Source: Polyangiaceae bacterium (GTDB lineage: Bacteria > Myxococcota_A > Polyangia > Polyangiales > Polyangiaceae). Taken from it: a stretch of DNA of 64,000 nt. A model generated the notes under the pieces. That model was not told the origin of the DNA, ran no database searches, and saw only the letters and a program-made list of their open reading frames with translations. Shown one piece after another: positions 1 to 64,000 of this stretch; position 1 is the first letter of the stretch; every line of letters begins with the position of its first letter. The position numbers and the translations under genes are program-made. The stretch lies in NCBI GenBank assembly GCA_947475525.1, contig CANJMI010000009.1, forward strand, positions 1 through 64,000, read 5' to 3'.

Positions 1-1
1 G

Positions 2-622
2 CACGCGGTGGCGGCGTGGGCGCGCAATCTCCCCGAGTACGGCAGCGTCGTCCCAAAACCGCACGTCATCGGGCCGGACGAGATCCCGTTCGACGTGGCG
101 CAAAAGCTCGCCAAAGGTGCGCCGCTCTCAGTCGAACTGGCGGTACTCGCGGCGGTGACGCACGCCCGCGGGCCCGCTGCGGATCTGGCGCTCGAGGTGG
201 CCGTGACCCACATAGCCGGGCTCGACAACGAGCAGCGCGTCGCCCATTTCCTTGATATGCTTTCAGAACAACACGGGGTCCGCGTGATGGATCTTTGGGA
301 GGCGATGATGCCGGTGGCAATACCCGAATACCGCAGCGAGTGGTTCCGACGCATGGCGAAGGAGACCCAGGAGAACGCCCTGCAGCAAGGCATGCAGCAG
401 GGCATGCAGCAGGGCATGCAGCAGGGCATGCAGCAGGGCATGCAGCAAGGAATCGTAGCCGGTCGGGCCGATGGACTCCTCGTCCTACTCCACGCCAGGG
501 GCTGCGCCGTCACCGATGGGGACACGGCTCGGATCCGCGCGTCCAACGACATCGCTGAGCTCGACCGCTGGATCGTGCGAGCTTCGTCAGCGTCGACCGC
601 CGCCGACCTCTTCGAAAGCTGA
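2..622 (+). CDS. C-terminal part of PD-(D/E)XK/Rpn-type nuclease-like protein (5' end outside window)
   Basis: The frame is open to the first base of the window, so the visible 206 residues are probably the C-terminal part of a longer protein; a GTG at 8 is an unlikely true start. The sequence resembles proteins common in Polyangiales and actinomycetes. Those have an N-terminal PD-(D/E)XK-like fold, a helical middle, a low-complexity linker, and a C-terminal module ending in a D-x-A-x-L-D-R-W-I pattern (here about 180-195) followed by an A-S/T-rich end. The linker is six QQG-x tetrapeptides. The nuclease core lies outside the window, so catalytic residues cannot be checked. Family assignment is from memory of the C-terminal style, with moderate confidence. 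Confidence 0.6.
   Translation, partial: HAVAAWARNLPEYGSVVPKPHVIGPDEIPFDVAQKLAKGAPLSVELAVLAAVTHARGPAADLALEVAVTHIAGLDNEQRVAHFLDMLSEQHGVRVMDLWEAMMPVAIPEYRSEWFRRMAKETQENALQQGMQQGMQQGMQQGMQQGMQQGIVAGRADGLLVLLHARGCAVTDGDTARIRASNDIAELDRWIVRASSASTAADLFES
380..451 (+). repeat. 12-bp tandem repeat (ATGCAGCAGGGC units) coding for QQGM
   Basis: Six nearly identical 12-base units encode (L/M)QQG six times inside the nuclease-like protein. The unit is a multiple of three, so slippage changes linker length without breaking the frame. The four central units are almost base-identical, which points to recent expansion. Confidence 0.9.
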
Positions 623-696
623 CCGCGCGAGGCCCGAGCGCGAGGTGGTGTTCGACGACCGCCACGCGCCCGAACCAACAAGAGCGCCAAGCCTGC

Positions 697-1593
697 TCAG
701 AAGTAGTAACGCGCAGCCACAGTCGACTTGAAAAAATCCCACGGGCTGTTGAACGTCGTCGTGGCGAAGGCCGTCTGGGCCAAGCTCGCCGACGTGTCGC
801 CCTTCTCGGTCGAGACGCTGATGCGGTTCAGGTACAGGCCGATCCCGCCTTCGAGCGAAAGGTTCGGGATCCCCATGAAACCGAAGTGAATCTCGGCACC
901 GCCACGCGCGCCAAGCTGCAAAAGGCTGCCGCTGTTCGACGTTTCGGTGTCGTCCATCACCATCGGATCGGCAGGGACCGTCGAGCCACCGAAACCGAGG
1001 TTGAGCTCGGGCGTCACGAGAAACGTCGCATGCTTCGTCGTGGTGACGGCGATCGGAACACCGAGGTGGATCAATGTCCCGTGGGGCACCGGGATATCGG
1101 TGGTCGTGGTCGTCGCGCCGTTGATTGTCTCGAAGGTCGCGGACGGAAGATTCATGCCGATCGCGGCGTCGATGCCGAACCTGTGGTTGATCCAGTAGCG
1201 CGCGCCGATCGCCGGGGCCGAAACGAACTCGACATCGGCCGTGCCGAGACCCACGGGAACGTCGCTTAGCCCGTAGAAGCCAATGGCGATGTGCCCGACC
1301 ATCTGGTCGTGATCGGTCTCGCCGGTATTCTCCTCGGGGGCACGTCGCTCCTCGGGGGCACGTCGCTCCTCGGGCGCCTTCGCTTCGCTTTTGACTTCGA
1401 CCGTTTCTTCGGATTTTTCCTCGGAATCTTGGGAATCTTCGGCCGAGCGTCGCTTCGACTTCTTCTTTCGCTCGCTCGACGATTGAGCCTCGCCGTCATC
1501 GTCATCGGCAAACGCCGGCAGAGCTACGACGAGAGTCGTGGCGGCAAGAATCAAAGCAAGAGCGGTCTTGGGCGCGTCGAGAAGCTTGAACAT
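697..1593 (-). CDS. Secreted beta-barrel-type outer membrane protein with charged linker
   Basis: 298 residues. The start at 1593 is chosen because an AAGGA site lies upstream and because it begins a clean signal peptide (MFKLLDAPKTALALILAA, cut after the A-F-A near residue 25). The open frame extends further upstream without these features. After the signal comes a very charged stretch (DDDDGE, RKKKSKRR, then APEERR repeats to about residue 90). The rest alternates short hydrophobic strands with Gly/Asn turns and ends in Tyr-Tyr-Phe, an aromatic terminus typical of outer-membrane barrels. No specific family was recognised; porin or surface-antigen-like is inferred. It is probably monocistronic, since the next upstream gene ends 97 bases before its start. 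Confidence 0.65.
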   Translation of the reverse strand: MFKLLDAPKTALALILAATTLVVALPAFADDDDGEAQSSSERKKKSKRRSAEDSQDSEEKSEETVEVKSEAKAPEERRAPEERRAPEENTGETDHDQMVGHIAIGFYGLSDVPVGLGTADVEFVSAPAIGARYWINHRFGIDAAIGMNLPSATFETINGATTTTTDIPVPHGTLIHLGVPIAVTTTKHATFLVTPELNLGFGGSTVPADPMVMDDTETSNSGSLLQLGARGGAEIHFGFMGIPNLSLEGGIGLYLNRISVSTEKGDTSASLAQTAFATTTFNSPWDFFKSTVAARYYF

Positions 1594-1690
1594 GGCGATG
1601 GGTTTCCTTGGTGGGTTATGAGGATCGAGCGAACTTCCGCGACTACTACTCCTGCATTTAGCGAGCGTAAGGGAATTTCGTGAACACGGT

Positions 1691-3748
1691 TCATCCGGTC
1701 GGCAAACCGACCCTCGAGAACTTACTTGGGCAGAGCGCCTCGGCCTCGGCCCACGGATCGGCGGCATCGCGGATCGCGGGGAACGTGAACGGCAGCGCGA
1801 GCTCCGTCACGAACTCAGGAGGCGAAGTCGCGAGGACGAGTTGACGCAAAAGCCTTATGGCGATCGGGTACCAACGGGCGGCCTCCCCATGCCAGCGGAC
1901 GTGGATGCGATGCCCCGGTTCGTCGGCGTCGGCGCGCAGAAACTCGACTTCATCACCGAGGATTTTTTCGAAGAGCTCTCGCGAGACGCGCCCATGTTGC
2001 ACCTCGGCCCAGAGCTCCCAGCGTGAGCGCTCCGTCGTCGCGAGGTCATCCATGATGCGCACCGGGACCTTTTCCCCGCGGGCGTTCTTCATGCTTGCAG
2101 GTAACGCCACGCAGCCGTTCCCCGAGAGCCAGTCGGCGAGGTATTGCAGCGCCTGGAACACGTTGTAGCGAACCTCGTCCGGATCGTCGTTCGAGATGAC
2201 GTTGGACGATGCGAGGTCGGCCGCGAGCACACCACGGAGGTAGCGCGGGTCGGAAGGTTCGAGCCCCGGCGCGTCGTCTCCGAGGACAAAGTTTCGCAGG
2301 GGCGCGTGCTCATCCGGGTCAGGAACAATCGCGCACACGAGCGCCTCAAGCGACGTGTCGCCTGGGCTCCGCTCGCGGCGTCGCCACGCTTCGACGAGGG
2401 CTATCCCGATGCGGACAAAATCGGGATGCGCGACCCAGAAGCCGTCGAGACCCCGGCGCAATTGTGTGACCACGTCGCGCACGAAGCCCACCATGCTGAC
2501 CTCGAACGACGCGGGCTCGCTGTCCTCGAACAAGATGCCGTACATGCCGCCAAGCTTGAGCGCGCCAATCGGGCCAAGCTTCTCGACGAGGATGCGATGC
2601 GACTCGCGGATGTTGTTGATGACGATGTTCGGATCCGCCTTCACCGGGATGCGGTAGCGCGGATCGGCCCGGAAAAGCCTCGCAGTTGATGCAAGAAAGT
2701 CATGCCAGCCGAGGCTTCCGCCAACGAAATACGGGTACAGCGCGGTGGCCATTTCCCGAATGCGAAAGATCGCGCGGGGGTTCTCGAAGACGACCATGAC
2801 GCGCACGCTGCCGAGGACGTAGCGGTCGTCGCGCGCCTTGACGGCGGCCTCGGTCACGCGGATGAGGTGCGCCAAATAGGTGGCTTCTTCTTCGTTCTCG
2901 AGCTTCGGGAAGTAGATGCAAAGCGCTTCGGGCCGCGCGCGGTTGTGCCAGACGTGCAGCACGAAATCCAAGAGGTGCAAAGGCAGCGGCTCACCGTGAA
3001 AGAGGTGGCTTCCGTCGGGTAGTGCGAGGCCTGGCACGCGCTTGATGGGCCGCGCGAGTCCTTCGTCGGCGAGGCGGTAGGTCTTGCCGCGCTTCGTGTC
3101 TTCGAAGGCGATGGTGCCATCGAAGCACGCGAGCAAGTTTTCGCAAGCGCGGAGAAAGTTCGCCATGATGGGCGTCTTCGAGTCCTCGTCGTCGGCGCCC
3201 CACCGCGGAACCTGGCCCGATGCGAGGACGAGCTCCGCCACGATGGCAGGTTCCCCCGGGCGCCTTCGGTGCAGCGCATTCATCGCGTTGATCGACATGC
3301 GCGCGTCATCGGGTGGGCCGAACAAGGTAATTTGTTCGCCGGCGAGGTAGGCCGGCACTGTCACCCTCGGAGCCGGCTCTTCGGGAACCGGACCGATGAC
3401 CACGCGCCCTGCAGCATCGCGGGCGCCGAGCATCGTGTGGTAACGCGGGTCGTCGTAAGCGAGCTCGCGATTCAGCGGCGCGAGGGCTTCGGTGCCGGCG
3501 TCGAGAAACTCGCGGTCTTTCGTGCGCTGCAAGAGCACCGCGGCGAGTCGCTCCGCGGTGGCTTCGTAGACCTGGACGACCAGGGCGAGCGCATCGTCGG
3601 TGAGGAGTTTCGGAAACTCGGCACGCAGCCCTCGGGCGACGCGAAGCCCTGGCACGGCGGCCACTGGCTCGGCAGCGGCGGACAGGCGTTCACGAAGCAG
3701 TTGAGGCAAGAACTCGAGGTAGGACGGTATCGGCATCGCGAGGCGCAT
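1691..3748 (-). CDS. Malate synthase A-like protein (long, divergent)
   Basis: 685 residues. The middle and C-terminal parts follow malate synthase A block by block: a helix ending in H-N with YFPKLEN (MSA: YLPKMES), a VMVVFEN strand with the metal-binding Glu, a G-x-x-x-G-W-H-D-F block (MSA: GLNCGRWDY), KLGGMYG (MSA: AMGGMAA), DGFWVAHPDFV (MSA: DGTWVAHPGLV), and W-L-x-G-N-G-C-V followed by R-I-M-D-D-L-A-T-T-E-x-S-R (MSA: LMEDAATAEISR, which carries the catalytic Asp). Known malate synthases condense glyoxylate and acetyl-CoA in the glyoxylate shunt. It is about 150 residues longer than the usual 530, the extra being N-terminal and internal, and no isocitrate lyase gene is nearby. The substrate is therefore not certain. 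A second ATG lies four codons downstream of the chosen start; neither has a strong ribosome binding site. Confidence 0.75.
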   Translation of the reverse strand: MRLAMPIPSYLEFLPQLLRERLSAAAEPVAAVPGLRVARGLRAEFPKLLTDDALALVVQVYEATAERLAAVLLQRTKDREFLDAGTEALAPLNRELAYDDPRYHTMLGARDAAGRVVIGPVPEEPAPRVTVPAYLAGEQITLFGPPDDARMSINAMNALHRRRPGEPAIVAELVLASGQVPRWGADDEDSKTPIMANFLRACENLLACFDGTIAFEDTKRGKTYRLADEGLARPIKRVPGLALPDGSHLFHGEPLPLHLLDFVLHVWHNRARPEALCIYFPKLENEEEATYLAHLIRVTEAAVKARDDRYVLGSVRVMVVFENPRAIFRIREMATALYPYFVGGSLGWHDFLASTARLFRADPRYRIPVKADPNIVINNIRESHRILVEKLGPIGALKLGGMYGILFEDSEPASFEVSMVGFVRDVVTQLRRGLDGFWVAHPDFVRIGIALVEAWRRRERSPGDTSLEALVCAIVPDPDEHAPLRNFVLGDDAPGLEPSDPRYLRGVLAADLASSNVISNDDPDEVRYNVFQALQYLADWLSGNGCVALPASMKNARGEKVPVRIMDDLATTERSRWELWAEVQHGRVSRELFEKILGDEVEFLRADADEPGHRIHVRWHGEAARWYPIAIRLLRQLVLATSPPEFVTELALPFTFPAIRDAADPWAEAEALCPSKFSRVGLPTG

Positions 3749-3814
3749 CGGGGTCGGGGCTTTCGAACGGGAAGGACGGCGGATTACAACACGGAGAGAC
3801 CGAAAACGATCTAG

Positions 3815-3822
3815 AAAGGAGG
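3815..3822 (+). promoter_or_regulatory. Shine-Dalgarno AAAGGAGG of fbaA, only one base from the ATG
   Basis: A near-perfect anti-16S complement ends at 3822 and the ATG begins at 3824. Normal spacing is 5-9 bases. No alternative in-frame start would fit both the spacing and the conserved N-terminus, so initiation here is either inefficient or relies on part of the motif. Confidence 0.6.
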
Positions 3823-3823
3823 C

Positions 3824-4897
3824 ATGGCCTCACTCGATCTGAAACCTGGCATCGTCACCGGAAACGCCCTCTGCGAGCTCCTCGACTTCTGCAAGTCCGA
3901 GCAGTGCGCGCTGCCGGCGGTCAACGTGATCGGCAGCCACACCGCCAACGCCGCGATTGAAGCCGCGCGCCAAGCGAAGGCGCCGATCATCGTGCAGTAC
4001 TCCCAAGGCGGCGGTCAGTTCAACGCTGGCAAATTCCTCGACAACTCGAAACAGGCGGCCTCGATCGCGGGGACCATCGCGGGCGCGCATCACGTGCGGG
4101 CGATCGCGGAAGCGTATGGCGTGCCCGTCGTTCTCCATACCGATCATTGCGCGCGCAAACTCCTCCCGTGGATCGACGGCGTGCTCGAGGCCGGGGAGGC
4201 CTACTACGCCATGACCGGCGCGCCGCTCTACAGCTCGCACATGCTCGACCTGTCGGAAGACGCGCTCGCCGAGAACCTCGAGACCTGCGCGAAGTACCTC
4301 GAACGCATGGCAAGCATCGAGATGACCCTCGAGATCGAGCTCGGCGTCACGGGGGGCGAAGAAGACGGCGTGGACAACGATGACATCGACAACTCGAAGC
4401 TCTACACGCAGCCGGCGGACGTTCTCGCGGCCTACGACAAGCTCTCGCCAATCGGCTCGTTCACGGTGGCAGCGTCGTTCGGAAACACCCACGGCGTTTA
4501 CGCTCCGGGCAACGTGAAGCTCACTCCCGCGATCTTGAAGCACAGCCAAGCGCACATCCGCGCGGAGCGGGATACCGAGGAAAAACCGGTACATTTCGTG
4601 TTCCACGGCGGCTCGGGCTCGAGCCGTGACGAGATCCGCGAGGCGGTCTCCTATGGCGTCGTGAAGATGAACATCGACACGGACACCCAGTGGGCCTTCC
4701 TCTCGCCGATCAAAAAATACATGGACGAGAAAGACGCCTATCTCAAGTCGCAGCTCGGCAACCCCGACGGTGCGGACAAGCCGAACAAGAAACACATCGA
4801 CCCGCGCGCCTGGCTGCACCTCGGTGAAAAGGGCATCGTCGCGCGTCTCGTGCAAGCCTTCGAGGACCTCGGCACAGGCGGCAAATTCGGCGGCTGA
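3824..4897 (+). CDS. fbaA: Class II fructose-1,6-bisphosphate aldolase
   Basis: 357 residues, matching the E. coli FbaA-type (class IIA) length of about 359. It cleaves fructose 1,6-bisphosphate to dihydroxyacetone phosphate and glyceraldehyde 3-phosphate in glycolysis and gluconeogenesis. Visible motifs: LHTDHC with catalytic Asp107 and zinc ligand His108, ELGVTGGEEDGVDN, NTHGVYAPGN with a zinc His, FHGGSGSS with the third zinc His and the phosphate-binding Gly/Ser, and the VKMNIDTDTQ block. The N-terminus (LKPGIVTGN) lines up with FbaA, so the ATG is right, although its Shine-Dalgarno is only one base away. It is divergent from the malate synthase-like gene and monocistronic. Confidence 0.97.
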   Translation: MASLDLKPGIVTGNALCELLDFCKSEQCALPAVNVIGSHTANAAIEAARQAKAPIIVQYSQGGGQFNAGKFLDNSKQAASIAGTIAGAHHVRAIAEAYGVPVVLHTDHCARKLLPWIDGVLEAGEAYYAMTGAPLYSSHMLDLSEDALAENLETCAKYLERMASIEMTLEIELGVTGGEEDGVDNDDIDNSKLYTQPADVLAAYDKLSPIGSFTVAASFGNTHGVYAPGNVKLTPAILKHSQAHIRAERDTEEKPVHFVFHGGSGSSRDEIREAVSYGVVKMNIDTDTQWAFLSPIKKYMDEKDAYLKSQLGNPDGADKPNKKHIDPRAWLHLGEKGIVARLVQAFEDLGTGGKFGG

Positions 4898-5067
4898 GCT
4901 TTTTTTGGGCAGGGAAGCTCGGCGGCAGCGCGGTCAAAAAAACCGGCGGGGGGCACAATGAAACACGTTCTAGTTGGGGCGTGAGTCGGACGCCACGATG
5001 CAAGCTGTGGGCGTGCCGTGCCCGGCGGCGTCAGGACCGAGGGTCATGCCGCTGTGGCTCGCCTCCG

Positions 5068-6267
5068 TCAGTCACGTGGCGTTGCGCCGGCGAGCTCGCC
5101 GAAGTGACGCGTGATAGCGGCGAGCTGCGCGAGACGCATGCCGCTACGGCCAAGGCCGATGCCCGATTGAGGCACGATGCCGATGCGTTCGGCGAGCTCT
5201 TCGGCAGTGCCGACCTTGCCTTTGAAATGGACGCGCGCAATGTGACGCATGTCGAGCCGCGCCTCGGGGAGAAACCCGCCTACGGCATCGAACAACGTGG
5301 CTGCGTAATGCCCCCACGTGCAGACGAGGTCGCTATCGCGAACGAACGAGCGCCATTGCTCGAGCACCTCGGGGATCGGTGCCCCCGAGAGAAGCCGCTC
5401 TTCGGGCACGCCGATGTGGAGCGCCGTGCGCGGTGCCAGCGGATGCCGAGGGGCCAGCACCGCATCGAAGGTTTCACCGGTGTGAACGCGGCACGCACTT
5501 AGCTGAATGAGCTCATCGGGAAAGGCGCGCTCGCGCGTGGGATACAGATACGGCCATGCGTTCGCCTCGCCGACGACGCACACCAAATCCTTCGGTCGCT
5601 CCTCGAAGCACGGCGGCCACGCAGAAGGTCGGGTTCGCGCGGTTCGTGGGTGGCGCACACGCCGCTGCGAGCACGCCTGGGTGCACGCAATTTGCGCGTC
5701 GACCATCGCGCGGAAGGGGATGAGCATCGTTTTGAAACGCTCGGGCTCCCCCTCGAGGGCGCCGAGTACGTAGACGAGCGCTTCGAGGGTCGAGACGTAG
5801 GCGGCCTTCGGGGGCCTACGAATGCGGTATTCGCTCGGCTGTGCGGCGACGAAGGAATAACGCGGCAACGCGGCGAGCTGAGGGTTCTCGCGGAGCAACG
5901 TGCGGGTCTGTGACCAGGTTCCATCGACGACGACGAGCGTCACCGGCGTGTGCGGCGGGTGCTGTCCGATGTCGATCGCGCCGGGCCCCGGGTACAGCAA
6001 AACGGGTGGCCTCGCGGGATCGGACAACGCACTCGCGAGCGCGCTCGAGTCACGCCAGTGCACGCCGACGTGGAGCTCCGCGTTAGGCAAACACAAGCTC
6101 GCCATGCGGGTCGTGCCGATGGGCATGTCGCGCTCGCGCGGGTGCTGCAGGAGCACGATCCGCGTGGCTGTCGGAATCGGCGTGATGTGCCGGCAGTAGC
6201 AGACGCTCTCCGGTCGCCGACAGCGCACGCACATGGCGCGGGGCTCGGAGACGGCAGTGTCGGACAT
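5068..6267 (-). CDS. DTW-domain tRNA-uridine aminocarboxypropyltransferase with C-terminal exonuclease-fold-like extension
   Basis: 399 residues. Residues 10-200 are a DTW domain: zinc-type cysteines C13-x2-C16 and C23-x-C25, an LQHPRE motif, and the signature DGTWSQTR near residue 115. This family (TapT/DTWD) transfers the 3-amino-3-carboxypropyl group of S-adenosylmethionine to a tRNA uridine (acp3U). Bacterial DTW proteins usually stop near 200-240 residues. Here about 170 more follow, patterned like a DEDDh (DnaQ/RNase T) exonuclease: a first strand, F-D-A-V-L-x-P, an L-H-I-G-V-P turn, P-x-x-x-V-L-x-x-W-x-x-F, and T-W-G-H-x-x-x-x-L-F-D. The first D-x-E appears as V-G-E. The extension assignment is inferred. 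The gene converges with fbaA. Confidence 0.85.
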   Translation of the reverse strand: MSDTAVSEPRAMCVRCRRPESVCYCRHITPIPTATRIVLLQHPRERDMPIGTTRMASLCLPNAELHVGVHWRDSSALASALSDPARPPVLLYPGPGAIDIGQHPPHTPVTLVVVDGTWSQTRTLLRENPQLAALPRYSFVAAQPSEYRIRRPPKAAYVSTLEALVYVLGALEGEPERFKTMLIPFRAMVDAQIACTQACSQRRVRHPRTARTRPSAWPPCFEERPKDLVCVVGEANAWPYLYPTRERAFPDELIQLSACRVHTGETFDAVLAPRHPLAPRTALHIGVPEERLLSGAPIPEVLEQWRSFVRDSDLVCTWGHYAATLFDAVGGFLPEARLDMRHIARVHFKGKVGTAEELAERIGIVPQSGIGLGRSGMRLAQLAAITRHFGELAGATPRD

Positions 6268-6396
6268 CGGGAACGCGTAGCACGTCTGCGTGCAATTTCG
6301 CTCGTGAACGCACAGGTTCCGCTACTTCACGAGGGGCTTCGGGGCGCCCTTCGATCAAGGTCGCGCGGTCGGCGCACGTGCGCGGCTCGTCCGTGC

Positions 6397-7782
6397 CTAC
6401 GGCCGCGTCATCGTCTCGGGCTTCACCCGCTCGTCGAACTCCGCCGCCGTGACGAAGCCGAGCAGGACGGCCGCGTCCTTCAGCGAGAGGTTTTTCTCGT
6501 AAGCGGTCTTCGCGATCGCGGCCGCGTTGTCGTAACCGACGGTCGGCGCGAGGGCCGTGACGAGCATGAGCGAGCTCGCCAAGTGGCGCGCGATCGTCTC
6601 GCGGTTCGGTTCGAGGCCGGCGATGCAGTGCACGTTGAAGCTCTCACACGCGTCGGCGAGAAGCTCGATGCTCTCCAGCACGTCGTGGAGGATCATCGGC
6701 TTGAAGACATTGAGCTGAAGGTGCCCGCTCGCCGCGGCGAAAGCGACGCCCGCATCGGCACCCATCACGTGTGCGCACACCATCGTCAGCGCTTCGACCT
6801 GCGTCGGGTTGACCTTGCCAGGCATGATCGAGCTGCCCGGTTCGTTCGCCGGCAAAATGAGCTCACCGAAGCCCGCCCGCGGACCACTTGCGAGGAGCCG
6901 CACATCGTTCGCAATCTTCATGCAAGCCGTCGCGAGTAGCCGCAACGCGCCGCTGACCGCGAGCAGCGCGTCATGCCCGGCGAGTGCCGCAAACTTGTTG
7001 GGCGCGGTGCGGAGGGGCATCCCGGTCAGGAGCGCGAGTTCAGCCGCGACGCGTGTTGACCACAGGGGGTGCGAGGCCATGCCCGTGCCGACCGCCGTGC
7101 CACCGAGCGCGAGGGCATACACGCCGCCAAGAGTCTGATGGAGGTGCTCTTCGGCAAACGCGAGCTGCGCAGCCCAACCGCTGATTTCTTGACCGAGCGT
7201 GAGCGGGGTCGCGTCCATCATGTGCGTACGCCCAAGCTTGACCACGTCATCGAAAGCCTTCGCCTTCCCGTCGAGCGCGTCGTGGAGCGCGCGTACCACC
7301 GGGAGGAGTCGCTCCCGCAGCCGAAGCGCGACGGCGAGGTGCATCACCGTCGGAAAGACATCGTTCGACGATTGCGAAAGGTTCACGTGGTCATTCGGGT
7401 GCACCGGGCCCGCTTGCCCGAGCGTCGAGCCGGCAAGCTCGTTGGCGCGGTTCGCGATCACCTCATTCGCGTTCATGTTCGTCTGAGTGCCGCTCCCGGT
7501 CTGCCACACGACGAGCGGGAAGTGGTCATCGAGCGCTCCGCAGGCGACCTCCTCCGCCGCCCGCTCAATCAACGCAGCCCGCCCGGCGTCGAGCTTGCCA
7601 AGCTCGAGGTTGACCCGTGCCGCCGCCTTTTTTACAACGCCCAGCGCATGGATGACCGCAGGCGCAAACGTGTGCCCGCCGATTCGGAAATTCTCGAGGC
7701 TGCGCTGCGTCTGCGCGCCCCAGTAGCGGTCGGCCGGAACGGCGATCTCGCCCATCGTGTCCCTCTCGAGTCGCGTCGCCAT
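6397..7782 (-). CDS. fumC: Class II fumarate hydratase
   Basis: 461 residues, the usual length of the iron-independent FumC. It hydrates fumarate to L-malate in the TCA cycle. The signature [11 protein letters not shown] with the catalytic Ser, the [15 protein letters not shown] block, [14 protein letters not shown] and the [17 protein letters not shown] block (with its family His) are all present. The frame is open 16 codons further, but [12 protein letters not shown] aligns with the normal N-terminus, so 7782 is used; no strong ribosome binding site separates the options. It is upstream of and in the same direction as the DTW gene, with 129 bases between. It is divergent from the papain-like lipoprotein gene. 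Confidence 0.96.
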
Positions 7783-7905
7783 GGCCGAGGAGTTTACACC
7801 AGCGGAAGCGCGCGTAGATGTACCCCGCATGTGCCCCCGGTGTGATATTGAGGCCCTTCACGCCGGGGGCCCTGTTCGTGGCCCCCCTTGTCCGCCGAGG
7901 CCCCC

Positions 7906-9372
7906 ATGTCCATTCGCCTTTCCAAGCTTCGCTCGTTGGTCCCCAGCTCTTTTCTCCGCTGCGCCCTTCTCGCGGCACCGCTCGCGCTCGCGTCGTTCGC
8001 GGCGGGCTGCGGCGACGATACGCAATCGAGCCAAGGCGACATCACCGACGTGAAGAACAGCTCGGTTAAAAACCAGAGCATCGGCAACTGCTGGATTTAC
8101 GCGACGATGGGTTGGGCTGAGTCCCTGCACCTCACGCACTCCGGTGAAGAGCTCAATCTCAGCGAGTCGTGGGTCTCGTATTGGCACTGGTACGAAGAGA
8201 TCGCCGGCGCTCCTCCGGGGCTCGTCGCTCTAGCAAAGCTCGACAAAGAGCAACTCTCGACCGGTGGATGGTTCGGACTCGCGGGAGAGATCGTGCGGCG
8301 CTACGGCGTCATCACCGAAGGTAAGTTCATTCCCGAGGAGGCCGAGGCGGCACGCTCGAGCCGTCAGTCGCAGGCGCAGAACGCCATCAACGCTTCGTTG
8401 AAGACCGGCGCCCTGATGTCGGTTACCGCGCGCGCCGATCGCAAGCTCGTTCGCGCCGAGCTCGACAAGGCGTGGGGTCTCGCACCGACGGTGATTGCGA
8501 GCCTCGACAAGGTCTACGGGGACACCGTCTCGCGCTCGCTCTTGACCTCGGGCATCAGCATCCCGAGCGACTCTGGAATTCAATTCATCAGGGAAATCAC
8601 TGTAGGGCGCAACATTACCCTCGCCGACGCGTTCGGTGAGCCAAGCTCGTCCTACAACGTTTTACAGCGCAAAGGGAAGTACGCCTGGAACGAGGTGAGC
8701 TACCCGTCGACGGCGACCGGACGGCGCGACCTGCAACGCCGGATGCAAGCGGCGATGCACGAAGGCATGCCCGTCATCATGAGCTGGTTCGTCGACTTTG
8801 CAGCCATGACTGGAACCCGCTTCCTCGCGCCGCCGACCAGCCCGGGCCAGCAGGGCGGCCATATGACCGTCGTTGAAGACTACCAGGTGACGCAGGTGCC
8901 GGGCTTCGGGACGCTCGCAGCCGGAACGCTCGTAACGGATCCGAAAGCGCTCGCGGCGGCCCTCGATCCCAAAGCGACCATCGAGTTCATTCGCATCAAG
9001 AACTCGTGGGGGCTCGGCCTCGCACCGAACGAGTCGGGGGCCGAGTTCCGCGGTTACTACGATCTCTACGCGGCGTACCTCGACGCTTCACTGACGAAGT
9101 GCACCGAAGCGAACGGCGACAAGTGCGGCACGAAATCGCAGGTCGGCGGCCTCACGAGCTTCGTCCTTCCTCCTGCCGCTTTCGTCACGGACTCGAAGGT
9201 GAAAGAGGGCTCCTGCGGCGACATCTGCATTGCAGGACCAGCCCGAGCGGCCGCCTGCGATTCGTGCACCGACCTCATCTGCAGTGAAGATCCGTATTGC
9301 TGCGCGAGCGCGTGGGACGAGGCCTGCGTGGTGAAGTCTTCCGAGATTTGCGAGCTCACGTGCAAGCTTTGA
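7906..9372 (+). CDS. Papain-like (C1 family) peptidase lipoprotein with Cys-rich tail
   Basis: 488 residues, ATG preceded by CCGAGG. A type II signal ends at FAAGC with lipid-carrying Cys35. The catalytic set of a C1/bleomycin-hydrolase-like protease is visible: Q-S-I-G-N-C62-W, H319 in GGHMTV, and N366 in IKNSWG. The spacing is long, as in the bleomycin hydrolase/C1B branch rather than small papains, and no propeptide is obvious. The last 55 residues are a Cys-rich module with DPYCCASAWDEAC, a motif frequent in secreted proteins of this phylum. A surface-anchored protease or peptidase is inferred; the substrate is unknown. The following gene overlaps its end. Confidence 0.85.
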   Translation: MSIRLSKLRSLVPSSFLRCALLAAPLALASFAAGCGDDTQSSQGDITDVKNSSVKNQSIGNCWIYATMGWAESLHLTHSGEELNLSESWVSYWHWYEEIAGAPPGLVALAKLDKEQLSTGGWFGLAGEIVRRYGVITEGKFIPEEAEAARSSRQSQAQNAINASLKTGALMSVTARADRKLVRAELDKAWGLAPTVIASLDKVYGDTVSRSLLTSGISIPSDSGIQFIREITVGRNITLADAFGEPSSSYNVLQRKGKYAWNEVSYPSTATGRRDLQRRMQAAMHEGMPVIMSWFVDFAAMTGTRFLAPPTSPGQQGGHMTVVEDYQVTQVPGFGTLAAGTLVTDPKALAAALDPKATIEFIRIKNSWGLGLAPNESGAEFRGYYDLYAAYLDASLTKCTEANGDKCGTKSQVGGLTSFVLPPAAFVTDSKVKEGSCGDICIAGPARAAACDSCTDLICSEDPYCCASAWDEACVVKSSEICELTCKL

Positions 9373-10094
9373 AGGAAAGCCGGGGCGCCTTTCGTCGGCT
9401 CGCAACGGTCGGTGTCGTAACCGCTCTGGTGTGCGCGCACGTCACCACCAGTGAAACGGCCTCCGCCCAGACGACCTACGACAAGCAGATTTGGACGGCC
9501 GCGTTTCTGCAAGCGCGCGTGACCGGTCGCGAACCCACCGCGACGTCGGGGCTCTCGCTCTGGCTCGATGTCCACGCACGACGCACCGACGCTGGTTTGG
9601 TTGCCATCGTTCGACCGGCGCTTGGCTACCGATTCACCAAGAAAGCGAGCGTTTGGGCGGGTATCGCGGAGGTCTCCACGTTCTCGGACGCGCAAGACTC
9701 CTGGACCCACGAACGCCGCGCGTGGCAGCAAGGCCTGTTCACGCTCCCGGCGGGCCCGTTCACGATTCAGCTCCGGCCGCGCATCGAGGAGCGTCTGCGC
9801 GAAGGCCAGTCCGACGTCGCGCTCCGGGCGCGCGCCTTCGCCCGCGTGAACGTGAGCTTCGGAGAAAAGGTCCCGGTGAACTTGGCAACGTGGGTCGAGC
9901 CGTTCTTCCACTTGAACGACGTCGCGTGGGGTCCCGTGAGGGGCTTCGATCAGAACCGACTTTTCCTCGGCGCCGGCATCAAAGGCCCGGCCGCGACGCG
10001 CCTTGAGGTCGGCTACTTGAACGTCACCGTGTTGCGCCCGACGGACCTGCTCATCGCGCACAACATTGCGCTGAACATGTTCGCCGACTTCTGA
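9360..10094 (+). CDS. DUF2490 family outer-membrane-type protein
   Basis: About 244 residues. The start is unclear: GTG 9360 is used, but TTG 9369 would overlap the previous stop as TTGA. Either gives a signal peptide with a cleavage region near T-A-S-A-Q. The mature part has the DUF2490 pattern: QIWTAAFLQ, RPALGYRFTKKASVWAGIA, a W-Q-Q-G-L strand, L-R-x-R-I-E-E-R, F-x-L-N-D-x-x-W-G, and GFDQNRLFLGAG before the last strands. Family members are predicted outer-membrane barrels of unknown function. Overlap with the papain-like gene suggests co-translation, so the two may act together at the cell surface. Confidence 0.8.
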   Translation: MQALKESRGAFRRLATVGVVTALVCAHVTTSETASAQTTYDKQIWTAAFLQARVTGREPTATSGLSLWLDVHARRTDAGLVAIVRPALGYRFTKKASVWAGIAEVSTFSDAQDSWTHERRAWQQGLFTLPAGPFTIQLRPRIEERLREGQSDVALRARAFARVNVSFGEKVPVNLATWVEPFFHLNDVAWGPVRGFDQNRLFLGAGIKGPAATRLEVGYLNVTVLRPTDLLIAHNIALNMFADF

Positions 10095-10136
10095 GCGCGC
10101 GGCGTCCCTTCGCGACCTTGCTCCAGCACCGCGGCC

Positions 10137-11690
10137 ATGAAATCGTCTGCTATGGCGTACGCGGGTGGATGGTTGGGCAGCTTGAAACCAAAACGTGTGG
10201 CGTGCCTGCTCGCGGCCGTGTGGCTCACCGCGGCCGACGTGGCGCTGGCCCAAGAATGGAGAGCGAGTGCCGGGGGCGTCGAGCTCGTGGATGCCGAAGG
10301 TAAAGTCGTCGCTACGCTGCCGCTGAACGGCTCGCCTATCTACGATATTTTGCGCATCGGAAACACGCTGATCGTCGCGCGGGGTGAGGCGGGCGTTCAA
10401 GCCTTCGACGTAACCGATCCGCCCCATCCGGTGCCGCTCTACACGCTCGGCGGGCCCGGCGGCGCGGGCGGACTCGCGGCCGGCGCATCGGCCGTAAAGC
10501 TCGTGCAGAACGGGTCCACACTGGTGGTGGTGGTTGCCGACTACAGCGCTGCCGCGTTCGACATTTCAGGCGGTGGGGCCCCGGTTCCAACACGCATCGA
10601 ACGTGCGCTAGCGCCGGTTGCGCCGGTTGCGCCGGTTGCGCCGCCTGCGGGAGTTGCGCCGCCGCCCCCACCGATCGATTTTGCAGCCACTCCCATCGCT
10701 GCCAATCCCGCGCCTGCCGCTCAGCCGCCGGCCGCACCGGCGCGCGTGACCTCCCTCCGCGACGGTTGGATTTACGTCGAGAGTGACGCTCCCATAAGCA
10801 AAGGGCAACGCTACGTGATCCTCAGCCAGGCGCTCACGACCGTCCCCGATCCGACGAGTGGCACGGTCACCAGCGTGCCCTCCAACCTTCCGTCAGGCAT
10901 GATCGAGATAAGCCAGGTCGCTGGCAGCACCGGCGCCGCGCGGCTTCCGAAAGGCACCGTCGCCACGCCCGGCGACCTCGCTCAGCCGACCACGTTGCCG
11001 ATGGTTGAGGAGGTCTACTTTCCGGAACAGTGGCGCGACATGACACGCCTCGCCGTCGATGTTCGGCCGTTCATACCGGTGGGCAGTCTCGGCCTCGGAG
11101 TGATCGCGTCGATGTCGGTGGAGCACTACTTCTCATTTCCATTGAAGCTCGGCGTCCAATTGAGCCCTCTCGGGATCTTGGCGGTGTCCGACGGAACCGG
11201 CGTGACAGGCGAGTTTCATGGTCGTGTAGGTTACGCCCACGACTGGTTCGAGATCGAGCTGCTCCCGGGTGTCGAGTTTCATCGTTACGGTGATCCGACG
11301 CGCTTTTCACTCGCTTACGGTGTGCGTATGGGCGCACTCGACGGCGTGAATTTTCGCTTCCAGAATGCGTATCGCGTCAACAAAATCGAGGACACGAAGG
11401 AGTTCGCGTTCGCGAGCGCCACGGGTGGGCTCGACATTCCGTTGCATCGCCGGTTCACGCTGACGGCCGAGCTCGGCGGCTCGAGCACGTGGGCCTGGGG
11501 TGCGGGCGGCGTGAAGAGCTACCTGCGAGGAAGCGGCGGTCCTGACACGCTGATCTTGCGCACGGCGATCGGTGGAGCGTGGATCCGCGACCGCGAGGCT
11601 GTCGACTCCAACGTGAACGTGTTCACGCAGGGTCGAGGTGTCGAGCAGGCAGGACCGTCGGTCAACGTCGGGCTCGACGCTCGCTTCTGA
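10137..11690 (+). CDS. Secreted protein with LVIVD-like N-terminus, Pro-rich linker and barrel-like C-terminus
   Basis: 517 residues; no family recognised as a whole. A signal peptide covers residues 1-38 (cut after A-L-A), and a second ATG five codons in is possible. Residues 40-150 contain strands of the type IVARGEAGVQAFDVTDPPHPV, like LVIVD-type beta-propeller repeats. Residues 160-200 are an A-P-V repeat and poly-Pro linker. Residues 205-280 contain RDGWIYVESDAPISKGQRYV, an SH3-like segment. From about residue 300 the pattern is amphipathic strands ending in LDARF, typical of a beta-barrel. It lies 42 bases after the DUF2490 gene, so it is probably the third gene of the envelope group. 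Confidence 0.6.
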   Translation: MKSSAMAYAGGWLGSLKPKRVACLLAAVWLTAADVALAQEWRASAGGVELVDAEGKVVATLPLNGSPIYDILRIGNTLIVARGEAGVQAFDVTDPPHPVPLYTLGGPGGAGGLAAGASAVKLVQNGSTLVVVVADYSAAAFDISGGGAPVPTRIERALAPVAPVAPVAPPAGVAPPPPPIDFAATPIAANPAPAAQPPAAPARVTSLRDGWIYVESDAPISKGQRYVILSQALTTVPDPTSGTVTSVPSNLPSGMIEISQVAGSTGAARLPKGTVATPGDLAQPTTLPMVEEVYFPEQWRDMTRLAVDVRPFIPVGSLGLGVIASMSVEHYFSFPLKLGVQLSPLGILAVSDGTGVTGEFHGRVGYAHDWFEIELLPGVEFHRYGDPTRFSLAYGVRMGALDGVNFRFQNAYRVNKIEDTKEFAFASATGGLDIPLHRRFTLTAELGGSSTWAWGAGGVKSYLRGSGGPDTLILRTAIGGAWIRDREAVDSNVNVFTQGRGVEQAGPSVNVGLDARF

Positions 11691-11697
11691 AACGCGC

Positions 11698-12969
11698 TTA
11701 AGCAGGGCCCTCATCGGCCGAGACGAAGGACGGGGGAGGGGGCCACGCGAGCCACGCGAGGGCCCCCGGTACGAGCCACACACCGACGGCGACGAGCGTG
11801 CCTGCGTAGCTGCCGCTCCGCTCCACGGCGCGCCCGAAAAGCGGGTTCGCGATAATAAGCGCGAGCGATTGCGCCGCCGCGGTCATGCCCCCGGCTGCCG
11901 ACACGGAACCCGGTGGCACGCGCGCCAGCATGTCCGCGGTAACGAGTGCGTAGACCGCGCCGCCACCCGCCATCGCGACGCCGGCGACGAGCATCGCGGC
12001 GAGCGGGCCGTCGGCGAGCGGGACGAAGAGGATCGCTAGACCGAGCGCGGCGGCCGCGGCGAAGAGCGGGCGATCGGCGGCGCCACTTGAGACCGTTCCA
12101 TCGTGAGCACGGCGGCTTGCGAGATGACCAAAAAGCAGCGCCCCCAAATCGAAAAACAACGGTGGAAGCCAGAGGTAGCGACCCACGTCAGCCTGAGCCA
12201 AACCGTACGTGCGCACGAGGAGCTTCGCGCCCCAATTCAAGACCAGGCCGATCAGTGGAGCTACCGCGAGCACCGCGACAACCGCACGAAGAACCGCCGG
12301 ATGACGCAGGAGCGCGAGGGTCGAGAGCCGAGGAGCCGATGGCGTCGCAAGCGCGACGTGCGGAGCGGCATCGAGCACGCGCTTGGCCTCGGGAGTGAAT
12401 GCCACCGCGAGCCAGAGCGGGACCCACAAGAGTCCGGCGACCGCGGTCACGAGGAAAGCGACGCGGTAGCCGTAGCGCGCATCGACCGCCGTCGCGAGCG
12501 GGGGCGCGAGCATGGCGCCGATTGAACTCCCGGTGAAAAGCACACCAAAACCTCGCGAACGCGATGCCGGAGGGAGTGCGCGGTGGACGGTCTGTGCCGC
12601 ACCGGGGAACGACGGCGACTCGGCGAGGCCGAGTGCGATCCGAAGCGCGAAGAGGGCGACGAATCCTGGGGCGAGCGCGTGCAGCGCGGCGACGACCGTC
12701 CACGCCAGCACGGCCCCGAGCAAACCGCGACGCGCGCCGAGATGATCGATGAGGCGACCCGCGAGAGGCGCGCCAACGAGGTACGCGAGCGAAAATGCGC
12801 TGACGAGGAGGCCGTACGAAGGCTCGGAGATCCCGAGCGATTGGGTGACCGTGGGCGCGAGGACCGCGAGCGTCTGGCGGTCGACGTAGCTCACTGACAT
12901 GGTCAGCGTCGCGACGAGCGCGAGAGCCCATGCGTGACGAGGAGACAGCGGGCGTGGCTCAACGTGCAT
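11698..12969 (-). CDS. MFS transporter, ACS/hexuronate-like
   Basis: 423 residues from an ATG with GAGGA at good spacing; the frame continues 14 codons upstream without a site. Twelve hydrophobic segments are evident. Helix 1 ends with S-Y-V-D-R-Q-T-L-A-V, typical of the anion:cation symporter (ACS) branch (R-x-x-x-x-A-x-x), followed by A-G-R-L-I-D-H-L-G-A-R-R-G, the MFS loop 2-3 signature. L-G-L-A-E-S-P-S-F-P-G-A in helix 4 also fits ACS members such as ExuT and phthalate transporters. The substrate is probably an organic anion; no adjacent catabolic gene identifies it. It converges with the preceding gene, seven bases apart. Confidence 0.85.
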   Translation of the reverse strand: MHVEPRPLSPRHAWALALVATLTMSVSYVDRQTLAVLAPTVTQSLGISEPSYGLLVSAFSLAYLVGAPLAGRLIDHLGARRGLLGAVLAWTVVAALHALAPGFVALFALRIALGLAESPSFPGAAQTVHRALPPASRSRGFGVLFTGSSIGAMLAPPLATAVDARYGYRVAFLVTAVAGLLWVPLWLAVAFTPEAKRVLDAAPHVALATPSAPRLSTLALLRHPAVLRAVVAVLAVAPLIGLVLNWGAKLLVRTYGLAQADVGRYLWLPPLFFDLGALLFGHLASRRAHDGTVSSGAADRPLFAAAAALGLAILFVPLADGPLAAMLVAGVAMAGGGAVYALVTADMLARVPPGSVSAAGGMTAAAQSLALIIANPLFGRAVERSGSYAGTLVAVGVWLVPGALAWLAWPPPPSFVSADEGPA

Positions 12970-13067
12970 GGCAGAAATCCTCGCAAGCCCTCTACGGGCT
13001 CCGTCTAGCATGAGCGTCGCGAGAGCGTGAGGTTCTCCGTTGACGACTTGCGACAGGGTGACTTAGC

Positions 13068-13580
13068 GTGGCGTCCGTGCCCACCTCCAACTATCCGTCG
13101 CGCGTCGCGAGAGCGTGCCGAGTTGCGCTCGTCTGCGGAGGGCTGTTGGCGGCCGCGGGCTGCACCTCGGGCTGCACCTCGGTAAACTCGGCGATGTTGC
13201 CGCAGGCGCGTACGCCGGGCGAGCTCCTGGTCACGGCGGAGGCTCTCACCGAGCCGTATGAGAGCCGCGGGGTGCTGCAGATAACCCGCAAGGGACCAAT
13301 CCTGTTCGGGTTCGCGGACATCGTCGGAACCGACCTCGCCGCGGCCGTAGCTGAGCTTGGCCCCGAGATCCGCTCGCGCGATGCCGATGCCCTCGTGAAC
13401 ATGCGCGTCGAGCAAACGCAGTACTCACCTTTCCGGCGCATCGTTGCGATTTTTCACTTCTTCATTCCTCTCCCGTCCGAGGTCACGATCACGGGTGAGC
13501 TCGTCCGCCGCTCCCCGCCAGCCCCGCGCGCGACCGACGTCCCCGCGGCGCTCACGCCGAAACCGGAGGGTGGAACATGA
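13068..13580 (+). CDS. Small lipoprotein, YbjQ-like pattern (first of three)
   Basis: 170 residues from GTG. A lipobox (A-A-A-G-C) lies near residue 32, with a second Cys-Thr-Ser soon after. The core GELLVTAEALTEPYESRGVLQ, then GTDLAAAV, then DALVNMRVEQTQYSPF resembles the small YbjQ/heavy-metal-binding-domain fold (strand, helix, then a V-x-x-x-x-Y strand). The similarity is by pattern only and metal binding is not shown. The protein ends with a Pro-rich tail. It is a clear paralogue of the third gene in the operon, and its stop overlaps the next ATG as ATGA. No specific function is known. Confidence 0.7.
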   Translation: MASVPTSNYPSRVARACRVALVCGGLLAAAGCTSGCTSVNSAMLPQARTPGELLVTAEALTEPYESRGVLQITRKGPILFGFADIVGTDLAAAVAELGPEIRSRDADALVNMRVEQTQYSPFRRIVAIFHFFIPLPSEVTITGELVRRSPPAPRATDVPAALTPKPEGGT

Positions 13581-14020
13581 GGCCGCTGCATCTCCTCGCG
13601 CTCGGCGCTCTCGGTGTGGCGTCGCTCGGCTGCAACGCTGTCGTCTCGGGTGGCGCGTTGTCGAACTCGCCCCCGCAGGGCCGCGCCCTCTACCTCTCGA
13701 CCGGCGGCTCCCCCAAAAAGTACCGCACCATCGGCTTCGTTCAGGTGCGCGGTTACGGCGTGCAGTTGGCAGGCGTTGCCGACGTCGGCTACGCGAATCT
13801 CGACGCGACGATAAAAGGCGCCCTCGCGGAAGAGGCCGTCAAGCTCGGTGGTCATGGGGTGATCAACATCGAGTTCCTCGATGAGAATCCGTCGACGGAT
13901 GCTGAGCGCGCCGAGGCCGCCATGCGGACGGTCAACAACTTCGTCAACGGCAAGGCCAAGATCGAACAGAAAGACCGCTACGTCACGGTCACCGGCGAAG
14001 TAATCGAATTCAAGGAGTGA
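13577..14020 (+). CDS. Small lipoprotein (second of three)
   Basis: 147 residues; the ATG overlaps the previous stop (ATGA), so it is translationally coupled. The lipobox is V-A-S-L-G-C, Cys near residue 19. The mature part (YLSTGGSPKKYRTIGFVQVRGYG, then ALAEEAVKLGGHGVINIEFLDENP, ending VTVTGEVIEF) shares the strand-helix-strand order of its two neighbours but at lower similarity. The shared VTVTGE/VTITGE ending is seen in all three proteins. Function unknown; probably a periplasmic-facing outer-membrane lipoprotein. Confidence 0.7.
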   Translation: MRPLHLLALGALGVASLGCNAVVSGGALSNSPPQGRALYLSTGGSPKKYRTIGFVQVRGYGVQLAGVADVGYANLDATIKGALAEEAVKLGGHGVINIEFLDENPSTDAERAEAAMRTVNNFVNGKAKIEQKDRYVTVTGEVIEFKE

Positions 14021-14024
14021 TGCG

Positions 14025-14426
14025 ATGCGATCAAAGATGATGACTCTCGCGGTGGCGGCATTGCTCGGCTCCGGCTGCACGATGGTGGACAAAGTCGTGC
14101 TCCCCGCGGTGCCCGGTGGAAAAGAAATCTTTGTGACGGCAGGTGACATCCAGGAGGCCCACGAGGTGCTCGGTGTCATCCAGGTGAGCCGCTCCGGCCC
14201 GCTCCTTTTCGGCAACATCGACGTCGCCGGGACGGACCTCGAGACGGGCTTCAAGGCCGTCCTCCTGCCCGAGGTAAAAAAGATGAACGGCGATGGCGTG
14301 GTTCGCGTGCGTTATCACATGACGCAGTACTCACCCTTCGCGCGGATCGTCGGCGCCATTCTGTTCATTTTCCCGCTGCCCTCGACGGTGACCATCACCG
14401 GGCAGGTCGTGAAGCTGAAGAGTTGA
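14025..14426 (+). CDS. Small lipoprotein, YbjQ-like pattern (third of three)
   Basis: 133 residues, four bases after the previous stop. The lipobox is L-L-G-S-G-C, Cys near residue 18. It is paralogous to the first gene of the operon: V-P-G-G-K-E-I-F-V-T-A-G-D-I, H-E-V-L-G-V-I-Q-V-S-R-S-G-P-L-L-F-G, G-T-D-L-E, M-T-Q-Y-S-P-F-A-R-I-V and P-L-P-S-T-V-T-I-T-G. A tandem duplication with the middle gene between is the simplest history. Function unknown. Confidence 0.7.
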   Translation: MRSKMMTLAVAALLGSGCTMVDKVVLPAVPGGKEIFVTAGDIQEAHEVLGVIQVSRSGPLLFGNIDVAGTDLETGFKAVLLPEVKKMNGDGVVRVRYHMTQYSPFARIVGAILFIFPLPSTVTITGQVVKLKS

Positions 14427-14572
14427 CGTGCCGCTGCGACGGGCTTGAAAAGTGATTGCGCATAAGCGGCGCCCGCGTACGACCAGAAGCCGACCGCGTC
14501 AACGCGCTGGTCGATCGCCGCTGGACCCGAAACCCGCAGTCGAGCGGAGCCGTTCCGGTGTAGGGTTCCGCC

Positions 14573-15520
14573 GTGCGCCCCCCCGACTCTTCTTCGACCG
14601 AAAATAGCGTACTCGCTGACCTTTTCTCGCGGCGCCTGCTCGTCGTGACGGGCAAAGGCGGCACCGGAAAGACGACCATCGCGTCGGCCCTCGTCAGGCG
14701 CGCATCGGCCATGGGCAAACGCGTGATTGCGTGCGAAGTCGGCCGCGATGCTTCCTCCCCTTCACCGCTCCTCGGGCTTCTCGCGCCGGGGCGAGCCGCG
14801 AGCAACGAGCCGCAAACACTCGAAGGGACGATCGCTCATGTGGTCCTGCGCGGAGAGGACGGCGTGCGCGCATTCCTAAGGGAAACGCTGCCATTTAAGT
14901 TCATGGCCGAGCGTGCGCTCAAGGTAGACGCCGTGCGCCGCTTCATCGATGCGGCTCCAGCTTTCGCGGAAATGGGTGTTCTCTTTCGAGGCATGCAACT
15001 CCTCGACGAGAAGCGCCGCGACGGCTCGTCGGTGTACGACCTGATGGTTCTCGACGCACCCGCGAGCGGGCACACGTTGGCGTTCGCCTCCTTGCCCGAG
15101 ACGATCCTGAAGGTCTTCAGCATTGGACCCATCGCGACCGCGGCCCGCGCTGGCATCGAGCTCATTGGCAATCCACGCACGACGACGGTCGTCACTACGA
15201 CGTTGCCTGAAGCGCTGCCCGTCAGCGAAGCCGTTGAACTCTACGCGGGGCTTCGCCAACGCGGCCTCGACGTCGGCGCGATCGTCGCAAATCAACTGCC
15301 ACACGACCCGTTCACGCCGGCCGAGCGTGCGCTGCTCGACACCGTCCTGCCCCGCGAAGTGCTCGGTCGTCGCGCGCTCGTTCGAATCGCGAATGCCAAT
15401 GACGCCCTCGCGCGCTTGCGTTTGCTCGGCGCCCCGCTATTGGAAGTTCGGGCGCACGCCGCGAGCGGAGCCGCGTTGGTCGCTACGATCGAACAAGGCC
15501 TCGCCGGAGCCGCCGCATGA
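14573..15520 (+). CDS. ArsA/Get3-family ATPase (first of coupled pair)
   Basis: 315 residues from GTG. The deviant Walker A motif GKGGTGKTT is near residue 28, with a switch-like LMVLDAPASGHTLAF near 160, as in ArsA/Get3 (DTAPTGHTLR). The family couples ATP hydrolysis to arsenite extrusion (ArsA) or tail-anchored protein delivery (Get3). No arsenite Cys triad is obvious and no arsB is near. Its stop overlaps the start of a second, different ArsA-type ATPase, so the two probably form a heteromer. Such pairs are seen in Myxococcota and other bacteria without an assigned role as far as I know. Confidence 0.85.
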   Translation: MRPPDSSSTENSVLADLFSRRLLVVTGKGGTGKTTIASALVRRASAMGKRVIACEVGRDASSPSPLLGLLAPGRAASNEPQTLEGTIAHVVLRGEDGVRAFLRETLPFKFMAERALKVDAVRRFIDAAPAFAEMGVLFRGMQLLDEKRRDGSSVYDLMVLDAPASGHTLAFASLPETILKVFSIGPIATAARAGIELIGNPRTTTVVTTTLPEALPVSEAVELYAGLRQRGLDVGAIVANQLPHDPFTPAERALLDTVLPREVLGRRALVRIANANDALARLRLLGAPLLEVRAHAASGAALVATIEQGLAGAAA

Positions 15521-16662
15521 GCCCGAAAGACGCGACCGGAAGCCACGGTAACCCTGCACCGATGTCCCTCGGCGAGCTCGTGCGGCAAAAGCGCGTGCTC
15601 GTCTTGTGTGGACCTGGCGGCGTCGGCAAGACAACCACCTCGGCGGCTTTGGGGCTCGCGGGTGCGCAGGCAGGCCGACGTGTCCTCGTGCTCACGATCG
15701 ATCCGGCGCGACGCCTCGCAGACGCCCTCGGGCTCGCGCTCGCCTCACCTACGCCGCAGCCCGTTCCGGCAGATCGACTGCGTGCGTTGGGGCTCGACCT
15801 CGGTGAAGGCGGGACCGGCACGCTCGACGCGTGGATGCTCGATCCGAAGGTGGTCTTCGAGCGTGTGATCCGGGTACTCGGGACTCCCGAGCAGGCCGAT
15901 AAAATCCTCGCGACGAAGCTCTTCTCGCACCTGTCGGAGCTGGCCTCGGGGATGCTCGAGTACACCGCCGGCGAAGCGCTCTACGCCTTCGCTGCCGAGG
16001 GCCGCTACGACCTCATCGTCCTCGATACGCCCCCTTCCCGCAACGCACTCGATTTTCTCGATGCGCCCGAGCGACTCTCCGCGTTCCTCGAAGACAGCAT
16101 CCTCAAGGTGTTCATCCCGAAGGAGGGCTCACGGTTTATGGCCGGCGCGAGCCGGCTTGTCGGCAACGTCTTCGGGCGCGTATTCGGCGACGGCTTCATG
16201 ACGGATCTCAGCGTCTTTTTCCAAGCATTTGGCGGGCTTTTCGGCGGTATGCGCGCACACAGCGACGGCGTCGCCAAGCTGCTCGCATCGGATGCAAGCG
16301 CGTTCGTGCTCGTCACCTCTCCCGATGAGGACGCGCTCCGCGAGGCCGCGTTTTTTCAAAAAGAGCTCGCGCGCCGCAAGCTGCCGTTCGCAGGCTTCGT
16401 GTTGAATCGCTCGCTCGCAAAGTTCGCAGCGTGGCCGCACCCAAGTGAATTCGGCCACAAAGATCCCGCGGCGAGCCGAGCCATCGGGTTGCTGAACGCA
16501 TTCGCGAACGAGGAACGCGCCGAAGCCGAGAAGCACGACAGACAGCTCGCCGAGTTGCGCACGCTCGCCGGTGAACAGGCCATCGCGGTCGCCGCCCCGA
16601 TGTTGCTCGACACGAGCGACCCGCTCGCCGGCCTCGTCACGCTCGCACGCGAGCTTACCTGA
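15517..16662 (+). CDS. ArsA/Get3-family ATPase (second of coupled pair)
   Basis: 381 residues; the ATG overlaps the previous stop (ATGA). Walker A GPGGVGKTT is near residue 33, followed by VLTIDPARRLADALG, the usual block after the P-loop in this subgroup. Walker B-like YDLIVLDTPPSRNALDFLDAP is near 165-185. A hydrophobic Gly/Phe-rich stretch (residues 205-250, with F-G-R-V-F-G-D-G-F and F-G-G-L-F-G-G) could form the client-binding groove seen in Get3-like proteins; this is inference. It is longer than its partner by an insert and a C-terminal helix. Its last eight bases overlap the convergent ribonuclease gene. Confidence 0.87.
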   Translation: MSPKDATGSHGNPAPMSLGELVRQKRVLVLCGPGGVGKTTTSAALGLAGAQAGRRVLVLTIDPARRLADALGLALASPTPQPVPADRLRALGLDLGEGGTGTLDAWMLDPKVVFERVIRVLGTPEQADKILATKLFSHLSELASGMLEYTAGEALYAFAAEGRYDLIVLDTPPSRNALDFLDAPERLSAFLEDSILKVFIPKEGSRFMAGASRLVGNVFGRVFGDGFMTDLSVFFQAFGGLFGGMRAHSDGVAKLLASDASAFVLVTSPDEDALREAAFFQKELARRKLPFAGFVLNRSLAKFAAWPHPSEFGHKDPAASRAIGLLNAFANEERAEAEKHDRQLAELRTLAGEQAIAVAAPMLLDTSDPLAGLVTLARELT

Positions 16663-18250
16663 GCACCGACGCCGTCTCCGCCGTCACGATCACGACGGCC
16701 CCTTCGCCGACCGCTCGGACCATCACCTCATCGCCGAGCGCGCACACGGTCTCGCCGGAGCCACGGCGAGCGAGACGAGCGCCATCGTCCACGGTCTCGA
16801 GCCATGCGCCCCCAAGCGCTTGGCCTTGTTCACGCAACGGAGCGATCACGTCGAGGGGCGGAGAGTCGAGATGCACGTGCACGACCGCCTTCGAGATCCC
16901 CATCACGGTGCCGCGGCGCAGCGGTCGCTCACCGAGCGGACGTGCGGCGTCAGCCCCAAGGACGACCGCGATGACGGCGCGAGTCACGTCGCGATCGAGC
17001 GCACGTTGCACGTCTTTCGAGCGATTGGCAGCCTCGATCACCTGCGCGCGGATCGCCTCATCCTCTTCGCGGGGACGCTCCCCGCGACCAGCGAGCCGCT
17101 CGATAGCCTCCTTGTGGCAGAACACGCCGACCATCTCGCGCATAGGAGCCGTGAACCGCGAGTACACGGTCTCTCCAACGCCGAAGTGTGACGCCGCCTC
17201 ACTTGAGAACGACGAGCGACCATTGAGGACCATCGCCTGCCGATGAAGCGCCCGCCCGAGCCGCTCTTCCGGCCCCGCTGTCGGCAGCCTCTCGAGGTAG
17301 GCCGCCATCCCGAGCGCGGCGGCACGGCGATAGACCCACGGATCATCCGGGAGACCGCGACCACGGACGACGTGACGAACGAGCCGCTCGAAGGTCGCGA
17401 GCCGTTCTGGCTCTGGGGGCGCGTGCACCCGGTAGATCGGCTGCACGAAGTCCGCGTGGGCATCGGCGAGCCAGCGTGCACCGAGCGCATTGCACAAGAT
17501 GCTGAGCTGCTCGTTTGCGAGCTCGGCGGGACCTCGCGGTTCACGCACGACCTCAACCTGTCCATCGGGGGTGAGCCGCACGCCCGCTTCCACGCGCACG
17601 TAGCGCACCATCTGGCTGCGATCGTCATGCTCGGCCCGCAGTCGCCCCACGCGCCCAAGCAACGTCAGGCTCTCGGCGGCTTCATGCCCTGTTAGAGGAG
17701 AACGCGCGGTCTGCGACAAGAGGCCATCGACCTCGTCGAACGTGAGCCGAGCACGGCTCCGAATACGCGCACGCACAAGCTCGAAGCTTACGACCGTGCC
17801 ACGTTGATCCATGCGAACGTCGAACACGAGCGCACGGCGAAGGACATCGGGCCCGAGTGACACGAGACCCTCGGAGAGCTCCCGTGGAAGCATCGGAACC
17901 GAGTGGCCCGGCATGTAAAAACTCGCGCCGCGGCGCAGCGCCTCACCGAAGAGCTCACTTCCGGGCGCGACGTAGTACGAGGCGTCCGCGATCGCGTAGC
18001 GCAAGCGAAACCCAGCCGAATCGCCCTCGATGTGGAGAGCTTGGTCGAGGTCGCGCGTGGTCGGTCCGTCGACCGTGACGAAGGGCAGGTGCTCAAGCCG
18101 CGCGAGCTTGGGGTCGTCGGTGCCGGGGTTCGCTTCGAAGGCGCGCACTTCGGCGAGCACACCTTCGGCAAAGCGATCGTCGAGACCGTGCGTGAGCGCG
18201 AGGGCGCGAAAGTCTGGAATTTTTGGCATGAGGCTGGGTTTTCGGAGCAT
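16655..18250 (-). CDS. RNB-domain 3'-5' exoribonuclease (RNase II/R family)
   Basis: 531 residues. The RNB catalytic core starts near residue 55: TVDGPTTRDLDQALH places D61, D67 and D69 at the magnesium-binding Asp positions (E. coli RNase II D201, D207, D209), with Gln70 where RNase II has D210. Variants with D-L-D-Q occur in a known RNB subgroup, so activity is plausible. The Y-x-x-F-T-A-P-M-R-E-M block near 370 fits the S-R-F-T-A-P-x-R-R-Y motif. N-terminal cold-shock domains are short or absent and the C-terminal 60 residues may be a reduced S1-like fold. It degrades single-stranded RNA in the cytoplasm. A second ATG seven codons in is possible. Confidence 0.88.
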   Translation of the reverse strand: MLRKPSLMPKIPDFRALALTHGLDDRFAEGVLAEVRAFEANPGTDDPKLARLEHLPFVTVDGPTTRDLDQALHIEGDSAGFRLRYAIADASYYVAPGSELFGEALRRGASFYMPGHSVPMLPRELSEGLVSLGPDVLRRALVFDVRMDQRGTVVSFELVRARIRSRARLTFDEVDGLLSQTARSPLTGHEAAESLTLLGRVGRLRAEHDDRSQMVRYVRVEAGVRLTPDGQVEVVREPRGPAELANEQLSILCNALGARWLADAHADFVQPIYRVHAPPEPERLATFERLVRHVVRGRGLPDDPWVYRRAAALGMAAYLERLPTAGPEERLGRALHRQAMVLNGRSSFSSEAASHFGVGETVYSRFTAPMREMVGVFCHKEAIERLAGRGERPREEDEAIRAQVIEAANRSKDVQRALDRDVTRAVIAVVLGADAARPLGERPLRRGTVMGISKAVVHVHLDSPPLDVIAPLREQGQALGGAWLETVDDGARLARRGSGETVCALGDEVMVRAVGEGAVVIVTAETASVLR

Positions 18251-18278
18251 CCCTACGAGGAGTCCGCGGACACCCTTC

Positions 18279-19388
18279 CTACCTCAATTCGACACCGAGC
18301 GGACGGCTTGACCCAAGCGCGACGGCGAGCATTCGGTGAAAGTGGTGAAGGCCGCTCTCTTGCGTCGGGCTGTAGCGGCCGCGTCGGTAGAGGGCGCTCT
18401 GCAGGCCCGCCCACGCCCGCAACGCAACCGATTGGTCCTGCGCCTCGACGACATCGAGCGCGCCGCCCGCGCCTACGTTGCGGAGTGAGGCATCCCATAT
18501 CCACGCGCGGTAACGGACAACCGAGCGCCCGAATCCCGCGTCGTCGATGCGGTTCATGCTGACGCCCCAGGGGTAGATGTTGACGAGAGTGGCGGGCCAC
18601 AACCAAAACCACCATGCACCTACGCGCTGCCCGGCGTAGCGCCCGGTGGTCGGCTCAAACGCGGGCTGCCCCTCGCGCGCGACCCCAACTTGCAGCGTGC
18701 CGTGCGGCAAGAGCGCGTGAGCGTAGTCCTCCAACGCGAGCGTCTTCGAGAGCTCTGGGTGGACGAACGGGATGTGGAACGCTTCGAGGTAATTCTCGAG
18801 GTAGAGAAGCCACGGGGCCTCGATGGGGTAGTCGATGTCACCCGTCGAATCGCGCACCAGCGCCGCCAGCTCGAGACCCGAATCGCGCAGCGCTTCGTCC
18901 ACCGGAGCCCACCACTCCGCGAATGGCACGCGCGGCGCGACCGCCCCAAATCGAAGGATCCCCGCCGCGCCAAGCGCGAGGGAAGGCAAGGCGTCCTCGG
19001 GGCCGAGCGCTCCATCGAAACCAGGCGCGGTGAGCACCGAGCCATCGAGCCTGAAACGACGTCCGTGGTACGGACAGCGCAACACGTCCACGTTGCACGG
19101 CGCATCGACGAGCAGAGCCGCGCGGTGCGTGCACACGTTGGACAGCAAGCGCTCCTCCGCCCCGCGACGCACCCACACGGTGGGCTCCCCTGCGACGCTG
19201 CAGGGCACGACGTCCAACGCGGAATGCGGATCGGGTTCGAGCAGCAGACTCCAGCCGCTCGCGAGCACCCGCTCTCGGATGCGCGCGTGGGTGCCACGAT
19301 CGGTGTAGAGCGACGCTGGCGGTGTCCGCGCGAGCCGCACGTCGGCATCGATCTCGAACGACGGATTCGGGTCCTCGGTGGCGTTCAT
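18279..19388 (-). CDS. Rieske non-haem iron oxygenase, alpha-subunit-like
   Basis: 369 residues from ATG 19388; the frame runs on upstream without support. The Rieske [2Fe-2S] ligands are visible as N-V-C-T-H-R-A and L-R-C-P-Y-H-G-R-R-F (C-x-H...C-x2-H), about residues 85-110. The mononuclear iron site is E-N-Y-L-E-A-F-H-I-P-F-V-H with two His, and a likely Asp in V-V-E-A-Q-D-Q near 325. The family hydroxylates or demethylates aromatic and quaternary amine substrates, using electrons from a reductase. None is encoded next door, so the substrate cannot be inferred. It sits 28 bases upstream of the RNB gene on the same strand. Confidence 0.9.
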   Translation of the reverse strand: MNATEDPNPSFEIDADVRLARTPPASLYTDRGTHARIRERVLASGWSLLLEPDPHSALDVVPCSVAGEPTVWVRRGAEERLLSNVCTHRAALLVDAPCNVDVLRCPYHGRRFRLDGSVLTAPGFDGALGPEDALPSLALGAAGILRFGAVAPRVPFAEWWAPVDEALRDSGLELAALVRDSTGDIDYPIEAPWLLYLENYLEAFHIPFVHPELSKTLALEDYAHALLPHGTLQVGVAREGQPAFEPTTGRYAGQRVGAWWFWLWPATLVNIYPWGVSMNRIDDAGFGRSVVRYRAWIWDASLRNVGAGGALDVVEAQDQSVALRAWAGLQSALYRRGRYSPTQESGLHHFHRMLAVALGSSRPLGVELR

Positions 19389-19529
19389 TGCGGGAGGAAC
19401 GTAACCTACCCATAGGGGCGAGCGCGAGCGGAGCAGGCAACACGTCCCGAAGGTCGCAGACACGTCACATTCCCGCCGTCGTCATGCCCTAGCCGGTGAC
19501 TACGGTTGAACTCAGTGAAGAAGCGAACC

Positions 19530-20708
19530 ATGGGCCTACGCGGCACGAAAGGTCCCCTTCAATTTTTGCTGAGCACACTCGGCATCGGGCTCCTCGCATG
19601 CTCGGGCGAGGGGGTCGCGCACCCGACGTTTCGGCCCGCAACCGAACGGCACTTCGAGCCAGTCGCGGTGGAACGCGCCTCACTTCCCGAAGTGTCAGCC
19701 ACGACCGCGGCCGCGCGGCGAGCCGCATGGACGTCCTGTCACAAGGACGCCCCGATGGTCGTCCTCGTCGCCCTCGACGGAGCGCGATGGCACGAGGTCT
19801 TCACCGGGGTCGAGTCAAAACGGGCAAAGGCTGCGGGGGTCCCGCGCGACACGAGTGCGGCGGAGCTGATGCCGAATCTCCATCGGATCATCCGCTCGGA
19901 AGGCGCGGCGCTCGGAGCCCCAGGCGTAGGCGAACCTATCTCCGCGAGCGGGCCGAACTACGTGTCCTTGCCGGGTTACATCGAGATGCTCTCGGGGCGC
20001 CACGAGACGGAGTGCACCTCGAACGAATGCGGCGTTTCTCGCTGGCGTTCGCTTCCGGACGACTTCGCGGTCTGCGGCGAAGCGGCGGTCGTCTCGTCAT
20101 GGCCGCCTATCGCTCGAGCTGTCGGCGCAAACGAAGCCGCGCTCGTGTCGGCTGGAAAGAGTGCCCTCCGTGGCACGCTGAAAGGCACTCGCGCGAACGC
20201 ACTTTTTGAGCAAGGCCAACGGGGCGCGCCCGAGCCCGGGTACGGCGACTACCGAGCGGACCAATACACCGCGCCGCTCGCGCTCGAGATCCTGCGGGAA
20301 ACACGACCATCGTTCCTGTTCGTCGGCCTCGGCGATACGGACGAACACGCGCACCACAATGATTATCCAGGCTACCTCGATGCGCTTCGAGCGGCCGATC
20401 GCACCATCGGCGAGATTGATGCCGTCCTCACCGAGCAAAGGCTGACGGGCCGCGAGACGTTGCTCCTCGTCACGAGCGATCACGGACGCTCACATAATTT
20501 TAGCGACCACGGCGACTCGAAAGAATCGGCGCGCGTCTGGCTCGTTGCGGCCGGTAGTCGCGTGTACGCTCGAGGCATGGTCGCCGCGCCCGAGCCTCGC
20601 TATCTGGCCGATCTCGCTCCATCGGTGCGCGCTGTCGCGGGACTCCCGCCAAGCCCTGACGAGCAGGGACGCGTGCTGAGCGAGCTCTTCGCGACCGAGG
20701 ACCTTTGA
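19530..20708 (+). CDS. Alkaline phosphatase/sulfatase-superfamily lipoprotein
   Basis: 392 residues from ATG 19530; GTG 19515 (adding K-K-R) and TTG 19506 are in frame and possible. The signal ends at GIGLLAC, a lipobox. Superfamily metal and nucleophile features: VALDGARWHEVF (metal Asp), SGPNYVSLPGYIEML (Thr/Ser nucleophile region), GDTDEHAHHNDY (Asp and His ligands), TSDHGRSH and DHGDSKESARVW (last ligands). It resembles type I phosphodiesterase/phosphonoacetate-hydrolase-like enzymes. Being lipid-anchored, it should act outside the inner membrane. Its stop overlaps the start of the DUF5690 gene (TTGA), so the two are translationally coupled. Confidence 0.83.
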   Translation: MGLRGTKGPLQFLLSTLGIGLLACSGEGVAHPTFRPATERHFEPVAVERASLPEVSATTAAARRAAWTSCHKDAPMVVLVALDGARWHEVFTGVESKRAKAAGVPRDTSAAELMPNLHRIIRSEGAALGAPGVGEPISASGPNYVSLPGYIEMLSGRHETECTSNECGVSRWRSLPDDFAVCGEAAVVSSWPPIARAVGANEAALVSAGKSALRGTLKGTRANALFEQGQRGAPEPGYGDYRADQYTAPLALEILRETRPSFLFVGLGDTDEHAHHNDYPGYLDALRAADRTIGEIDAVLTEQRLTGRETLLLVTSDHGRSHNFSDHGDSKESARVWLVAAGSRVYARGMVAAPEPRYLADLAPSVRAVAGLPPSPDEQGRVLSELFATEDL

Positions 20709-22039
20709 GCGAACGGACGGCACGGTGGCTCGGGCGTGCACCGGCCTCGCTCTTCACCGCCTATGCGTTATTCTCAGCATTTGGCGCCTATTTCTGTATG
20801 TACGGCTTCCGCAAGGCGTTCGCCGCGGCGAGCTACGCCGGGCAACTCGACCTCGGACCGCTCGGTCGCATCGACACGAAAGTCGCGCTGATCGTCGCGC
20901 AGATCGTCGGCTACTGCCTCTCCAAATTCATCGGCATCCGCGTGATAGCCGAGATGACCCGCGCCCGACGCGCACTCACTCTCGCTGCAGCGATCACGGC
21001 GGCGGAAGTGACCCTGATCGCGTTCGCCCTCGTCCCGCCGTCGCTCGCGCCGATCTGCCTCTTCTTGAATGGACTGCCACTCGGCCTGACGTGGGGCCTC
21101 GTCTTCGGCTCGCTTGAAGGACGCCGAACCTCGGACCTTCTCGGCGCAGGCTTGTGCGCAAGCTTCATCGTGGCGAGCGGCTTCGCGAAGAGCGTCGGCC
21201 TCTCTGTGCTCGGTTACGGGGTCAGCGAGGCTTGGATGCCCGCGGCGACCGGCGCACTTTTCCTCCTGCCGATGTTTCTCTTCGTCTGGATGCTCGCGCA
21301 GCTCCCTCCGCCGAGTGCCGAAGACGAAGCGCACCGGATGAAGCGCGAGCCGATGAGCGCCGCGGATCGAAGGGGGCTGCTGGCGCGCGCGGCACCTGGC
21401 CTCGTCTCGCTCGTCCTCGCGTACGTGCTTCTCACGACGTACCGTGATTTCCGGGATAATTTTGCACTCGAACTCTGGGGTGCGCTCGGCTTTTCGAACA
21501 CGCCCGCGCTCTTGACGACGACTGAACTCCCCGTCGCCTTCGGGGCGATCACCGCCGTTGGTTTGGTGATGATGGTTCGAGACAGCCGGCGCGCCCTCGC
21601 CGTCGTGCACGCGCTCATGGCCTTTGGTGGTGTGCTGATCGGCGCAAGCACGTTGCTCTTTCGGGGTGGCTTCATCGGCCCAGTCCCCTGGATGATCCTC
21701 GCCGGCGTTGGTCTCTACATCGGCTACGTGCCGTTCAATTGCGTCTTGTTCGACCGGTTGCTCCCGGCGCTGGGCGTGCGAGGCAACGCTGGGTTCCTCA
21801 TCTACGTCGCCGATTCGTTCGGCTACCTCGGCAGCGTCGCCCTGCTTTTTTACAAGAATTTTAGTGGCGCGCGTCTCTCGTGGGTCGAGTTCTTCGGGAG
21901 GTTCGGACTGGTCGTCGCCGCAAGCTCCATCGGACTCTTCGTAGTCTCGGGCGTGTACTTCGCGCGCGGCGTTACTGGCAGCGAACGACGGGAGCGAGCG
22001 GCGCAAGCTTGCGTGACTTCACCGGGGCGCAAGCGTTGA
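20705..22039 (+). CDS. DUF5690 family MFS-like membrane protein
   Basis: 444 residues from TTG overlapping the previous stop. About twelve hydrophobic segments. Highly conserved family blocks: F-G-A-Y-F-C-M-Y-G-F-R-K-A-F, Y-C-L-S-K-F-I-G-I-R-V, N-G-L-P-L-G-L-T-W-G-L-V-F, L-L-T-T-Y-R-D-F-R-D-N-F-A, Y-I-G-Y-V-P-F-N-C-V-L-F-D-R and G-N-A-G-F-L-I-Y-V-A-D-S-F-G-Y-L-G-S-V. These are typical of DUF5690, an uncharacterised MFS-related family best known from Bacteroidota. A transporter role is inferred. Coupling to a phosphatase-superfamily lipoprotein suggests it imports a product, perhaps a dephosphorylated or phosphonate compound. The last 68 bases overlap the convergent amidohydrolase gene. Confidence 0.88.
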   Translation: MSERTARWLGRAPASLFTAYALFSAFGAYFCMYGFRKAFAAASYAGQLDLGPLGRIDTKVALIVAQIVGYCLSKFIGIRVIAEMTRARRALTLAAAITAAEVTLIAFALVPPSLAPICLFLNGLPLGLTWGLVFGSLEGRRTSDLLGAGLCASFIVASGFAKSVGLSVLGYGVSEAWMPAATGALFLLPMFLFVWMLAQLPPPSAEDEAHRMKREPMSAADRRGLLARAAPGLVSLVLAYVLLTTYRDFRDNFALELWGALGFSNTPALLTTTELPVAFGAITAVGLVMMVRDSRRALAVVHALMAFGGVLIGASTLLFRGGFIGPVPWMILAGVGLYIGYVPFNCVLFDRLLPALGVRGNAGFLIYVADSFGYLGSVALLFYKNFSGARLSWVEFFGRFGLVVAASSIGLFVVSGVYFARGVTGSERRERAAQACVTSPGRKR

Positions 22040-23837
22040 CGGTGAGGCACTTGTACGGAGTCGCGCCGGACATCGAGACGTGAAAACAGTCTTCGCCTCC
22101 GGGGCAGCTTCCACCGCAATTCGACACGGCCGCCGTCGGCAGGTTCGATCGCACAAAGCAGCTCTCCGTGGCTTTGCACGCGGACCCGCAACTCGAGGCT
22201 GGCAGTTCCTTTATGCCATCGAGCGCGGCGAACGCATCCTCTAAGCCATCGTGAACGAGCGCAAACGTCTGCCCGGCCTTCGCGACCTCGGACTCGTTGG
22301 CGACGCAGACGAACTTCTCGACGCCGCAGATGTCGATGGCGTCACACCCTGGCGATGCCGGAGCTAGCACCTCGAAGGCCTTGTCACCGTAAAGCGCGAC
22401 GCCCGCGACCAGCACGAGCCGCACACTCGCCGGCGTCGCCGCGACGATGGTGGCGTAAGGCAAACTCGCACCGCCCCCGAACACGACCACGTCAGCCACC
22501 GCGCCTTGCTCGAGGAGCCCGACGCTGCCTGAGAGTCCGAGGGCAGCCGCCGCATTGGTGGTCACCATCTCGACGAGCTGTTTGTCCGTCAGCAACCCGC
22601 TAAAGTTCTTGTTCGACCAATCCCGCGCGAAACGCAGCTCATCGAGGATGTTTTGGCTGCCGCCCATCGACCAGTCGGGCGCGAGCGAAACTTGGACGCC
22701 CGCCGCGAGGGCCGCGGGGATGTCGGTGGTCTTGCCGTAAAGCGCGACGTTCGAGGCCGGTGACCACGTGAGCTTCATCTTCGCCGCGGCCATCTTCTCG
22801 AACTCTTGCGGGCCGAACGCGGTGCCGTGGGTCACGGTCGTACCCGGCGCGTAGAGGCAGCCCGGGGCGGAAGACACGTCGTAGAGGGTCGTGAACTCGG
22901 CGAGCGCCTTCTGGTTTACGCCTTCGCCAACGTGGATGAGGTACGCCGCGGTCTTTCCGGTGGCGAAGTTGGAGCAGACACTGTCCGCCGAGCTCTTCGA
23001 AGGTGGGAAGAGCGCAGAGGTCTGCACGGTGTCGGTGGCGAGGCCATTCTGCTCGACGTCGACAGGCCGGCTGAGGCCCGAGAAACACGCCGACGAGACG
23101 CCCGGGAGGCCAACGATACTCGTGGTCCCCGCGACGAGACCCTTCAGCGAGCCCCACTTGTGCAGCTCGCACTTCAGGCTGTTGTTCGTTCCCTCGTAAT
23201 CGAGTGGGCACCACACCGGCTTGCCCTGCGAAGCATCTTCGAGGCATTGCTTGTAGTCCAGCATCAGGCCGTACTCGGCCTCTTTCGGCCAGCGCGTGTG
23301 GTCCGTGTATTTGCAACCGAACGGAGTGCAAGCGCACGAGCCAACGGTGCAGTAAGGCGAGCCCGAACAATCGGCGTCGACCGAGCATGACGAAGGCAGA
23401 TGCGGCACCCAATCGTCGTTGTCGAAGACGTCGAAGAGGATGTGATTGTGCGTGTCGATGAGGCCAGGCGCGATCACACCGCCGGTCTCAAAAACGGGTA
23501 CGCCCGGATGCTGCGCCTCGCACTCGGTTCCCGGAGCGACGCAGGCGAGGAGCGGCCCGTCGATCATCACCTGGCCGTCGAACGCCTCACCCGGCGTGAC
23601 CACGTGCCCATGCAAAATGTAGGGTCCGGTAACCGCGCCGCCGCCGGGGCCGACGCCCGTGCTGGCCGGGGTGCCACCGCTCGGACCGGAGCTCGGACCG
23701 GAACTCGAACTCGAGCTCAAGCCGTCTGTCGTGGCGACAACGGGGCAACCGGATGCGAGTGCGAGGCAGGCGATGACGGCGGCGAGCGCCCAGTACGACT
23801 TCGTCACTCGGTGAAAGATAGCATGATCGCCGGACAT
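21972..23837 (-). CDS. Amidohydrolase-family lipoprotein with Cys-rich C-terminus
   Basis: 621 residues. The signal ends at L-A-S-G-C, then a Ser/Gly/Pro linker. From about residue 70 it is a cytosine-deaminase/imidazolonepropionase-like amidohydrolase: ILHGHVVTPGEAFDG, GLIDTHNHILFD (H-x-H metal pair), L-I-H-V-G-E-G-V-N, T-V-T-H-G-T-A-F-G, and S-L-A-P-D-W-S-M-G-G-S with the final metal Asp. An 8-Cys insert (residues 145-175) interrupts the barrel after the H-x-H. The last 120 residues are Cys-rich and beyond the enzyme fold. A GTG at 23807 would give a more typical lipoprotein signal. Secreted metal-dependent hydrolase; substrate unknown. Confidence 0.8.
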   Translation of the reverse strand: MSGDHAIFHRVTKSYWALAAVIACLALASGCPVVATTDGLSSSSSSGPSSGPSGGTPASTGVGPGGGAVTGPYILHGHVVTPGEAFDGQVMIDGPLLACVAPGTECEAQHPGVPVFETGGVIAPGLIDTHNHILFDVFDNDDWVPHLPSSCSVDADCSGSPYCTVGSCACTPFGCKYTDHTRWPKEAEYGLMLDYKQCLEDASQGKPVWCPLDYEGTNNSLKCELHKWGSLKGLVAGTTSIVGLPGVSSACFSGLSRPVDVEQNGLATDTVQTSALFPPSKSSADSVCSNFATGKTAAYLIHVGEGVNQKALAEFTTLYDVSSAPGCLYAPGTTVTHGTAFGPQEFEKMAAAKMKLTWSPASNVALYGKTTDIPAALAAGVQVSLAPDWSMGGSQNILDELRFARDWSNKNFSGLLTDKQLVEMVTTNAAAALGLSGSVGLLEQGAVADVVVFGGGASLPYATIVAATPASVRLVLVAGVALYGDKAFEVLAPASPGCDAIDICGVEKFVCVANESEVAKAGQTFALVHDGLEDAFAALDGIKELPASSCGSACKATESCFVRSNLPTAAVSNCGGSCPGGEDCFHVSMSGATPYKCLTVNACAPVKSRKLAPLAPVVRCQ

Positions 23838-23937
23838 GCAACGGGCACTGAACCCGAAGTTTCATTGGAGCGCGCACGCCACGCGGCGTCCGCAATCTTC
23901 TCGACAACCGCGAGCCCGATTCGCGACAATTGTGGCG

Positions 23938-24618
23938 ATGCGCCTTGCCGTCTTCGCTCCCATCGTGTGCGCCCTTGCCACCGCGTGCTCGACCGTTTTT
24001 GTCGAGGGCGGCCCACCGTCGGACGGGACGGGAGGAGGCGGAGGAAGCTCAACCAGTGGCAGTGGCAGTGGCGGCGCGATGTTCGCGGTCACGGCCGGGC
24101 CATCGGGCGTCGGCAGCGTCGCCTCGTCGAGCTCGGGCGCAGAGCCCATCACGTGCTCGTCGTGGGGAGAGGCGTGCACGGGTTGCATCGCGACGAGCTG
24201 CCCTGAGACGTGGTGCGCGTGCCAAGGCAACGCCGAGTGCTTCGCGCTCCTGCAATGCTCGGGAGGCTGCCAGGACTCGGACGGTTGTACCGAGAAGTGC
24301 ATGGCCTTGCATCCCGAAGGGATCGCCGACGTGCTCTTGGTCAGCGGCTGCGCCGGCACGGCGTGCGATGCCGTGTGCAAGTGGGGCTCGACCGATTTTG
24401 ATCCGTGCGGCGAGTGCGTGTTCAAAAGCTGCGCTTCGGAGACAAACGCGTGCTTCGGCGACCCCACGTGCTTCGCCCTTTGGAAATGTTTCGACGCGTG
24501 CGGGCCATCGAGCCTGAGCTGCCACCAGAGCTGCTACGTGAAGCACCCGGACGGCGTGACCAAGCTCGAGGTCTTGCTCACCTGCGCGAACTCGAGCTGC
24601 GAGAGCACCTGCAACTAA
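23938..24618 (+). CDS. Cys-rich lipoprotein
   Basis: 226 residues from ATG 23938 (the frame is open upstream without support). The lipobox is A-L-A-T-A-C near residue 17, followed by a Gly/Ser linker to about 70. The mature domain is two repeats of a Cys-rich motif (C-x2-C-x3-C-x4-C-A-C, then C-x3-L-x-C-x3-C, and again C-G-E-C-V-x-K-S-C), with about 24 cysteines probably forming disulfides. This double-repeat design is common in Polyangiales lipoproteins; no function is known. It is divergent from the amidohydrolase gene. Confidence 0.75.
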   Translation: MRLAVFAPIVCALATACSTVFVEGGPPSDGTGGGGGSSTSGSGSGGAMFAVTAGPSGVGSVASSSSGAEPITCSSWGEACTGCIATSCPETWCACQGNAECFALLQCSGGCQDSDGCTEKCMALHPEGIADVLLVSGCAGTACDAVCKWGSTDFDPCGECVFKSCASETNACFGDPTCFALWKCFDACGPSSLSCHQSCYVKHPDGVTKLEVLLTCANSSCESTCN

Positions 24619-24639
24619 CTCACCGCGAGCCGTGGCGTC

Positions 24640-26178
24640 TCAGCGTGCTGGACGACGAAAACGACGCGCGCGAAACTGGTGGTTCGACGGCCCGCCGCCG
24701 GACGCGCCTTCGGTGCTCACCATGACATTGCCTGCCGTTCCATTCGGTGCCGCGCCGTTCATCGCGGGCCCATTGGATGGCGCTCCGTTCGTCGCCTGTC
24801 CGTTCATGGCCGGCCTGTTGCCTTGCGGCCTGTCGCCTTGCGGCCGGTTGCCTTGGGGCCGGTTGCCTTGCGGCCGGTTGCCTTGCGGCCGGTTGCCTTG
24901 CGGCCTGTTGCCTTGCGGCCTGTTGCCTGGCGCTCCATGGGGGCTACGGGCATTCGACGGCGCGCTGGAAGAGGAACCGTAATCGGCGTCTTCACCGAGT
25001 ACCGGCACCCGGTCGCGCAGCAATCTCTCGATGTCTCGCAAGAACGCCCGCTCCTCACGATCGCAGAGCGAGACCGCGCGTCCGGTGGCGCCCGCACGGC
25101 CGGTGCGCCCGATGCGATGCACGTAGCTCTCGGGGATGTTGGGGATCTCGTAGTTCACCACGAGCGAGACCCCATCGACGTCGATGCCGCGGGCCGCGAG
25201 GTCGGTCGCGACGAGCACCCGCAGCGTCCCCGCGCGAAATCCGCCGAGCGCCCGATCGCGTGCGCCTTGCGATTTGTTGCCGTGAATCGCGGCCGCCGCA
25301 TAGCCGGAGTCCACGAGCTGCTCGGCGAGGCGATTCGCGCCGTGCTTGGTGCGGGTGAACACGATCACACGCGAGTCTTTTCCTTCGTTTAGGATCGTCT
25401 CGAGGCGCGCGCGCTTGTTGGCTTTCTCGACGAAGAAAACGCCATGGCTCACGGTCTCGGCCGTGGTCGCCTCCGGCGTGACGCTGACCTTGATAGGATC
25501 GCGGACCATGTCGGCGGCGAGCTGTACGATCGGCGGCGCCATGGTCGCGGAGAAGAAGAGCGTCTGTCGGTCGCGCGAGAGCCTGGCGAGGATGCGGCGC
25601 ACGTCGTGGATGAAGCCCATGTCGAGCATGCGGTCCGCCTCGTCGAGGACGAGGTAGATCACGCCGTCGAGGCGCAGCACGCGCTGCTCGACGAGATCGA
25701 GCAATCGGCCCGGGGTGGCGATCAGCATGTCGGGCCTGCGGGTGAGCTCGACCTCCTGGTTTCGCTGGCTCACGCCGCCATAGATCACCGCGTGTCGAAT
25801 GGTCTCGCCCCGAGCCCCGCGGATGTACTTGCCGTAGGCGGTGACGCGCTCGCCGATTTGCGCTGCGAGCTCGCGGGTCGGCGTGACGACGAGCGCCCGG
25901 ACGAGGCCCGTAGGCCGGCCCGCGACGAGATGCTGCAACAGCGGCAACACGAACGCAGCGGTCTTGCCGGTTCCGGTCTGCGCGCAACCGAGGATGTCGC
26001 GCCCATCGAGCGCGCAAGGGATCGCCTGCGTCTGAATCGGCGTAGGTGTCGTGTAGCCTTCTTCAACGAGCGCGCGAACGAGCGGTGCCGAGATCCCGAG
26101 GTCCGCGAAAGCGGCGCCTGGAACGGGAATGGAAACGGACGAAGAAGGGGAAGAAGCAGGAGCAGAAGGAAGGTGCAT
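24640..26178 (-). CDS. DEAD-box ATP-dependent RNA helicase (RhlE-like) with repetitive tail
   Basis: 512 residues; GAAAGA lies upstream of the ATG. All helicase motifs are present: Q-motif (F-A-D-L-G-I-S with T-P-T-P-I-Q), AQTGTGKT, PTRELA, VLDEADRMLDMGF, FFSAT, and HRIGRTGRAG, residues 20-380. The order and sequence fit the RhlE subgroup, which unwinds RNA in ribosome assembly and RNA decay. The last 110 residues are a disordered tail: about seven RPQGN units, then N-G/A-P-rich repeats, ending in Arg-rich R-A-R-R-F-R-R-P, a likely RNA-binding end. The tail repeat is the coding version of the tandem repeat listed separately. Confidence 0.95.
   Translation of the reverse strand: MHLPSAPASSPSSSVSIPVPGAAFADLGISAPLVRALVEEGYTTPTPIQTQAIPCALDGRDILGCAQTGTGKTAAFVLPLLQHLVAGRPTGLVRALVVTPTRELAAQIGERVTAYGKYIRGARGETIRHAVIYGGVSQRNQEVELTRRPDMLIATPGRLLDLVEQRVLRLDGVIYLVLDEADRMLDMGFIHDVRRILARLSRDRQTLFFSATMAPPIVQLAADMVRDPIKVSVTPEATTAETVSHGVFFVEKANKRARLETILNEGKDSRVIVFTRTKHGANRLAEQLVDSGYAAAAIHGNKSQGARDRALGGFRAGTLRVLVATDLAARGIDVDGVSLVVNYEIPNIPESYVHRIGRTGRAGATGRAVSLCDREERAFLRDIERLLRDRVPVLGEDADYGSSSSAPSNARSPHGAPGNRPQGNRPQGNRPQGNRPQGNRPQGNRPQGDRPQGNRPAMNGQATNGAPSNGPAMNGAAPNGTAGNVMVSTEGASGGGPSNHQFRARRFRRPAR
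24811..24928 (-). repeat. 15-bp tandem repeat in the helicase gene (RPQGN codons)
   Basis: About seven units of 15 bases (core TTGCCTTGCGGCCGG on the + strand) with few substitutions encode Arg-Pro-Gln-Gly-Asn. Unit length keeps the frame, so copy number can vary without loss of function. Confidence 0.9.
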
Positions 26179-26374
26179 TCAGTCTTTCGAAGTCGACGCA
26201 CGCCACGCGGAAAGTCGCGGGAGCGCGTTTCGGGCGGAACCTAGCACGAAGAATGGGGCGAAGCGGTAGCGCGGAGTACGAAGCGCGGAACCATGGCCGA
26301 CCTCAGACTCGCGCAAAGGCCACGGCCGGCGTAACGTCGCCCGGGTAGGCGCGTTCGAGCACGCGAGCCTTCGC

Positions 26375-26851
26375 ATGAACAACCCAACGCTGCCACCCCA
26401 TGAAGGCGCTCCCGAAGCCGACCCGCGCCGCCACCTCGTCGTGACCCCGCGCATCCGCATCCCCCACGACGAGTTCGAGTTCCAGTTCGCGCGGAGTGGA
26501 GGGCCGGGCGGTCAGAACGTCAACAAGGTGAACTCCAAGGCGACCTTGCGGTTCCGCGTGCTCGACTCGCCGAGCCTGACTGATGACGTAAAACGCCGGT
26601 TTGCCCAGCGTTTTGCCTCGAAATTGCTCAATGACGGCAGCGTGCTCATCGCGTGTGAGACGTCCCGTAGCCAGCTCGCCAACCGCACGGCTTGCGTCGA
26701 GCAGCTTGCCGCATGGCTGAAGGAAGTGGCGACGCCGCCGAAGAAGCGCGTGCCTACCAAACCCACCCGCGGCTCCAAGACGCGCCGGTTGACGGACAAA
26801 CGTCGGCAGTCCGAAAAGAAAGGCAGCCGCGGCTCGCGAGGCGACGACTGA
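26375..26851 (+). CDS. arfB: Alternative ribosome-rescue factor (peptidyl-tRNA hydrolase)
   Basis: 158 residues, slightly longer than E. coli ArfB (140). It hydrolyses peptidyl-tRNA on ribosomes stalled without a stop codon. The catalytic GGQ lies in S-G-G-P-G-G-Q-N-V-N-K-V near residue 45. The C-terminal tail is rich in Lys/Arg (PPKKRVPTKP, TRRLTDKRRQSEKKGS), as needed to sit in the empty mRNA channel; both features separate it from class I release factors. The start is the ATG at 26375, with ordinary context. It is divergent from the helicase gene. Confidence 0.93.
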   Translation: MNNPTLPPHEGAPEADPRRHLVVTPRIRIPHDEFEFQFARSGGPGGQNVNKVNSKATLRFRVLDSPSLTDDVKRRFAQRFASKLLNDGSVLIACETSRSQLANRTACVEQLAAWLKEVATPPKKRVPTKPTRGSKTRRLTDKRRQSEKKGSRGSRGDD

Positions 26852-26971
26852 CGTGGCGCGGTGACGGGCCAGGCCTCGTTCGGATGCCGGCCAAAAACGA
26901 TTTTGAAGTTTCGGTGATGGAACGGCGTGCGCGCGGCCACATAATGGGCCGCTCGGCTTATCCGAGGAGCC

Positions 26972-27505
26972 ATGAATTTCCGTGATGTCTACGATGAACA
27001 CTTCCGCTTCGTGTGGCGGTCGTTGCGGCGACTCGGCGTACGCGAGAGCGACGTATCCGACGCGGCGCAGGATGTTTTCCTCGTCGTGCATCGCAAGCTC
27101 GCGGAGTTCGAAGCACGGTCGAAGGTCACGACGTGGCTTTATGGAATTTGCATGAGGGTTGCCCAAGATCGCCGCAAGTCCGCCTACGAACGGCGCAAGT
27201 CGAACGACGAAAACGAGCCAATTTCGCAGCGGGCTGACGAGACATTCCACGCCGGAAAGAGCGCCGAGCGCCGGCAAGGGCTCGCCATCCTCGACGCGCT
27301 GATGGACGAGATGCCCGTCGAGCAGCGAGCCGTGTTCACGTTGTTTGAGCTCGAACAACACACGAGCGACGAGATAGCCGAGCTCTGCGCCATCCCCCTC
27401 GGCACCGTCTTTTCGCGGCTAAGGCTCGCGCGCCAGACGTTCGAAGCCGGACTCGGGCGATTGCACGCAAAAGACCGTTTCCGTGTCGCAGGAGGTACAG
27501 CATGA
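26972..27505 (+). CDS. ECF-type RNA polymerase sigma factor
   Basis: 177 residues; GAGGAG lies just before the ATG. Region 2 spans residues 5-70, with D-A-A-Q-D-V-F-L-V-V-H and T-W-L-Y-G-I. Region 4 spans about 105-160: L-D-E-M-P-V-E-Q-R-A-V-F-T-L-F-E-L-E, then an HTH with T-S-D-E-I-A-E-L-C-A-I-P-L-G-T-V-F-S-R-L-R-L-A-R. It redirects RNA polymerase to a specific promoter set. The stop overlaps the next ATG (ATGA); the coupled gene is the likely regulator or transducer, though it is not a classic zinc anti-sigma factor. Confidence 0.93.
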   Translation: MNFRDVYDEHFRFVWRSLRRLGVRESDVSDAAQDVFLVVHRKLAEFEARSKVTTWLYGICMRVAQDRRKSAYERRKSNDENEPISQRADETFHAGKSAERRQGLAILDALMDEMPVEQRAVFTLFELEQHTSDEIAELCAIPLGTVFSRLRLARQTFEAGLGRLHAKDRFRVAGGTA

Positions 27506-28299
27506 GTTCCGAAGCACGTTGGCTGGACGATCCCAAGCGGGCCCCCTCAGGGGCGCTCGAACTCTTAAAAGGTGGAGTCGACATCGAGCCGCCCGAAGGG
27601 GCAAAAGGCGCCGTTTGGGGTGCCCTGGCAGCGAGCCTCGGCCCGGCTGCGACAGGGGTTGGAGGCGCTTCCGCGACCCACGCGAGCGGCGCGACTGCAG
27701 GCACCGGTGTCGCGGCGGTCGGAACCAAAGTGGCAGTCGGCGGCGTGCTCACGAAACTCACCGCCATCGCGCTGGTCGCGGGTGGAGCGGCGCTCGGCAA
27801 TGAAGTCAGCCATCGCCGAGAGGACCACGCGCGCCATGCGTTTGTCGCGGCGACCACGACATCAGCGGCGACCACGACATCAGCGGCGACCACGACACCA
27901 ACGGCAGTGGCAACACCGATCGCGGCCCCCGTTCCTACCGGTCTCGTGCTCAGCACCGCGCCCGCCGAAGAGCCTGCGTCAAAGGCAACAGCCACACCCG
28001 CGCGCGGAAGCGTCGGCGGCGAAGAGCGTCAAAGCCAACTCCGCGAGGAGAGTGCGCTCGTCATCCGAGCCCGCGACGCCGTTCGCCAGGGACGCGCGAA
28101 CGAAGCTATCGGCCTGCTCGACTCCGCACGTGGGCGTTTTTCCGACGGCGTGCTCGCCCAGGAGCGCGAAGCCCTGTCGGTCGAGGCGCTCTCCGGCAGC
28201 GGGCGCGCGACCGAGGCGCAGAGCCGCGCCAAAGCCTTCCTCGCGGCTTACCCGAAGAGCCCTCATGCGGCGCGCATGAAGTCCTTCGCATCGCGGTAA
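27502..28299 (+). CDS. Membrane-spanning partner of the ECF sigma factor, TPR-like C-terminus
   Basis: 265 residues, translationally coupled to the sigma gene. The N-terminal 60 residues are soluble (RWLDDPKRAPSGALELLKGG). They are followed by a Gly/Ala-rich hydrophobic region (about 70-100, L-T-A-I-A-L-V-A-G-G-A-A-L-G), an A-T-T-T-S repeat linker and a helical domain (residues 180-262). That domain has L-R-E-E-S-A-L-V-I-R-A-R-D-A-V-R-Q-G-R-A-N-E-A-I-G-L-L and F-L-A-A-Y-P-K-S-P-H-A-A-R, like a tetratricopeptide/BamD-type module. This layout is recurrent beside ECF sigma genes in Polyangiales. An anti-sigma role is inferred from position; no zinc-binding H-x3-C-x2-C motif is present. Confidence 0.7.
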   Translation: MSSEARWLDDPKRAPSGALELLKGGVDIEPPEGAKGAVWGALAASLGPAATGVGGASATHASGATAGTGVAAVGTKVAVGGVLTKLTAIALVAGGAALGNEVSHRREDHARHAFVAATTTSAATTTSAATTTPTAVATPIAAPVPTGLVLSTAPAEEPASKATATPARGSVGGEERQSQLREESALVIRARDAVRQGRANEAIGLLDSARGRFSDGVLAQEREALSVEALSGSGRATEAQSRAKAFLAAYPKSPHAARMKSFASR

Positions 28300-28481
28300 A
28301 TTGCTGGCGATTGCGAATACGACGCGGGCACGACACTTTTTTTGATGGCGACGACGCGAGCCCTCCACACACTCTTCGAACCCCGCGACGACGCGGTCCG
28401 TAGCATCGAGAGTGCGCACCCCTCGCACCTTGATGGAGACCGTCGAGCGGAAATTTTAGGGGGTATTGAAGGAGGATTGCG

Positions 28482-30305
28482 ATGAAACTTCGACGTTTGA
28501 TCGGTGCTGGTGTGGGTTCTCTCTTGGCGGCAGTCGGCTGCGACGGCCCTCTCACGAACGTAGGAGACCTGACGGGAGCTGGCGGCGGAAGTCCTTCGAG
28601 CACCACGTCAGCTGGCGGCGGAAGTCCGTCGAGCACCACGTCAGAAGGCAGCGGCGGCGCGGCCCCGGTCGTCAAGGCAAAGAGGGTGGATGTGCTCGTG
28701 GCGCTCGACAACTCCGGCTCGATGGGCGCAAAGCAAAAGATCCTCCAGGGCGCCGTGAAGGAGTACCTCGAGTCGCTCGCGAATCCTCCGTGCAGCGGCG
28801 GTGACGGCACGGATGAGGTTCCCGCCGCGGCCGACGGCAGTTGCCCGAACGGAATGGCTCGTGTCCACCCGCCGATCGAAGACATCCACTTCGGCGTCAT
28901 CAGCTCGAGCCTCGGCGGCCACGGCTCCGACAGCTGCGAGAGCGCGAGCGAGAATGATCACGGCCGGCTGCTCGATCGCACCTCCCCCGACGACTCGACG
29001 AAAGTCCCAACCCAAGGCGGCCTCGGTTTGGTCGCTTACGGTCCGGGGAACCAAGACCTCGCGGCGTTCACCGGGAGCGCCAAGGCTCTGATGGGCGGCG
29101 TCGGCTCGGTCGGCTGCGGGTTCGAAGCGCAGCTCGAGTCGGTTTATCGATTTCTCGTGGAACCAGAACCTTACGCGTCGATCACGGTCAATAACGGCCA
29201 AGCGGATCTCAACGGAGTCGACACGAAGCTTCTCGAGCAGCGCGCCGCCTTCCTGCGGCCAGACTCGCTTCTCGTCGTCATCGCGCTCTCCGACGAGAAC
29301 GACGCTTCGGTCCGCGACGGCAGCCAATTCTACTGGGCGACGCAGCGCTACGAGCCCGGAACCAGTAAGTCCTACCGGCTACCAAAAGCGACGGCGTCGT
29401 GTGCCGTCGATCCGAACTCGAGCTGCTGCCGCTCGTGCGCCGAGTTCCCGGGACAAGGTTGTGATGCAACGTTCGACAAGTGCGACGTCAACAACGATGG
29501 CAAGACCGACACCCTCGCGCCGGAAGACGACGCTATTAACCTGCGCGCCTTCGATCAGAAACGTCGCTTCGGGATCGATTTTCTCCAGCCGATCGACCGC
29601 TCCGTGCGGGCCTTTACGTCGTCGACCATCTTGGACCGCAAAGGCAGCATCGCCCCCAACATGCTCTTCGCGGAGCGAACTCCAGAGATGGTGGTGTTCG
29701 CAAGCGTCCTCGGCGTCCCGTGGCAAGATCTCGTTCGCTCGCAGAAGGATGCGAAAGGCGAGCTGAAAGACACGGCGGAGCTCGACGTCAAGCAAGGCGG
29801 CCTCAGCACCTGGGAGGTGATCCTCGGTGACCCCGCCAATTACGTAAAGGCGCTCGATCCCCACATGGTCGAGTCCGTGGAACCTCGCACCGGGACAAAT
29901 CCCATCACCGGAACGAGCACGGCCGCCCCGGGCTCACCGCCCGAGTCCGATCCGATAACCGGCGCCGAGCGTCTCATCCCGGGCGCGAACGACCTGCAGT
30001 TTGCCTGCACATTCGAGCTTCCGATTCCGATCGACTGCAGCAACCCGGGCGTCGAGGTCTGCGACTGCAAGGATGCCGTCAACGCCGACAAGAACCCGCT
30101 CTGCTCGCCGAGCAAGCCCACCCTGCAGCTCCGCGACAAAGCGTACCCGGGCCTGCGGCAGCTCGCGGTGATGAAGGCTCTCGGTAGCGCCCGCACGGTC
30201 GTAAGCTCGGTCTGCCCCATCCAGCTGATGGACGCTTCGCTCGGCTCGTACGGCTACCGTCCGATGGTGCGCGCCCTGCAACGGCGCACCACTCCGCTGT
30301 TCTGA
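28482..30305 (+). CDS. von Willebrand factor A domain lipoprotein
   Basis: 607 residues; GGAGGA lies ahead of the ATG. Lipobox A-A-V-G-C, then a linker with two copies of a GGGSPSSTTS unit. VDVLVALDNSGSMGAK near residue 70 holds an intact MIDAS D-x-S-x-S motif, and L-V-V-I-A-L-S-D-E-N-D near 265 supplies the late metal Asp. VWA domains bind ligands through a metal ion. Between them, and after 290, are long inserts with Cys pairs and a D-x-N-N-D-G-K-T-D calcium-loop-like segment (residues 330-345). This matches a recurrent class of Polyangiales surface lipoproteins of unknown role. Probably single-gene. Confidence 0.82.
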   Translation: MKLRRLIGAGVGSLLAAVGCDGPLTNVGDLTGAGGGSPSSTTSAGGGSPSSTTSEGSGGAAPVVKAKRVDVLVALDNSGSMGAKQKILQGAVKEYLESLANPPCSGGDGTDEVPAAADGSCPNGMARVHPPIEDIHFGVISSSLGGHGSDSCESASENDHGRLLDRTSPDDSTKVPTQGGLGLVAYGPGNQDLAAFTGSAKALMGGVGSVGCGFEAQLESVYRFLVEPEPYASITVNNGQADLNGVDTKLLEQRAAFLRPDSLLVVIALSDENDASVRDGSQFYWATQRYEPGTSKSYRLPKATASCAVDPNSSCCRSCAEFPGQGCDATFDKCDVNNDGKTDTLAPEDDAINLRAFDQKRRFGIDFLQPIDRSVRAFTSSTILDRKGSIAPNMLFAERTPEMVVFASVLGVPWQDLVRSQKDAKGELKDTAELDVKQGGLSTWEVILGDPANYVKALDPHMVESVEPRTGTNPITGTSTAAPGSPPESDPITGAERLIPGANDLQFACTFELPIPIDCSNPGVEVCDCKDAVNADKNPLCSPSKPTLQLRDKAYPGLRQLAVMKALGSARTVVSSVCPIQLMDASLGSYGYRPMVRALQRRTTPLF

Positions 30306-30366
30306 TTCGCTGGCGCAATTTGAGGGTTGTTCGGTAACGCCCCCGGCTCGTGGTACGAGCGGGGGT

Positions 30367-31578
30367 GTGATCGTTTTGTGGAGCTCGGTTTGGCGACAGC
30401 GAAGCGGCATCGCCTTTGCCGCCAGTGCGCTCGCAGCCCTCTCGGGCGAAGCTCGGGCCGATGAGACGACACCCCTTCGCGTCGTTCGTGCAAACCGCGC
30501 CGAGAGCTGCCCGGACGGAGCCACCTTCGCCGCCCGCGTCAACGCGCACATGAGACGCGAGGCCGTCGTGGCGGAGGTCGCACGCGCAGCAGACGCCGGT
30601 GGGCATGGCTACACCGTGCGGTTTGAACGCCGCGCGAAAGGCTTTCGAGCCGCGCTCCGCGAGAATGCCAACGCGGGACACGCACGCACGATCACCGACT
30701 TGGGCTCTGATTGCACCGGGCTCGCCGACGCCGTCGCCGTGACGCTCGCCATCGTGCTCGACGACGGCATGCCGCTCGAGGCCCAAGTCAAGACCGCCGT
30801 CGAAGCGACTGCCGACGCGAAGGTCACCATCGCAGAGAAGCGAGCCACCGTCGCCGAAGCCAAGGTCGCCATCGCCGAAACGAAAGCTTCCGCCGCGGCG
30901 ACCCTCGCCGCCGAGGCCACGACGAAGGCCCTCGCGGCCGAGGCCAAGGCCGCCGCTTTCATTGCGAACGCGCAAGTTGTCGCGGCAGAGAAACAACGTT
31001 CACTCGACAAATTGCAGCTCGCCATGGACCGCACACCGCCACCCGTCGCGGTCATTCCGCAGGAGACGCTCGCCCTCGACGTCGGCGGCGCGGCATCCTT
31101 CGGGCTCGTCGGCGCGCTCGCCCCGGCTTTGGTCGCCGATGCGACCGCGCGCGTCGCGACACACGTGGGCCTCGGTGTGGGATTCATTCTGCCCGAAAGC
31201 CAAACGTTCGCGGCGGGGCCCGGCGAGGTGGCCGTCTCGTTGGCGCTCGGCATCGTGCGTGGATGTTACGTAGCCCCCCTCGTCGTGGGCTCACACACAT
31301 GGGAGTTGTCGGCTTGCCCCGAGCTCGCGGTCGGCGCGCTGCGGGGTGAAGGTCGCGGCTACGCGACGACGGGCCGCGAAACGAGGCCGTGGGTGCTTGT
31401 CGGCGCGAGCGTCGAAGGCAGCGGGAGCGTCGTAGGTCCACTCGGGTGGTTTGCGCGAACGCAGTTGCTCGTGCCGACTCGGGATGAGCGTTTCGGCGTC
31501 CAGGGTATCGACGGCGCGGTGTTCGAGGCTGGGCCTGCGACGGGCCTCGTCAGCGCAGGCGTCCGCGCCGGTTTTTGA
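30367..31578 (+). CDS. Secreted protein with alanine-rich helix and barrel-like C-terminus
   Basis: 403 residues from GTG. Signal peptide residues 1-31 (cut after E-A-R-A). Residues 36-140 form a small alpha/beta domain with one Cys pair (S-C-P-D-G, S-D-C-T-G). Residues 140-220 are an Ala/Lys/Glu helix of at least 70 residues (A-E-A-K, A-A-E-A-T-T-K-A-L-A-A-E), probably a coiled coil. From 235 the pattern is a beta-barrel ending V-R-A-G-F. The layout recurs among Polyangiales envelope proteins; function is unknown. The SDR gene converges 12 bases away. Confidence 0.6.
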   Translation: MIVLWSSVWRQRSGIAFAASALAALSGEARADETTPLRVVRANRAESCPDGATFAARVNAHMRREAVVAEVARAADAGGHGYTVRFERRAKGFRAALRENANAGHARTITDLGSDCTGLADAVAVTLAIVLDDGMPLEAQVKTAVEATADAKVTIAEKRATVAEAKVAIAETKASAAATLAAEATTKALAAEAKAAAFIANAQVVAAEKQRSLDKLQLAMDRTPPPVAVIPQETLALDVGGAASFGLVGALAPALVADATARVATHVGLGVGFILPESQTFAAGPGEVAVSLALGIVRGCYVAPLVVGSHTWELSACPELAVGALRGEGRGYATTGRETRPWVLVGASVEGSGSVVGPLGWFARTQLLVPTRDERFGVQGIDGAVFEAGPATGLVSAGVRAGF

Positions 31579-31590
31579 AGCACACGGAGC

Positions 31591-32529
31591 TCAGCCGCCG
31601 AAAGCGAAGGTCACTCCGGTCAGTCGCTCGGAGACCTGAAAAAGCTCGGCCGCCGCGGCTTCGTCGCGCGACCGCGCATTCGACTTAACCTTCACCGGAT
31701 AGCCGCTCATCTCGAAGAAACCATCCGGCCCGATGTAATCGCTCCCGTTCACCTCGAGCGCCGCGGCCGCGTACACCGTAGGCAATGCGCCCATCGCGGT
31801 CGATTGCGCGACGCTCCCGTTGGCGAAGCGCCAGAACCGCTCCGCGACCGAGGATTGGTCCATCTGCGCGGCGACGAGCGACAAGTTCGAGTTCGCGTAA
31901 CCGGGGTGGCAGGCGACACTCTTCAGCCCAAGGTGGTGCGCATCGAGGCGCCGCTGCAGCTCATACGTGAAGAGCAAGTTCGCGAGCTTCGACTGCCCGT
32001 ATGCGCGCCAGCGGTGGTAGCTCTTCTCGCCCTGCAAATCCTCGAAGCGAAGTTTTCCGATGTTGTGCGCCGAGCTCGCGACGTTGACGACGCGCGGAGC
32101 CGGAGCCGCGAGCAGGTGCCCGAGCAGCAGTCCGGTGAGAGCAAAGTGGCCGAGGTGGTTCGTGCCGAGCTGCATCTCGAAGCCATCCTCGGTCTTGCAA
32201 TAAGGGAGCGCCATCACCCCGGCGTTGTTGACGAGCACGTCGAGCCGCTCGTGCTTTGTTTGAACCTCGGCGGCAAACGCCCGCACCGATGCGAGTGACG
32301 CGAGGTTCAGCGCCACGAACTCGAGCGATGCCGACGGGTGCGCCTCACGAATCTTCCCGATGGCGGCCTGCGCGAGCGCTTCCTTGCGACACGCCATGAC
32401 GATGTGAGCGCCCGCCCCCGCGAGCGCAAGCGCGGCCTCATAGCCGATGCCGCTGTTCGCGCCGGTGATGACGACCACCTTGCCGTCCTGCTTGGGGAGA
32501 TCGTCGATGGTCCAGCGGGGCTTGCTCAT
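31591..32529 (-). CDS. Short-chain dehydrogenase/reductase (retinol dehydrogenase/WWOX-like)
   Basis: 312 residues from ATG 32529, the first that begins a normal SDR N-terminus. Cofactor site T-G-A-N-S-G-I-G near residue 22, N-N-A-G-V near 97, catalytic Ser in N-V-A-S-S-A-H and Y-G-Q-S-K-L-A-N with catalytic Tyr and Lys (about 175-180). The long N-terminus and the M-A-C-R cofactor-specificity segment (R after the second strand) favour NADP(H). The best match is to the retinol dehydrogenase/protochlorophyllide reductase-like branch; many of these in bacteria have unknown substrates. Monocistronic. Confidence 0.9.
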   Translation of the reverse strand: MSKPRWTIDDLPKQDGKVVVITGANSGIGYEAALALAGAGAHIVMACRKEALAQAAIGKIREAHPSASLEFVALNLASLASVRAFAAEVQTKHERLDVLVNNAGVMALPYCKTEDGFEMQLGTNHLGHFALTGLLLGHLLAAPAPRVVNVASSAHNIGKLRFEDLQGEKSYHRWRAYGQSKLANLLFTYELQRRLDAHHLGLKSVACHPGYANSNLSLVAAQMDQSSVAERFWRFANGSVAQSTAMGALPTVYAAAALEVNGSDYIGPDGFFEMSGYPVKVKSNARSRDEAAAAELFQVSERLTGVTFAFGG

Positions 32530-32726
32530 CGCGGCGGAGCGTAAGTGCGCAGCCTGTTCTCGTAAAGCCGCGCGTCTACTCACGCCGGTGGCAGCGTGAT
32601 AAAAACAGAAGGGTGACAACCGTGAAGACTCCGCGTGTGAGCGACGTCCTCGCGACGGCCGCGGCCGGGGACGAACCCCGAATCGACTACGATATCCCTT
32701 CCTTGCGCTGCAACGGGTGAACGAAA

Positions 32727-34259
32727 ATGACTCGGACCTTTGGCATTTTATTGGGTCTCGTCGCTGCGCTCACCGCAACCGCAGCGACGGCTACCGACAC
32801 GTGGACCAAACCCTTCGACGGCGTAAAACGCCTGCGTCGCGTCACGTCGAATCCAAATGAAGTCGTGAGCGCGGTCGTTGTCGCGCTCGATACTCCAGGG
32901 GTTCACTTTCAGAGTACAAGCACGAGCCAGCGAAAGAAAACGACCTCGAGTTTCGCCAAGCTCATCGCCGGGCAAGTCGCCATCAACGGCGATTTTTTCT
33001 CCTATGCGACGTACGCCACAAGCGGCCTCGCGGCAGGCTCGGGTGCTGCGTGGAAAGACACCTTGGACACGAAGAGCGCAGGCACATTTGCGTTCGACAA
33101 AGGCACCAAGCTCGAGCTCACGCCCCTCGCGCCCCTTGTCACATTCGACAGCTCGTGGATGGAGGGGGTCGTCTCGGGACACCCTTGGCTCGTCAAGGCG
33201 GGGGTCGTCGAGACCTTCAGCCCCAATAGCTCGTTCTGCCAAACTCGGCACCCACGCACGGCGATCGGCCTCAGTGAAGACAAGAAGACGCTGGTGCTTG
33301 CCGTGGTCGATGGGCGCACAACCAAAAGCGTGGGGATGACCTGCAAAGAACTCGGCACGCTACTAAAAGGACTCGGCGCGTACGAGTCGATGAACTTCGA
33401 CGGCGGAGGGTCCTCCACGATGTACGTGCAAGGCGCGGGCGTCGTGAATGCGCCCTCCGATGGAGTGGAGCGTACGGTCGCCAATCACCTCGCCCTGTTC
33501 GCTCCGAAGAGTGGCTCGGTCGGCTCATTCGCGGGCGTCGTTTACGAAAAAGATCACCCTGAACATCCGCTCGAGGGCGCCACGGTGTCGATCGAAACAG
33601 TCGGCGAAGATGTCACCAATGAGAAAGGCGCATACGAGCTGATGGCGCTCCCGGGAACGTACACGATCACCGCAAAAGAGCTTGGATACGACAGCGCGAG
33701 TGTCGAGAAGACGATCGCAGCGGGCGAGCCGCTCACGGTCGATTTCGCGCTCGCACCGGCGGCAGCCACCGACTTCGACGACGACGGCGTGCCCGACGTG
33801 AAAGACAACTGCGCGAAGGTCTCGAACGCGAACCAGTCCAACAACGATGCCGACGCCTTCGGCGATGCGTGCGACGCCGACGACGATGAGGACGGCGTCA
33901 TGGATGAAGACGACGACTGCCCACTCGACGCTGGGATTGGAGAAGCGTGCCCCGGATCAACGGCGAGCGGGTCGGACACGACCACCGAGCCTTCGGGCGT
34001 GCGCGGCGTTGGGTCGGAGGCGAGCTGCAGCGTGGGGTCGCACGGTCGCCGATTCGCGCCGGGGCTTATGTTCGGGGTAGCCGCGGCGTTGTTCTTCGCG
34101 CGGCGGGCGACGGTTTCATGTTCACGGACCTCGAAGGGCGCACCCCGGGCACCAATCGCCCGTCTCGCATGTTGTCCTCACATCACGCGCGGCAACGCAG
34201 CTCGGCGACGGCGACTCCGTCCTCGGCGCGCCCGCCCCCATCGGAGAGAATTGCCATGA
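32727..34259 (+). CDS. Phosphodiester glycosidase (NAGPA) domain protein with TSP3 repeat
   Basis: 510 residues; signal peptide 1-22. Residues 25-265 are a NAGPA (DUF2233-type) domain: G-Q-V-A-I-N-G-D-F-F-S-Y, R-H-P-R-T-A-I-G-L, V-V-D-G-R-T-T-K-S-V-G-M, and the signature M-N-F-D-G-G-G-S-S-T-M. A carboxypeptidase-like regulatory (CNA-B/FN3-like) module follows to about 345. TSP3 calcium repeats come next (D-F-D-D-D-G-V-P-D-V, D-A-D-A-F-G-D-A-C, D-D-D-E-D-G-V-M-D). A Cys, a hydrophobic helix and R-R near 435-460 look like a MYXO-CTERM signal, but 45 Arg-rich residues follow, unusual for that signal. The stop overlaps the ATG of the next gene. The substrate is probably a phosphodiester-linked sugar. 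Confidence 0.8.
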   Translation: MTRTFGILLGLVAALTATAATATDTWTKPFDGVKRLRRVTSNPNEVVSAVVVALDTPGVHFQSTSTSQRKKTTSSFAKLIAGQVAINGDFFSYATYATSGLAAGSGAAWKDTLDTKSAGTFAFDKGTKLELTPLAPLVTFDSSWMEGVVSGHPWLVKAGVVETFSPNSSFCQTRHPRTAIGLSEDKKTLVLAVVDGRTTKSVGMTCKELGTLLKGLGAYESMNFDGGGSSTMYVQGAGVVNAPSDGVERTVANHLALFAPKSGSVGSFAGVVYEKDHPEHPLEGATVSIETVGEDVTNEKGAYELMALPGTYTITAKELGYDSASVEKTIAAGEPLTVDFALAPAAATDFDDDGVPDVKDNCAKVSNANQSNNDADAFGDACDADDDEDGVMDEDDDCPLDAGIGEACPGSTASGSDTTTEPSGVRGVGSEASCSVGSHGRRFAPGLMFGVAAALFFARRATVSCSRTSKGAPRAPIARLACCPHITRGNAARRRRLRPRRARPHRRELP

Positions 34260-35194
34260 CACCGTATGCACGTACCGCCATCCCACTTTTTTTGGCGTCC
34301 TTCCTCGGCGCCTGCGCCGCAACGACCAGCCCCGAGCAGTCGCCATCCGCGCTGTCGAATAGCGAAGGCGCCCGCGCAAAAACTTCCGAAGCCCACGAGG
34401 GCGAAGGGCGGCGACGTGGCTCGCGGCACGGCGCGTTCGGGCTGCAAAAGCTGTTACGCGCGGCAAGGAAAGACCCTTCTCTTTCGGTCGAGCAAACGGC
34501 GAAGCTTGACCTGCTCGGAGAGCAACGGAAAGCGCAACATCAAGCCGCGAAGGCGACCAAGAACGAGCTTCGCGCCGCGCTGGCGAAGGGCGTCGCCGAC
34601 GGAACACTCCAGGATGCCGAGATTGCCGAATCGCGAGCAAAAATGCTCAGTTTCGCGGTGAGCAACTCGGCCGAGCATGCAAAGACGCTGAACGAGCTTC
34701 ACCGTCTACTCGACCCGGCCCAGCGAAAAGCGTTGGTGGAGCGAATGCAGGCGAAGCACGGCGAGCACGCAGGCCGCGGAGAGCATCACGCCAAAGAGGG
34801 CGGGCGCGGCGGGCATCACGCCAAAGAAGGTGGGCGCGGAGGGCGGGGGGCTGTGAGGTTCATGCGTGAACTCGACCTCGACCAGGCTCAGCGCGCGGCG
34901 CTTCGAGTCGAAATAGAACACGTTCACGCCGCGGGAAAACCGAGCGCGCAGGCCAAGTATGAACGCCGCGAGCAAGCGGAAGCCGCCATGGTGGCGTTCG
35001 CTTCGGAGGCGTTCGACGCCACGGCTCTGCCTATCGCATCGCAAGCCGAGCAGCATGCCGCAGGCCGCATCGATGGTCGCGTGGCCGAGGTGCGTGCCGT
35101 GCTCACCGTGCTCCGACCCGACCAGGTCACCAAGCTCGCAAGCGCGCTCGCGGCACCCGACGACGAGCGCCGAGAAGACGACCACGAGCCTTGA
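34256..35194 (+). CDS. Spy/CpxP-like (LTXXQ) lipoprotein, two repeats
   Basis: 312 residues from ATG 34256 with GGAGAG upstream; the longer frame upstream is unlikely. The lipobox is F-L-G-A-C. The mature protein is helical and highly charged. It has two LTXXQ-type motifs, D-P-A-Q-R-K-A-L-V-E-R-M near 160 and L-R-P-D-Q-V-T-K-L near 295, each closing one Spy-like helical unit. A linker of repeated H-A-K-E-G-G-R-G-G lies between (about 170-200). Spy and CpxP are small periplasmic chaperones or stress sensors; here two such units seem fused and membrane-anchored. Translational overlap with the NAGPA gene suggests co-expression. Metal binding by the His-rich linker is possible but unproven. Confidence 0.7.
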   Translation: MTPYARTAIPLFLASFLGACAATTSPEQSPSALSNSEGARAKTSEAHEGEGRRRGSRHGAFGLQKLLRAARKDPSLSVEQTAKLDLLGEQRKAQHQAAKATKNELRAALAKGVADGTLQDAEIAESRAKMLSFAVSNSAEHAKTLNELHRLLDPAQRKALVERMQAKHGEHAGRGEHHAKEGGRGGHHAKEGGRGGRGAVRFMRELDLDQAQRAALRVEIEHVHAAGKPSAQAKYERREQAEAAMVAFASEAFDATALPIASQAEQHAAGRIDGRVAEVRAVLTVLRPDQVTKLASALAAPDDERREDDHEP

Positions 35195-35271
35195 AGGGGA
35201 GCGGCGATCGCTCGGGCCATGCCCACCGGAAAAGCCGCAGCGCGGGACGCAGACCCCGGTAGTCTCGTCCC

Positions 35272-36366
35272 GTGCCGAAGAAGCCATCGACCAAAGCGAA
35301 GTTGCTCTCGCCGCGCGACTGGGAGCGAGCGGCCCGCGCGAAGCTTTCGAGAGTTGCGTACGACTACTTCCGTTCGGGCGCCGATGCCGAGCGGGCGATG
35401 AAGCGCAACGTACGCGCCTATCAAAGGTGGGTTGTTTGGTACCGCGTGCTCGTGGACGTCGCGACGCGCGACCTTGGCACGACGGTACTCGGACACCCCG
35501 TCGCGATGCCGATCCTGATCGCGCCGATGGCGTACCAGAAGCTCGCCCATCCCGAAGGTGAGCTTGGGGCGGCTCGCGCGGCGGCTGCGGTGGGCACGAT
35601 TTACATCGCGTCGACGCTCGCGACGACGACCCTCGAGGACATCGCCGCGGCGACGCCAGCGGTGAAACTCTTTCAGCTTTATGTGCACAAAGACCGCGAA
35701 TTTACCCGCGAGCTCATCCTCCGCGCAAAACAGGCGGGGTACTCGGGACTCGTCGTCACGGTCGATGCTCCGGTGCTCGGTCGACGGCTCCGCGACGAGC
35801 GCAACGGGTTCGCGCTGCCCCCTGGAATGACCGCGGCGAACCTCGCAAGTGACTCGGCCTTGGCGGCCACAGAAGGCTCGGCGCTGGCGAGCTACGTCGA
35901 CGACCGGCACGACGCATCCTTCAGCTGGAAGGATCTCGAGTGGCTACGGTCGCTGTCCGAGTTGCCCGTCGTCTTGAAGGGGATCGTTCGGGTCGATGAC
36001 GCACGGCGGGCGGTTGGGCATGGCATCGACGGGATCATCGTTTCGAACCATGGCGGACGGCAGCTCGACGCCGCTCCAGCCACACTCGACGCGCTGCCTG
36101 GAATTGCGCGCGCCGTAGGCGACGACTGCGAGGTTTACGTGGACGGAGGGATCCGGTCTGGCTCGGACGTCTTCAAGGCCCTCGCTCTTGGGGCCCGCGC
36201 GGTGCTGGTCGGAAGGCCGGTCCTCTGGGCACTCGCGCTCGAAGGCGAGGCCTCGGTAGCCGAGCTCCTCCGGGGCATGGCGGAGGACCTTTCACGGACG
36301 ATGGCCCTCGTCGGAACGCCGACGCTCGCCGACATCAGACGCGACATGCTGACGCCCGAATCGTGA
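35272..36366 (+). CDS. FMN-dependent alpha-hydroxy acid oxidase/dehydrogenase
   Basis: 364 residues from GTG. It has the glycolate oxidase/lactate oxidase fold: A-Y-D-Y-F-R-S-G-A with the conserved Tyr near residue 25, I-A-P-M-A-Y-Q-K-L-A-H-P-E-G-E, F-Q-L-Y-V-H-K-D-R, L-V-V-T-V-D-A-P-V-L-G-R-R, catalytic His and Arg in S-N-H-G-G-R-Q-L-D (about 250), and D-G-G-I-R-S-G-S-D-V-F-K-A-L-A-L-G-A for the FMN phosphate. It oxidises a 2-hydroxy acid to a 2-oxo acid. Loop sequence does not settle whether glycolate, lactate or another acid is the substrate, or whether oxygen or a quinone is the acceptor. If glyoxylate were made it could feed the malate-synthase-like enzyme at 2-4 kb; this is speculation. 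Confidence 0.93.
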   Translation: MPKKPSTKAKLLSPRDWERAARAKLSRVAYDYFRSGADAERAMKRNVRAYQRWVVWYRVLVDVATRDLGTTVLGHPVAMPILIAPMAYQKLAHPEGELGAARAAAAVGTIYIASTLATTTLEDIAAATPAVKLFQLYVHKDREFTRELILRAKQAGYSGLVVTVDAPVLGRRLRDERNGFALPPGMTAANLASDSALAATEGSALASYVDDRHDASFSWKDLEWLRSLSELPVVLKGIVRVDDARRAVGHGIDGIIVSNHGGRQLDAAPATLDALPGIARAVGDDCEVYVDGGIRSGSDVFKALALGARAVLVGRPVLWALALEGEASVAELLRGMAEDLSRTMALVGTPTLADIRRDMLTPES

Positions 36367-36381
36367 CGCTGACGTGCGCGG

Positions 36382-37026
36382 CTAGCCGAGGTTGATACGC
36401 GTACCGTCGATCCGCACTTCTTCGTCCGCCTCAATCGCGATGTGCCCCGCGCGAAGGTGGTGCCCCTCCGTGACCACCGTGCGAACGCGGGTCGCGCGAA
36501 GTTGATGAAGCTCCTCGACCTGCCGGTACACGTTACGCGCCCGCTCGAAGATCCGAGTGGCCGCGCTCTCGATGCGCTCTGCCACGAGCACGATCCCGTG
36601 GGCGGATAGTGTCGCGAGCTTTTCACCGAGGACGATGGACGCCGGCAACTCTTTACCCCCCGAGATTTCCACTCGCTCACCTCGAACCCGAACCGTCCCC
36701 TTCGCGACGAACTCGATGTCGCCGTCGAGAGCCGCAAATGACAGGTTGCCGCGCGGCGCGAGGACGGTGGCCTTTCCCGTTACCGTATCGAGCTCGAAGA
36801 CCAGCCGGCTCGAAGCATCGCGAACCTCGATGCACTCCCGCCCGTCCTTCGTGGCAAGTCGCGCACTCGGACCATGCCGGCTGTCGACGCGCGACTCCTC
36901 CACGGGCGCATTCGTAAACAACGCTTCGAGGGAAAGAGGCAGCTCATCCGCGGCATCGCTGCGCACGGCCTCATCGCCGTCGCAAAGAGGTTCCGTCGAA
37001 GCGAGCGTGGCGGAGGTTCGGGTCAT
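36382..37026 (-). CDS. DUF3540 protein (type VI secretion-associated family)
   Basis: 214 residues from ATG 37026. Strands of the type R-L-V-F-E-L-D-T-V-T-G-K-A-T-V-L-A-P-R-G-N-L-S-F and F-V-A-K-G-T-V-R-V-R-G-E-R-V-E-I, followed by a helix (R-I-F-E-R-A-R-N-V-Y-R-Q-V-E-E-L-H-Q-L-R-A) and H-L-R-A-G-H-I-A-I-E-A-D-E-E-V-R-I-D-G. This pattern matches DUF3540, usually coded next to PAAR, DUF2169 and DUF4150 genes of type VI secretion effector cassettes. None of these partners is within this window, so it is an orphan here. The assignment is from pattern, with fair confidence. Confidence 0.65.
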   Translation of the reverse strand: MTRTSATLASTEPLCDGDEAVRSDAADELPLSLEALFTNAPVEESRVDSRHGPSARLATKDGRECIEVRDASSRLVFELDTVTGKATVLAPRGNLSFAALDGDIEFVAKGTVRVRGERVEISGGKELPASIVLGEKLATLSAHGIVLVAERIESAATRIFERARNVYRQVEELHQLRATRVRTVVTEGHHLRAGHIAIEADEEVRIDGTRINLG

Positions 37027-37183
37027 GGCGTACGGGCTTGGGCCGGTCGAACGATAGCGCACTCCGGTGCAAACGCGGGTGACGTTCAAAACTCCGCGTG
37101 ATACGCGTTCTATCGAGCTTCTAATCGCACGACGGTCCTTCCGCGTGGCACCTTCGCTCACTTTTTCGAACGGAGCACGAGCC

Positions 37184-37891
37184 ATGGCCGAGTCCTCGAC
37201 CGCACGAACGATTGCCCAGGTCTCCAGCCCGACCGCACTTCCGCCGCCGCGCGTGAAACCCCGACTCCGCGGGGTGAGCCACGAGGTGGCTTTCTACTTC
37301 GCGCTGGTGGTGACCGCGGTGATGACGTACGTCGCGGCGCCGGGCCTGCCACGCATCGCGGGCGCGGTATACGGCGCGTCCCTCGTCACGCTGTTCGGAA
37401 CGAGCGCCCTCTACCACCGGCCAACGTGGAGCACGGTTGCGCGGGCTCGTATGCGCCGCGTGGACCACGCCGCGATCTTCGTCTTGATCGGAGGGAGCTA
37501 CGCGCCGATGGGCCTGCTCGCGTTGCCAAGCGACGTCGGACATCGTTTGCTTGCGCTGGTGTGGTGCGGCTGCCTCGCGGGGGTCGTAAAATCGATCTTC
37601 TGGGCGCACGCGCCTCGCTGGCTCACCGCCAGCATCTACGTCGCGGTCGGTTGGATGGCGACGCTCGAGTTTCGCACGCTGCACCTCGCCCTCGGTAGCA
37701 GGCGCGCCGCATTGGTTCTAGCCGGTGGCGTTTGCTACTCGCTTGGGGCGCTGGTCTACGCTCGACGAAAGCCCGATCCGATGCCGGCGGTGTTCGGCTA
37801 CCACGAGATTTTTCACGTGCTCGTGATCGTCGCGGCGGCGCTGCAATTCGGCGCGATTGGCAGCATCGTGCTCGAATCCACTGGCCGATGA
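37184..37891 (+). CDS. trhA: Haemolysin III/PAQR family seven-helix membrane protein
   Basis: 235 residues from ATG 37184; the longer frame upstream would overlap the divergent gene region without a site. Seven hydrophobic segments. Family motifs are G-T-S-A-L-Y-H (with the metal His) after helix 2, R-R-V-D-H-A-A-I-F-V-L-I-G-G-S-Y-A-P at helix 3, and G-Y-H-E-I-F-H-V-L-V-I at helix 7. These are the Asp/His zinc-type residues of PAQR receptors. Bacterial members (TrhA/YqfA, formerly haemolysin III) affect membrane fluidity and lipid homeostasis. Monocistronic. Confidence 0.93.
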   Translation: MAESSTARTIAQVSSPTALPPPRVKPRLRGVSHEVAFYFALVVTAVMTYVAAPGLPRIAGAVYGASLVTLFGTSALYHRPTWSTVARARMRRVDHAAIFVLIGGSYAPMGLLALPSDVGHRLLALVWCGCLAGVVKSIFWAHAPRWLTASIYVAVGWMATLEFRTLHLALGSRRAALVLAGGVCYSLGALVYARRKPDPMPAVFGYHEIFHVLVIVAAALQFGAIGSIVLESTGR

Positions 37892-37929
37892 CGCGAGTTC
37901 TCTAGGAACCCGCGCCGCTGAGGTGGGAG

Positions 37930-40041
37930 TCAACGGCGCCGCGTGAATCCGATGATTCCAAGCGCTAGCACGACCAAGCCGAGTGGAGCTTGCGCGCCCC
38001 CGGAGCCGGTGTTCGCAACGCTGCACGCGTAGCCGCCCTGAGTGCCGAAGTTGCCGCCTTTGCCGCGATTTGCCAGCGGATCAGGCACGATGCACGCGCC
38101 CGCCGCGCATTGCCCTGCGTCTCCGACCTCCGAGCTGCACACCGTGAGATCGGGCAGCAAGGGGTTCAAACACTCGCCAGTCTTGTAGTCGCACACGCCC
38201 GCTTCGTGGCAGGTGTCGACGGGCACGCACGACACCGGCTTGGCGCCGACGCATTTATTGCCGACGCAGGAGTCGGCCGTCGTGCATGCGTTGCCATCCG
38301 TGCAGGTCGCACCCTCGGCCACCACGGTGTAGGTGCACGTGCCTTCCTCCGAGCAAGCCGCGGTTTGGCAGCCATTCGCAGGCACTGGGCACGACGCCGG
38401 ATTGCAGACCGACGCGCAGTTCTCGCCGAAATGGTTCACTGCGCACTTTTGGCAATGCGAGCCGCCGTAGTTCGGCGTGCACTTGCAGCTGCCGTCGGCC
38501 TGGGCCACGCCGTGGCCGGTGCAGTCGTCCTCGTCCGAGTATTGGCACGTCAAACCCGCGTAGCCTGCGGTGCAGGTGCAACCTACGGCACTCGTGCATG
38601 AGCCCTTCAACGAGCAATCGGTCACGGGTCCCTCGGTGCACGCGCCGGTGGAACACGCGTCGCCGACGGTGCAGAGATCGCCGTCTTCGCACGGTGTCGC
38701 ATCCGTGACGGTGGTGCACATGCCGTCCTTCGTCCCGCCCGCCTTTTGGGTGCAGGCTTGGCAGTCGCTCGTGTCCCCGCCCGCGCACGCAGAGTCGCAA
38801 CAGACCCCGTCGACGCAGAATGCCGAATCGCATTCTTCGCCGATCGTGCAGGCCGTGCCGGTACCGAGGCCACTACCGCAATAACCGATCGCCTTGCAGA
38901 CCTTCGCGCCGACCCCGCAGGCGTGGAGCGATGGGTCACCGTAGTTTGCCGAGCACGCGACGCAACTGCCACTCGTCGCACCCGTGAGGCTGCACACCGG
39001 GAAGTCAGGCGAGGAGCACTCGCTGTCTGTGTTGCACGACGGCACGCACTTTCCAGCGCCGTCGGACACATCGCAACCCTCCGTCGCGGCGCACTTCGAT
39101 ACGTCGGTAAGCGAGCATGCGCCACAGATGTGAGAACCGGCGTCGCAAATGGAGGCCGCGGCATTCTTGCAGTCGGCGTTGAGCAAACAACACGCCGCGA
39201 GCGCATCCGGACCGTGGTCCGTTACCAAGAAGCCCAGGACCTGCTGGCGCGAGGCCGGGGACACATCCGGCAAGCCGGCATGCGACGTGGAGGCCGTAAA
39301 TCCCGCGTAAAACGTAGGGCCGAGCTCGGTGGCGAGGTTGACTTCGGACGTCACGAAGAGCGGCAGCGCGGGCTTGGCGATCTTGGTCGAGACGTACACG
39401 CCCAAGGTGTGGGTCAGCACCTCGTAGTCGAACCAGGCATGGATCGACGACGTCGTTTTCAGGTCGAACGGCACGGAGATCACGGGCAGCGTGGCGTTTT
39501 CGGGAGCATCGTGGTCGACCTTCCCGCGGGTGAGGGCCACGTGGCTACCGTTGGGGTCGAAAGCACCACTCGCCACGGTATCGAACTCGATCGCGATGGC
39601 CGGGGTGAGCCCGTCGTAGGCGAGGTTTTTTCCGGCATCCGGCTCGCTCGATGTGACGAGTGCCGTGGGCCCATTGGCCGCGGCTTGAAGCACGAACGCG
39701 ATGCCTTCTCCGCCGCCATCCTGATGCTGCGAGAATCGCAGCTCGAAGGCCGCGTGAATGTCGGCGTCGCTCGTAAGCTTGGAACGGAAGAAGGTCGAGC
39801 CGGCTTGAGAGCCCTCGGCGGCGGTGAGCTCGATGCCATTGCCGTCGAGGGTCGCGTCGCCATTGAGCGACACGTTCGGCAACACCGCCCCGCCGAGGTA
39901 GCAGAGGTCGACGGCCGTGAGGGCTTGGGCGACTTCGGCGACGCGCTCACGCTCGGCGGAGCCGGAGGACGGGATGCAGCTCGGGATGAGGCTCGCCGAG
40001 AGGCCACCGCACAAGAACAACGATGAGAGGATCTTCTTCAT
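37930..40041 (-). CDS. L-type lectin-domain, Cys-rich surface protein with MYXO-CTERM
   Basis: 703 residues, start 9 bases after the previous stop. The N-terminus (MKKILSSLFLCGG, then L-I-P-S-C) is a signal with possible lipobox. Residues 45-270 form an L-type (legume-like) lectin domain: strands with G-E-G-I-A-F-V-L-Q, I-A-I-E-F-D-T, D-P-N-G-S-H-V-A-L (the Asp/Asn calcium and carbohydrate residues). Residues 280-660 hold more than 60 cysteines in EGF-like and other disulfide units (N-Y-G-G-S-H-C, G-Y-A-G-L-T-C). The end is Y-A-C-S, a hydrophobic helix, then F-T-R-R-R, a MYXO-CTERM sorting signal. Likely a cell-surface carbohydrate-binding protein, perhaps in social adhesion (inference). Confidence 0.85.
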   Translation of the reverse strand: MKKILSSLFLCGGLSASLIPSCIPSSGSAERERVAEVAQALTAVDLCYLGGAVLPNVSLNGDATLDGNGIELTAAEGSQAGSTFFRSKLTSDADIHAAFELRFSQHQDGGGEGIAFVLQAAANGPTALVTSSEPDAGKNLAYDGLTPAIAIEFDTVASGAFDPNGSHVALTRGKVDHDAPENATLPVISVPFDLKTTSSIHAWFDYEVLTHTLGVYVSTKIAKPALPLFVTSEVNLATELGPTFYAGFTASTSHAGLPDVSPASRQQVLGFLVTDHGPDALAACCLLNADCKNAAASICDAGSHICGACSLTDVSKCAATEGCDVSDGAGKCVPSCNTDSECSSPDFPVCSLTGATSGSCVACSANYGDPSLHACGVGAKVCKAIGYCGSGLGTGTACTIGEECDSAFCVDGVCCDSACAGGDTSDCQACTQKAGGTKDGMCTTVTDATPCEDGDLCTVGDACSTGACTEGPVTDCSLKGSCTSAVGCTCTAGYAGLTCQYSDEDDCTGHGVAQADGSCKCTPNYGGSHCQKCAVNHFGENCASVCNPASCPVPANGCQTAACSEEGTCTYTVVAEGATCTDGNACTTADSCVGNKCVGAKPVSCVPVDTCHEAGVCDYKTGECLNPLLPDLTVCSSEVGDAGQCAAGACIVPDPLANRGKGGNFGTQGGYACSVANTGSGGAQAPLGLVVLALGIIGFTRRR

Positions 40042-40050
40042 GGTACGGCC

Positions 40051-41829
40051 TTACTTCTTCTCGAGAACCAGGAACTGCACCCGGCGGTTCTTCGCCTGGC
40101 CTTCGGGCGTATCGTTGCTGACCCGCGGGACCTCGTCTCCGTAGCCCTTGGCGACGAGGCGATTCGCGGCGACGCCACGCTTGACGAGGGCCGCGACGAG
40201 GGCACCCGCGCGATCCTGCGAGATCGTCTTGTTGATGCGCTTTGCGCCCTGATTGTCGGTGTGCGCCTGCACCTCGACCTTCACGAGCTCGACGTGTTCT
40301 TTCAAGAAACTCGCGACCGCTTCGAGACCCGCGTCGCTGGTTGCTCGGAGCGTTACGCCACCTCCGTCGAACTCGATACCGGGCGCGCCAAGGTTCAGGA
40401 TCGCGTCCGCCGGGCAGCCGCGGTGTTGCGGTTTCGACGAGTCCGCCCCCGCTTCCGCCGGGCAGGCGTCGACGTCATCGCGCACGCCGTCGCCATCGGT
40501 GTCACTGGGGCAGCCGTTCGTTTTCGGGTCGGCGCTCGCGCTGCCCTTGAGCTCGGCACACGCATCCACCGGATCGGCGATGCCATCCCCGTCGCGGTCG
40601 CCGCCTACCGGGCAGCCATTTTTCAGCGCGTCCGGAGCGGCTACTCCCAGAGCTTCCGGGCACGCGTCGACAGCATCGAGCACCCCATCGCCGTCTTTAT
40701 CCAAGACCGGGCAGCCGTGCTTCTTCGCGTCGTCGCTCGCCACGCCGACCGCATCCATGCACGCGTCGACAGCATCGAGAATGCCGTCGCTGTCTTTATC
40801 CAAGATCGGGCAGCCGTGTTTCTTTGGATCCTCGCTTGCTACACCGGCCGTGTCGGCGCAGGCGTCGAGCGGATCATGGACGCCGTCGCCGTCGCGGTCG
40901 GAGACCTTTTCTTTCTTGGCGACGTCGATCTCGGGAGCCCAGGTAAAACTCAGCATTCCGCGAACGCGTGGACTGCCGACCCCCGCCGACAGGGCTGTTC
41001 CGGCACCGAGGCCGAGAGTGAACTCTTCGAGGAATCGGTAACGCGCTCCGACGAGCACATCGAGATTCGTCGTGCGCGAATCGACCGAGTCGAACGACAA
41101 CGTTCCAAGCACCTCGGGTCCAACTTGGAGTTCGCGCTGCGGGCCGAGAAGGGCGCCGACCGCGGCGGAGTACGTGAGCCGCGAGCCCTGGTTTACGCCG
41201 AGAAACTCGCGACTTTCACGCAGCTCGGGGCCGACCGCCGCCGCATAGCGGATGCGGTTGCCCACGTCACCGTTCGCGATGGCGTGCACCCAGCCGCGGA
41301 GGCGTGCGTCGCTCGCGTACGCACCGGTCGTAGGCAGGTAAAGGTAGCCTCCGACGCCGACATGAACGAGCCCCCGCGACTCACTCCAAATTCTTCCGCG
41401 ACCGGAGAGACGCACGTTCGCGGTGCCCGTGGTCGGCGGCGCCGGGAGCGATGTCCCACCCGCGGCGAAGGCATCACCTTGCTGAAATGCCGCAGGAAAA
41501 TCGACGCCGATGACGGCGCGATCGAACAAGGCCACGGAGACGTTTCCGTGCGCGAGGACCTGGTGCCGCACGACCGAGCTGACGAGAGTGCCGGTGTTGA
41601 TGGTCGTGACCTCGAGCGGCCGGTGCGCATAGTCGGCGAACACCATCGCGCGTATCGCTAGCCGCCCGTTCGTCTCGGCGCTGGGCACGCTGAAGAACGC
41701 GTCCCCGGCAGCGGCCGGATCGAGCCGGGGCAAAGCAAACTGAGTGCCAGCGTCATCGGCAAACGCTTGCGGCGCCTGCGCCACAACCGCCGCGCCCAAT
41801 AGGACCGTTACGAGCGAATTCTGCCGCAT
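40051..41829 (-). CDS. OmpA-family outer membrane protein with thrombospondin type 3 repeats
   Basis: 592 residues from ATG 41829 (GGAGA upstream; the frame is open 52 codons further). Signal 1-25. An N-terminal barrel-like region runs to about 325. Five TSP3-like calcium repeats follow, alternating D-x-D-x-D-G-(V/I)-x-D-x-x-D-A-C with a C-P-I/V-L-D-K-D spacer (330-460). The OmpA/MotB peptidoglycan-binding domain is residues 475-590: V-E-V-Q-A-H-T-D-N-Q-G, then R-A-G-A-L-V-A-A-L-V-K-R-G, A-K-G-Y-G-D and N-R-R-V-Q-F-L-V. It ties outer membrane to peptidoglycan. Same strand and nine bases from the lectin gene, so an operon. Confidence 0.92.
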   Translation of the reverse strand: MRQNSLVTVLLGAAVVAQAPQAFADDAGTQFALPRLDPAAAGDAFFSVPSAETNGRLAIRAMVFADYAHRPLEVTTINTGTLVSSVVRHQVLAHGNVSVALFDRAVIGVDFPAAFQQGDAFAAGGTSLPAPPTTGTANVRLSGRGRIWSESRGLVHVGVGGYLYLPTTGAYASDARLRGWVHAIANGDVGNRIRYAAAVGPELRESREFLGVNQGSRLTYSAAVGALLGPQRELQVGPEVLGTLSFDSVDSRTTNLDVLVGARYRFLEEFTLGLGAGTALSAGVGSPRVRGMLSFTWAPEIDVAKKEKVSDRDGDGVHDPLDACADTAGVASEDPKKHGCPILDKDSDGILDAVDACMDAVGVASDDAKKHGCPVLDKDGDGVLDAVDACPEALGVAAPDALKNGCPVGGDRDGDGIADPVDACAELKGSASADPKTNGCPSDTDGDGVRDDVDACPAEAGADSSKPQHRGCPADAILNLGAPGIEFDGGGVTLRATSDAGLEAVASFLKEHVELVKVEVQAHTDNQGAKRINKTISQDRAGALVAALVKRGVAANRLVAKGYGDEVPRVSNDTPEGQAKNRRVQFLVLEKK

Positions 41830-41985
41830 GTCGGATCGTCTCCGCGAGATCGCTTCGCGCAGGCGCATCGGTGCCCCAACGCCCAAGCTTCCCCGAAGGA
41901 ATCTCTTCGCCTGCTCAGGCCCCGGCGTCAAATAAGGAGCCGGGGCGGCCGGTCCGAATGCCAGCCGCCTCACGACCGAGCTCAC

Positions 41986-44900
41986 TCATATGCGGTGCAG
42001 ATCCGGCGCCTTGGTCAGGAGCCGATCGAGCCAGGCATTCGTCAGTTTTTCCTGGGCCGTGTTCGCCCGGAGGCGCGCGTTCAAGTTCTTGAAGTCGACG
42101 CGATCGAGTTCCTGGTCCTGATTGAAGCAAGAAAAGACGATGGTCTCCTTGCCGGTCACCGGATCGACATGCTTCTGGAGGCACTGCGCGCAGACCTCTT
42201 TCATCATGCATTGCATCGGTGAGTTGATGCTGCCGATTGCGACGTGCTTCGGGTCGAGATGCGGCAAAAGGACGCCGTGTCGCGCCTCTTTGACCGCCGC
42301 CATCATCCGGTCGGAGCCGATGGCGACGATGCGGCGAACGTCCTTCAGGTTGAAGAGCTCTCCGCCAAATTTGCCCTCCGCGTAGGCGAGCATCGCCTGG
42401 ACGATGTTGCCGCGGAATTGCCGATCCATCGGACGCCGCGGGGCGATCTCGGCGCCGGTGTCGGTGCACCAAATTACCTGGTCGGTCGCAACCTCGATGT
42501 CCTCTTGCTTGAAGAGATCCTCGCCCTTCTTGTAACCCGCGAAGTAGATGACCTTGTCGCCCTTTGCGCGAAGCGCCTTCGCGATCGAGAACAGCACCGC
42601 GTTGCCGAGGCCACCACCTGCGAGCAACACGGTCTCGCCCTCGGGGATCTCGGTCGCCGTTCCGGTCGGCCCCATCACGACGACCTCTTCACCGGGCTTC
42701 AGCATCGCGAGCATGCGCGACGAGGCGCCCATTTCCAGCGCGATCATCGACAAGAGGCCCTTCTCTTTGTCGACCCAGGCCCCCGTGAGCGCGAGGCCTT
42801 CCATCGTGACGCGCGTGCCCTCGATCACAGGCGAAGACGCCTCGAAATTCTGCATGCGGTAAAATTGCCCCGGCTCGAACTTGCGGGTCGCGGCCGGTGC
42901 ATGCACCACGACCTCGACGATCGTGGGCGTCAGGCGCGTCACCGAGTGCACCGTGGCGGTAACCTCGCTCGAGACGCGGGCAAAGAGGGCGCGCCGTCGT
43001 TCGTCTCGCTTCGCTTGCGGCTCGTCGCCAAGCTTCGCCGTCTCGGCCTCGAACAAGGCGACGACATGCGGGTAGGCATCCTTCGCGCTGGCCATCGCCT
43101 TGACGACGCTGCCTGCGTAAAACGGATTGTTGTCACCGTAGTAACTGACGGCGTGGACGCCATCGTCGTAGCTCGTGAAGTAGCCCTTTTTCGGGTCGTC
43201 GGTCGGCTCGACGACGAGCTTGCCTTCGGCGTTCCGGTACGCCGTGTGCGCGCGGAAGAACTGCTTCCACTTGTCGAAAGCGAACGTGCCGGGCTTCTCC
43301 TTTTCGTACATCACGTTCGGGCTCGTGCCGGCTGCGACGCACACCGTGCGCGCGGGAAGCTCCACCATCTCACCGGTTGCCGTCCACTTGCCGGAGGCGA
43401 GCGACTGACGCTCGAAGGTCATCGCTTCGACCGCGCCGTGGGCGTCGACCTTCGCCTCGACGGGGGCGAGGTTCTCTAAGTACCGAACGCCTTCCTCGAG
43501 CGATTTGATTACCTCTTCGTGATTCAAACGGTACGCGGGCGAGTCGAGCACGCGCTTGCGATAGACGAGCGAGACGCCCCCCCAAGAATCGAGGAGCTTC
43601 TGGAACTCGGGCTCGCGCTCGGCGGCGGCAGCACGGACGCGCTCCGCTTTGATGGCCGCTCCGTGCGTGCGCTGCTCTTCGATGAACTCGCGCTCCTCGG
43701 GGTCGAACATCGCCATCACGTTCGCTTCGCCGCGTTCCTCGCGGAGTGCATCGAGCCGCTCGCAGGTCTTCTCGGTCTGGATGATGTAGTAGGCGAGCAG
43801 CTCCGTCGCCGTGTCGATCGCCGTTAGGCCACCGCCGATGACGATGGCCGGTAAGCGAACTTGCATGTTCGCGAGCGACGAGCGCTTGTAGGCGCCAGTG
43901 AGCTGAAGGCTCATCAAAAAGTCGCTCGCCTTGCGGATCCCGCGCGCGAGGTTGTTCTTCATTGGGATGACCGTCGGGCGGCCGGCTCCCGCAGCGATCG
44001 CGACGTGGTCGAACCCGAGCTCCCAGGCGTCGTCGAGGTCGAGCGTCCCGCCGAAGCGCACGCCGCCCTTGATCTGGAGGAGCCGCTGCCGCGCGAGTGT
44101 CACGTAGAGGACCGTGAGGAAGTTCTTGTCCCAGCGGACCGTGATGCCGTATTCGCTCACGCCACCGAACCCGAGGAGCACGCGCTCGTCGAGCTCGACG
44201 CAGAGGTCGGAGTAACGCTTGATTGGACGCGGCGGCGTCGTCTCGTCACCCGTAAGCTCGACGGGGAGCGGTTCGATCTTGAGGCCGTCGACCGCGACGC
44301 ACGCGAAGCCTTCCTGCGTCAGGTGGTGAGCCAGCGTGTAGCCTGCCGGACCAAGGCCGACGATAAGAACGTTCTTGCCATTGTAGGCGCGTGCGTAGGG
44401 ACGCTTCGGGTTCAGCGGATTCCAGCGCGTGAGAAAACCGTAGATCTCGAAGCCCCATGGCAGGTCGAGCACGTCGGTCAAAACGGCGGTCTCGACGAGC
44501 GGAATGTTTACCGGCTCCTGCTTTTGATACACGCAGGACTTCATGCAATCGTTGCAGATGCGGTGACCCGTGCCGGGGACCATCGGGTTGTCTACGCAGA
44601 TGAGCGCGAGCGCGCCTATCGAGTCACCCACCTGCCGCAGCACCTGCATTTCACCGATCTTTTCGCACAGCGGGCAACCGTTGAGGTCGACACCGAGCGG
44701 GTTCGGTTTGACGACCCCCGTCTTGGTGTCGTGCAGGCCCTTCGAGCAACTGTCCTTGTCGCGCTCGTGGCAATAGATGCAGTACTCGACCTCGCTTTCG
44801 ATCTGCCGCTCCGTGCCGCGGCGATCGGTGAGCACGAAGCCATCGCGATTGCGGCGCTCGTGGTCGGGACCGACGAAGAGCTCAGGCAACGCCTCGCTCG

Positions 44901-45687
44901 GTCGGCGAATTTGGACGAGCTCCTCGTACTCGAGTTTCGCGGGGGACTTCAATGACGGCCAGCGCGCCGCTCTGCCATGGGCCGCGCGGCGGACCGTGAG
45001 CCAGCGCTCAACCGCATCGAGCCCAACCGCGAGACGCGCGAGTTCGTCGGTATTGCCTGCTTTTTTAGCTGCATCGTGAGCATCAAAGACGGCCATGGCC
45101 GCGATCGCCACCGCGAGTTCTTCGTCGTCGCTGCCCGAACCGAAGAGGGACGGATCGGCACCGGCATCCGCGAGAACGCGACGCGATGCGTCTTCGGCCT
45201 CGCCGTCACTTCCTTTCCAACTTTGCCCAGCGCTGGGCTTGAAGAGACGCTTTTTTGCGAACTCCTTCTTGAAGCGCCAGAGTGGCGAGCGAGCATCGGC
45301 GGCGTCGACGAGCACCCGCGCCTCCGCCTCGACACCGAAGAGCCGCGCGACGAACGCCGACACGTAAGGCGCAACCTCGACCAAGAGCGCCGATACGGCC
45401 TCCGGCGCCAACCCTTCCCCTTGGGCGGCGCGGAACGCATCGAACTTCGCAAATGTTTCGGGCGCGGTCGCTCTCAGCTCCTCACGGAACACCCCGTCGA
45501 GATCGGCCAAACGCGCCGGCTCGAAGAGATCCGCGTAACCGAACCCCGCGATGCCGAGGACGAGCTCGGACCCGTGCGACGTGGCGGCCTTCCAAGTTTC
45601 AAAATCGCGCTGCATGCGCGCGTGGCGTTCCAAACCTTGATGGTCGCTCGTGGAGAGGCTTGAGGGGGCAATCGGAAGTGGGCGCAT
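41986..45687 (-). CDS. Giant flavoprotein oxidoreductase: GltD/NfnB-like plus PyrK/NfnA-like fusion
   Basis: 1233 residues. Residues 1-290 match nothing I recognise. Residues 300-390 hold cysteines of iron-sulfur type (C303-x2-C306-x7-C314, N-G-C-P-L-C, R-I-C-N-D-C-M-K-S-C). From 440 comes a glutamate synthase small-subunit/dihydropyrimidine dehydrogenase-like domain: FAD fold V-L-I-V-G-L-G-P-A-G near 444 and a second dinucleotide site V-I-G-G-G-L-T-A-I-D near 617. From about 935 comes an FNR/PyrK-type domain: F-E-P-G-Q-F-Y-R-M, then L-L-A-G-G-G-L-G-N-A-V-L, and four cysteines C1160, C1166, C1169, C1187 for a [2Fe-2S] cluster. The order is that of NfnB then NfnA. It probably shuttles electrons between NAD(P)H and ferredoxin or a partner; bifurcation is inference. 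Single gene. Confidence 0.8.
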   Translation of the reverse strand: MRPLPIAPSSLSTSDHQGLERHARMQRDFETWKAATSHGSELVLGIAGFGYADLFEPARLADLDGVFREELRATAPETFAKFDAFRAAQGEGLAPEAVSALLVEVAPYVSAFVARLFGVEAEARVLVDAADARSPLWRFKKEFAKKRLFKPSAGQSWKGSDGEAEDASRRVLADAGADPSLFGSGSDDEELAVAIAAMAVFDAHDAAKKAGNTDELARLAVGLDAVERWLTVRRAAHGRAARWPSLKSPAKLEYEELVQIRRPSEALPELFVGPDHERRNRDGFVLTDRRGTERQIESEVEYCIYCHERDKDSCSKGLHDTKTGVVKPNPLGVDLNGCPLCEKIGEMQVLRQVGDSIGALALICVDNPMVPGTGHRICNDCMKSCVYQKQEPVNIPLVETAVLTDVLDLPWGFEIYGFLTRWNPLNPKRPYARAYNGKNVLIVGLGPAGYTLAHHLTQEGFACVAVDGLKIEPLPVELTGDETTPPRPIKRYSDLCVELDERVLLGFGGVSEYGITVRWDKNFLTVLYVTLARQRLLQIKGGVRFGGTLDLDDAWELGFDHVAIAAGAGRPTVIPMKNNLARGIRKASDFLMSLQLTGAYKRSSLANMQVRLPAIVIGGGLTAIDTATELLAYYIIQTEKTCERLDALREERGEANVMAMFDPEEREFIEEQRTHGAAIKAERVRAAAAEREPEFQKLLDSWGGVSLVYRKRVLDSPAYRLNHEEVIKSLEEGVRYLENLAPVEAKVDAHGAVEAMTFERQSLASGKWTATGEMVELPARTVCVAAGTSPNVMYEKEKPGTFAFDKWKQFFRAHTAYRNAEGKLVVEPTDDPKKGYFTSYDDGVHAVSYYGDNNPFYAGSVVKAMASAKDAYPHVVALFEAETAKLGDEPQAKRDERRRALFARVSSEVTATVHSVTRLTPTIVEVVVHAPAATRKFEPGQFYRMQNFEASSPVIEGTRVTMEGLALTGAWVDKEKGLLSMIALEMGASSRMLAMLKPGEEVVVMGPTGTATEIPEGETVLLAGGGLGNAVLFSIAKALRAKGDKVIYFAGYKKGEDLFKQEDIEVATDQVIWCTDTGAEIAPRRPMDRQFRGNIVQAMLAYAEGKFGGELFNLKDVRRIVAIGSDRMMAAVKEARHGVLLPHLDPKHVAIGSINSPMQCMMKEVCAQCLQKHVDPVTGKETIVFSCFNQDQELDRVDFKNLNARLRANTAQEKLTNAWLDRLLTKAPDLHRI

Positions 45688-45878
45688 GGTTCGTCTCGTC
45701 TCGCGTTGGGGGGCGTGTCCGCGGCGGCGTCAGTCGCCACCCGGCCGTGATCGGGCGGGGAGGATAGCAAGACCCACGGCCCGGGGTGGAGCGAACGGCG
45801 AGGTATCGACACACGCTTCGTCCAGGGCCCTCCCGATCGGGCGTCGGAAGCGACCGAAGTCGTGCTAGGAACCGCGAA

Positions 45879-46841
45879 ATGGGTCGTTCGCCTTGCTGTC
45901 AGTTCGCGTTCGCTTTCGCTTCGCTTGCGGTCATCGGGTGCGCTACGGGGTCGCGCGACGAAGACGACAGCGCGAGCACGACCGATGTCACGACAACGAC
46001 CGGTGGCGGCGCGGCCTCCGCGGGTCCGTCGAGCACCACCGGCAACCCAAGCGGTACAGGTTCCGACAGCGCGACGACGACGTCCGGAAGTGGGACCGGC
46101 GGCGGCGGCGGCGGCGGTGGGTCCGGGTCCGAGTGTAGCCCGGCAGAAGGCGGCATCTTCGTCATCTCAAAGACGAATGACCTCCATCGTTTCGACCCGA
46201 CCTCGGCCAAGCTCAAATTGGTCGGCCCGCTGATGTGCCAGGTGAGCGCCGGCGTGATCCCGGTCTCGATCGCAGTCGATCGGCAGGAGCTCGCGTGGGT
46301 CCTCTACAGCGACCGCCGACTCTACAAGGTGTCGACCGCGTCCGCCGCGTGTGAAAAAACAGCATTTGTCCCGAGCCAACATGGCTTCTCGACGTTCAGC
46401 TTGGCGTTCGTCGCAAACGCACCCGACTTTTCAAGTGAAACGCTGACGATCGCCAACAACTTGGGGACAGGCTCGATCGACATGGGCACGCTCGTGGTCA
46501 CGCCGCACGGAACCTTCGGCACAAGCCAGACGCTCCAGCTCACGGGCACAGGAAAAGGCGAGCTCTACGGTTTTTTCACCACGAAGCCTGCGTACTTGTC
46601 GCCTATCGATAAGCTCACCGCGGCCATCGGGGCGCACCTCAACATCGATGCTATCAAGACGACCGGCCCCTCGGCTTTCGCGCAATGGGGCGGGTCGTTT
46701 TGGTTTTTCACGGCGCCGATCGGCACGTCGTCGCGCATCGATCGTTACGATCCGATTGCGAAAACCATCAGCACGATTAACGCGAGCGTCGGCTTCGAGA
46801 TCGTGGCGGCAGGCGTCTCCACCTGCGCCCCTACCAAGTAG
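45879..46841 (+). CDS. Lipoprotein of unknown function
   Basis: 320 residues from ATG 45879 with AGGAA at good spacing. Lipobox A-V-I-G-C, then a long Thr/Ser/Gly linker with a run of seven Gly (residues 30-82). The rest (85-320) is strand-rich: I-F-V-I-S-K-T-N-D-L-H-R-F-D-P-T, V-S-I-A-V-D-R-Q-E-L-A-W-V-L-Y, Y-D-P-I-A-K-T-I. This is a pattern of short repeats that could be a six-bladed beta-propeller. Not recognised as a known family. Adjacent genes give no hint. Confidence 0.65.
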   Translation: MGRSPCCQFAFAFASLAVIGCATGSRDEDDSASTTDVTTTTGGGAASAGPSSTTGNPSGTGSDSATTTSGSGTGGGGGGGGSGSECSPAEGGIFVISKTNDLHRFDPTSAKLKLVGPLMCQVSAGVIPVSIAVDRQELAWVLYSDRRLYKVSTASAACEKTAFVPSQHGFSTFSLAFVANAPDFSSETLTIANNLGTGSIDMGTLVVTPHGTFGTSQTLQLTGTGKGELYGFFTTKPAYLSPIDKLTAAIGAHLNIDAIKTTGPSAFAQWGGSFWFFTAPIGTSSRIDRYDPIAKTISTINASVGFEIVAAGVSTCAPTK

Positions 46842-46852
46842 CTCGCTTGGGG

Positions 46853-48346
46853 CTACGCGTTCTGCGGGAAGCCGAGGTCGACACCGCGGAATCGCGGGTC
46901 GGGCCAGCGACCGATGACGACCTTGTTGCGCGTGTAGAAGCGGAGGCCGTCCGGCCCGTAGATGTGCAAATCGCCGAAGAGCGACTGCTTCCAACCGCCG
47001 AACGAGTAGTACGACATCGGCACGGGGATAGGCACGTTGATGCCAACCATGCCGACCTGGATTTCGTGCTGGAACTTGCGCGCCGCTCCGCCGTCATTGG
47101 TGAAGATGGCGGTGCCGTTTCCGTAGGGATGACCGTGGACGAGGGCTATCGCCTGATCGTACGTGTCAACGCGGACGACGCTGAGCACCGGGCCGAAAAT
47201 CTCTTCGCGGTAGACGGTCATCTCGGGACGAACGTGGTCGAGCAAACATGGCCCGAGGAAGAAGCCCTTCTCGTGGCCGGGCACTTTCAGCGTGCGACCG
47301 TCGACGAGCACCTTCGCGCCTGCGGCCTCGCCCGCTCCGACGTACGCCGCCACCTTGTCACGGTGCTGTTGGGTGATCAGCGGGCCCATCTGCGATGAGG
47401 CGTCGAGACCGTTGCCGACCTTCATCGCCGCGATGCGCTCCTGGATCTTCGGCAAGAGCTTGTCGGCCGCGTTGCCGACCGCGACGAGCACGCTTATCGC
47501 CATGCAACGCTCGCCCGCCGAACCGTAGCCGGCTCCCACGGCCGCGTCGGCCGCGAGCTCCATGTCGGCATCGGGGAGCACGACCATGTGATTCTTCGCC
47601 CCGCCGAGTGCCTGCACGCGCTTGCCGTTTTTCGTGCCGGTCTCGTAGATGTAGCGCGCGATCGGTGTCGAGCCGACGAAGCTGATGGCGCCGATCGACG
47701 GGTGTTCGAGCAAGCGATCGACCGCGACTTTGTCGCCGTGAACGACGTTCATTACGCCTTCGGGCAAGCCGGCCTTCGTCAGCAATTCCGCGCAAAAATT
47801 CGTGACCGACGGGTCACGCTCGGAGGGCTTCAAGACGAAGGTATTTCCGCAGGCGATCGCCACGGGATACATCCACATTGGCACCATCGCGGGGAAGTTG
47901 AATGGGGTGATCCCAGCCACGACGCCGACCGGCTGGCGGAGCGAATACGAGTCGACGTCGGTCGAGACGTTCTCGCTGATTTCGCCCTTCAAGAGATGGG
48001 AGAGCCCACACGCGAACTCGATCACCTCGAGGCCGCGCTGAACTTCGCCTTGCGCGTCGGAGAAGACCTTGCCGTGCTCGAGCGTCAGCAAGCGCGCGAG
48101 GTCATCTTTGTGTTTGTTTACGAGCTCGCGGAAGCCGAAGAGGATGCGCGTGCGCGTCGCGAGCGAGGCATGGCGCCACGACTCGGAAGCCTTCGCCGCG
48201 GAATCGATCGCAGCATCGACCTCGCCAACGGTTGCGTAGGGGACGTGGCGCTGCACCTCGCCCGTCGCGGGGTTGAACACGTCACCCGTTCGCTCGCTCT
48301 TCGAGGCGACCGGCCGTCCATCGATCCAATGCGTCAGCGTTTCCAT
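46853..48346 (-). CDS. mmsA: Methylmalonate-semialdehyde dehydrogenase (CoA-acylating)
   Basis: 497 residues, the family length; GAGGT is spaced six to seven bases from the ATG. It converts methylmalonate semialdehyde (and malonate semialdehyde) to propionyl- or acetyl-CoA in valine and inositol breakdown. Motifs: P-F-N-F-P-A-M-V-P-M-W-M near residue 150 (MMSDH hallmark), F-V-G-S-T-P-I-A cofactor loop, L-G-G-A-K-N-H near 255 (the K-N-H variant of the usual Glu region), and catalytic Cys in G-E-R-C-M-A near 285. No other valine-degradation gene is adjacent. Confidence 0.95.
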   Translation of the reverse strand: METLTHWIDGRPVASKSERTGDVFNPATGEVQRHVPYATVGEVDAAIDSAAKASESWRHASLATRTRILFGFRELVNKHKDDLARLLTLEHGKVFSDAQGEVQRGLEVIEFACGLSHLLKGEISENVSTDVDSYSLRQPVGVVAGITPFNFPAMVPMWMYPVAIACGNTFVLKPSERDPSVTNFCAELLTKAGLPEGVMNVVHGDKVAVDRLLEHPSIGAISFVGSTPIARYIYETGTKNGKRVQALGGAKNHMVVLPDADMELAADAAVGAGYGSAGERCMAISVLVAVGNAADKLLPKIQERIAAMKVGNGLDASSQMGPLITQQHRDKVAAYVGAGEAAGAKVLVDGRTLKVPGHEKGFFLGPCLLDHVRPEMTVYREEIFGPVLSVVRVDTYDQAIALVHGHPYGNGTAIFTNDGGAARKFQHEIQVGMVGINVPIPVPMSYYSFGGWKQSLFGDLHIYGPDGLRFYTRNKVVIGRWPDPRFRGVDLGFPQNA

Positions 48347-48432
48347 TCAATTTACCTCGGTTCGACGCCGTCCGCCGGCATCCAAGTTCGGCAGGATACA
48401 CTCGAATAGACGGGCGGCAGCAAGCCGACTTT

Positions 48433-50217
48433 CTATGCCTGGTGCAATCGACGGCGGCTCGCGCGTTTCCGCAGGGCCAATGCACCGAGACCGACGAGCC
48501 ACGTGACGCCTGGCGACGAGACCGGGAGGCCCGGCATCGTGCAGCCACACTCGTTCGCGCCGGTGATGCCACCCGCGTTGCCGGCTTGCCCCGCGCCACC
48601 TTGCCCCGCGCCGGCTTGCCCCGCGCCACCTTGCCCCGCGCCGCCAGTTCCGAGTGGAGGCGGTACGTTCGAATCGTCGACGAGGTAGACCTTGGGCCCG
48701 CTCCCCTGGACGAGCATCGGACGGCTGCGGAGGGTCGCCCCAGCGGGCAAGGCCTCGAGCTCCGCGGTACTCTTCAGCGGAGCCGCGGTCGCATCGAAGT
48801 GCCAGTTCGCCGCAGCCAGGGTCGATGGGACGAGGCGCCTCGTACCGCGGTCGAGCAACACGAGCTCTCCGCTTGCGTCCTCGAAGCGCGCAAGCTCGGG
48901 ACCCGCGGACACTTCGTCGTCATCCGGCAGGGTCGCGAGCACGTCGTCCGTGACGTGGAGGAGGTCTGTGTCTGTCGAGAACTTCCACGCTTTCAACACG
49001 TCTTCCGAGGTAAGCCAGCGCTTGCGCCCCATCACCGTGGGAGCCGCGCAGGGACCAAACGTTTTGGGGCTGCCGGTGAGCTCCGCGTTCGGTCCGCCGT
49101 CGATCGGGTTGAACCCATAGGCGTAAACATCGTGGTTTTTACCGTCCATCGCGCTCCACGGTGTCGGAACGATGAAGCCGTGGTTGCACGAGCCAAGTGC
49201 GGCGCAGAGGTCATCGCGGGGCACCTCGGCTTTGAAGAACGCGTACGTCACGGAGGGCTCGAACGGCTTGCCGTCGAACGTCAGCACGCCGCCGATGCTT
49301 TGCGTCGGAACCTCGGGGGCTTGCGTCCAGCCCACGCCAGCGTCGCACGACATGGCATCGAGGTAACCCACGGGCGGCGGATGCGGGCATTGCGGTGCGC
49401 TACCGACCCCCGTCGCGAGCACGCCGAGGTGATTGTTGACTTGGCGACCCGTGGCGAAGATCGCGCCTACCCCGTCGACGTGCATCTGCGAGGAGCCACC
49501 GCCATCCATGTTGCTCGCGTGATCGATAGGCGGTGCCCCCGCGTCGGCGGCTCGCGCGATCATCGCGGCGGCCATCGCGGTGCCCGTAAGTGAGGCATTG
49601 CTGACGAACAGGTAGAGGTGCCGGCGGTCCTTGCTGAGACCAATGCCGGTGCGGCGATGTGCCGTGAGGATCACCGAATCACCATCGAAATTCGGCGCCT
49701 GGGAGGTGCCGCCTTTGATGATCACGTTGTGCGCGCCGACGATCTCGGTGACGACGGGCGCAGCCGGAGGCACGAGGTCCGCGGGCTGCCAGCCGGCACG
49801 GTTGGGTCCGAACTCCCAGTAGCCGCGCTTCTCGAAGAGCATCTTGCCATCGGGCCAATCCGCACCCGCGCCGCGTGCCCGCCCGTTGACGAGCGTCCAA
49901 CCGGGAAAATCAAAGAAGTCCGCGTTCACCGCAGCGGCGGCATTGACCGCGGGGTTCTTTGCCCACTCGGTTGGCGTCGCCTTGCGCTCGTCGTACTTCG
50001 TCGCGCGTACCGAGACTCCAGCGGCACACAGATCGGCCACGATCAGCGCATCGTTCGCGGTCTTCGCAAGCGTAAGCCCAGGCTGCGGCGTGCTGACGTC
50101 GGCGGCGCGCGCCGTACCCGACCAACCGATCGCGGCGCACCCGAGCGCCGTGACCACGCGCGCCGCTTTTGCGCCGAGACGCTGGCAGAGATGAATGCGT
50201 GCGCGGAAAGTTTCCAT
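48433..50217 (-). CDS. Phosphodiester glycosidase (NAGPA) domain protein with MYXO-CTERM
   Basis: 594 residues from ATG 50217 (a TTG three codons earlier is possible). Signal 1-39. NAGPA domain from about 45 to 275: V-N-A-D-F-F-D, H-R-R-T-G-I-G-L-S-K-D-R, S-N-M-D-G-G-G-S-S-Q-M-H-V. A second domain (285-500) with Cys pairs and W-S-A-M-D-G-K-N-H-D-V-Y-A-Y follows, resembling repeated surface modules. Then a G-G-A-G-Q-A-G repeat linker (several units, visible as a 48.6 kb DNA repeat). The end is C-G-C-T-M-P-G-L, a hydrophobic helix and R-K-R-A-S-R-R-R: a MYXO-CTERM signal. It is a paralogue, with a complete sorting signal, of the protein coded at 32.7 kb. Confidence 0.82.
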   Translation of the reverse strand: METFRARIHLCQRLGAKAARVVTALGCAAIGWSGTARAADVSTPQPGLTLAKTANDALIVADLCAAGVSVRATKYDERKATPTEWAKNPAVNAAAAVNADFFDFPGWTLVNGRARGAGADWPDGKMLFEKRGYWEFGPNRAGWQPADLVPPAAPVVTEIVGAHNVIIKGGTSQAPNFDGDSVILTAHRRTGIGLSKDRRHLYLFVSNASLTGTAMAAAMIARAADAGAPPIDHASNMDGGGSSQMHVDGVGAIFATGRQVNNHLGVLATGVGSAPQCPHPPPVGYLDAMSCDAGVGWTQAPEVPTQSIGGVLTFDGKPFEPSVTYAFFKAEVPRDDLCAALGSCNHGFIVPTPWSAMDGKNHDVYAYGFNPIDGGPNAELTGSPKTFGPCAAPTVMGRKRWLTSEDVLKAWKFSTDTDLLHVTDDVLATLPDDDEVSAGPELARFEDASGELVLLDRGTRRLVPSTLAAANWHFDATAAPLKSTAELEALPAGATLRSRPMLVQGSGPKVYLVDDSNVPPPLGTGGAGQGGAGQAGAGQGGAGQAGNAGGITGANECGCTMPGLPVSSPGVTWLVGLGALALRKRASRRRLHQA

Positions 50218-50305
50218 GGGTCCCAAAGCCTACCACGCGCGAAGGCACTCCTCGGATGGGTCATCGGACTTGGCGCCGCGCCTGCACTCGGCGAGACCTC
50301 CACCG

Positions 50306-51457
50306 ATGAGCGTCCTCTCCTTAGCCGCCGCCTATGCGCGCACTCCAACGGGCAAGCTGCGTGCGCGCTCGCTCTCGATCCCATTTCGTGGAACACCGGG
50401 TCCGCTCAATTCCATCACGGACGTCGCCGGCGTCGAGGTCGGTCACCGCACAATCGTCCGCGGCGACGGCGCGCTCGTCGTCGGCGAAGGACCGGTTCGA
50501 ACGGGGGTCACGGCCATCCATCCGCGGGGGCGCGCGAATCACGGAAGGCCAGTATTTGCTGGGGTTCACAGCATGAATGGCAACGGGGAGATGACGGGCT
50601 TCGTGTGGATCGAAGAGGCTGGTCGCACCGAGTTGCCCATCGTGCTGACGAACACGCACTCGGTTGGGCTCGCTCGCGACGCGGTCGTCAAATGGATGGT
50701 GCAGACCCAGGCGCGGCGCATGTCGCCGTGGATGCTGCCGGTCGCGGCCGAGACTTACGACGGGCACTTGAGCGACATCGACGGCTTCCATGTCACCGAT
50801 GCGGATGTCTTCGCCGCGCTCGAGGATGCGGCTCCGGGGGCCATCGACGAAGGCAGCGTCGGCGGCGGCACCGGCATGGTCTGCTACGAGTGGAAAGGTG
50901 GCATCGGCACCGCGTCGCGTGCGGTTACACTCGGCACGACACCGGGGGTGGTGGGGGCCCTCGTGCAGGCGAACTTTGGCCGGCGCGAGCAGTGCCACAT
51001 CGCAGGTCTCCCGGTCGGACGCTGGCTCAAAGAGGGCGCGCCGGGCTTGCCCGAGCAGGGCTCGATCATCGTCGTCATCGCTACGGACGTGCCGCTCTTG
51101 CCGCACCAACTGCGGCGCGTCGCGAAGCGCGCCACCCTCGGCGTCGGGCGGAGCGGGGCGATCGCCGGGCACGGGTCGGGCGACATCTTCCTCGCGTTTT
51201 CGACGGGAAATCCTGACTTTTTCGCCGAAGGAGCCGATCCGCGAGCGTGCCTGGCCGCCCCTGACGACGCGTTGAACCCGGTGTTCGAAGCCGTCATTCA
51301 AAGCGTCGACGAGGCCATCCTCAACGCGCTCGTGGCCAACCAAACGATGGTCGGTCGCGATGGGCACACGATCGAGGCCCTGCCACACGAGCCTATTGGG
51401 CGCTGGTGCCGCGCGCTCGCGGCGGGCGAGCTCGGGCCGCCCGCTCTCGCCGAATAG
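50306..51457 (+). CDS. P1 family (DmpA-type) self-processing aminopeptidase
   Basis: 383 residues from ATG 50306; the frame extends upstream into the divergent promoter region. The family autocleaves between a small residue and a Ser to give an N-terminal nucleophile. The segment G-G-G-T-G-M-V-C-Y near 190, followed by K-G-G-I-G-T-A-S-R-A-V, places the nucleophile Ser around residue 207. Other family blocks are I-T-D-V-A-G-V-E-V-G-H near 35, G-V-T-A-I-H-P-R near 70, N-T-H-S-V-G near 118 and G-H-G-S-G-D-I-F near 290. Known members are D- or L-aminopeptidases and beta-peptidyl aminopeptidases; substrate not predicted. Confidence 0.9.
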   Translation: MSVLSLAAAYARTPTGKLRARSLSIPFRGTPGPLNSITDVAGVEVGHRTIVRGDGALVVGEGPVRTGVTAIHPRGRANHGRPVFAGVHSMNGNGEMTGFVWIEEAGRTELPIVLTNTHSVGLARDAVVKWMVQTQARRMSPWMLPVAAETYDGHLSDIDGFHVTDADVFAALEDAAPGAIDEGSVGGGTGMVCYEWKGGIGTASRAVTLGTTPGVVGALVQANFGRREQCHIAGLPVGRWLKEGAPGLPEQGSIIVVIATDVPLLPHQLRRVAKRATLGVGRSGAIAGHGSGDIFLAFSTGNPDFFAEGADPRACLAAPDDALNPVFEAVIQSVDEAILNALVANQTMVGRDGHTIEALPHEPIGRWCRALAAGELGPPALAE

Positions 51458-51461
51458 CGAC

Positions 51462-52136
51462 TCAGATACTGCGGCGCCCGCCGAGCCTACCTGCGTCCTC
51501 GGGCGTGCCACGCGGCGTATCGTTGAGCGGCAGGAACTGCCCGGCCTCCGGATCGAACGCCGCCACGCCGCCGGTCTCGAGCGAGTACATCCACGCGTGC
51601 AGGCGCAGTTCACCACGCGTGAGCGCCGCAAAGACTGCGGGATGCGTACGCAGGTTCTCGATCTGCGCGAGCACGTTCTCTTCGATGCAGGTCTCGAGTC
51701 GGGCCTTCGGCGTAAGCTCCTTGTAGTGCGTCCGCATCACGCGGCGCGTGGACTCGGCGTGCTTCAGCCAGCTCGCCACCGCCGGGAGCTCGGCTAGGTC
51801 CGCCGGGTCACCCATCAGTGCGTTCATTGCGCCGCAGTGGGTGTGGCCGCAAAGGATGATGTCGCGAATCCCGAGGGCATCGACGGAGTACTCGATCGCG
51901 GCGGCCTCCGCCCCATTGTGCGAGCCCCACGCCGGGACGAGATTGCCGGCGTTTCGCAGGATGAAAAGGTCTCCCGGCTTCGTCTGCGTGAGCAGGTTCG
52001 GGGACACACGTGAGTCCGAGCACGTGATGAAAAGGGCGTCCGGATTTTGGCCTTCGACGAGGCGGTCGAAGAGCGCGCGCTGAGGACCGAACACGCCAGC
52101 TTGAAACCTGTGAATACCTTCGATCAGTTTTTCCAT
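51462..52136 (-). CDS. Beta-class carbonic anhydrase
   Basis: 224 residues, a normal length. It interconverts carbon dioxide and bicarbonate. Zinc ligands C39 (I-T-C-S-D-S-R-V), H98 and C101 (C-G-H-T-H-C-G-A-M) are all present, as is the active-site D41/R43 dyad and the R-N-A-G-N block. The position after the P1 peptidase gene (four bases, converging) is accidental. It is divergent from the esterase gene with 46 bases between. Confidence 0.97.
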   Translation of the reverse strand: MEKLIEGIHRFQAGVFGPQRALFDRLVEGQNPDALFITCSDSRVSPNLLTQTKPGDLFILRNAGNLVPAWGSHNGAEAAAIEYSVDALGIRDIILCGHTHCGAMNALMGDPADLAELPAVASWLKHAESTRRVMRTHYKELTPKARLETCIEENVLAQIENLRTHPAVFAALTRGELRLHAWMYSLETGGVAAFDPEAGQFLPLNDTPRGTPEDAGRLGGRRSI

Positions 52137-52182
52137 GGGGATGGTTCGCGGCGTACACTAACGGCCGAGACGCGACTAGCCC

Positions 52183-53175
52183 GTGCGCATCACCATCCGC
52201 TATCCCCAAGGTCAAAGCCACCTCGTCCTCCGCACGTCACGCGACTGGGAGCACGACCTCGAACCCGTCGAGAGTAGCGAAGAGCACGCGGTTTTCGATG
52301 TTTCCCTCGACGAGGCCTTCTTGTCGTTCAAGGCGTGCCTCATCCGCGATGACGGTTTTCATTGGTGCCGCGGCAGCGACTACGTCGTCAGTCGCCACGA
52401 TCCGGATCCCGAGGCGTGGCCATTCTTCTTTGGCGCAGAACGCGGGAGCGTTACCGAGGTGATGACCTTCGAGCGCGACGGCCGTTCGCACGCCGTCCGC
52501 GTGTACCTACCCCCGGGGTACGAGGAGAACATGCTCCGTACCTATCCCGTTCTTTACATGCAAGACGGGCGAAACCTGTTCTTCCCCGACGAAGCGTTCG
52601 GCGGGCACGAGTGGCAAGTCGACGAGACCATGGACCGACTCGACCGAATGAACGCCGTTCGCAAGGTGATCGTCGTTGGCGTCGCCCCCATGGACCGCAT
52701 GCGCGACTACACCCGCGCGGGCTACCAGTCGTACGGGGACTTTCTCGTCGGTACCATCAAGCCTGCGATCGACCGCGCGTTTCGCACACGGACGAGCGCG
52801 AAAGACACCGTCGTGATGGGCTCTTCCCTCGGCGGAGTCGTGTCCCTCTTTCTCGCGTGGAACTACCCCGCGGTGTTCGGAAACGCTGCCTGCCTGTCGA
52901 GCACCTTTGGCTACGACGACGACCTCTTCGCACGCGTAGAGCGTGAAGAAAAGCGGCCGATCCGCGTTTATTTGGATAGCGGCTGGCCGCGTGACAACTT
53001 CGACGCGACCAACGCGATGCGCGACCTCCTGGTGTTCCGCGGCTACCGGCTAGGTGACGACCTGTTGCAGTTCAGCTTCCCTGACGGCCTGCACAACGAA
53101 GACTCGTGGGCCGGGCGCCTTCACGTGCCGTTTCAATATTTTTTTGGGCGTGCGTGGGCTGCGGCACGAAGCTGA
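52183..53175 (+). CDS. Alpha/beta-hydrolase esterase (Fes/IroE-like, esterase D family)
   Basis: 330 residues from GTG. An N-terminal strand domain (1-95, carbohydrate-binding/early-set-like) precedes an esterase domain. Catalytic blocks: Y-P-V-L-Y-M-Q-D-G-R-N-L-F near 125, and nucleophile Ser in V-M-G-S-S-L-G-G near 213. A catalytic Asp lies near 265 (Y-L-D-S-G) and a His in D-G-L-H-N-E near 307. This fits the family that includes enterobactin esterases and acetyl-xylan/feruloyl esterases. No siderophore gene is near. No signal peptide, so cytoplasmic. Confidence 0.88.
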   Translation: MRITIRYPQGQSHLVLRTSRDWEHDLEPVESSEEHAVFDVSLDEAFLSFKACLIRDDGFHWCRGSDYVVSRHDPDPEAWPFFFGAERGSVTEVMTFERDGRSHAVRVYLPPGYEENMLRTYPVLYMQDGRNLFFPDEAFGGHEWQVDETMDRLDRMNAVRKVIVVGVAPMDRMRDYTRAGYQSYGDFLVGTIKPAIDRAFRTRTSAKDTVVMGSSLGGVVSLFLAWNYPAVFGNAACLSSTFGYDDDLFARVEREEKRPIRVYLDSGWPRDNFDATNAMRDLLVFRGYRLGDDLLQFSFPDGLHNEDSWAGRLHVPFQYFFGRAWAAARS

Positions 53176-53189
53176 TCCACGAAGCTGAA

Positions 53190-55946
53190 TCACGGCGCCG
53201 GCGCGGGCGTCATCGCGACTTGGGTCGTCGCGGTCTTCGTCAAACCGACGGAGGCGTTGCCGGTCTTGTCGGTGGTGCAGAGTCGGTAGGAGTAGGTCGA
53301 CGCATCAGGGAGACCGCCATGCACGAACGAGAACCCCGTGCCTGAGTAGAGAACGTCTCCGGCCGAGCAGGAGGCGGGCGCGGTGACGCCTGGGATGGCG
53401 ACGATGGTGTAGTTCGCGATCCCCGTGGTCACGTCTTTGATGCCCGTCCAGGTCAAGGTGACCTTCTGAAGCGAGCCTGTGGCCGCGAGGGCCCCGCCTG
53501 CCGGGGCGACGTTGTCCCAGACGATCGTGTCCGCAACGGGCTTAAGCAGCGTGTTGCCCCAATTGTCGCGGAGCCAAACATTGACGGTCTTCGTGCCGTT
53601 GAGCGGCGCGACTGTCCACACGTGGCTCGTCGCGAACGGAATCCATGCCACGCAGTTCACCGTGTTGCTGACGCACATCTGGGTGACGGTACCCTGCGAA
53701 GCGCCAGTGATCGTCAGCGTGACCGCTTGTTGCGACGTGTTGGCCGCGCCGCCGTTGATCACCACGCTGCCCGTCGGCGGCTCGGTGAACGGCACGGGCT
53801 TTCCGAGCCCGACGACCCCCGCCCCAAGCTTGCCGAGCTTGTCGATGCCGCACACGCGGTAGGCGTACGTCGTGCCGTTCGTAAGGCCCGCGTGCGTAAA
53901 CTTCAGCTCGGCGCCCGCGTACACTTCGGTGCCGAGAAGGCAGCTCGTCGGTGCAACCGTACCTTCCGAAAAGACGGCCTTGTAGCTCGCTACGCCGGAC
54001 AGCGTGTCGACGAAGCCAGACCACGTGACGTTGAGTGCACCGTCGAGGGGCGCCGTCTTTATCAGCCCGCCGGTCGGTCCGGTGGAGTCGAAGGTAATCA
54101 CCGCGGTGAGAGCGGCCGAGCTCGCATTGCCGACGCCGTCCTTCAGCCAAACACGAACGGTCTTTTTGCCATCGACCGTCGCAAGCTTCCACGCCTTCGT
54201 CGGTGCAAAAGCTTCCCATGCGCCGCAGGTGGTGCCGTTGCTCACGCACATTTGCGCGACGCCATTGATGTCCACGGCGGTGATCGCGAGCGACACCGCG
54301 AGGTCATTCGTGAACATGGCCCCGCCGTTGATCAGCAGACTTCCGGTCGGTGCGGTGGTGTCCTTCGCCTGCGTAAACGTCAGCGTTTTACCGGCAAAAG
54401 CGACGGTACCCGTGCGCGGACCGCTCGAGTTGTTGAGCTGGGCCGAGACGGTCAAGGCCGCGCTGCCTGCGCCGGCTGAGACGTCGGGCGTGAGCCACGC
54501 GGCGGAGGAGACTGCCGTCCAACCGCACGCGTTGCTGGTCGTGACCGCGAAGACGGGAGCGCCGCCCGCGGGGGACACGGTCGCCGTCGCCTTCGTAACG
54601 GCGTAGAGGCAAGGCTGCGTCGCGGCGGCGAGGTCGATGCGCGGAAACGTAAGCTTGTTGCGCGTATCGAGAATGGACTTCGCGGAGACGACGAGGCGTG
54701 ATTGAAGCTGGTCGGGGGAGTCGTCCGGGTACGCAGCGGCGAGGGTCGCGATCGCGCCGGCGACGTGCGGCGCCGCGAACGAGGTCCCGTGCCATACGGA
54801 GCCGAGCGTCGCTACGGCCGAGCCTGGGGCGAGGAGCGTCAGGAGCTTGCTGGCGTTCGAGTAGTAGGTGACGGTGTCGGCCAAGACCGCTTTCGCATTC
54901 AGCACCTGCTCATACGCCGTCGTTGCACCAACGGAGAGCGCCGCGGGGCCGCATGCCGGGTACGCGAGGCTGTCGAGGTAGCCGTTGTTGCCCGAAGCGA
55001 CGGCGGTCAGGATGCCTACGGCGCGAGCGGCCTTGATAGCCTCGGTTGCAGCGAAACCGGGGCACGCGGCGACGTATTTGCCGCCACCGAGACTCAAGTT
55101 GATGGCCTCGATGTTGTAGAGCGCGCGATTCGCGATCGACCAATTGATGGCCTTCAGAATGTCGGAGTCGTAGGCGTAGGCCCCGCTGAACACGTCGAGC
55201 CCAATAAGCATGGCGCCTGGAGCGACGGAGCCCGCGGTCGCGGCGGTGGCGCTGCCATGTGGCATTGCGGGATCGTCGAGAACGTAGTCCTCGGGCGCGA
55301 CTTCACCGACGAACGAGACCCGGCAGCCGGCGACTCCTGCGGTCGGGCATGTGCCGAACTCAGGCCTCGCGTAATCGAGCCCCGTGTCGATGACGACGAT
55401 GGTCGAACCGAGGCCCGCGAAGCCCGCCTGCACGGCGGCCGGTTGATTGATGATCGCAAGGTTTTCGTCGGCAAACGCCTCGCTTGCGAAGTTTTCGTGG
55501 AGTTGGACGACGTCCGGCTCGGCCGCGAGCGCGAGCGCGGCCCCAAGCGAATCGACCCGAACGAGGCTCACCGGCAGCTGGTCGTAGTCGTGGACGAGCG
55601 CGAACGTGCGCGGGTCCATGCGCGAATGAATCGCGGTCTTCGCGTCATCGAAGGCGGCCTTGCGGATGACCCCCCGAGCTTCGCGTTCGGCGCGCGCTTC
55701 GGACGGAAACGCAAGCCCCTGTTCGGCGCGCGCCCGCGTCTCGATGGCCGAGCCGTCGTACACGACGAGCACCTCTTGGGGCCCACTGGCCTCGAGCGCC
55801 AGGCTCACCGCCAGCGAGAGCTTCGCGGCAGGATTCGTCTGCGGGGCGCTCGGGGCGGCCTCCGTGTACTCGACTTCTCCGCCGCACGCCGCAAGCGCGA
55901 CCGCAGCCACCACCGCCATCACCGTTCTGGGGGTCAGACACAACAT
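53190..55946 (-). CDS. Subtilisin-like (S8) serine peptidase lipoprotein with BACON and FN3-like repeats
   Basis: 918 residues. ATG 55946 is chosen because AGGAG sits seven bases upstream, inside a longer frame that could begin at GTG 55961. Lipobox A-L-A-A-C. The propeptide is about residues 40-160. The catalytic triad of a subtilase is complete: D187 (V-V-I-D-T-G), H230 (M-P-H-G-S) and S389 (G-T-S-F-A-A-P). The oxyanion Asn is in A-S-G-N-N-G. A short BACON-like domain (C-G-W-T-A-V-S-S-A-A-W-L-T, about 460-520) follows. Two or three Ig/FN3-type modules with Cys pairs run to the end. No C-terminal sorting signal. Surface protease, substrate unknown. Confidence 0.9.
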   Translation of the reverse strand: MLCLTPRTVMAVVAAVALAACGGEVEYTEAAPSAPQTNPAAKLSLAVSLALEASGPQEVLVVYDGSAIETRARAEQGLAFPSEARAEREARGVIRKAAFDDAKTAIHSRMDPRTFALVHDYDQLPVSLVRVDSLGAALALAAEPDVVQLHENFASEAFADENLAIINQPAAVQAGFAGLGSTIVVIDTGLDYARPEFGTCPTAGVAGCRVSFVGEVAPEDYVLDDPAMPHGSATAATAGSVAPGAMLIGLDVFSGAYAYDSDILKAINWSIANRALYNIEAINLSLGGGKYVAACPGFAATEAIKAARAVGILTAVASGNNGYLDSLAYPACGPAALSVGATTAYEQVLNAKAVLADTVTYYSNASKLLTLLAPGSAVATLGSVWHGTSFAAPHVAGAIATLAAAYPDDSPDQLQSRLVVSAKSILDTRNKLTFPRIDLAAATQPCLYAVTKATATVSPAGGAPVFAVTTSNACGWTAVSSAAWLTPDVSAGAGSAALTVSAQLNNSSGPRTGTVAFAGKTLTFTQAKDTTAPTGSLLINGGAMFTNDLAVSLAITAVDINGVAQMCVSNGTTCGAWEAFAPTKAWKLATVDGKKTVRVWLKDGVGNASSAALTAVITFDSTGPTGGLIKTAPLDGALNVTWSGFVDTLSGVASYKAVFSEGTVAPTSCLLGTEVYAGAELKFTHAGLTNGTTYAYRVCGIDKLGKLGAGVVGLGKPVPFTEPPTGSVVINGGAANTSQQAVTLTITGASQGTVTQMCVSNTVNCVAWIPFATSHVWTVAPLNGTKTVNVWLRDNWGNTLLKPVADTIVWDNVAPAGGALAATGSLQKVTLTWTGIKDVTTGIANYTIVAIPGVTAPASCSAGDVLYSGTGFSFVHGGLPDASTYSYRLCTTDKTGNASVGLTKTATTQVAMTPAPAP

Positions 55947-55953
55947 AAGGAGT

Positions 55954-55958
55954 CTCCT
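55954..55958 (-). promoter_or_regulatory. Shine-Dalgarno AGGAG that fixes the S8 peptidase start
   Basis: AGGAG ends seven bases before ATG 55946. The alternative GTG 55961 has no such site; in fact the AGGAG lies within that longer frame. Confidence 0.7.
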
Positions 55959-56176
55959 CACGTTGCCCTCGTATGGGGCATCCTCATCGGCGGCCCGGTG
56001 GTCTCAATGAGACCCTCGAGCCTGGCACCCCCCCGTTACAGGTTCGCTGTTTGGGCGCGAGACACGTGCTCCGCCAAACTTTTGACAGTATGCCGGAACG
56101 AGGCGCCTTCACGTCAAGTCGAAAAGCCAACTGTCGCGCGCGCCCAGTAAACGCGTGCAGTTCGCGAAGCTGTCCT

Positions 56177-56992
56177 TCAGGGCTTCACGCCGAAGAGCGC
56201 TTCAAAATTGGCTTCGAGCTGCGCCGCCGCGGCATCTTCCGTGACGCCCCAGCGTTCGGCCGCGTAGCGCCACGTAAGCGCGACGTTCGCCGGCTCGCTC
56301 GCCTGATCCTTCTCAGGAGCGAGGTAAGGACAATCTGTTTCGAGCAGCAATTGACCTCGCGGAATGGTCTCGAGCATGCGGGTAAAGCTCTCGCTCCGGC
56401 GCGCGTTCGCCGGGATGCTGAGGTAGTAGCCGGCCTCCGCGACCTTGCGGGCGAGCGCCACCTTGCCGCCGAAACAGTGAAAGTCGACACGCTTCGCACC
56501 GAGCTCCTGCAAAATCTCGAGCGTGCGCTGCTCGCGCTTGCGGGTGTGGACGATCAGCGGTTTGTCGGCGTCGATCGCGATGCGAACGAGCGCGCGAAAG
56601 GCGTCTTCCTGCGCGGGCCAGAGCGCCTCGGGGACCCAGTAACCGTCGAGACCCACCTCACCGACGGCGAAGGCCTCCTCGACGTGGGCGCGTACGAAGG
56701 CGACCGCCTCCTCGGCCGACGGCGGCTCGTCGTCGTCGGCCTCATCACGCGGGTACGGCACCTTCGCGGCGAGCATCTCCCGCATCACCGCGTCGACTGG
56801 ATAGAGGCCGATTGCAGGCTTCACGAGCGGGTCGCGTTTCGCAAGGGCGAGCACCGCGGCGTTGTCCTTTGGGTGCAGGCCGTTCGACACGATGGTCGTC
56901 AACCCAGCGGCGCGAGCGCGCGCGAGCACGTCATCGATCACGGGCAGGATGCGCGGGTGCGTCAGGTGAGCGTGAACGTCGAAGAGGCCCAT
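56177..56992 (-). CDS. tatD: TatD-family metal-dependent hydrolase (intact copy)
   Basis: 271 residues, the family length (about 260-270). TatD proteins are 3'-5' DNases/hydrolases. Metal residues: H-x-H in L-F-D-V-H-A-H-L, Glu in V-G-E-V-G-L-D-G, His in I-V-H-T-R-K, His in D-F-H-C-F-G-G, and Asp in L-E-T-D-C-P-Y-L. The first 51 codons lie in a 153-bp direct repeat shared with the tatD'-hsdM' chimera at 58.5 kb (one base differs: Phe4 here, Ser there). Native upstream sequence is interrupted immediately before the start codon by the inserted fragment, so its expression now depends on the inserted operon or the chimera's promoter. Confidence 0.95.
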   Translation of the reverse strand: MGLFDVHAHLTHPRILPVIDDVLARARAAGLTTIVSNGLHPKDNAAVLALAKRDPLVKPAIGLYPVDAVMREMLAAKVPYPRDEADDDEPPSAEEAVAFVRAHVEEAFAVGEVGLDGYWVPEALWPAQEDAFRALVRIAIDADKPLIVHTRKREQRTLEILQELGAKRVDFHCFGGKVALARKVAEAGYYLSIPANARRSESFTRMLETIPRGQLLLETDCPYLAPEKDQASEPANVALTWRYAAERWGVTEDAAAAQLEANFEALFGVKP

Positions 56993-56994
56993 GG
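56842..56994 (-). repeat. Direct repeat copy 1 (5' end of intact tatD)
   Basis: 153 bases identical to 58452-58604 except one (A at 56982, G at 58592 on the + strand). It begins at the ATG of tatD plus two bases and ends in the A-L-A-L-A codons. Sequence before and after the two copies differs, so these are the limits of the duplication. A few bases of weaker similarity (CTGxTGACGC on the - strand) may continue upstream of both start codons. Confidence 0.95.
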
Positions 56995-56996
56995 CG

Positions 56997-57104
56997 TCAG
57001 CAGGCTACCGAATGCCGGGCCGGTTCTGTCAATCGCTTGAAGACCCGTGGCGCGGATGCGTCGTCATAGCCGGGGGGCGGGGCGGACAGAAAATCTGGTT
57101 TCAT
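56997..57104 (-). pseudogene. Truncated start of third gene of the inserted operon
   Basis: 35 codons from an ATG that overlaps the rhuM stop (ATGA), ending at a TGA five bases before the tatD ATG. The sequence M-K-P-D-F-L-S-A-P-P-P-G-Y-D-D-A is not recognised; in type I restriction operons the gene after hsdM and rhuM is often hsdS or hsdR. It is probably cut at the repeat boundary, or may be a meaningless overlap. Confidence 0.3.
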
Positions 57105-58129
57105 GGCTGGCCTCCTTTTTTCGGCAGTTGCTTGAGCATGCGGTCGAAGTCGGACTCGAAGAGGCGATCCTGCACGATGCGGTATTTTTCGTACTCCGAT
57201 TCGGCGAAGACTTTGGCGATCTCGGCCGTGACTTTGCCAGGATGGTCGAGCAAGTCGCGTTCGTTGAACTGGAGGAAGGCGTCGAGTTTTTTGGCCCAGT
57301 CGGCCATGGTCATGGGCACGCCTCGCTCGGCCTGATCCTCGGCGTAGTCGAGATACATGGTGACGAAGCGGTCGAGGGCCTTGAGTTCCTTTTCCGTGAG
57401 GTAGTTTTTGGCGACGACGACATCGGGTTTGAGGATTTTGCCTTTGGGCGCGTTGCGCCAGGTGGTGAGTCCCATGTGCTCTTTGGCGCTGTCGGCCCGG
57501 TCCACGATTAATTCGGCGGCGGTGTGGCTGTGGATGGCGAAGTGCAGCTTGTTCTGCACGGTGGCGAAGAAGGTCTGCGTGGTCTCGGCCTCGGTGCTGT
57601 AGTCGAGGGCGGTGGCGTAAATGTCGGTGATCTTTTGGTAGAATCGACGTTCGCTGGCGCGGATCTCGCGGACCTCGGCGAGCAGGTTGTCGAAGTAAGA
57701 TCGGTCGAAGAGGGCTCCGTTTTTCAGCCGCTCTTTGTCGAGCACGTAGCCGCGCACGGCGAAGTCGCGCAGGATGCCGATGGCCCATTGGCGAAACTGG
57801 GTGGCGCGAGTGGAATTCACGCGGAAACCGACGGCGATGATGGCGTCGAGATTGTAGTGGGCGGTGGTGTAGCTTTTGCCGTCGGCGGCAGTTATCCGGA
57901 ATTTCCGGATAACTGAGGCTTCGGCGAGTTCACCGCTGGTGAAGATGTTTTGCAGGTGCTCGCTGATGGTGCGGACATCGACATCGAATAGGGCGGCGAG
58001 GAGCTTCTGGGTGAGCCAGACGGTCTCGTCCTCCACGCGAACTTCGATGCCTTTTTCCCCGGCCTGGGCGGTGAAGACGAGGAACTCGGCGGTGCTGTTG
58101 CGGATGCGAAGTTTCTTCGGCTCGCTCAT
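57101..58129 (-). CDS. rhuM: RhuM family protein (restriction-locus associated)
   Basis: 342 residues. The start overlaps the stop of the hsdM fragment (ATGA). The N-terminus has the family DNA-binding-like block I-E-V-R-V-E-D-E-T-V-W-L-T-Q-K-L-L-A-A-L-F-D-V-D-V-R-T-I-S-E-H-L-x-x-I-F (residues 28-70), then S-V-I-R-K-F-R-I-T-A-A-D-G-K-S-Y and the H-Y-N-L-D-A-I-I-A-V-G-F-R-V-N-S block (90-110). The C-terminal half is helical (Y-L-T-E-K-E-L-K-A-L-D-R-F-V). RhuM proteins are common between hsdM and hsdS in type I restriction operons; their role is unproven. Base composition is lower than surroundings: two 60-base lines I counted gave 58% and 52% GC, versus 73% for one line of tatD. This indicates transfer. 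Confidence 0.9.
   Translation of the reverse strand: MSEPKKLRIRNSTAEFLVFTAQAGEKGIEVRVEDETVWLTQKLLAALFDVDVRTISEHLQNIFTSGELAEASVIRKFRITAADGKSYTTAHYNLDAIIAVGFRVNSTRATQFRQWAIGILRDFAVRGYVLDKERLKNGALFDRSYFDNLLAEVREIRASERRFYQKITDIYATALDYSTEAETTQTFFATVQNKLHFAIHSHTAAELIVDRADSAKEHMGLTTWRNAPKGKILKPDVVVAKNYLTEKELKALDRFVTMYLDYAEDQAERGVPMTMADWAKKLDAFLQFNERDLLDHPGKVTAEIAKVFAESEYEKYRIVQDRLFESDFDRMLKQLPKKGGQP
57890..57914. repeat. Perfect 25-bp palindrome inside rhuM
   Basis: Arms AGTTATCCGGAA and TTCCGGATAACT around a single T; the 12-base arms are exact reverse complements. It encodes S-V-I-R-K-F-R-I-T in the most conserved part of RhuM, so coding constraint could contribute, but a perfect match over 12 bases by chance is unlikely. 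Confidence 0.9.
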
Positions 58130-58614
58130 AGCTGGGCGCCCATCCGTTTGAGATGGGCATCGACCTTGGCGGCGAGCGCGGCCACCTCAAGCGTGAGCTG
58201 CGGCAGCGGTGTGGCGTAGCGTTCGGCGAGCTCGCGGATACGGCCTGTGAGGGTTTGCGAGACGCGGTCAAGCTCGCCCTGCACGGCGGCGGCAAGAGTG
58301 GCCAGCCAGTTGTCGTCCACGACGAGGGTCTTGATCTCGTCCTCGGTGAGCGTGGGGCATTTGGCGTCGAGCTTGGCTTCGAGATCGTCCTGCGCGGTCT
58401 TGAGCCGAGTCTTGGCATCGGCCTGCTGGTCGAGGAGAGCGGCGTAGGCATCAAGGGCGAGCACCGCGGCGTTGTCCTTTGGGTGCAGGCCGTTCGACAC
58501 GATGGTCGTCAACCCAGCGGCGCGAGCGCGCGCGAGCACGTCATCGATCACGGGCAGGATGCGCGGGTGCGTCAGGTGAGCGTGAACGTCGGAGAGGCCC
58601 ATGGTCCGCGTCAT
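58126..58614 (-). pseudogene. Chimeric reading frame: tatD 5' end fused to hsdM 3' end
   Basis: 162 residues. Residues 5-54 are the first 50 of TatD (M-G-L-S-D-V-H-A-H-L to A-L-A-L), from repeat copy 2. Residues 55-162 are the C-terminus of a type I restriction DNA methyltransferase (HsdM): D-A-Y-A-A-L-L-D-Q-Q-A, P-T-L-T-E-D-E-I-K-T-L-V-V, G-R-I-R-E-L-A-E-R-Y-A-T-P-L-P-Q-L. The join is in frame at A-L-A-L/D-A-Y. The HsdM methylase motifs are missing, so it cannot methylate; the TatD part lacks most metal residues. It may still be translated and carry expression into rhuM through the ATGA overlap. It is a pseudogene by content and possibly an assembly product. Confidence 0.88.
58452..58604 (-). 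repeat. Direct repeat copy 2 (tatD 5' end joined to hsdM fragment)
   Basis: Partner of 56842-56994, one mismatch in 153 bases. It is followed on the - strand by the hsdM fragment and preceded by sequence unrelated to the region upstream of the intact tatD; that sequence is probably the native tatD upstream region. Confidence 0.95.
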
Positions 58615-58645
58615 CAGGGTCTAGCGGAAACACGCGGGGCGCATC

Positions 58646-58681
58646 AAAAAAAAGGCCCACTTCCTTTTGGGAAGCAGGCCC
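58646..58681 (-). terminator. Rho-independent terminator of the Cys-rich lipoprotein gene
   Basis: On the - strand: an 11-12 bp stem GGCCTGCTTCC / GGAAGTGGGCC with a loop of about four A residues, directly followed by eight T residues. It begins 19 bases after the stop codon at 58700. It separates that gene from the tatD chimera downstream. Confidence 0.9.
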
Positions 58682-58699
58682 TCTCTCAAGTCACCCGAG

Positions 58700-60829
58700 T
58701 CACATGTCGTCGGTGCCGGGGACGGTGGCGTTCGGCAGCCACTTGAAGCCGTCGAGCACGGCCATCGAGTCGAAGTACGAGTCGCCGACGTCCCACACCA
58801 CGATGCGCAGGGTCACGATGTCGCCGGGGATGACGTTGCCGCTGGTGGTGAGCCAGAAGCTGCCGCCGCGGTCTTCAAAGCCCGTGCCGGTGAGCTGACC
58901 CTTGCCGAGCGAGCACGACTTCGAGCTCACCTTGGCATTGATCGACTGAGCGCTCGCCAGGTTGCAGACGTTGAAGAGCGCGGTGCCGGAGGCCACGTTG
59001 ATGCCGACCGGCCAGAGGCCGGCGCCGTCGTTGTAGACCATCAAGTTCTTGTCGACCGGGTTCGGGATTGGGCTCGTCGGCTTGGGCGTGTCGATCAAGA
59101 TCACGAGCTGATCGTTGTACTCGTTGCACACGAATTCTGGGAACTCGGCCGACAGGAAGTACGTGTTGAGCGAGAACGCGCGCGCGTTGGTCGGCGCCCG
59201 AAGCTTGATCTGCAACATCACCGAGTCTCGGGCCTCAGTAGGCTCGCCCGAGTTGCCGGCGCCGCAGTTTGGCGCTACCGGCAGCTCGTTCGCCTTCTTC
59301 AGCGGCGGGTTGGCGGTGGTGAACCAGTCCTTGATGCAGGCCGCGTTGACGCAGGTGGCGATGTTGACGCTGCTCGCTGGAAAGTGTGGTGTGAATTCGA
59401 CGTCGAGATTCGGGCCAGGCAGGGTCTGGCTCGAGTCCGAGGCGAGGCCCGTCGACAGCAGCACCGACTTCTGGCCTTCGGTGGTCGAAGGCTGAATGCC
59501 GCCGACCACATTGCGGATCGACCGGGCCTTGGAGTCGCCGAGCGCGGAGCCGTCGGCGCGGAGGAGCTTTGCCTCGATGAGGCCCCAGGTCTTGTCCTTG
59601 AGCGCCGGACTCGCCGTGGTGCTGCGGCAGATGCCGAGCGCCTTGGCGTAGTCGCTGGCGGTGCTGGAGTTGGACGCAAGGCTCGAATCGCAGGCGGTGG
59701 TGTCGAGCAAGTCGAAGAAGTCTTGCTTGCCGTTGCAGTTGTCGTCGATGCCGTTGCCGAGCACCTCGACCGCGCCAGGGTTCACGAGCTTGGCATCGGC
59801 GCCACAGGCTCCGGGCGCGTCGCAGCAATCGCCGTCGCCCTTCTTCCAGCCGTCGCCGTCGCAGTCGGTGACGTTCGAGTCACACACCGTGCATTTTCCG
59901 AGTGTGCACTTCTCGCTGTTCTTGCAGACGGTGTTGCAGTCGCCGCAGTGGCCGTGGTCGGTCATCGTGTCGAGGCAGCTTAGACCGCACTTGGTCAAGC
60001 CCCCGCCGCATACCGAAGCGCAAACGCCGCCGCTGCAAACTTCATCCGACTTGCACGCCGTAGGCGCTGCCATCGTGTCGCAGCCGCCGCAATTTTTAGG
60101 ATCGATCTTGGTGTCAACGCAGGTTCCGCTGCATTCCGAGGTGCCACCGATGCACTCGAACGCGCACACACCGAGTGAGCATACTTCGCCGCTGGCCACA
60201 TCGCAGGCCTTGTCACAACCACCGCAGTGGTTCGGGTCGTTGTTGTTGTCGACGCAGAGGCCAGCGCACTTGGTCGCGCCGCCGGCACACTCGAGCGCAC
60301 AGTTGCCGTCGATGCACACGAGCCCGGCGTTGCATGGGCTGTTGCAGTCGCCGCAGTGCTTGGCGTCTTGCTTGGGATCGACGCAGACCCCGTTGCACTC
60401 CTTGCCTCCGCCGTCGGCGCAGGTCAGCGCGCAGCCGCCCTTGACGCACACCAGCCCGGCGTCGCAGGGCTTGTCGCACGCGCCGCAGTTTTTCGGATCG
60501 TTTTCGGTGGTGACGCATGCGTCGCCGCACTTCGTCGAACCGCCGAGGCACTCGACGCCGCACATGCCCGCGCTACAGAGCTCACCGGCCCCACAGACCT
60601 GGCCGCACTCGCCGCAGTTTTTCGGATCGAACTCGGCGTTCGTGCAGACGTCGCCGCAAAGCTTGCCGCCCGGACACACGCCGCTTGAGTTGCCGCCGGC
60701 CCCGCCACCTCCGCTGACAGTTTGGACCGTCGGGTTTTCGGCATCCGTACAGGCCGTAAAGGCGCTGCCAACCAGGGCCGCCGCGCCAATCGCGAACAGG
60801 CTCACTCTCGTCCAAGGCATTGAACTCAT
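58700..60829 (-). CDS. Cys-rich, choice-of-anchor-L-like lipoprotein
   Basis: 709 residues from ATG 60829, eight bases after GGAG; two earlier Met codons and a longer frame are possible. Lipobox A-F-T-A-C. Residues 40-320 carry about seven repeats of C-x-G-x-C-V/C-D-x-x-x-D-P-x-N-C-G-x-C-x-x-x-C, with roughly 60 cysteines, similar to Stig1-like/MXAN-type repeats. A metal-binding-style D-C-D-G-D-G-W segment and a Cys-bridged G-N-G-I-D-D-N-C-N-G motif (MopE/metallo-motif) follow at 335-385. The last 300 residues (L-D-V-E-F-T-P, A-C-I-K-D-W-F, S-A-E-F-P-E-F-V-C-N-E-Y-N-D, V-V-W-D-V-G-D) resemble choice-of-anchor L domains of myxobacterial surface proteins. Strong terminator downstream. Confidence 0.82.
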   Translation of the reverse strand: MSSMPWTRVSLFAIGAAALVGSAFTACTDAENPTVQTVSGGGGAGGNSSGVCPGGKLCGDVCTNAEFDPKNCGECGQVCGAGELCSAGMCGVECLGGSTKCGDACVTTENDPKNCGACDKPCDAGLVCVKGGCALTCADGGGKECNGVCVDPKQDAKHCGDCNSPCNAGLVCIDGNCALECAGGATKCAGLCVDNNNDPNHCGGCDKACDVASGEVCSLGVCAFECIGGTSECSGTCVDTKIDPKNCGGCDTMAAPTACKSDEVCSGGVCASVCGGGLTKCGLSCLDTMTDHGHCGDCNTVCKNSEKCTLGKCTVCDSNVTDCDGDGWKKGDGDCCDAPGACGADAKLVNPGAVEVLGNGIDDNCNGKQDFFDLLDTTACDSSLASNSSTASDYAKALGICRSTTASPALKDKTWGLIEAKLLRADGSALGDSKARSIRNVVGGIQPSTTEGQKSVLLSTGLASDSSQTLPGPNLDVEFTPHFPASSVNIATCVNAACIKDWFTTANPPLKKANELPVAPNCGAGNSGEPTEARDSVMLQIKLRAPTNARAFSLNTYFLSAEFPEFVCNEYNDQLVILIDTPKPTSPIPNPVDKNLMVYNDGAGLWPVGINVASGTALFNVCNLASAQSINAKVSSKSCSLGKGQLTGTGFEDRGGSFWLTTSGNVIPGDIVTLRIVVWDVGDSYFDSMAVLDGFKWLPNATVPGTDDM

Positions 60830-61093
60830 CGTCATTCTCCAAGCCACGCCGTCCCCCCCCGGCGACCACAATGGTCGGGTTGGCGGTGGTCTACGGCGGC
60901 CCTCCTAGCGCATTACCGCTATGACTGCACGGGATACATGATATGGGCGGCGCACAAGGGGTGGCGGACGTGGCCAAACCCACGGAAGGATGAGCTTCTC
61001 GAGCCAAAGACGGGACCGTCCGTCCATCACGCGCGCGCGCGCCGGCGATGTTAACCACGCCCGCGCCAAGTTGGGCTCGAGCTCCAGCCAGCG

Positions 61094-61789
61094 TCAGAAG
61101 CGCAGCTTGATCGCGAGGCCGCCCGTGAAGAGGATGGCGGAAGTTGACTCGGTCCCTGTGGCGACGGGATTGAGCAGGTAGTCGACCGTTCCCCAGGGCT
61201 GGAGCGCGAGGGTGTCTCCGACGACGAACTCCGCGCCGAGACCGGTACCGACCATGTGGGACAAGTGAGATTCGGAGCCTACGCCCGAGGCTCCCGCGAA
61301 GAGCAAGTACCCGCGGTAACGAGGCCCAATCGTGAAACGCACACTGTCATTCACAGCGAGATCCATAAGCACGGGGACGGCAAAGTCGACGTAACCCGCG
61401 CCGACGTTTCCAGCACCGATGAATACGCCACCAACGGTGGGATCGATCGCGAGAGCGAACTTGTCGCCCTTGGCGTTGCCGAGAAAGTTTACCTTACCGT
61501 CGAGCTGGAGGTGACCGAAGCCGCCAACGGTCACCCCGAGGTCGAAGCTGTCGCCGATGCCGCGGCGGTAGCCGAGCCCCACATCGGGAAGCGTCAGCGT
61601 GCCGGAGCCACCGAACGCGCTGGCACTGAAGCCCACAACGCCAGGTGCGATCGTGAGCTCGTTCTTGGCGTCGCCGATCGTTTTCGCGGTCGTCATCATC
61701 GGCATGCTCGGGCAGCCGGTCAAGAACCCGACGGCGAGGGACGCGATGGCCGTGAGTTTCACATGCGCAGCGATTTTGCTAGTGAACAT
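61094..61789 (-). CDS. Outer-membrane-type lipoprotein
   Basis: 231 residues. The signal ends at G-F-L-T-G-C (lipobox). The mature part alternates strands with G-rich turns (S-F-D-L-G-V-T-V-G-G-F-G-H, G-A-G-Y-V-D-F-A-V-P-V) and ends with K-L-R-F, a barrel terminus. No family recognised. It may share a transcript with the upstream gene, which ends 92 bases away. Confidence 0.6.
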   Translation of the reverse strand: MFTSKIAAHVKLTAIASLAVGFLTGCPSMPMMTTAKTIGDAKNELTIAPGVVGFSASAFGGSGTLTLPDVGLGYRRGIGDSFDLGVTVGGFGHLQLDGKVNFLGNAKGDKFALAIDPTVGGVFIGAGNVGAGYVDFAVPVLMDLAVNDSVRFTIGPRYRGYLLFAGASGVGSESHLSHMVGTGLGAEFVVGDTLALQPWGTVDYLLNPVATGTESTSAILFTGGLAIKLRF

Positions 61790-61881
61790 TGTTTCACTAG
61801 GTACACGGCCCGTGCCATGCGCGCAACACCTTCAAGGCCCGGGCGGCTGGCACCCCGCGCACCTTGGCCCGGGTCCGCCAC

Positions 61882-63189
61882 TCACAGCATGAATCGATAA
61901 CCGCCGAATGCCGATACCGCCGTCAGCGCCGCCGTACCGGTCGTCCGCTGCTCGATCGGCGCCCAACCGAGGAGGCCCTCGACAACGAAAGCTCCTGGGC
62001 CAAGGAGAAATTCGGTCCCGAGGTGTGCACCGAAACCGACTTGGGTGGAGTCCTCCGTCTGCTCGAGGAGCACGGGGAGCGTGCCGTCGCTGTCGGTGTG
62101 ACTCCGCGTGAGGAACACCCGCGGGCCGGCCGCGACGTACGGCACGAATTTTCCGGGGCCGACCGACGGCAGCATCGTTGCACGGTAGTAGAGGCTCGGC
62201 TGGATTGTCAGCTGCTGCTGCACGAGCTGCCACGTATAGCCGCCTCCCGCCACTCGCGGGTCGGTCTCGCCTTGGGACGTAGCAGGCTGCGCGTAGCCGA
62301 CATCGACGATAAGTCCGAAGGCTCGGCGGAGGAACGGAAGCACGTAGCCAAGCTCAACTACGCCCGTTGCGTTCGGCTGCAACCCGTTGACCGACACGAG
62401 GGCGCCCGCCTTCAAGCCGACAACCAGCGCGCCGCGATCGTTCGGATCCGCAAGCTCTTCGGCCGGTGGCGGAGGCTCGATCGGCGGCTCATCCTTGGGC
62501 GGCTCGACCTCCTTTACGGTCGGCGCTGCCGTCTTCTTTGGAACGAGCACCGGTAGAACGACAGGCACCTTGGCGCCCGCCGCGACGTTCACCGAAGTTT
62601 CGCTGTCGCCGTTCGCGGTTGCATAGGCGACCTTCACGCTCCCGGGCTTGACGGCGACCCACCGTCCGACGAGCGCGAGATCGCACTCGTCGCCGCCAAT
62701 CGTGAGGGTGCCGTCACTTGCCCCTGGCGGCAGCGCGACGTTCACCAACCCGAGTGTTTTCTCGAGTACTTTGAGATCGTCACGGGTACTCTCGGTCGTC
62801 GCCGTGTACTTCGGATTCACTGCCGTCTGCGCCTGAGCCTCCTCGTTGGCCGCTTGCGCCTCCCTGTGCGCCTCGAGGTTGCGGCCGAGCTTCATGAGCA
62901 CGCGCGCAAGCATCATGCGGGAGTTTGGGCTGCCCACGGCTGCGTACGATGCGCGGAACTTAAGCTGTGCCTCTTCCAATTGGCCGCTCGCGAATGCCTT
63001 GTTTGCGGCGAGATAGTCGGCTTTAGCGCTGTTCTTTTGAGCGTCTGTCGCCTTGTCGGGCGTGGGCCCAGGGGTGACGAGCGCACTTGCGCGCGCGCCG
63101 TCGGAGGGGTTCGTAGCGAGGGCCGGTGCAGCGCAAAAAAGTAGCGCCGACGCGAAGGCGATGGGGGTGTTGATCTTCATCCGGGTCAT
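61882..63189 (-). CDS. Secreted TPR-like and beta-barrel protein
   Basis: 435 residues from ATG 63189 with GAGAAAG upstream; the frame is open further but unsupported. Signal 1-25. Residues 35-130 are a helical TPR-like unit (Y-L-A-A-N-K-A-F-A-S-G-Q-L-E-E-A-Q-L-K-F). Residues 150-230 are an Ig/PEGA-like strand domain (V-A-V-K-P-G-S-V-K-V-A-Y). A Pro/Glu linker (240-265) precedes a barrel ending G-Y-R-F-M-L. This TPR-PEGA-barrel design is recurrent in Polyangiales and has no known role. Its start is 10 bases after the stop of the next upstream gene, so they form an operon. Confidence 0.65.
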   Translation of the reverse strand: MTRMKINTPIAFASALLFCAAPALATNPSDGARASALVTPGPTPDKATDAQKNSAKADYLAANKAFASGQLEEAQLKFRASYAAVGSPNSRMMLARVLMKLGRNLEAHREAQAANEEAQAQTAVNPKYTATTESTRDDLKVLEKTLGLVNVALPPGASDGTLTIGGDECDLALVGRWVAVKPGSVKVAYATANGDSETSVNVAAGAKVPVVLPVLVPKKTAAPTVKEVEPPKDEPPIEPPPPAEELADPNDRGALVVGLKAGALVSVNGLQPNATGVVELGYVLPFLRRAFGLIVDVGYAQPATSQGETDPRVAGGGYTWQLVQQQLTIQPSLYYRATMLPSVGPGKFVPYVAAGPRVFLTRSHTDSDGTLPVLLEQTEDSTQVGFGAHLGTEFLLGPGAFVVEGLLGWAPIEQRTTGTAALTAVSAFGGYRFML

Positions 63190-63199
63190 CCGTTCTTTC

Positions 63200-64000
63200 T
63201 CACCACACGACGGATTCGGTGGTCTTCGTCGCCGGCATGTTGGGCGTTTGACCACCGATAAAGAACGCGAACGCGCTCTGCACGGAGCTGCCCATGAACG
63301 CACGTGGGTTCAGCAAATTGAGCCCCGAATTCCAACTGTTATTCGCTAGGTTACCGTTCGTGTCGACGATGGGCGCGCTCACGCCCTTGTTGCCGATCGA
63401 TAGGGCCACGCCCTGCTGTCCGCCGAAAGCGAACAACTGCTGCGCGGCAGCAAGCACCCCCGCCCCCGTGATGCCGCCGCCCGTCAGCGACTGGGTCGTG
63501 GTGAAGCTGCCGATATCACCGCCCGCCGCGACCTTCGCCCGCACGACGGTTTGCACCTGGGCTCCCGTATTGTTCAGGCCGCCTCCCGCATAGATGAAAT
63601 TGGTCGTGGGTCCGACGTCGGTGCGGACGGAGCGATCGACGAGCCACGTCATGTGATTCATCCGCGCCGTGCTGGTGTTGGCGCCCAGGGTCCACGCGTT
63701 CGCGACCGTCTCGTGTCCGCACGTGTCCACGGTGATCGGCAGGAACTGATACGTGGCGAGCACCGCCGACGTGTTTCGTCCGAACATCGCGTAGAGGTAG
63801 CGTTTGGTCAGCGGCGTCGCGGGATCGACCCCAATCACCGCCGAGACGCCGTTGCGCTCGAAACCGTTACCGAGGTTCGGCAAGGCGTGCCACCTGCCCG
63901 TCGATCCGAGGACGAGCGGCGTCTTCGTCTGATCCGCAGTCTCACCCTTGTCGAGGTAGGAGAGTTTATCACCATCGACAACGGCGATCTCCTGCTCGGT
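63200..64000 (-). CDS. Protein of unknown function, 5' end outside window
   Basis: The frame is open to the window edge, so only the C-terminal 266 residues are visible. Strand-rich with a tandem pattern: D-K-L-S-Y-L-D-K-G-E, R-Y-L-Y-A-M-F-G-R-N, N-F-I-Y-A-G-G-G-L-N-N-T-G, G-V-A-L-S-I-G-N-K-G-V. Some blocks (Y-A-M-F-G, Y-A-G-G-G-L) recall kelch or YncE-type propeller repeats, but no family is certain. Only one cysteine. It lies upstream in the same operon as the TPR/barrel protein. Confidence 0.55.
   Translation of the reverse strand, partial: TEQEIAVVDGDKLSYLDKGETADQTKTPLVLGSTGRWHALPNLGNGFERNGVSAVIGVDPATPLTKRYLYAMFGRNTSAVLATYQFLPITVDTCGHETVANAWTLGANTSTARMNHMTWLVDRSVRTDVGPTTNFIYAGGGLNNTGAQVQTVVRAKVAAGGDIGSFTTTQSLTGGGITGAGVLAAAQQLFAFGGQQGVALSIGNKGVSAPIVDTNGNLANNSWNSGLNLLNPRAFMGSSVQSAFAFFIGGQTPNMPATKTTESVVW

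Follow-up and report, generated by a model that had tools for sequence, protein, structure and literature searches.

A lipoprotein of the alkaline-phosphatase superfamily and a DUF5690 transporter form a candidate two-gene scavenging unit in a Polyangiaceae bacterium

Two neighbouring genes in a 64,000-nucleotide stretch from a Polyangiaceae bacterium (contig CANJMI010000009.1, positions 1 to 64,000; hereafter the window) encode a predicted exported hydrolase of the alkaline-phosphatase superfamily and a predicted transporter of the DUF5690 family. We propose, with a probability of about 55%, that they form a scavenging unit resembling GlpQ and GlpT, in which hydrolysis outside the cytoplasm would be followed by import of a small phosphonate or phosphate ester. 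Surface hydrolysis followed by product uptake was already suggested in the initial annotation; in the form of exported hydrolysis the idea survives, and is made more specific by the transporter's likeness to organophosphate:phosphate antiporters and by the aminophosphonate context of DUF5690 in Bacteroidota, with surface location, substrate and transport standing as predictions.

The phosphatase gene (392 amino acids, positions 19530 to 20708, forward strand) and the DUF5690 gene (444 amino acids, 20705 to 22039, forward strand) share the nucleotides TTGA (20705 to 20708, forward strand): the former stops with the TGA at 20706-20708 and the latter starts with the TTG at 20705-20707. This overlap is as first described, and the pair itself is real. 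Overlaps of the TTGA or ATGA type are ordinary as such, and the renewed pairing of the two families in Bacteroidota, described below, is the stronger argument. By genome search, DUF5690 has a single gene in this genome of 5.15 Mb, and the phosphatase subfamily is likewise represented at full length only once (the next match scores 20.7 bits), so that adjacency on the same strand by chance is unlikely.

The phosphatase matches PF01663 (Phosphodiest, 8.2e-8) and PF01676 (Metalloenzyme, 2.6e-7) above the Pfam cut-offs, while PF00884 (Sulfatase) and PF00245 stay under theirs. Its N-terminus, MGLRGTKGPLQFLLSTLGIGLLAC|SGEG, is a lipoprotein signal (19530 to 19601, forward strand) with the lipobox pattern L-L-A-C ending at Cys24 (codon 19599-19601), which suggests an exported and anchored protein. 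The same pattern occurs in 7 of the 14 Myxococcota phosphatase sequences scanned, the window's included; Bacteroidota homologues, inspected by eye, seem to carry an ordinary signal peptide, with A-Q-A-Q or the like at its end. A full-length alignment of 20 sequences (the window protein with 10 Myxococcota and 9 Bacteroidota homologues) shows seven invariant residues that are expected to make up the two-metal and nucleophile set of the alkaline-phosphatase superfamily. These are D83 (19776 to 19778), a predicted metal ligand; S146 (19965 to 19967), the predicted nucleophile within S-L-P-G-Y; and the further predicted metal ligands D271-x-x-x-H275 (20340 to 20354) and D317-H318 with H327 (20478 to 20510), all on the forward strand. 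The roles of D83 and S146 are assigned by analogy with the superfamily.

The structural model of the phosphatase is poor (pLDDT 58.7), so that its fold matches to PafA (Z 17.1) and phosphonoacetate hydrolase (Z 14.9) are read at superfamily level only; by sequence, the best matches in the PDB are limited to the C-terminal part (2.7e-7, phosphoglycerate mutase). Pfam families, invariant catalytic residues and the low-confidence fold are features common to this protein and to nucleotide pyrophosphatase/phosphodiesterase, PafA and phosphonoacetate hydrolase, but it belongs to a separate subfamily with S-x-P-G-Y. Two narrower identities were rejected. Type I sulfatases have the signature C/S-x-P-x-R, whereas the window protein reads S-L-P-G-Y and reaches 20 bits with PF00884 against a cut-off of 25; and TIGR02335, for the phosphonoacetate hydrolase PhnA, is not among its seven NCBIfam matches with E up to 1.

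The DUF5690 protein matches PF18943 over profile positions 2-381 of 382 (2.4e-144), and its AlphaFold model has a pLDDT of 93.7. In a Foldseek search, the first 16 rows comprised 14 of the glucose-6-phosphate exchanger SLC37A4 and two of sialin, with E. coli GlpT at rank 20. SLC37A4, a human protein with another substrate, is the best structural match (VIA-align Z 35.2, rmsd 3.2, 363 residues, 20% identity); since Z values of 30-32.5, with 10-14% identity, are obtained for other transporter families too, the fold alone cannot settle the family. A profile of 49 DUF5690 sequences matched one built from GlpT, UhpT, UhpC and a Hymenobacter AepP-like protein (Prob 94.8, E 5.4e-8, 356 columns); the match is weak when the AepP-like protein is left out (Prob 26.7, E 7e-4, 252 columns), and a control against three E. 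coli sugar-acid transporters gave Prob 0.6 and E 0.089. The kinship is a distant one: BLASTP found no significant match of GlpT to DUF5690 and none of the Hymenobacter protein, and PDB sequence searches with a single sequence or a profile returned nothing.

In GlpT, residues R45, K80 and R269 bind the phosphate group. Four basic residues of DUF5690, invariant in the 49 sequences, align with this set and the adjacent K46: R36-K37 (20810 to 20815) with R45-K46, K74 in the motif Y-x-x-S-K-F (20924 to 20926) with K80, and R247 (21443 to 21445) with R269, all on the forward strand. These correspondences come from the alignment that includes the AepP-like protein; R247 falls four residues off R269 in the weaker one. 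Profile kinship, basic residues and nearest solved fold together point to membership of the organophosphate:phosphate antiporter (OPA) family, within the major facilitator superfamily, and we consider DUF5690 very probably an antiporter-type transporter. It has the fold and basic residues of GlpT but is far divergent from it. AepP, the 2-aminoethylphosphonate permease of Pseudomonas putida BIRD-1, is a GlpT relative adjoining phosphonate-catabolism genes, which is the role we propose for DUF5690 in Bacteroidota; the paper on it gives 27.75% identity to GlpT and says in general terms that it keeps GlpT's phosphate-binding residues (PMC8316502). DUF5690 is far more distant. A literature search, with most subscription literature outside its reach, found no paper using the term DUF5690.

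The surroundings of DUF5690 genes suggest what the protein may carry. We named the best 80 of 264 loci (32 in Bacteroidota, 48 elsewhere), a choice that makes the set lean to close relatives of the window protein, and counted genes by six-frame phmmer, with a threshold of at least 50 bits for phosphonate homologues. Among these best 80, homologues of aminophosphonate catabolism occur in 28 of the 32 Bacteroidota loci; the exceptions are L070, L119, L128 and L129, and the contig of L119 ends just after DUF5690. The composite gene order in Flavobacterium (L106 and L107) is SusC, SusD, a phosphodiesterase with PA14, PbfA (718 bits), the phosphatase homologue, DUF5690, TIGR03364 (426 bits), the PhnX-like TIGR03351 (223 bits) and an HTH-cupin regulator, with the PbfA, TIGR03364 and TIGR03351 proteins over the NCBIfam cut-offs. 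Enzymes of the TIGR03364 type are FAD-dependent. The FAD-dependent amine oxidoreductases PbfB, PbfC and PbfD are described as ancillary enzymes of such clusters (PMC12366243). Annotated plasmid records agree, with DUF5690 beside phnX and phnW in Parabacteroides and Bacteroides, and beside a TIGR03364 oxidoreductase and phosphonoacetaldehyde hydrolase in Novosphingobium. In Bacteroidota, DUF5690 very probably carries a phosphonate, the likeliest being 2-aminoethylphosphonate or a closely related molecule.

Phosphonate genes are found in five of the 48 non-Bacteroidota loci in the same set: PhnW and PhnX in L059, L062 and L080, and a PhnX homologue about 3 kb off in L075 and L076. We also scanned 91 of the 104 immediate neighbours of DUF5690 at 54 non-Bacteroidota loci against Pfam and NCBIfam (the 13 omitted were mostly short ORFs). 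No dominant partner appeared among these 91, the commonest being TAtT (6 of 91); one neighbour matched PhnW and one TIGR03366, a putative phosphonate-associated alcohol dehydrogenase.

Is the substrate in the window species a phosphonate too? In its genome, 98.9% complete, none of the known phosphonate catabolic enzymes sought reaches threshold: PhnX reaches at best 39 bits against a cut-off of 220, PhnW an E of 1.8e-4, below threshold, and TIGR03364 61 bits against 285, while PhnJ and PhnA give nothing at 1e-10. Among the controls, E. coli gave a match to PhnJ, two relatives gave matches to PhnA, and one relative matched TIGR03364 over its cut-off; the PhnX and PhnW searches exceeded their cut-offs in no control, and PhnZ had no match in any control genome. 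Because these enzymes were not found, we do not carry the aminoethylphosphonate function over to the window species, and we hold the odds of a phosphonate substrate there to be even: the molecule is either a phosphate ester, or a phosphonate used by an undescribed route or as a building block. The first of these options would make the pair a scavenger of some ordinary phosphate ester, be it phosphoethanolamine, a sugar phosphate or glycerol phosphate, the phosphonate link being a specialisation of Bacteroidota. We see in it a sizeable possibility, somewhat short of an even one, which draws on the missing enzymes, on the glucose-6-phosphate exchangers as closest structures and on the 43 of 48 non-Bacteroidota loci (best 80 of 264) devoid of phosphonate genes. 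It has to contend with the three loci in which DUF5690 adjoins PhnW and PhnX, which in our tree lie inside the Myxococcota group that also contains the window. A molecule of the same class as in Bacteroidota would be the likely substrate in the window species.

In seven of the Bacteroidota loci, DUF5690 is immediately preceded, on its own strand, by a phosphatase homologue with 22-25% identity to the window protein. The stop codon of the one overlaps the start codon of the other in four of the seven (L106, L107, L117 and L118), the shared stretch reading TAATG; L085 and L090 also have a homologue nearby. Among 50 genomes with DUF5690, taken from the first 50 of 78 loci, 21 of the 32 from Bacteroidota and 0 of the 18 others have a full-length phosphatase homologue (E < 1e-100). 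We also drew an even sample of 395 Bacteroidota genomes and called both families at E up to 1e-40. DUF5690 is present in 42 of them, the phosphatase family in 53 and both in 24, against 5.6 expected, and in 14 of these 24 the two genes lie within 15 kb (0.16 expected); shared ancestry is ignored here and inflates the counts, so that the hypergeometric and binomial figures overstate significance. One of the 14 nearby pairs is within 300 bp, nine are on one strand and five on opposite strands.

Where DUF5690 is absent, phosphatase homologues are found in different surroundings, which indicates that this family of hydrolases is not restricted to phosphonates. We examined 20 regions from the 29 sampled Bacteroidota genomes with a phosphatase and no DUF5690 match: they contain no phosphonate genes except PhnW-like matches of 83 and 95 bits in two, SusC with SusD occurs in three of the 20, and some homologues adjoin housekeeping genes. 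In Persicobacter, the homologue is found among fucosidases, GH2 and a hexosaminidase. In Hymenobacter sp. NBH84, it shares a cluster with TIGR03364, SusC, SusD and an HD-domain oxygenase of phosphonate degradation; no DUF5690 was found in that stretch, and a GlpT relative (26%, 2e-30) is the transporter in its place. Like AepP, itself a GlpT relative, this case favours the reading of DUF5690 proposed here.

Gene-neighbour statistics, which the initial annotation had named as the check on its two-gene system, reveal a recurrent functional neighbourhood of DUF5690 and a phosphatase pairing that recurs in Bacteroidota, but they place a phosphatase in none of the 48 non-Bacteroidota loci (best 80 of 264) and the pairing in one of the four genomes of the window's genus with DUF5690, that is, in one species. 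Convergent with the window's DUF5690 gene is an amidohydrolase gene (21972 to 23837, reverse strand; PF01979, 7.6e-20), which we treat as context outside the proposed unit. Together with the next gene, for a Cys-rich protein, it is a neighbourhood marker common to the genus: in G004 and G002, DUF5690 adjoins homologues of the amidohydrolase (33% and 27% identity, respectively) and of the Cys-rich protein (51% and 50%), in an order different from the window's and with no phosphatase. G001 has DUF5690 and no phosphatase, G003 a phosphatase (52%) and no DUF5690. Since relatives keep the neighbourhood without it, the window phosphatase seems to have been added locally. Its identity to the 10 Myxococcota homologues is 38-51%, and to the nine from Bacteroidota 22-25%; from these identities the pairing probably arose more than once. 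Across 59 genomes (the window's relatives and its own), both families are present in three (G000, G012 and G028). The two genes overlap in one of these; in G012 they lie on the same contig with a distance of 9.6 kb between them, and the frame of the phosphatase contains one TGA, and in G028 DUF5690 is a fragment at a contig end.

In a different account, a generic exported phosphatase gene happens to stand beside that of a DUF5690 protein which works alone in this lineage, and the overlap reflects ordinary gene packing. The genus genomes that do without the phosphatase favour it, as do the 13 Myxococcota phosphatase homologues, whose neighbours (45 of 48 scanned) include no recurring one, the commonest being Peptidase_M23 (3 of 45). 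We nevertheless judge it improbable, given that the pairing is also seen in Bacteroidota, with the genes in the same order and sometimes with overlapping codons, and that among the three relatives with both, one has them overlapping and one on a single contig. Least probable by far is that DUF5690 acts as a sensor regulating the phosphatase rather than as a transporter, after the manner of UhpC, an annotated glucose-6-phosphate sensor of the same antiporter family: among the 10 proteins scanned from L106, L107, L113 and L130, no UhpBA-like signalling partners were seen, and the proteins are catabolic enzymes and SusC/SusD, with no other transporter.

Of these accounts, we find the two-gene scavenging unit the most economical. 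The predicted lipid-anchored enzyme would act outside the cytoplasm and cleave an ester of phosphate or phosphonate, and the DUF5690 protein would then import the small phosphonate or phosphate ester set free, probably in exchange for inorganic phosphate. In E. coli, glpT and glpQ adjoin, and they likewise join a phosphodiester hydrolase to an organophosphate antiporter. GlpQ, a periplasmic glycerophosphodiesterase, belongs to another superfamily, however, and is soluble, whereas the window enzyme is a predicted lipoprotein.

More tentatively, and at somewhat less than even odds, DUF5690 may serve as the importer in the inner membrane for a class of loci, not reported so far, that make use of phosphonate conjugates. 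SusC/SusD of Bacteroidota would take up phosphonylated lipids or glycans, exported enzymes of the alkaline-phosphatase superfamily would strip off the aminophosphonate, and DUF5690 would import it, the window lineage having built the same pair independently. Literature searches on phosphonates in connection with SusC/SusD, with flavobacterial polysaccharide utilization or with N-glycans in Bacteroidetes, again with most subscription literature outside them, found nothing. A widespread family without a function now has a testable one. In Bacteroidota, DUF5690 is a likely route of phosphonate uptake, which surveys based on AepP, AepX or PhnD could overlook, and the findings suggest that Sus-type systems may mine phosphonates that are bound in glycans or lipids.

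The Cys-rich protein encoded at 23836-24618 on the forward strand of the window has no Pfam match; two further members of the genus carry a homologue of its gene adjoining DUF5690. The DEAD-box helicase encoded at 24640-26178 on the reverse strand (PF00270, 3.7e-48) has a C-terminal tail consisting of a run of NRPQG repeats. Also in the window, two ArsA-like ATPase genes lie adjacent on the forward strand with overlapping ends: the first (14573-15520) matches PF02374 at 1.1e-14, and the second (15517-16662) was judged by eye.

Outside Bacteroidota, DUF5690 of the planctomycetotal locus L116 (L116:7019-8107) is directly followed by a zinc alcohol dehydrogenase, which is probably the sole match to TIGR03366 (putative phosphonate-associated alcohol dehydrogenase) among the 91 scanned neighbours. 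The MAG record behind L056 bears the title Klebsiella pneumoniae, and its DUF5690 groups with Myxococcota on the tree; the bin is probably mislabelled.

In Sus-type loci (L106 and L107 from Flavobacterium, and L206-L211), SusC/SusD occur together with DUF5690, genes for exported phosphoesterases and genes of phosphonate catabolism; the gene order varies, and L206 also contains PbfA and a purple-acid-phosphatase-like gene. In Persicobacter (L144:2748-10535), the homologue of the window phosphatase is flanked by a GH2 enzyme and a beta-N-acetylhexosaminidase, with alpha-L-fucosidases adjoining, a neighbourhood that hints at a phosphorylated or phosphonylated glycan.
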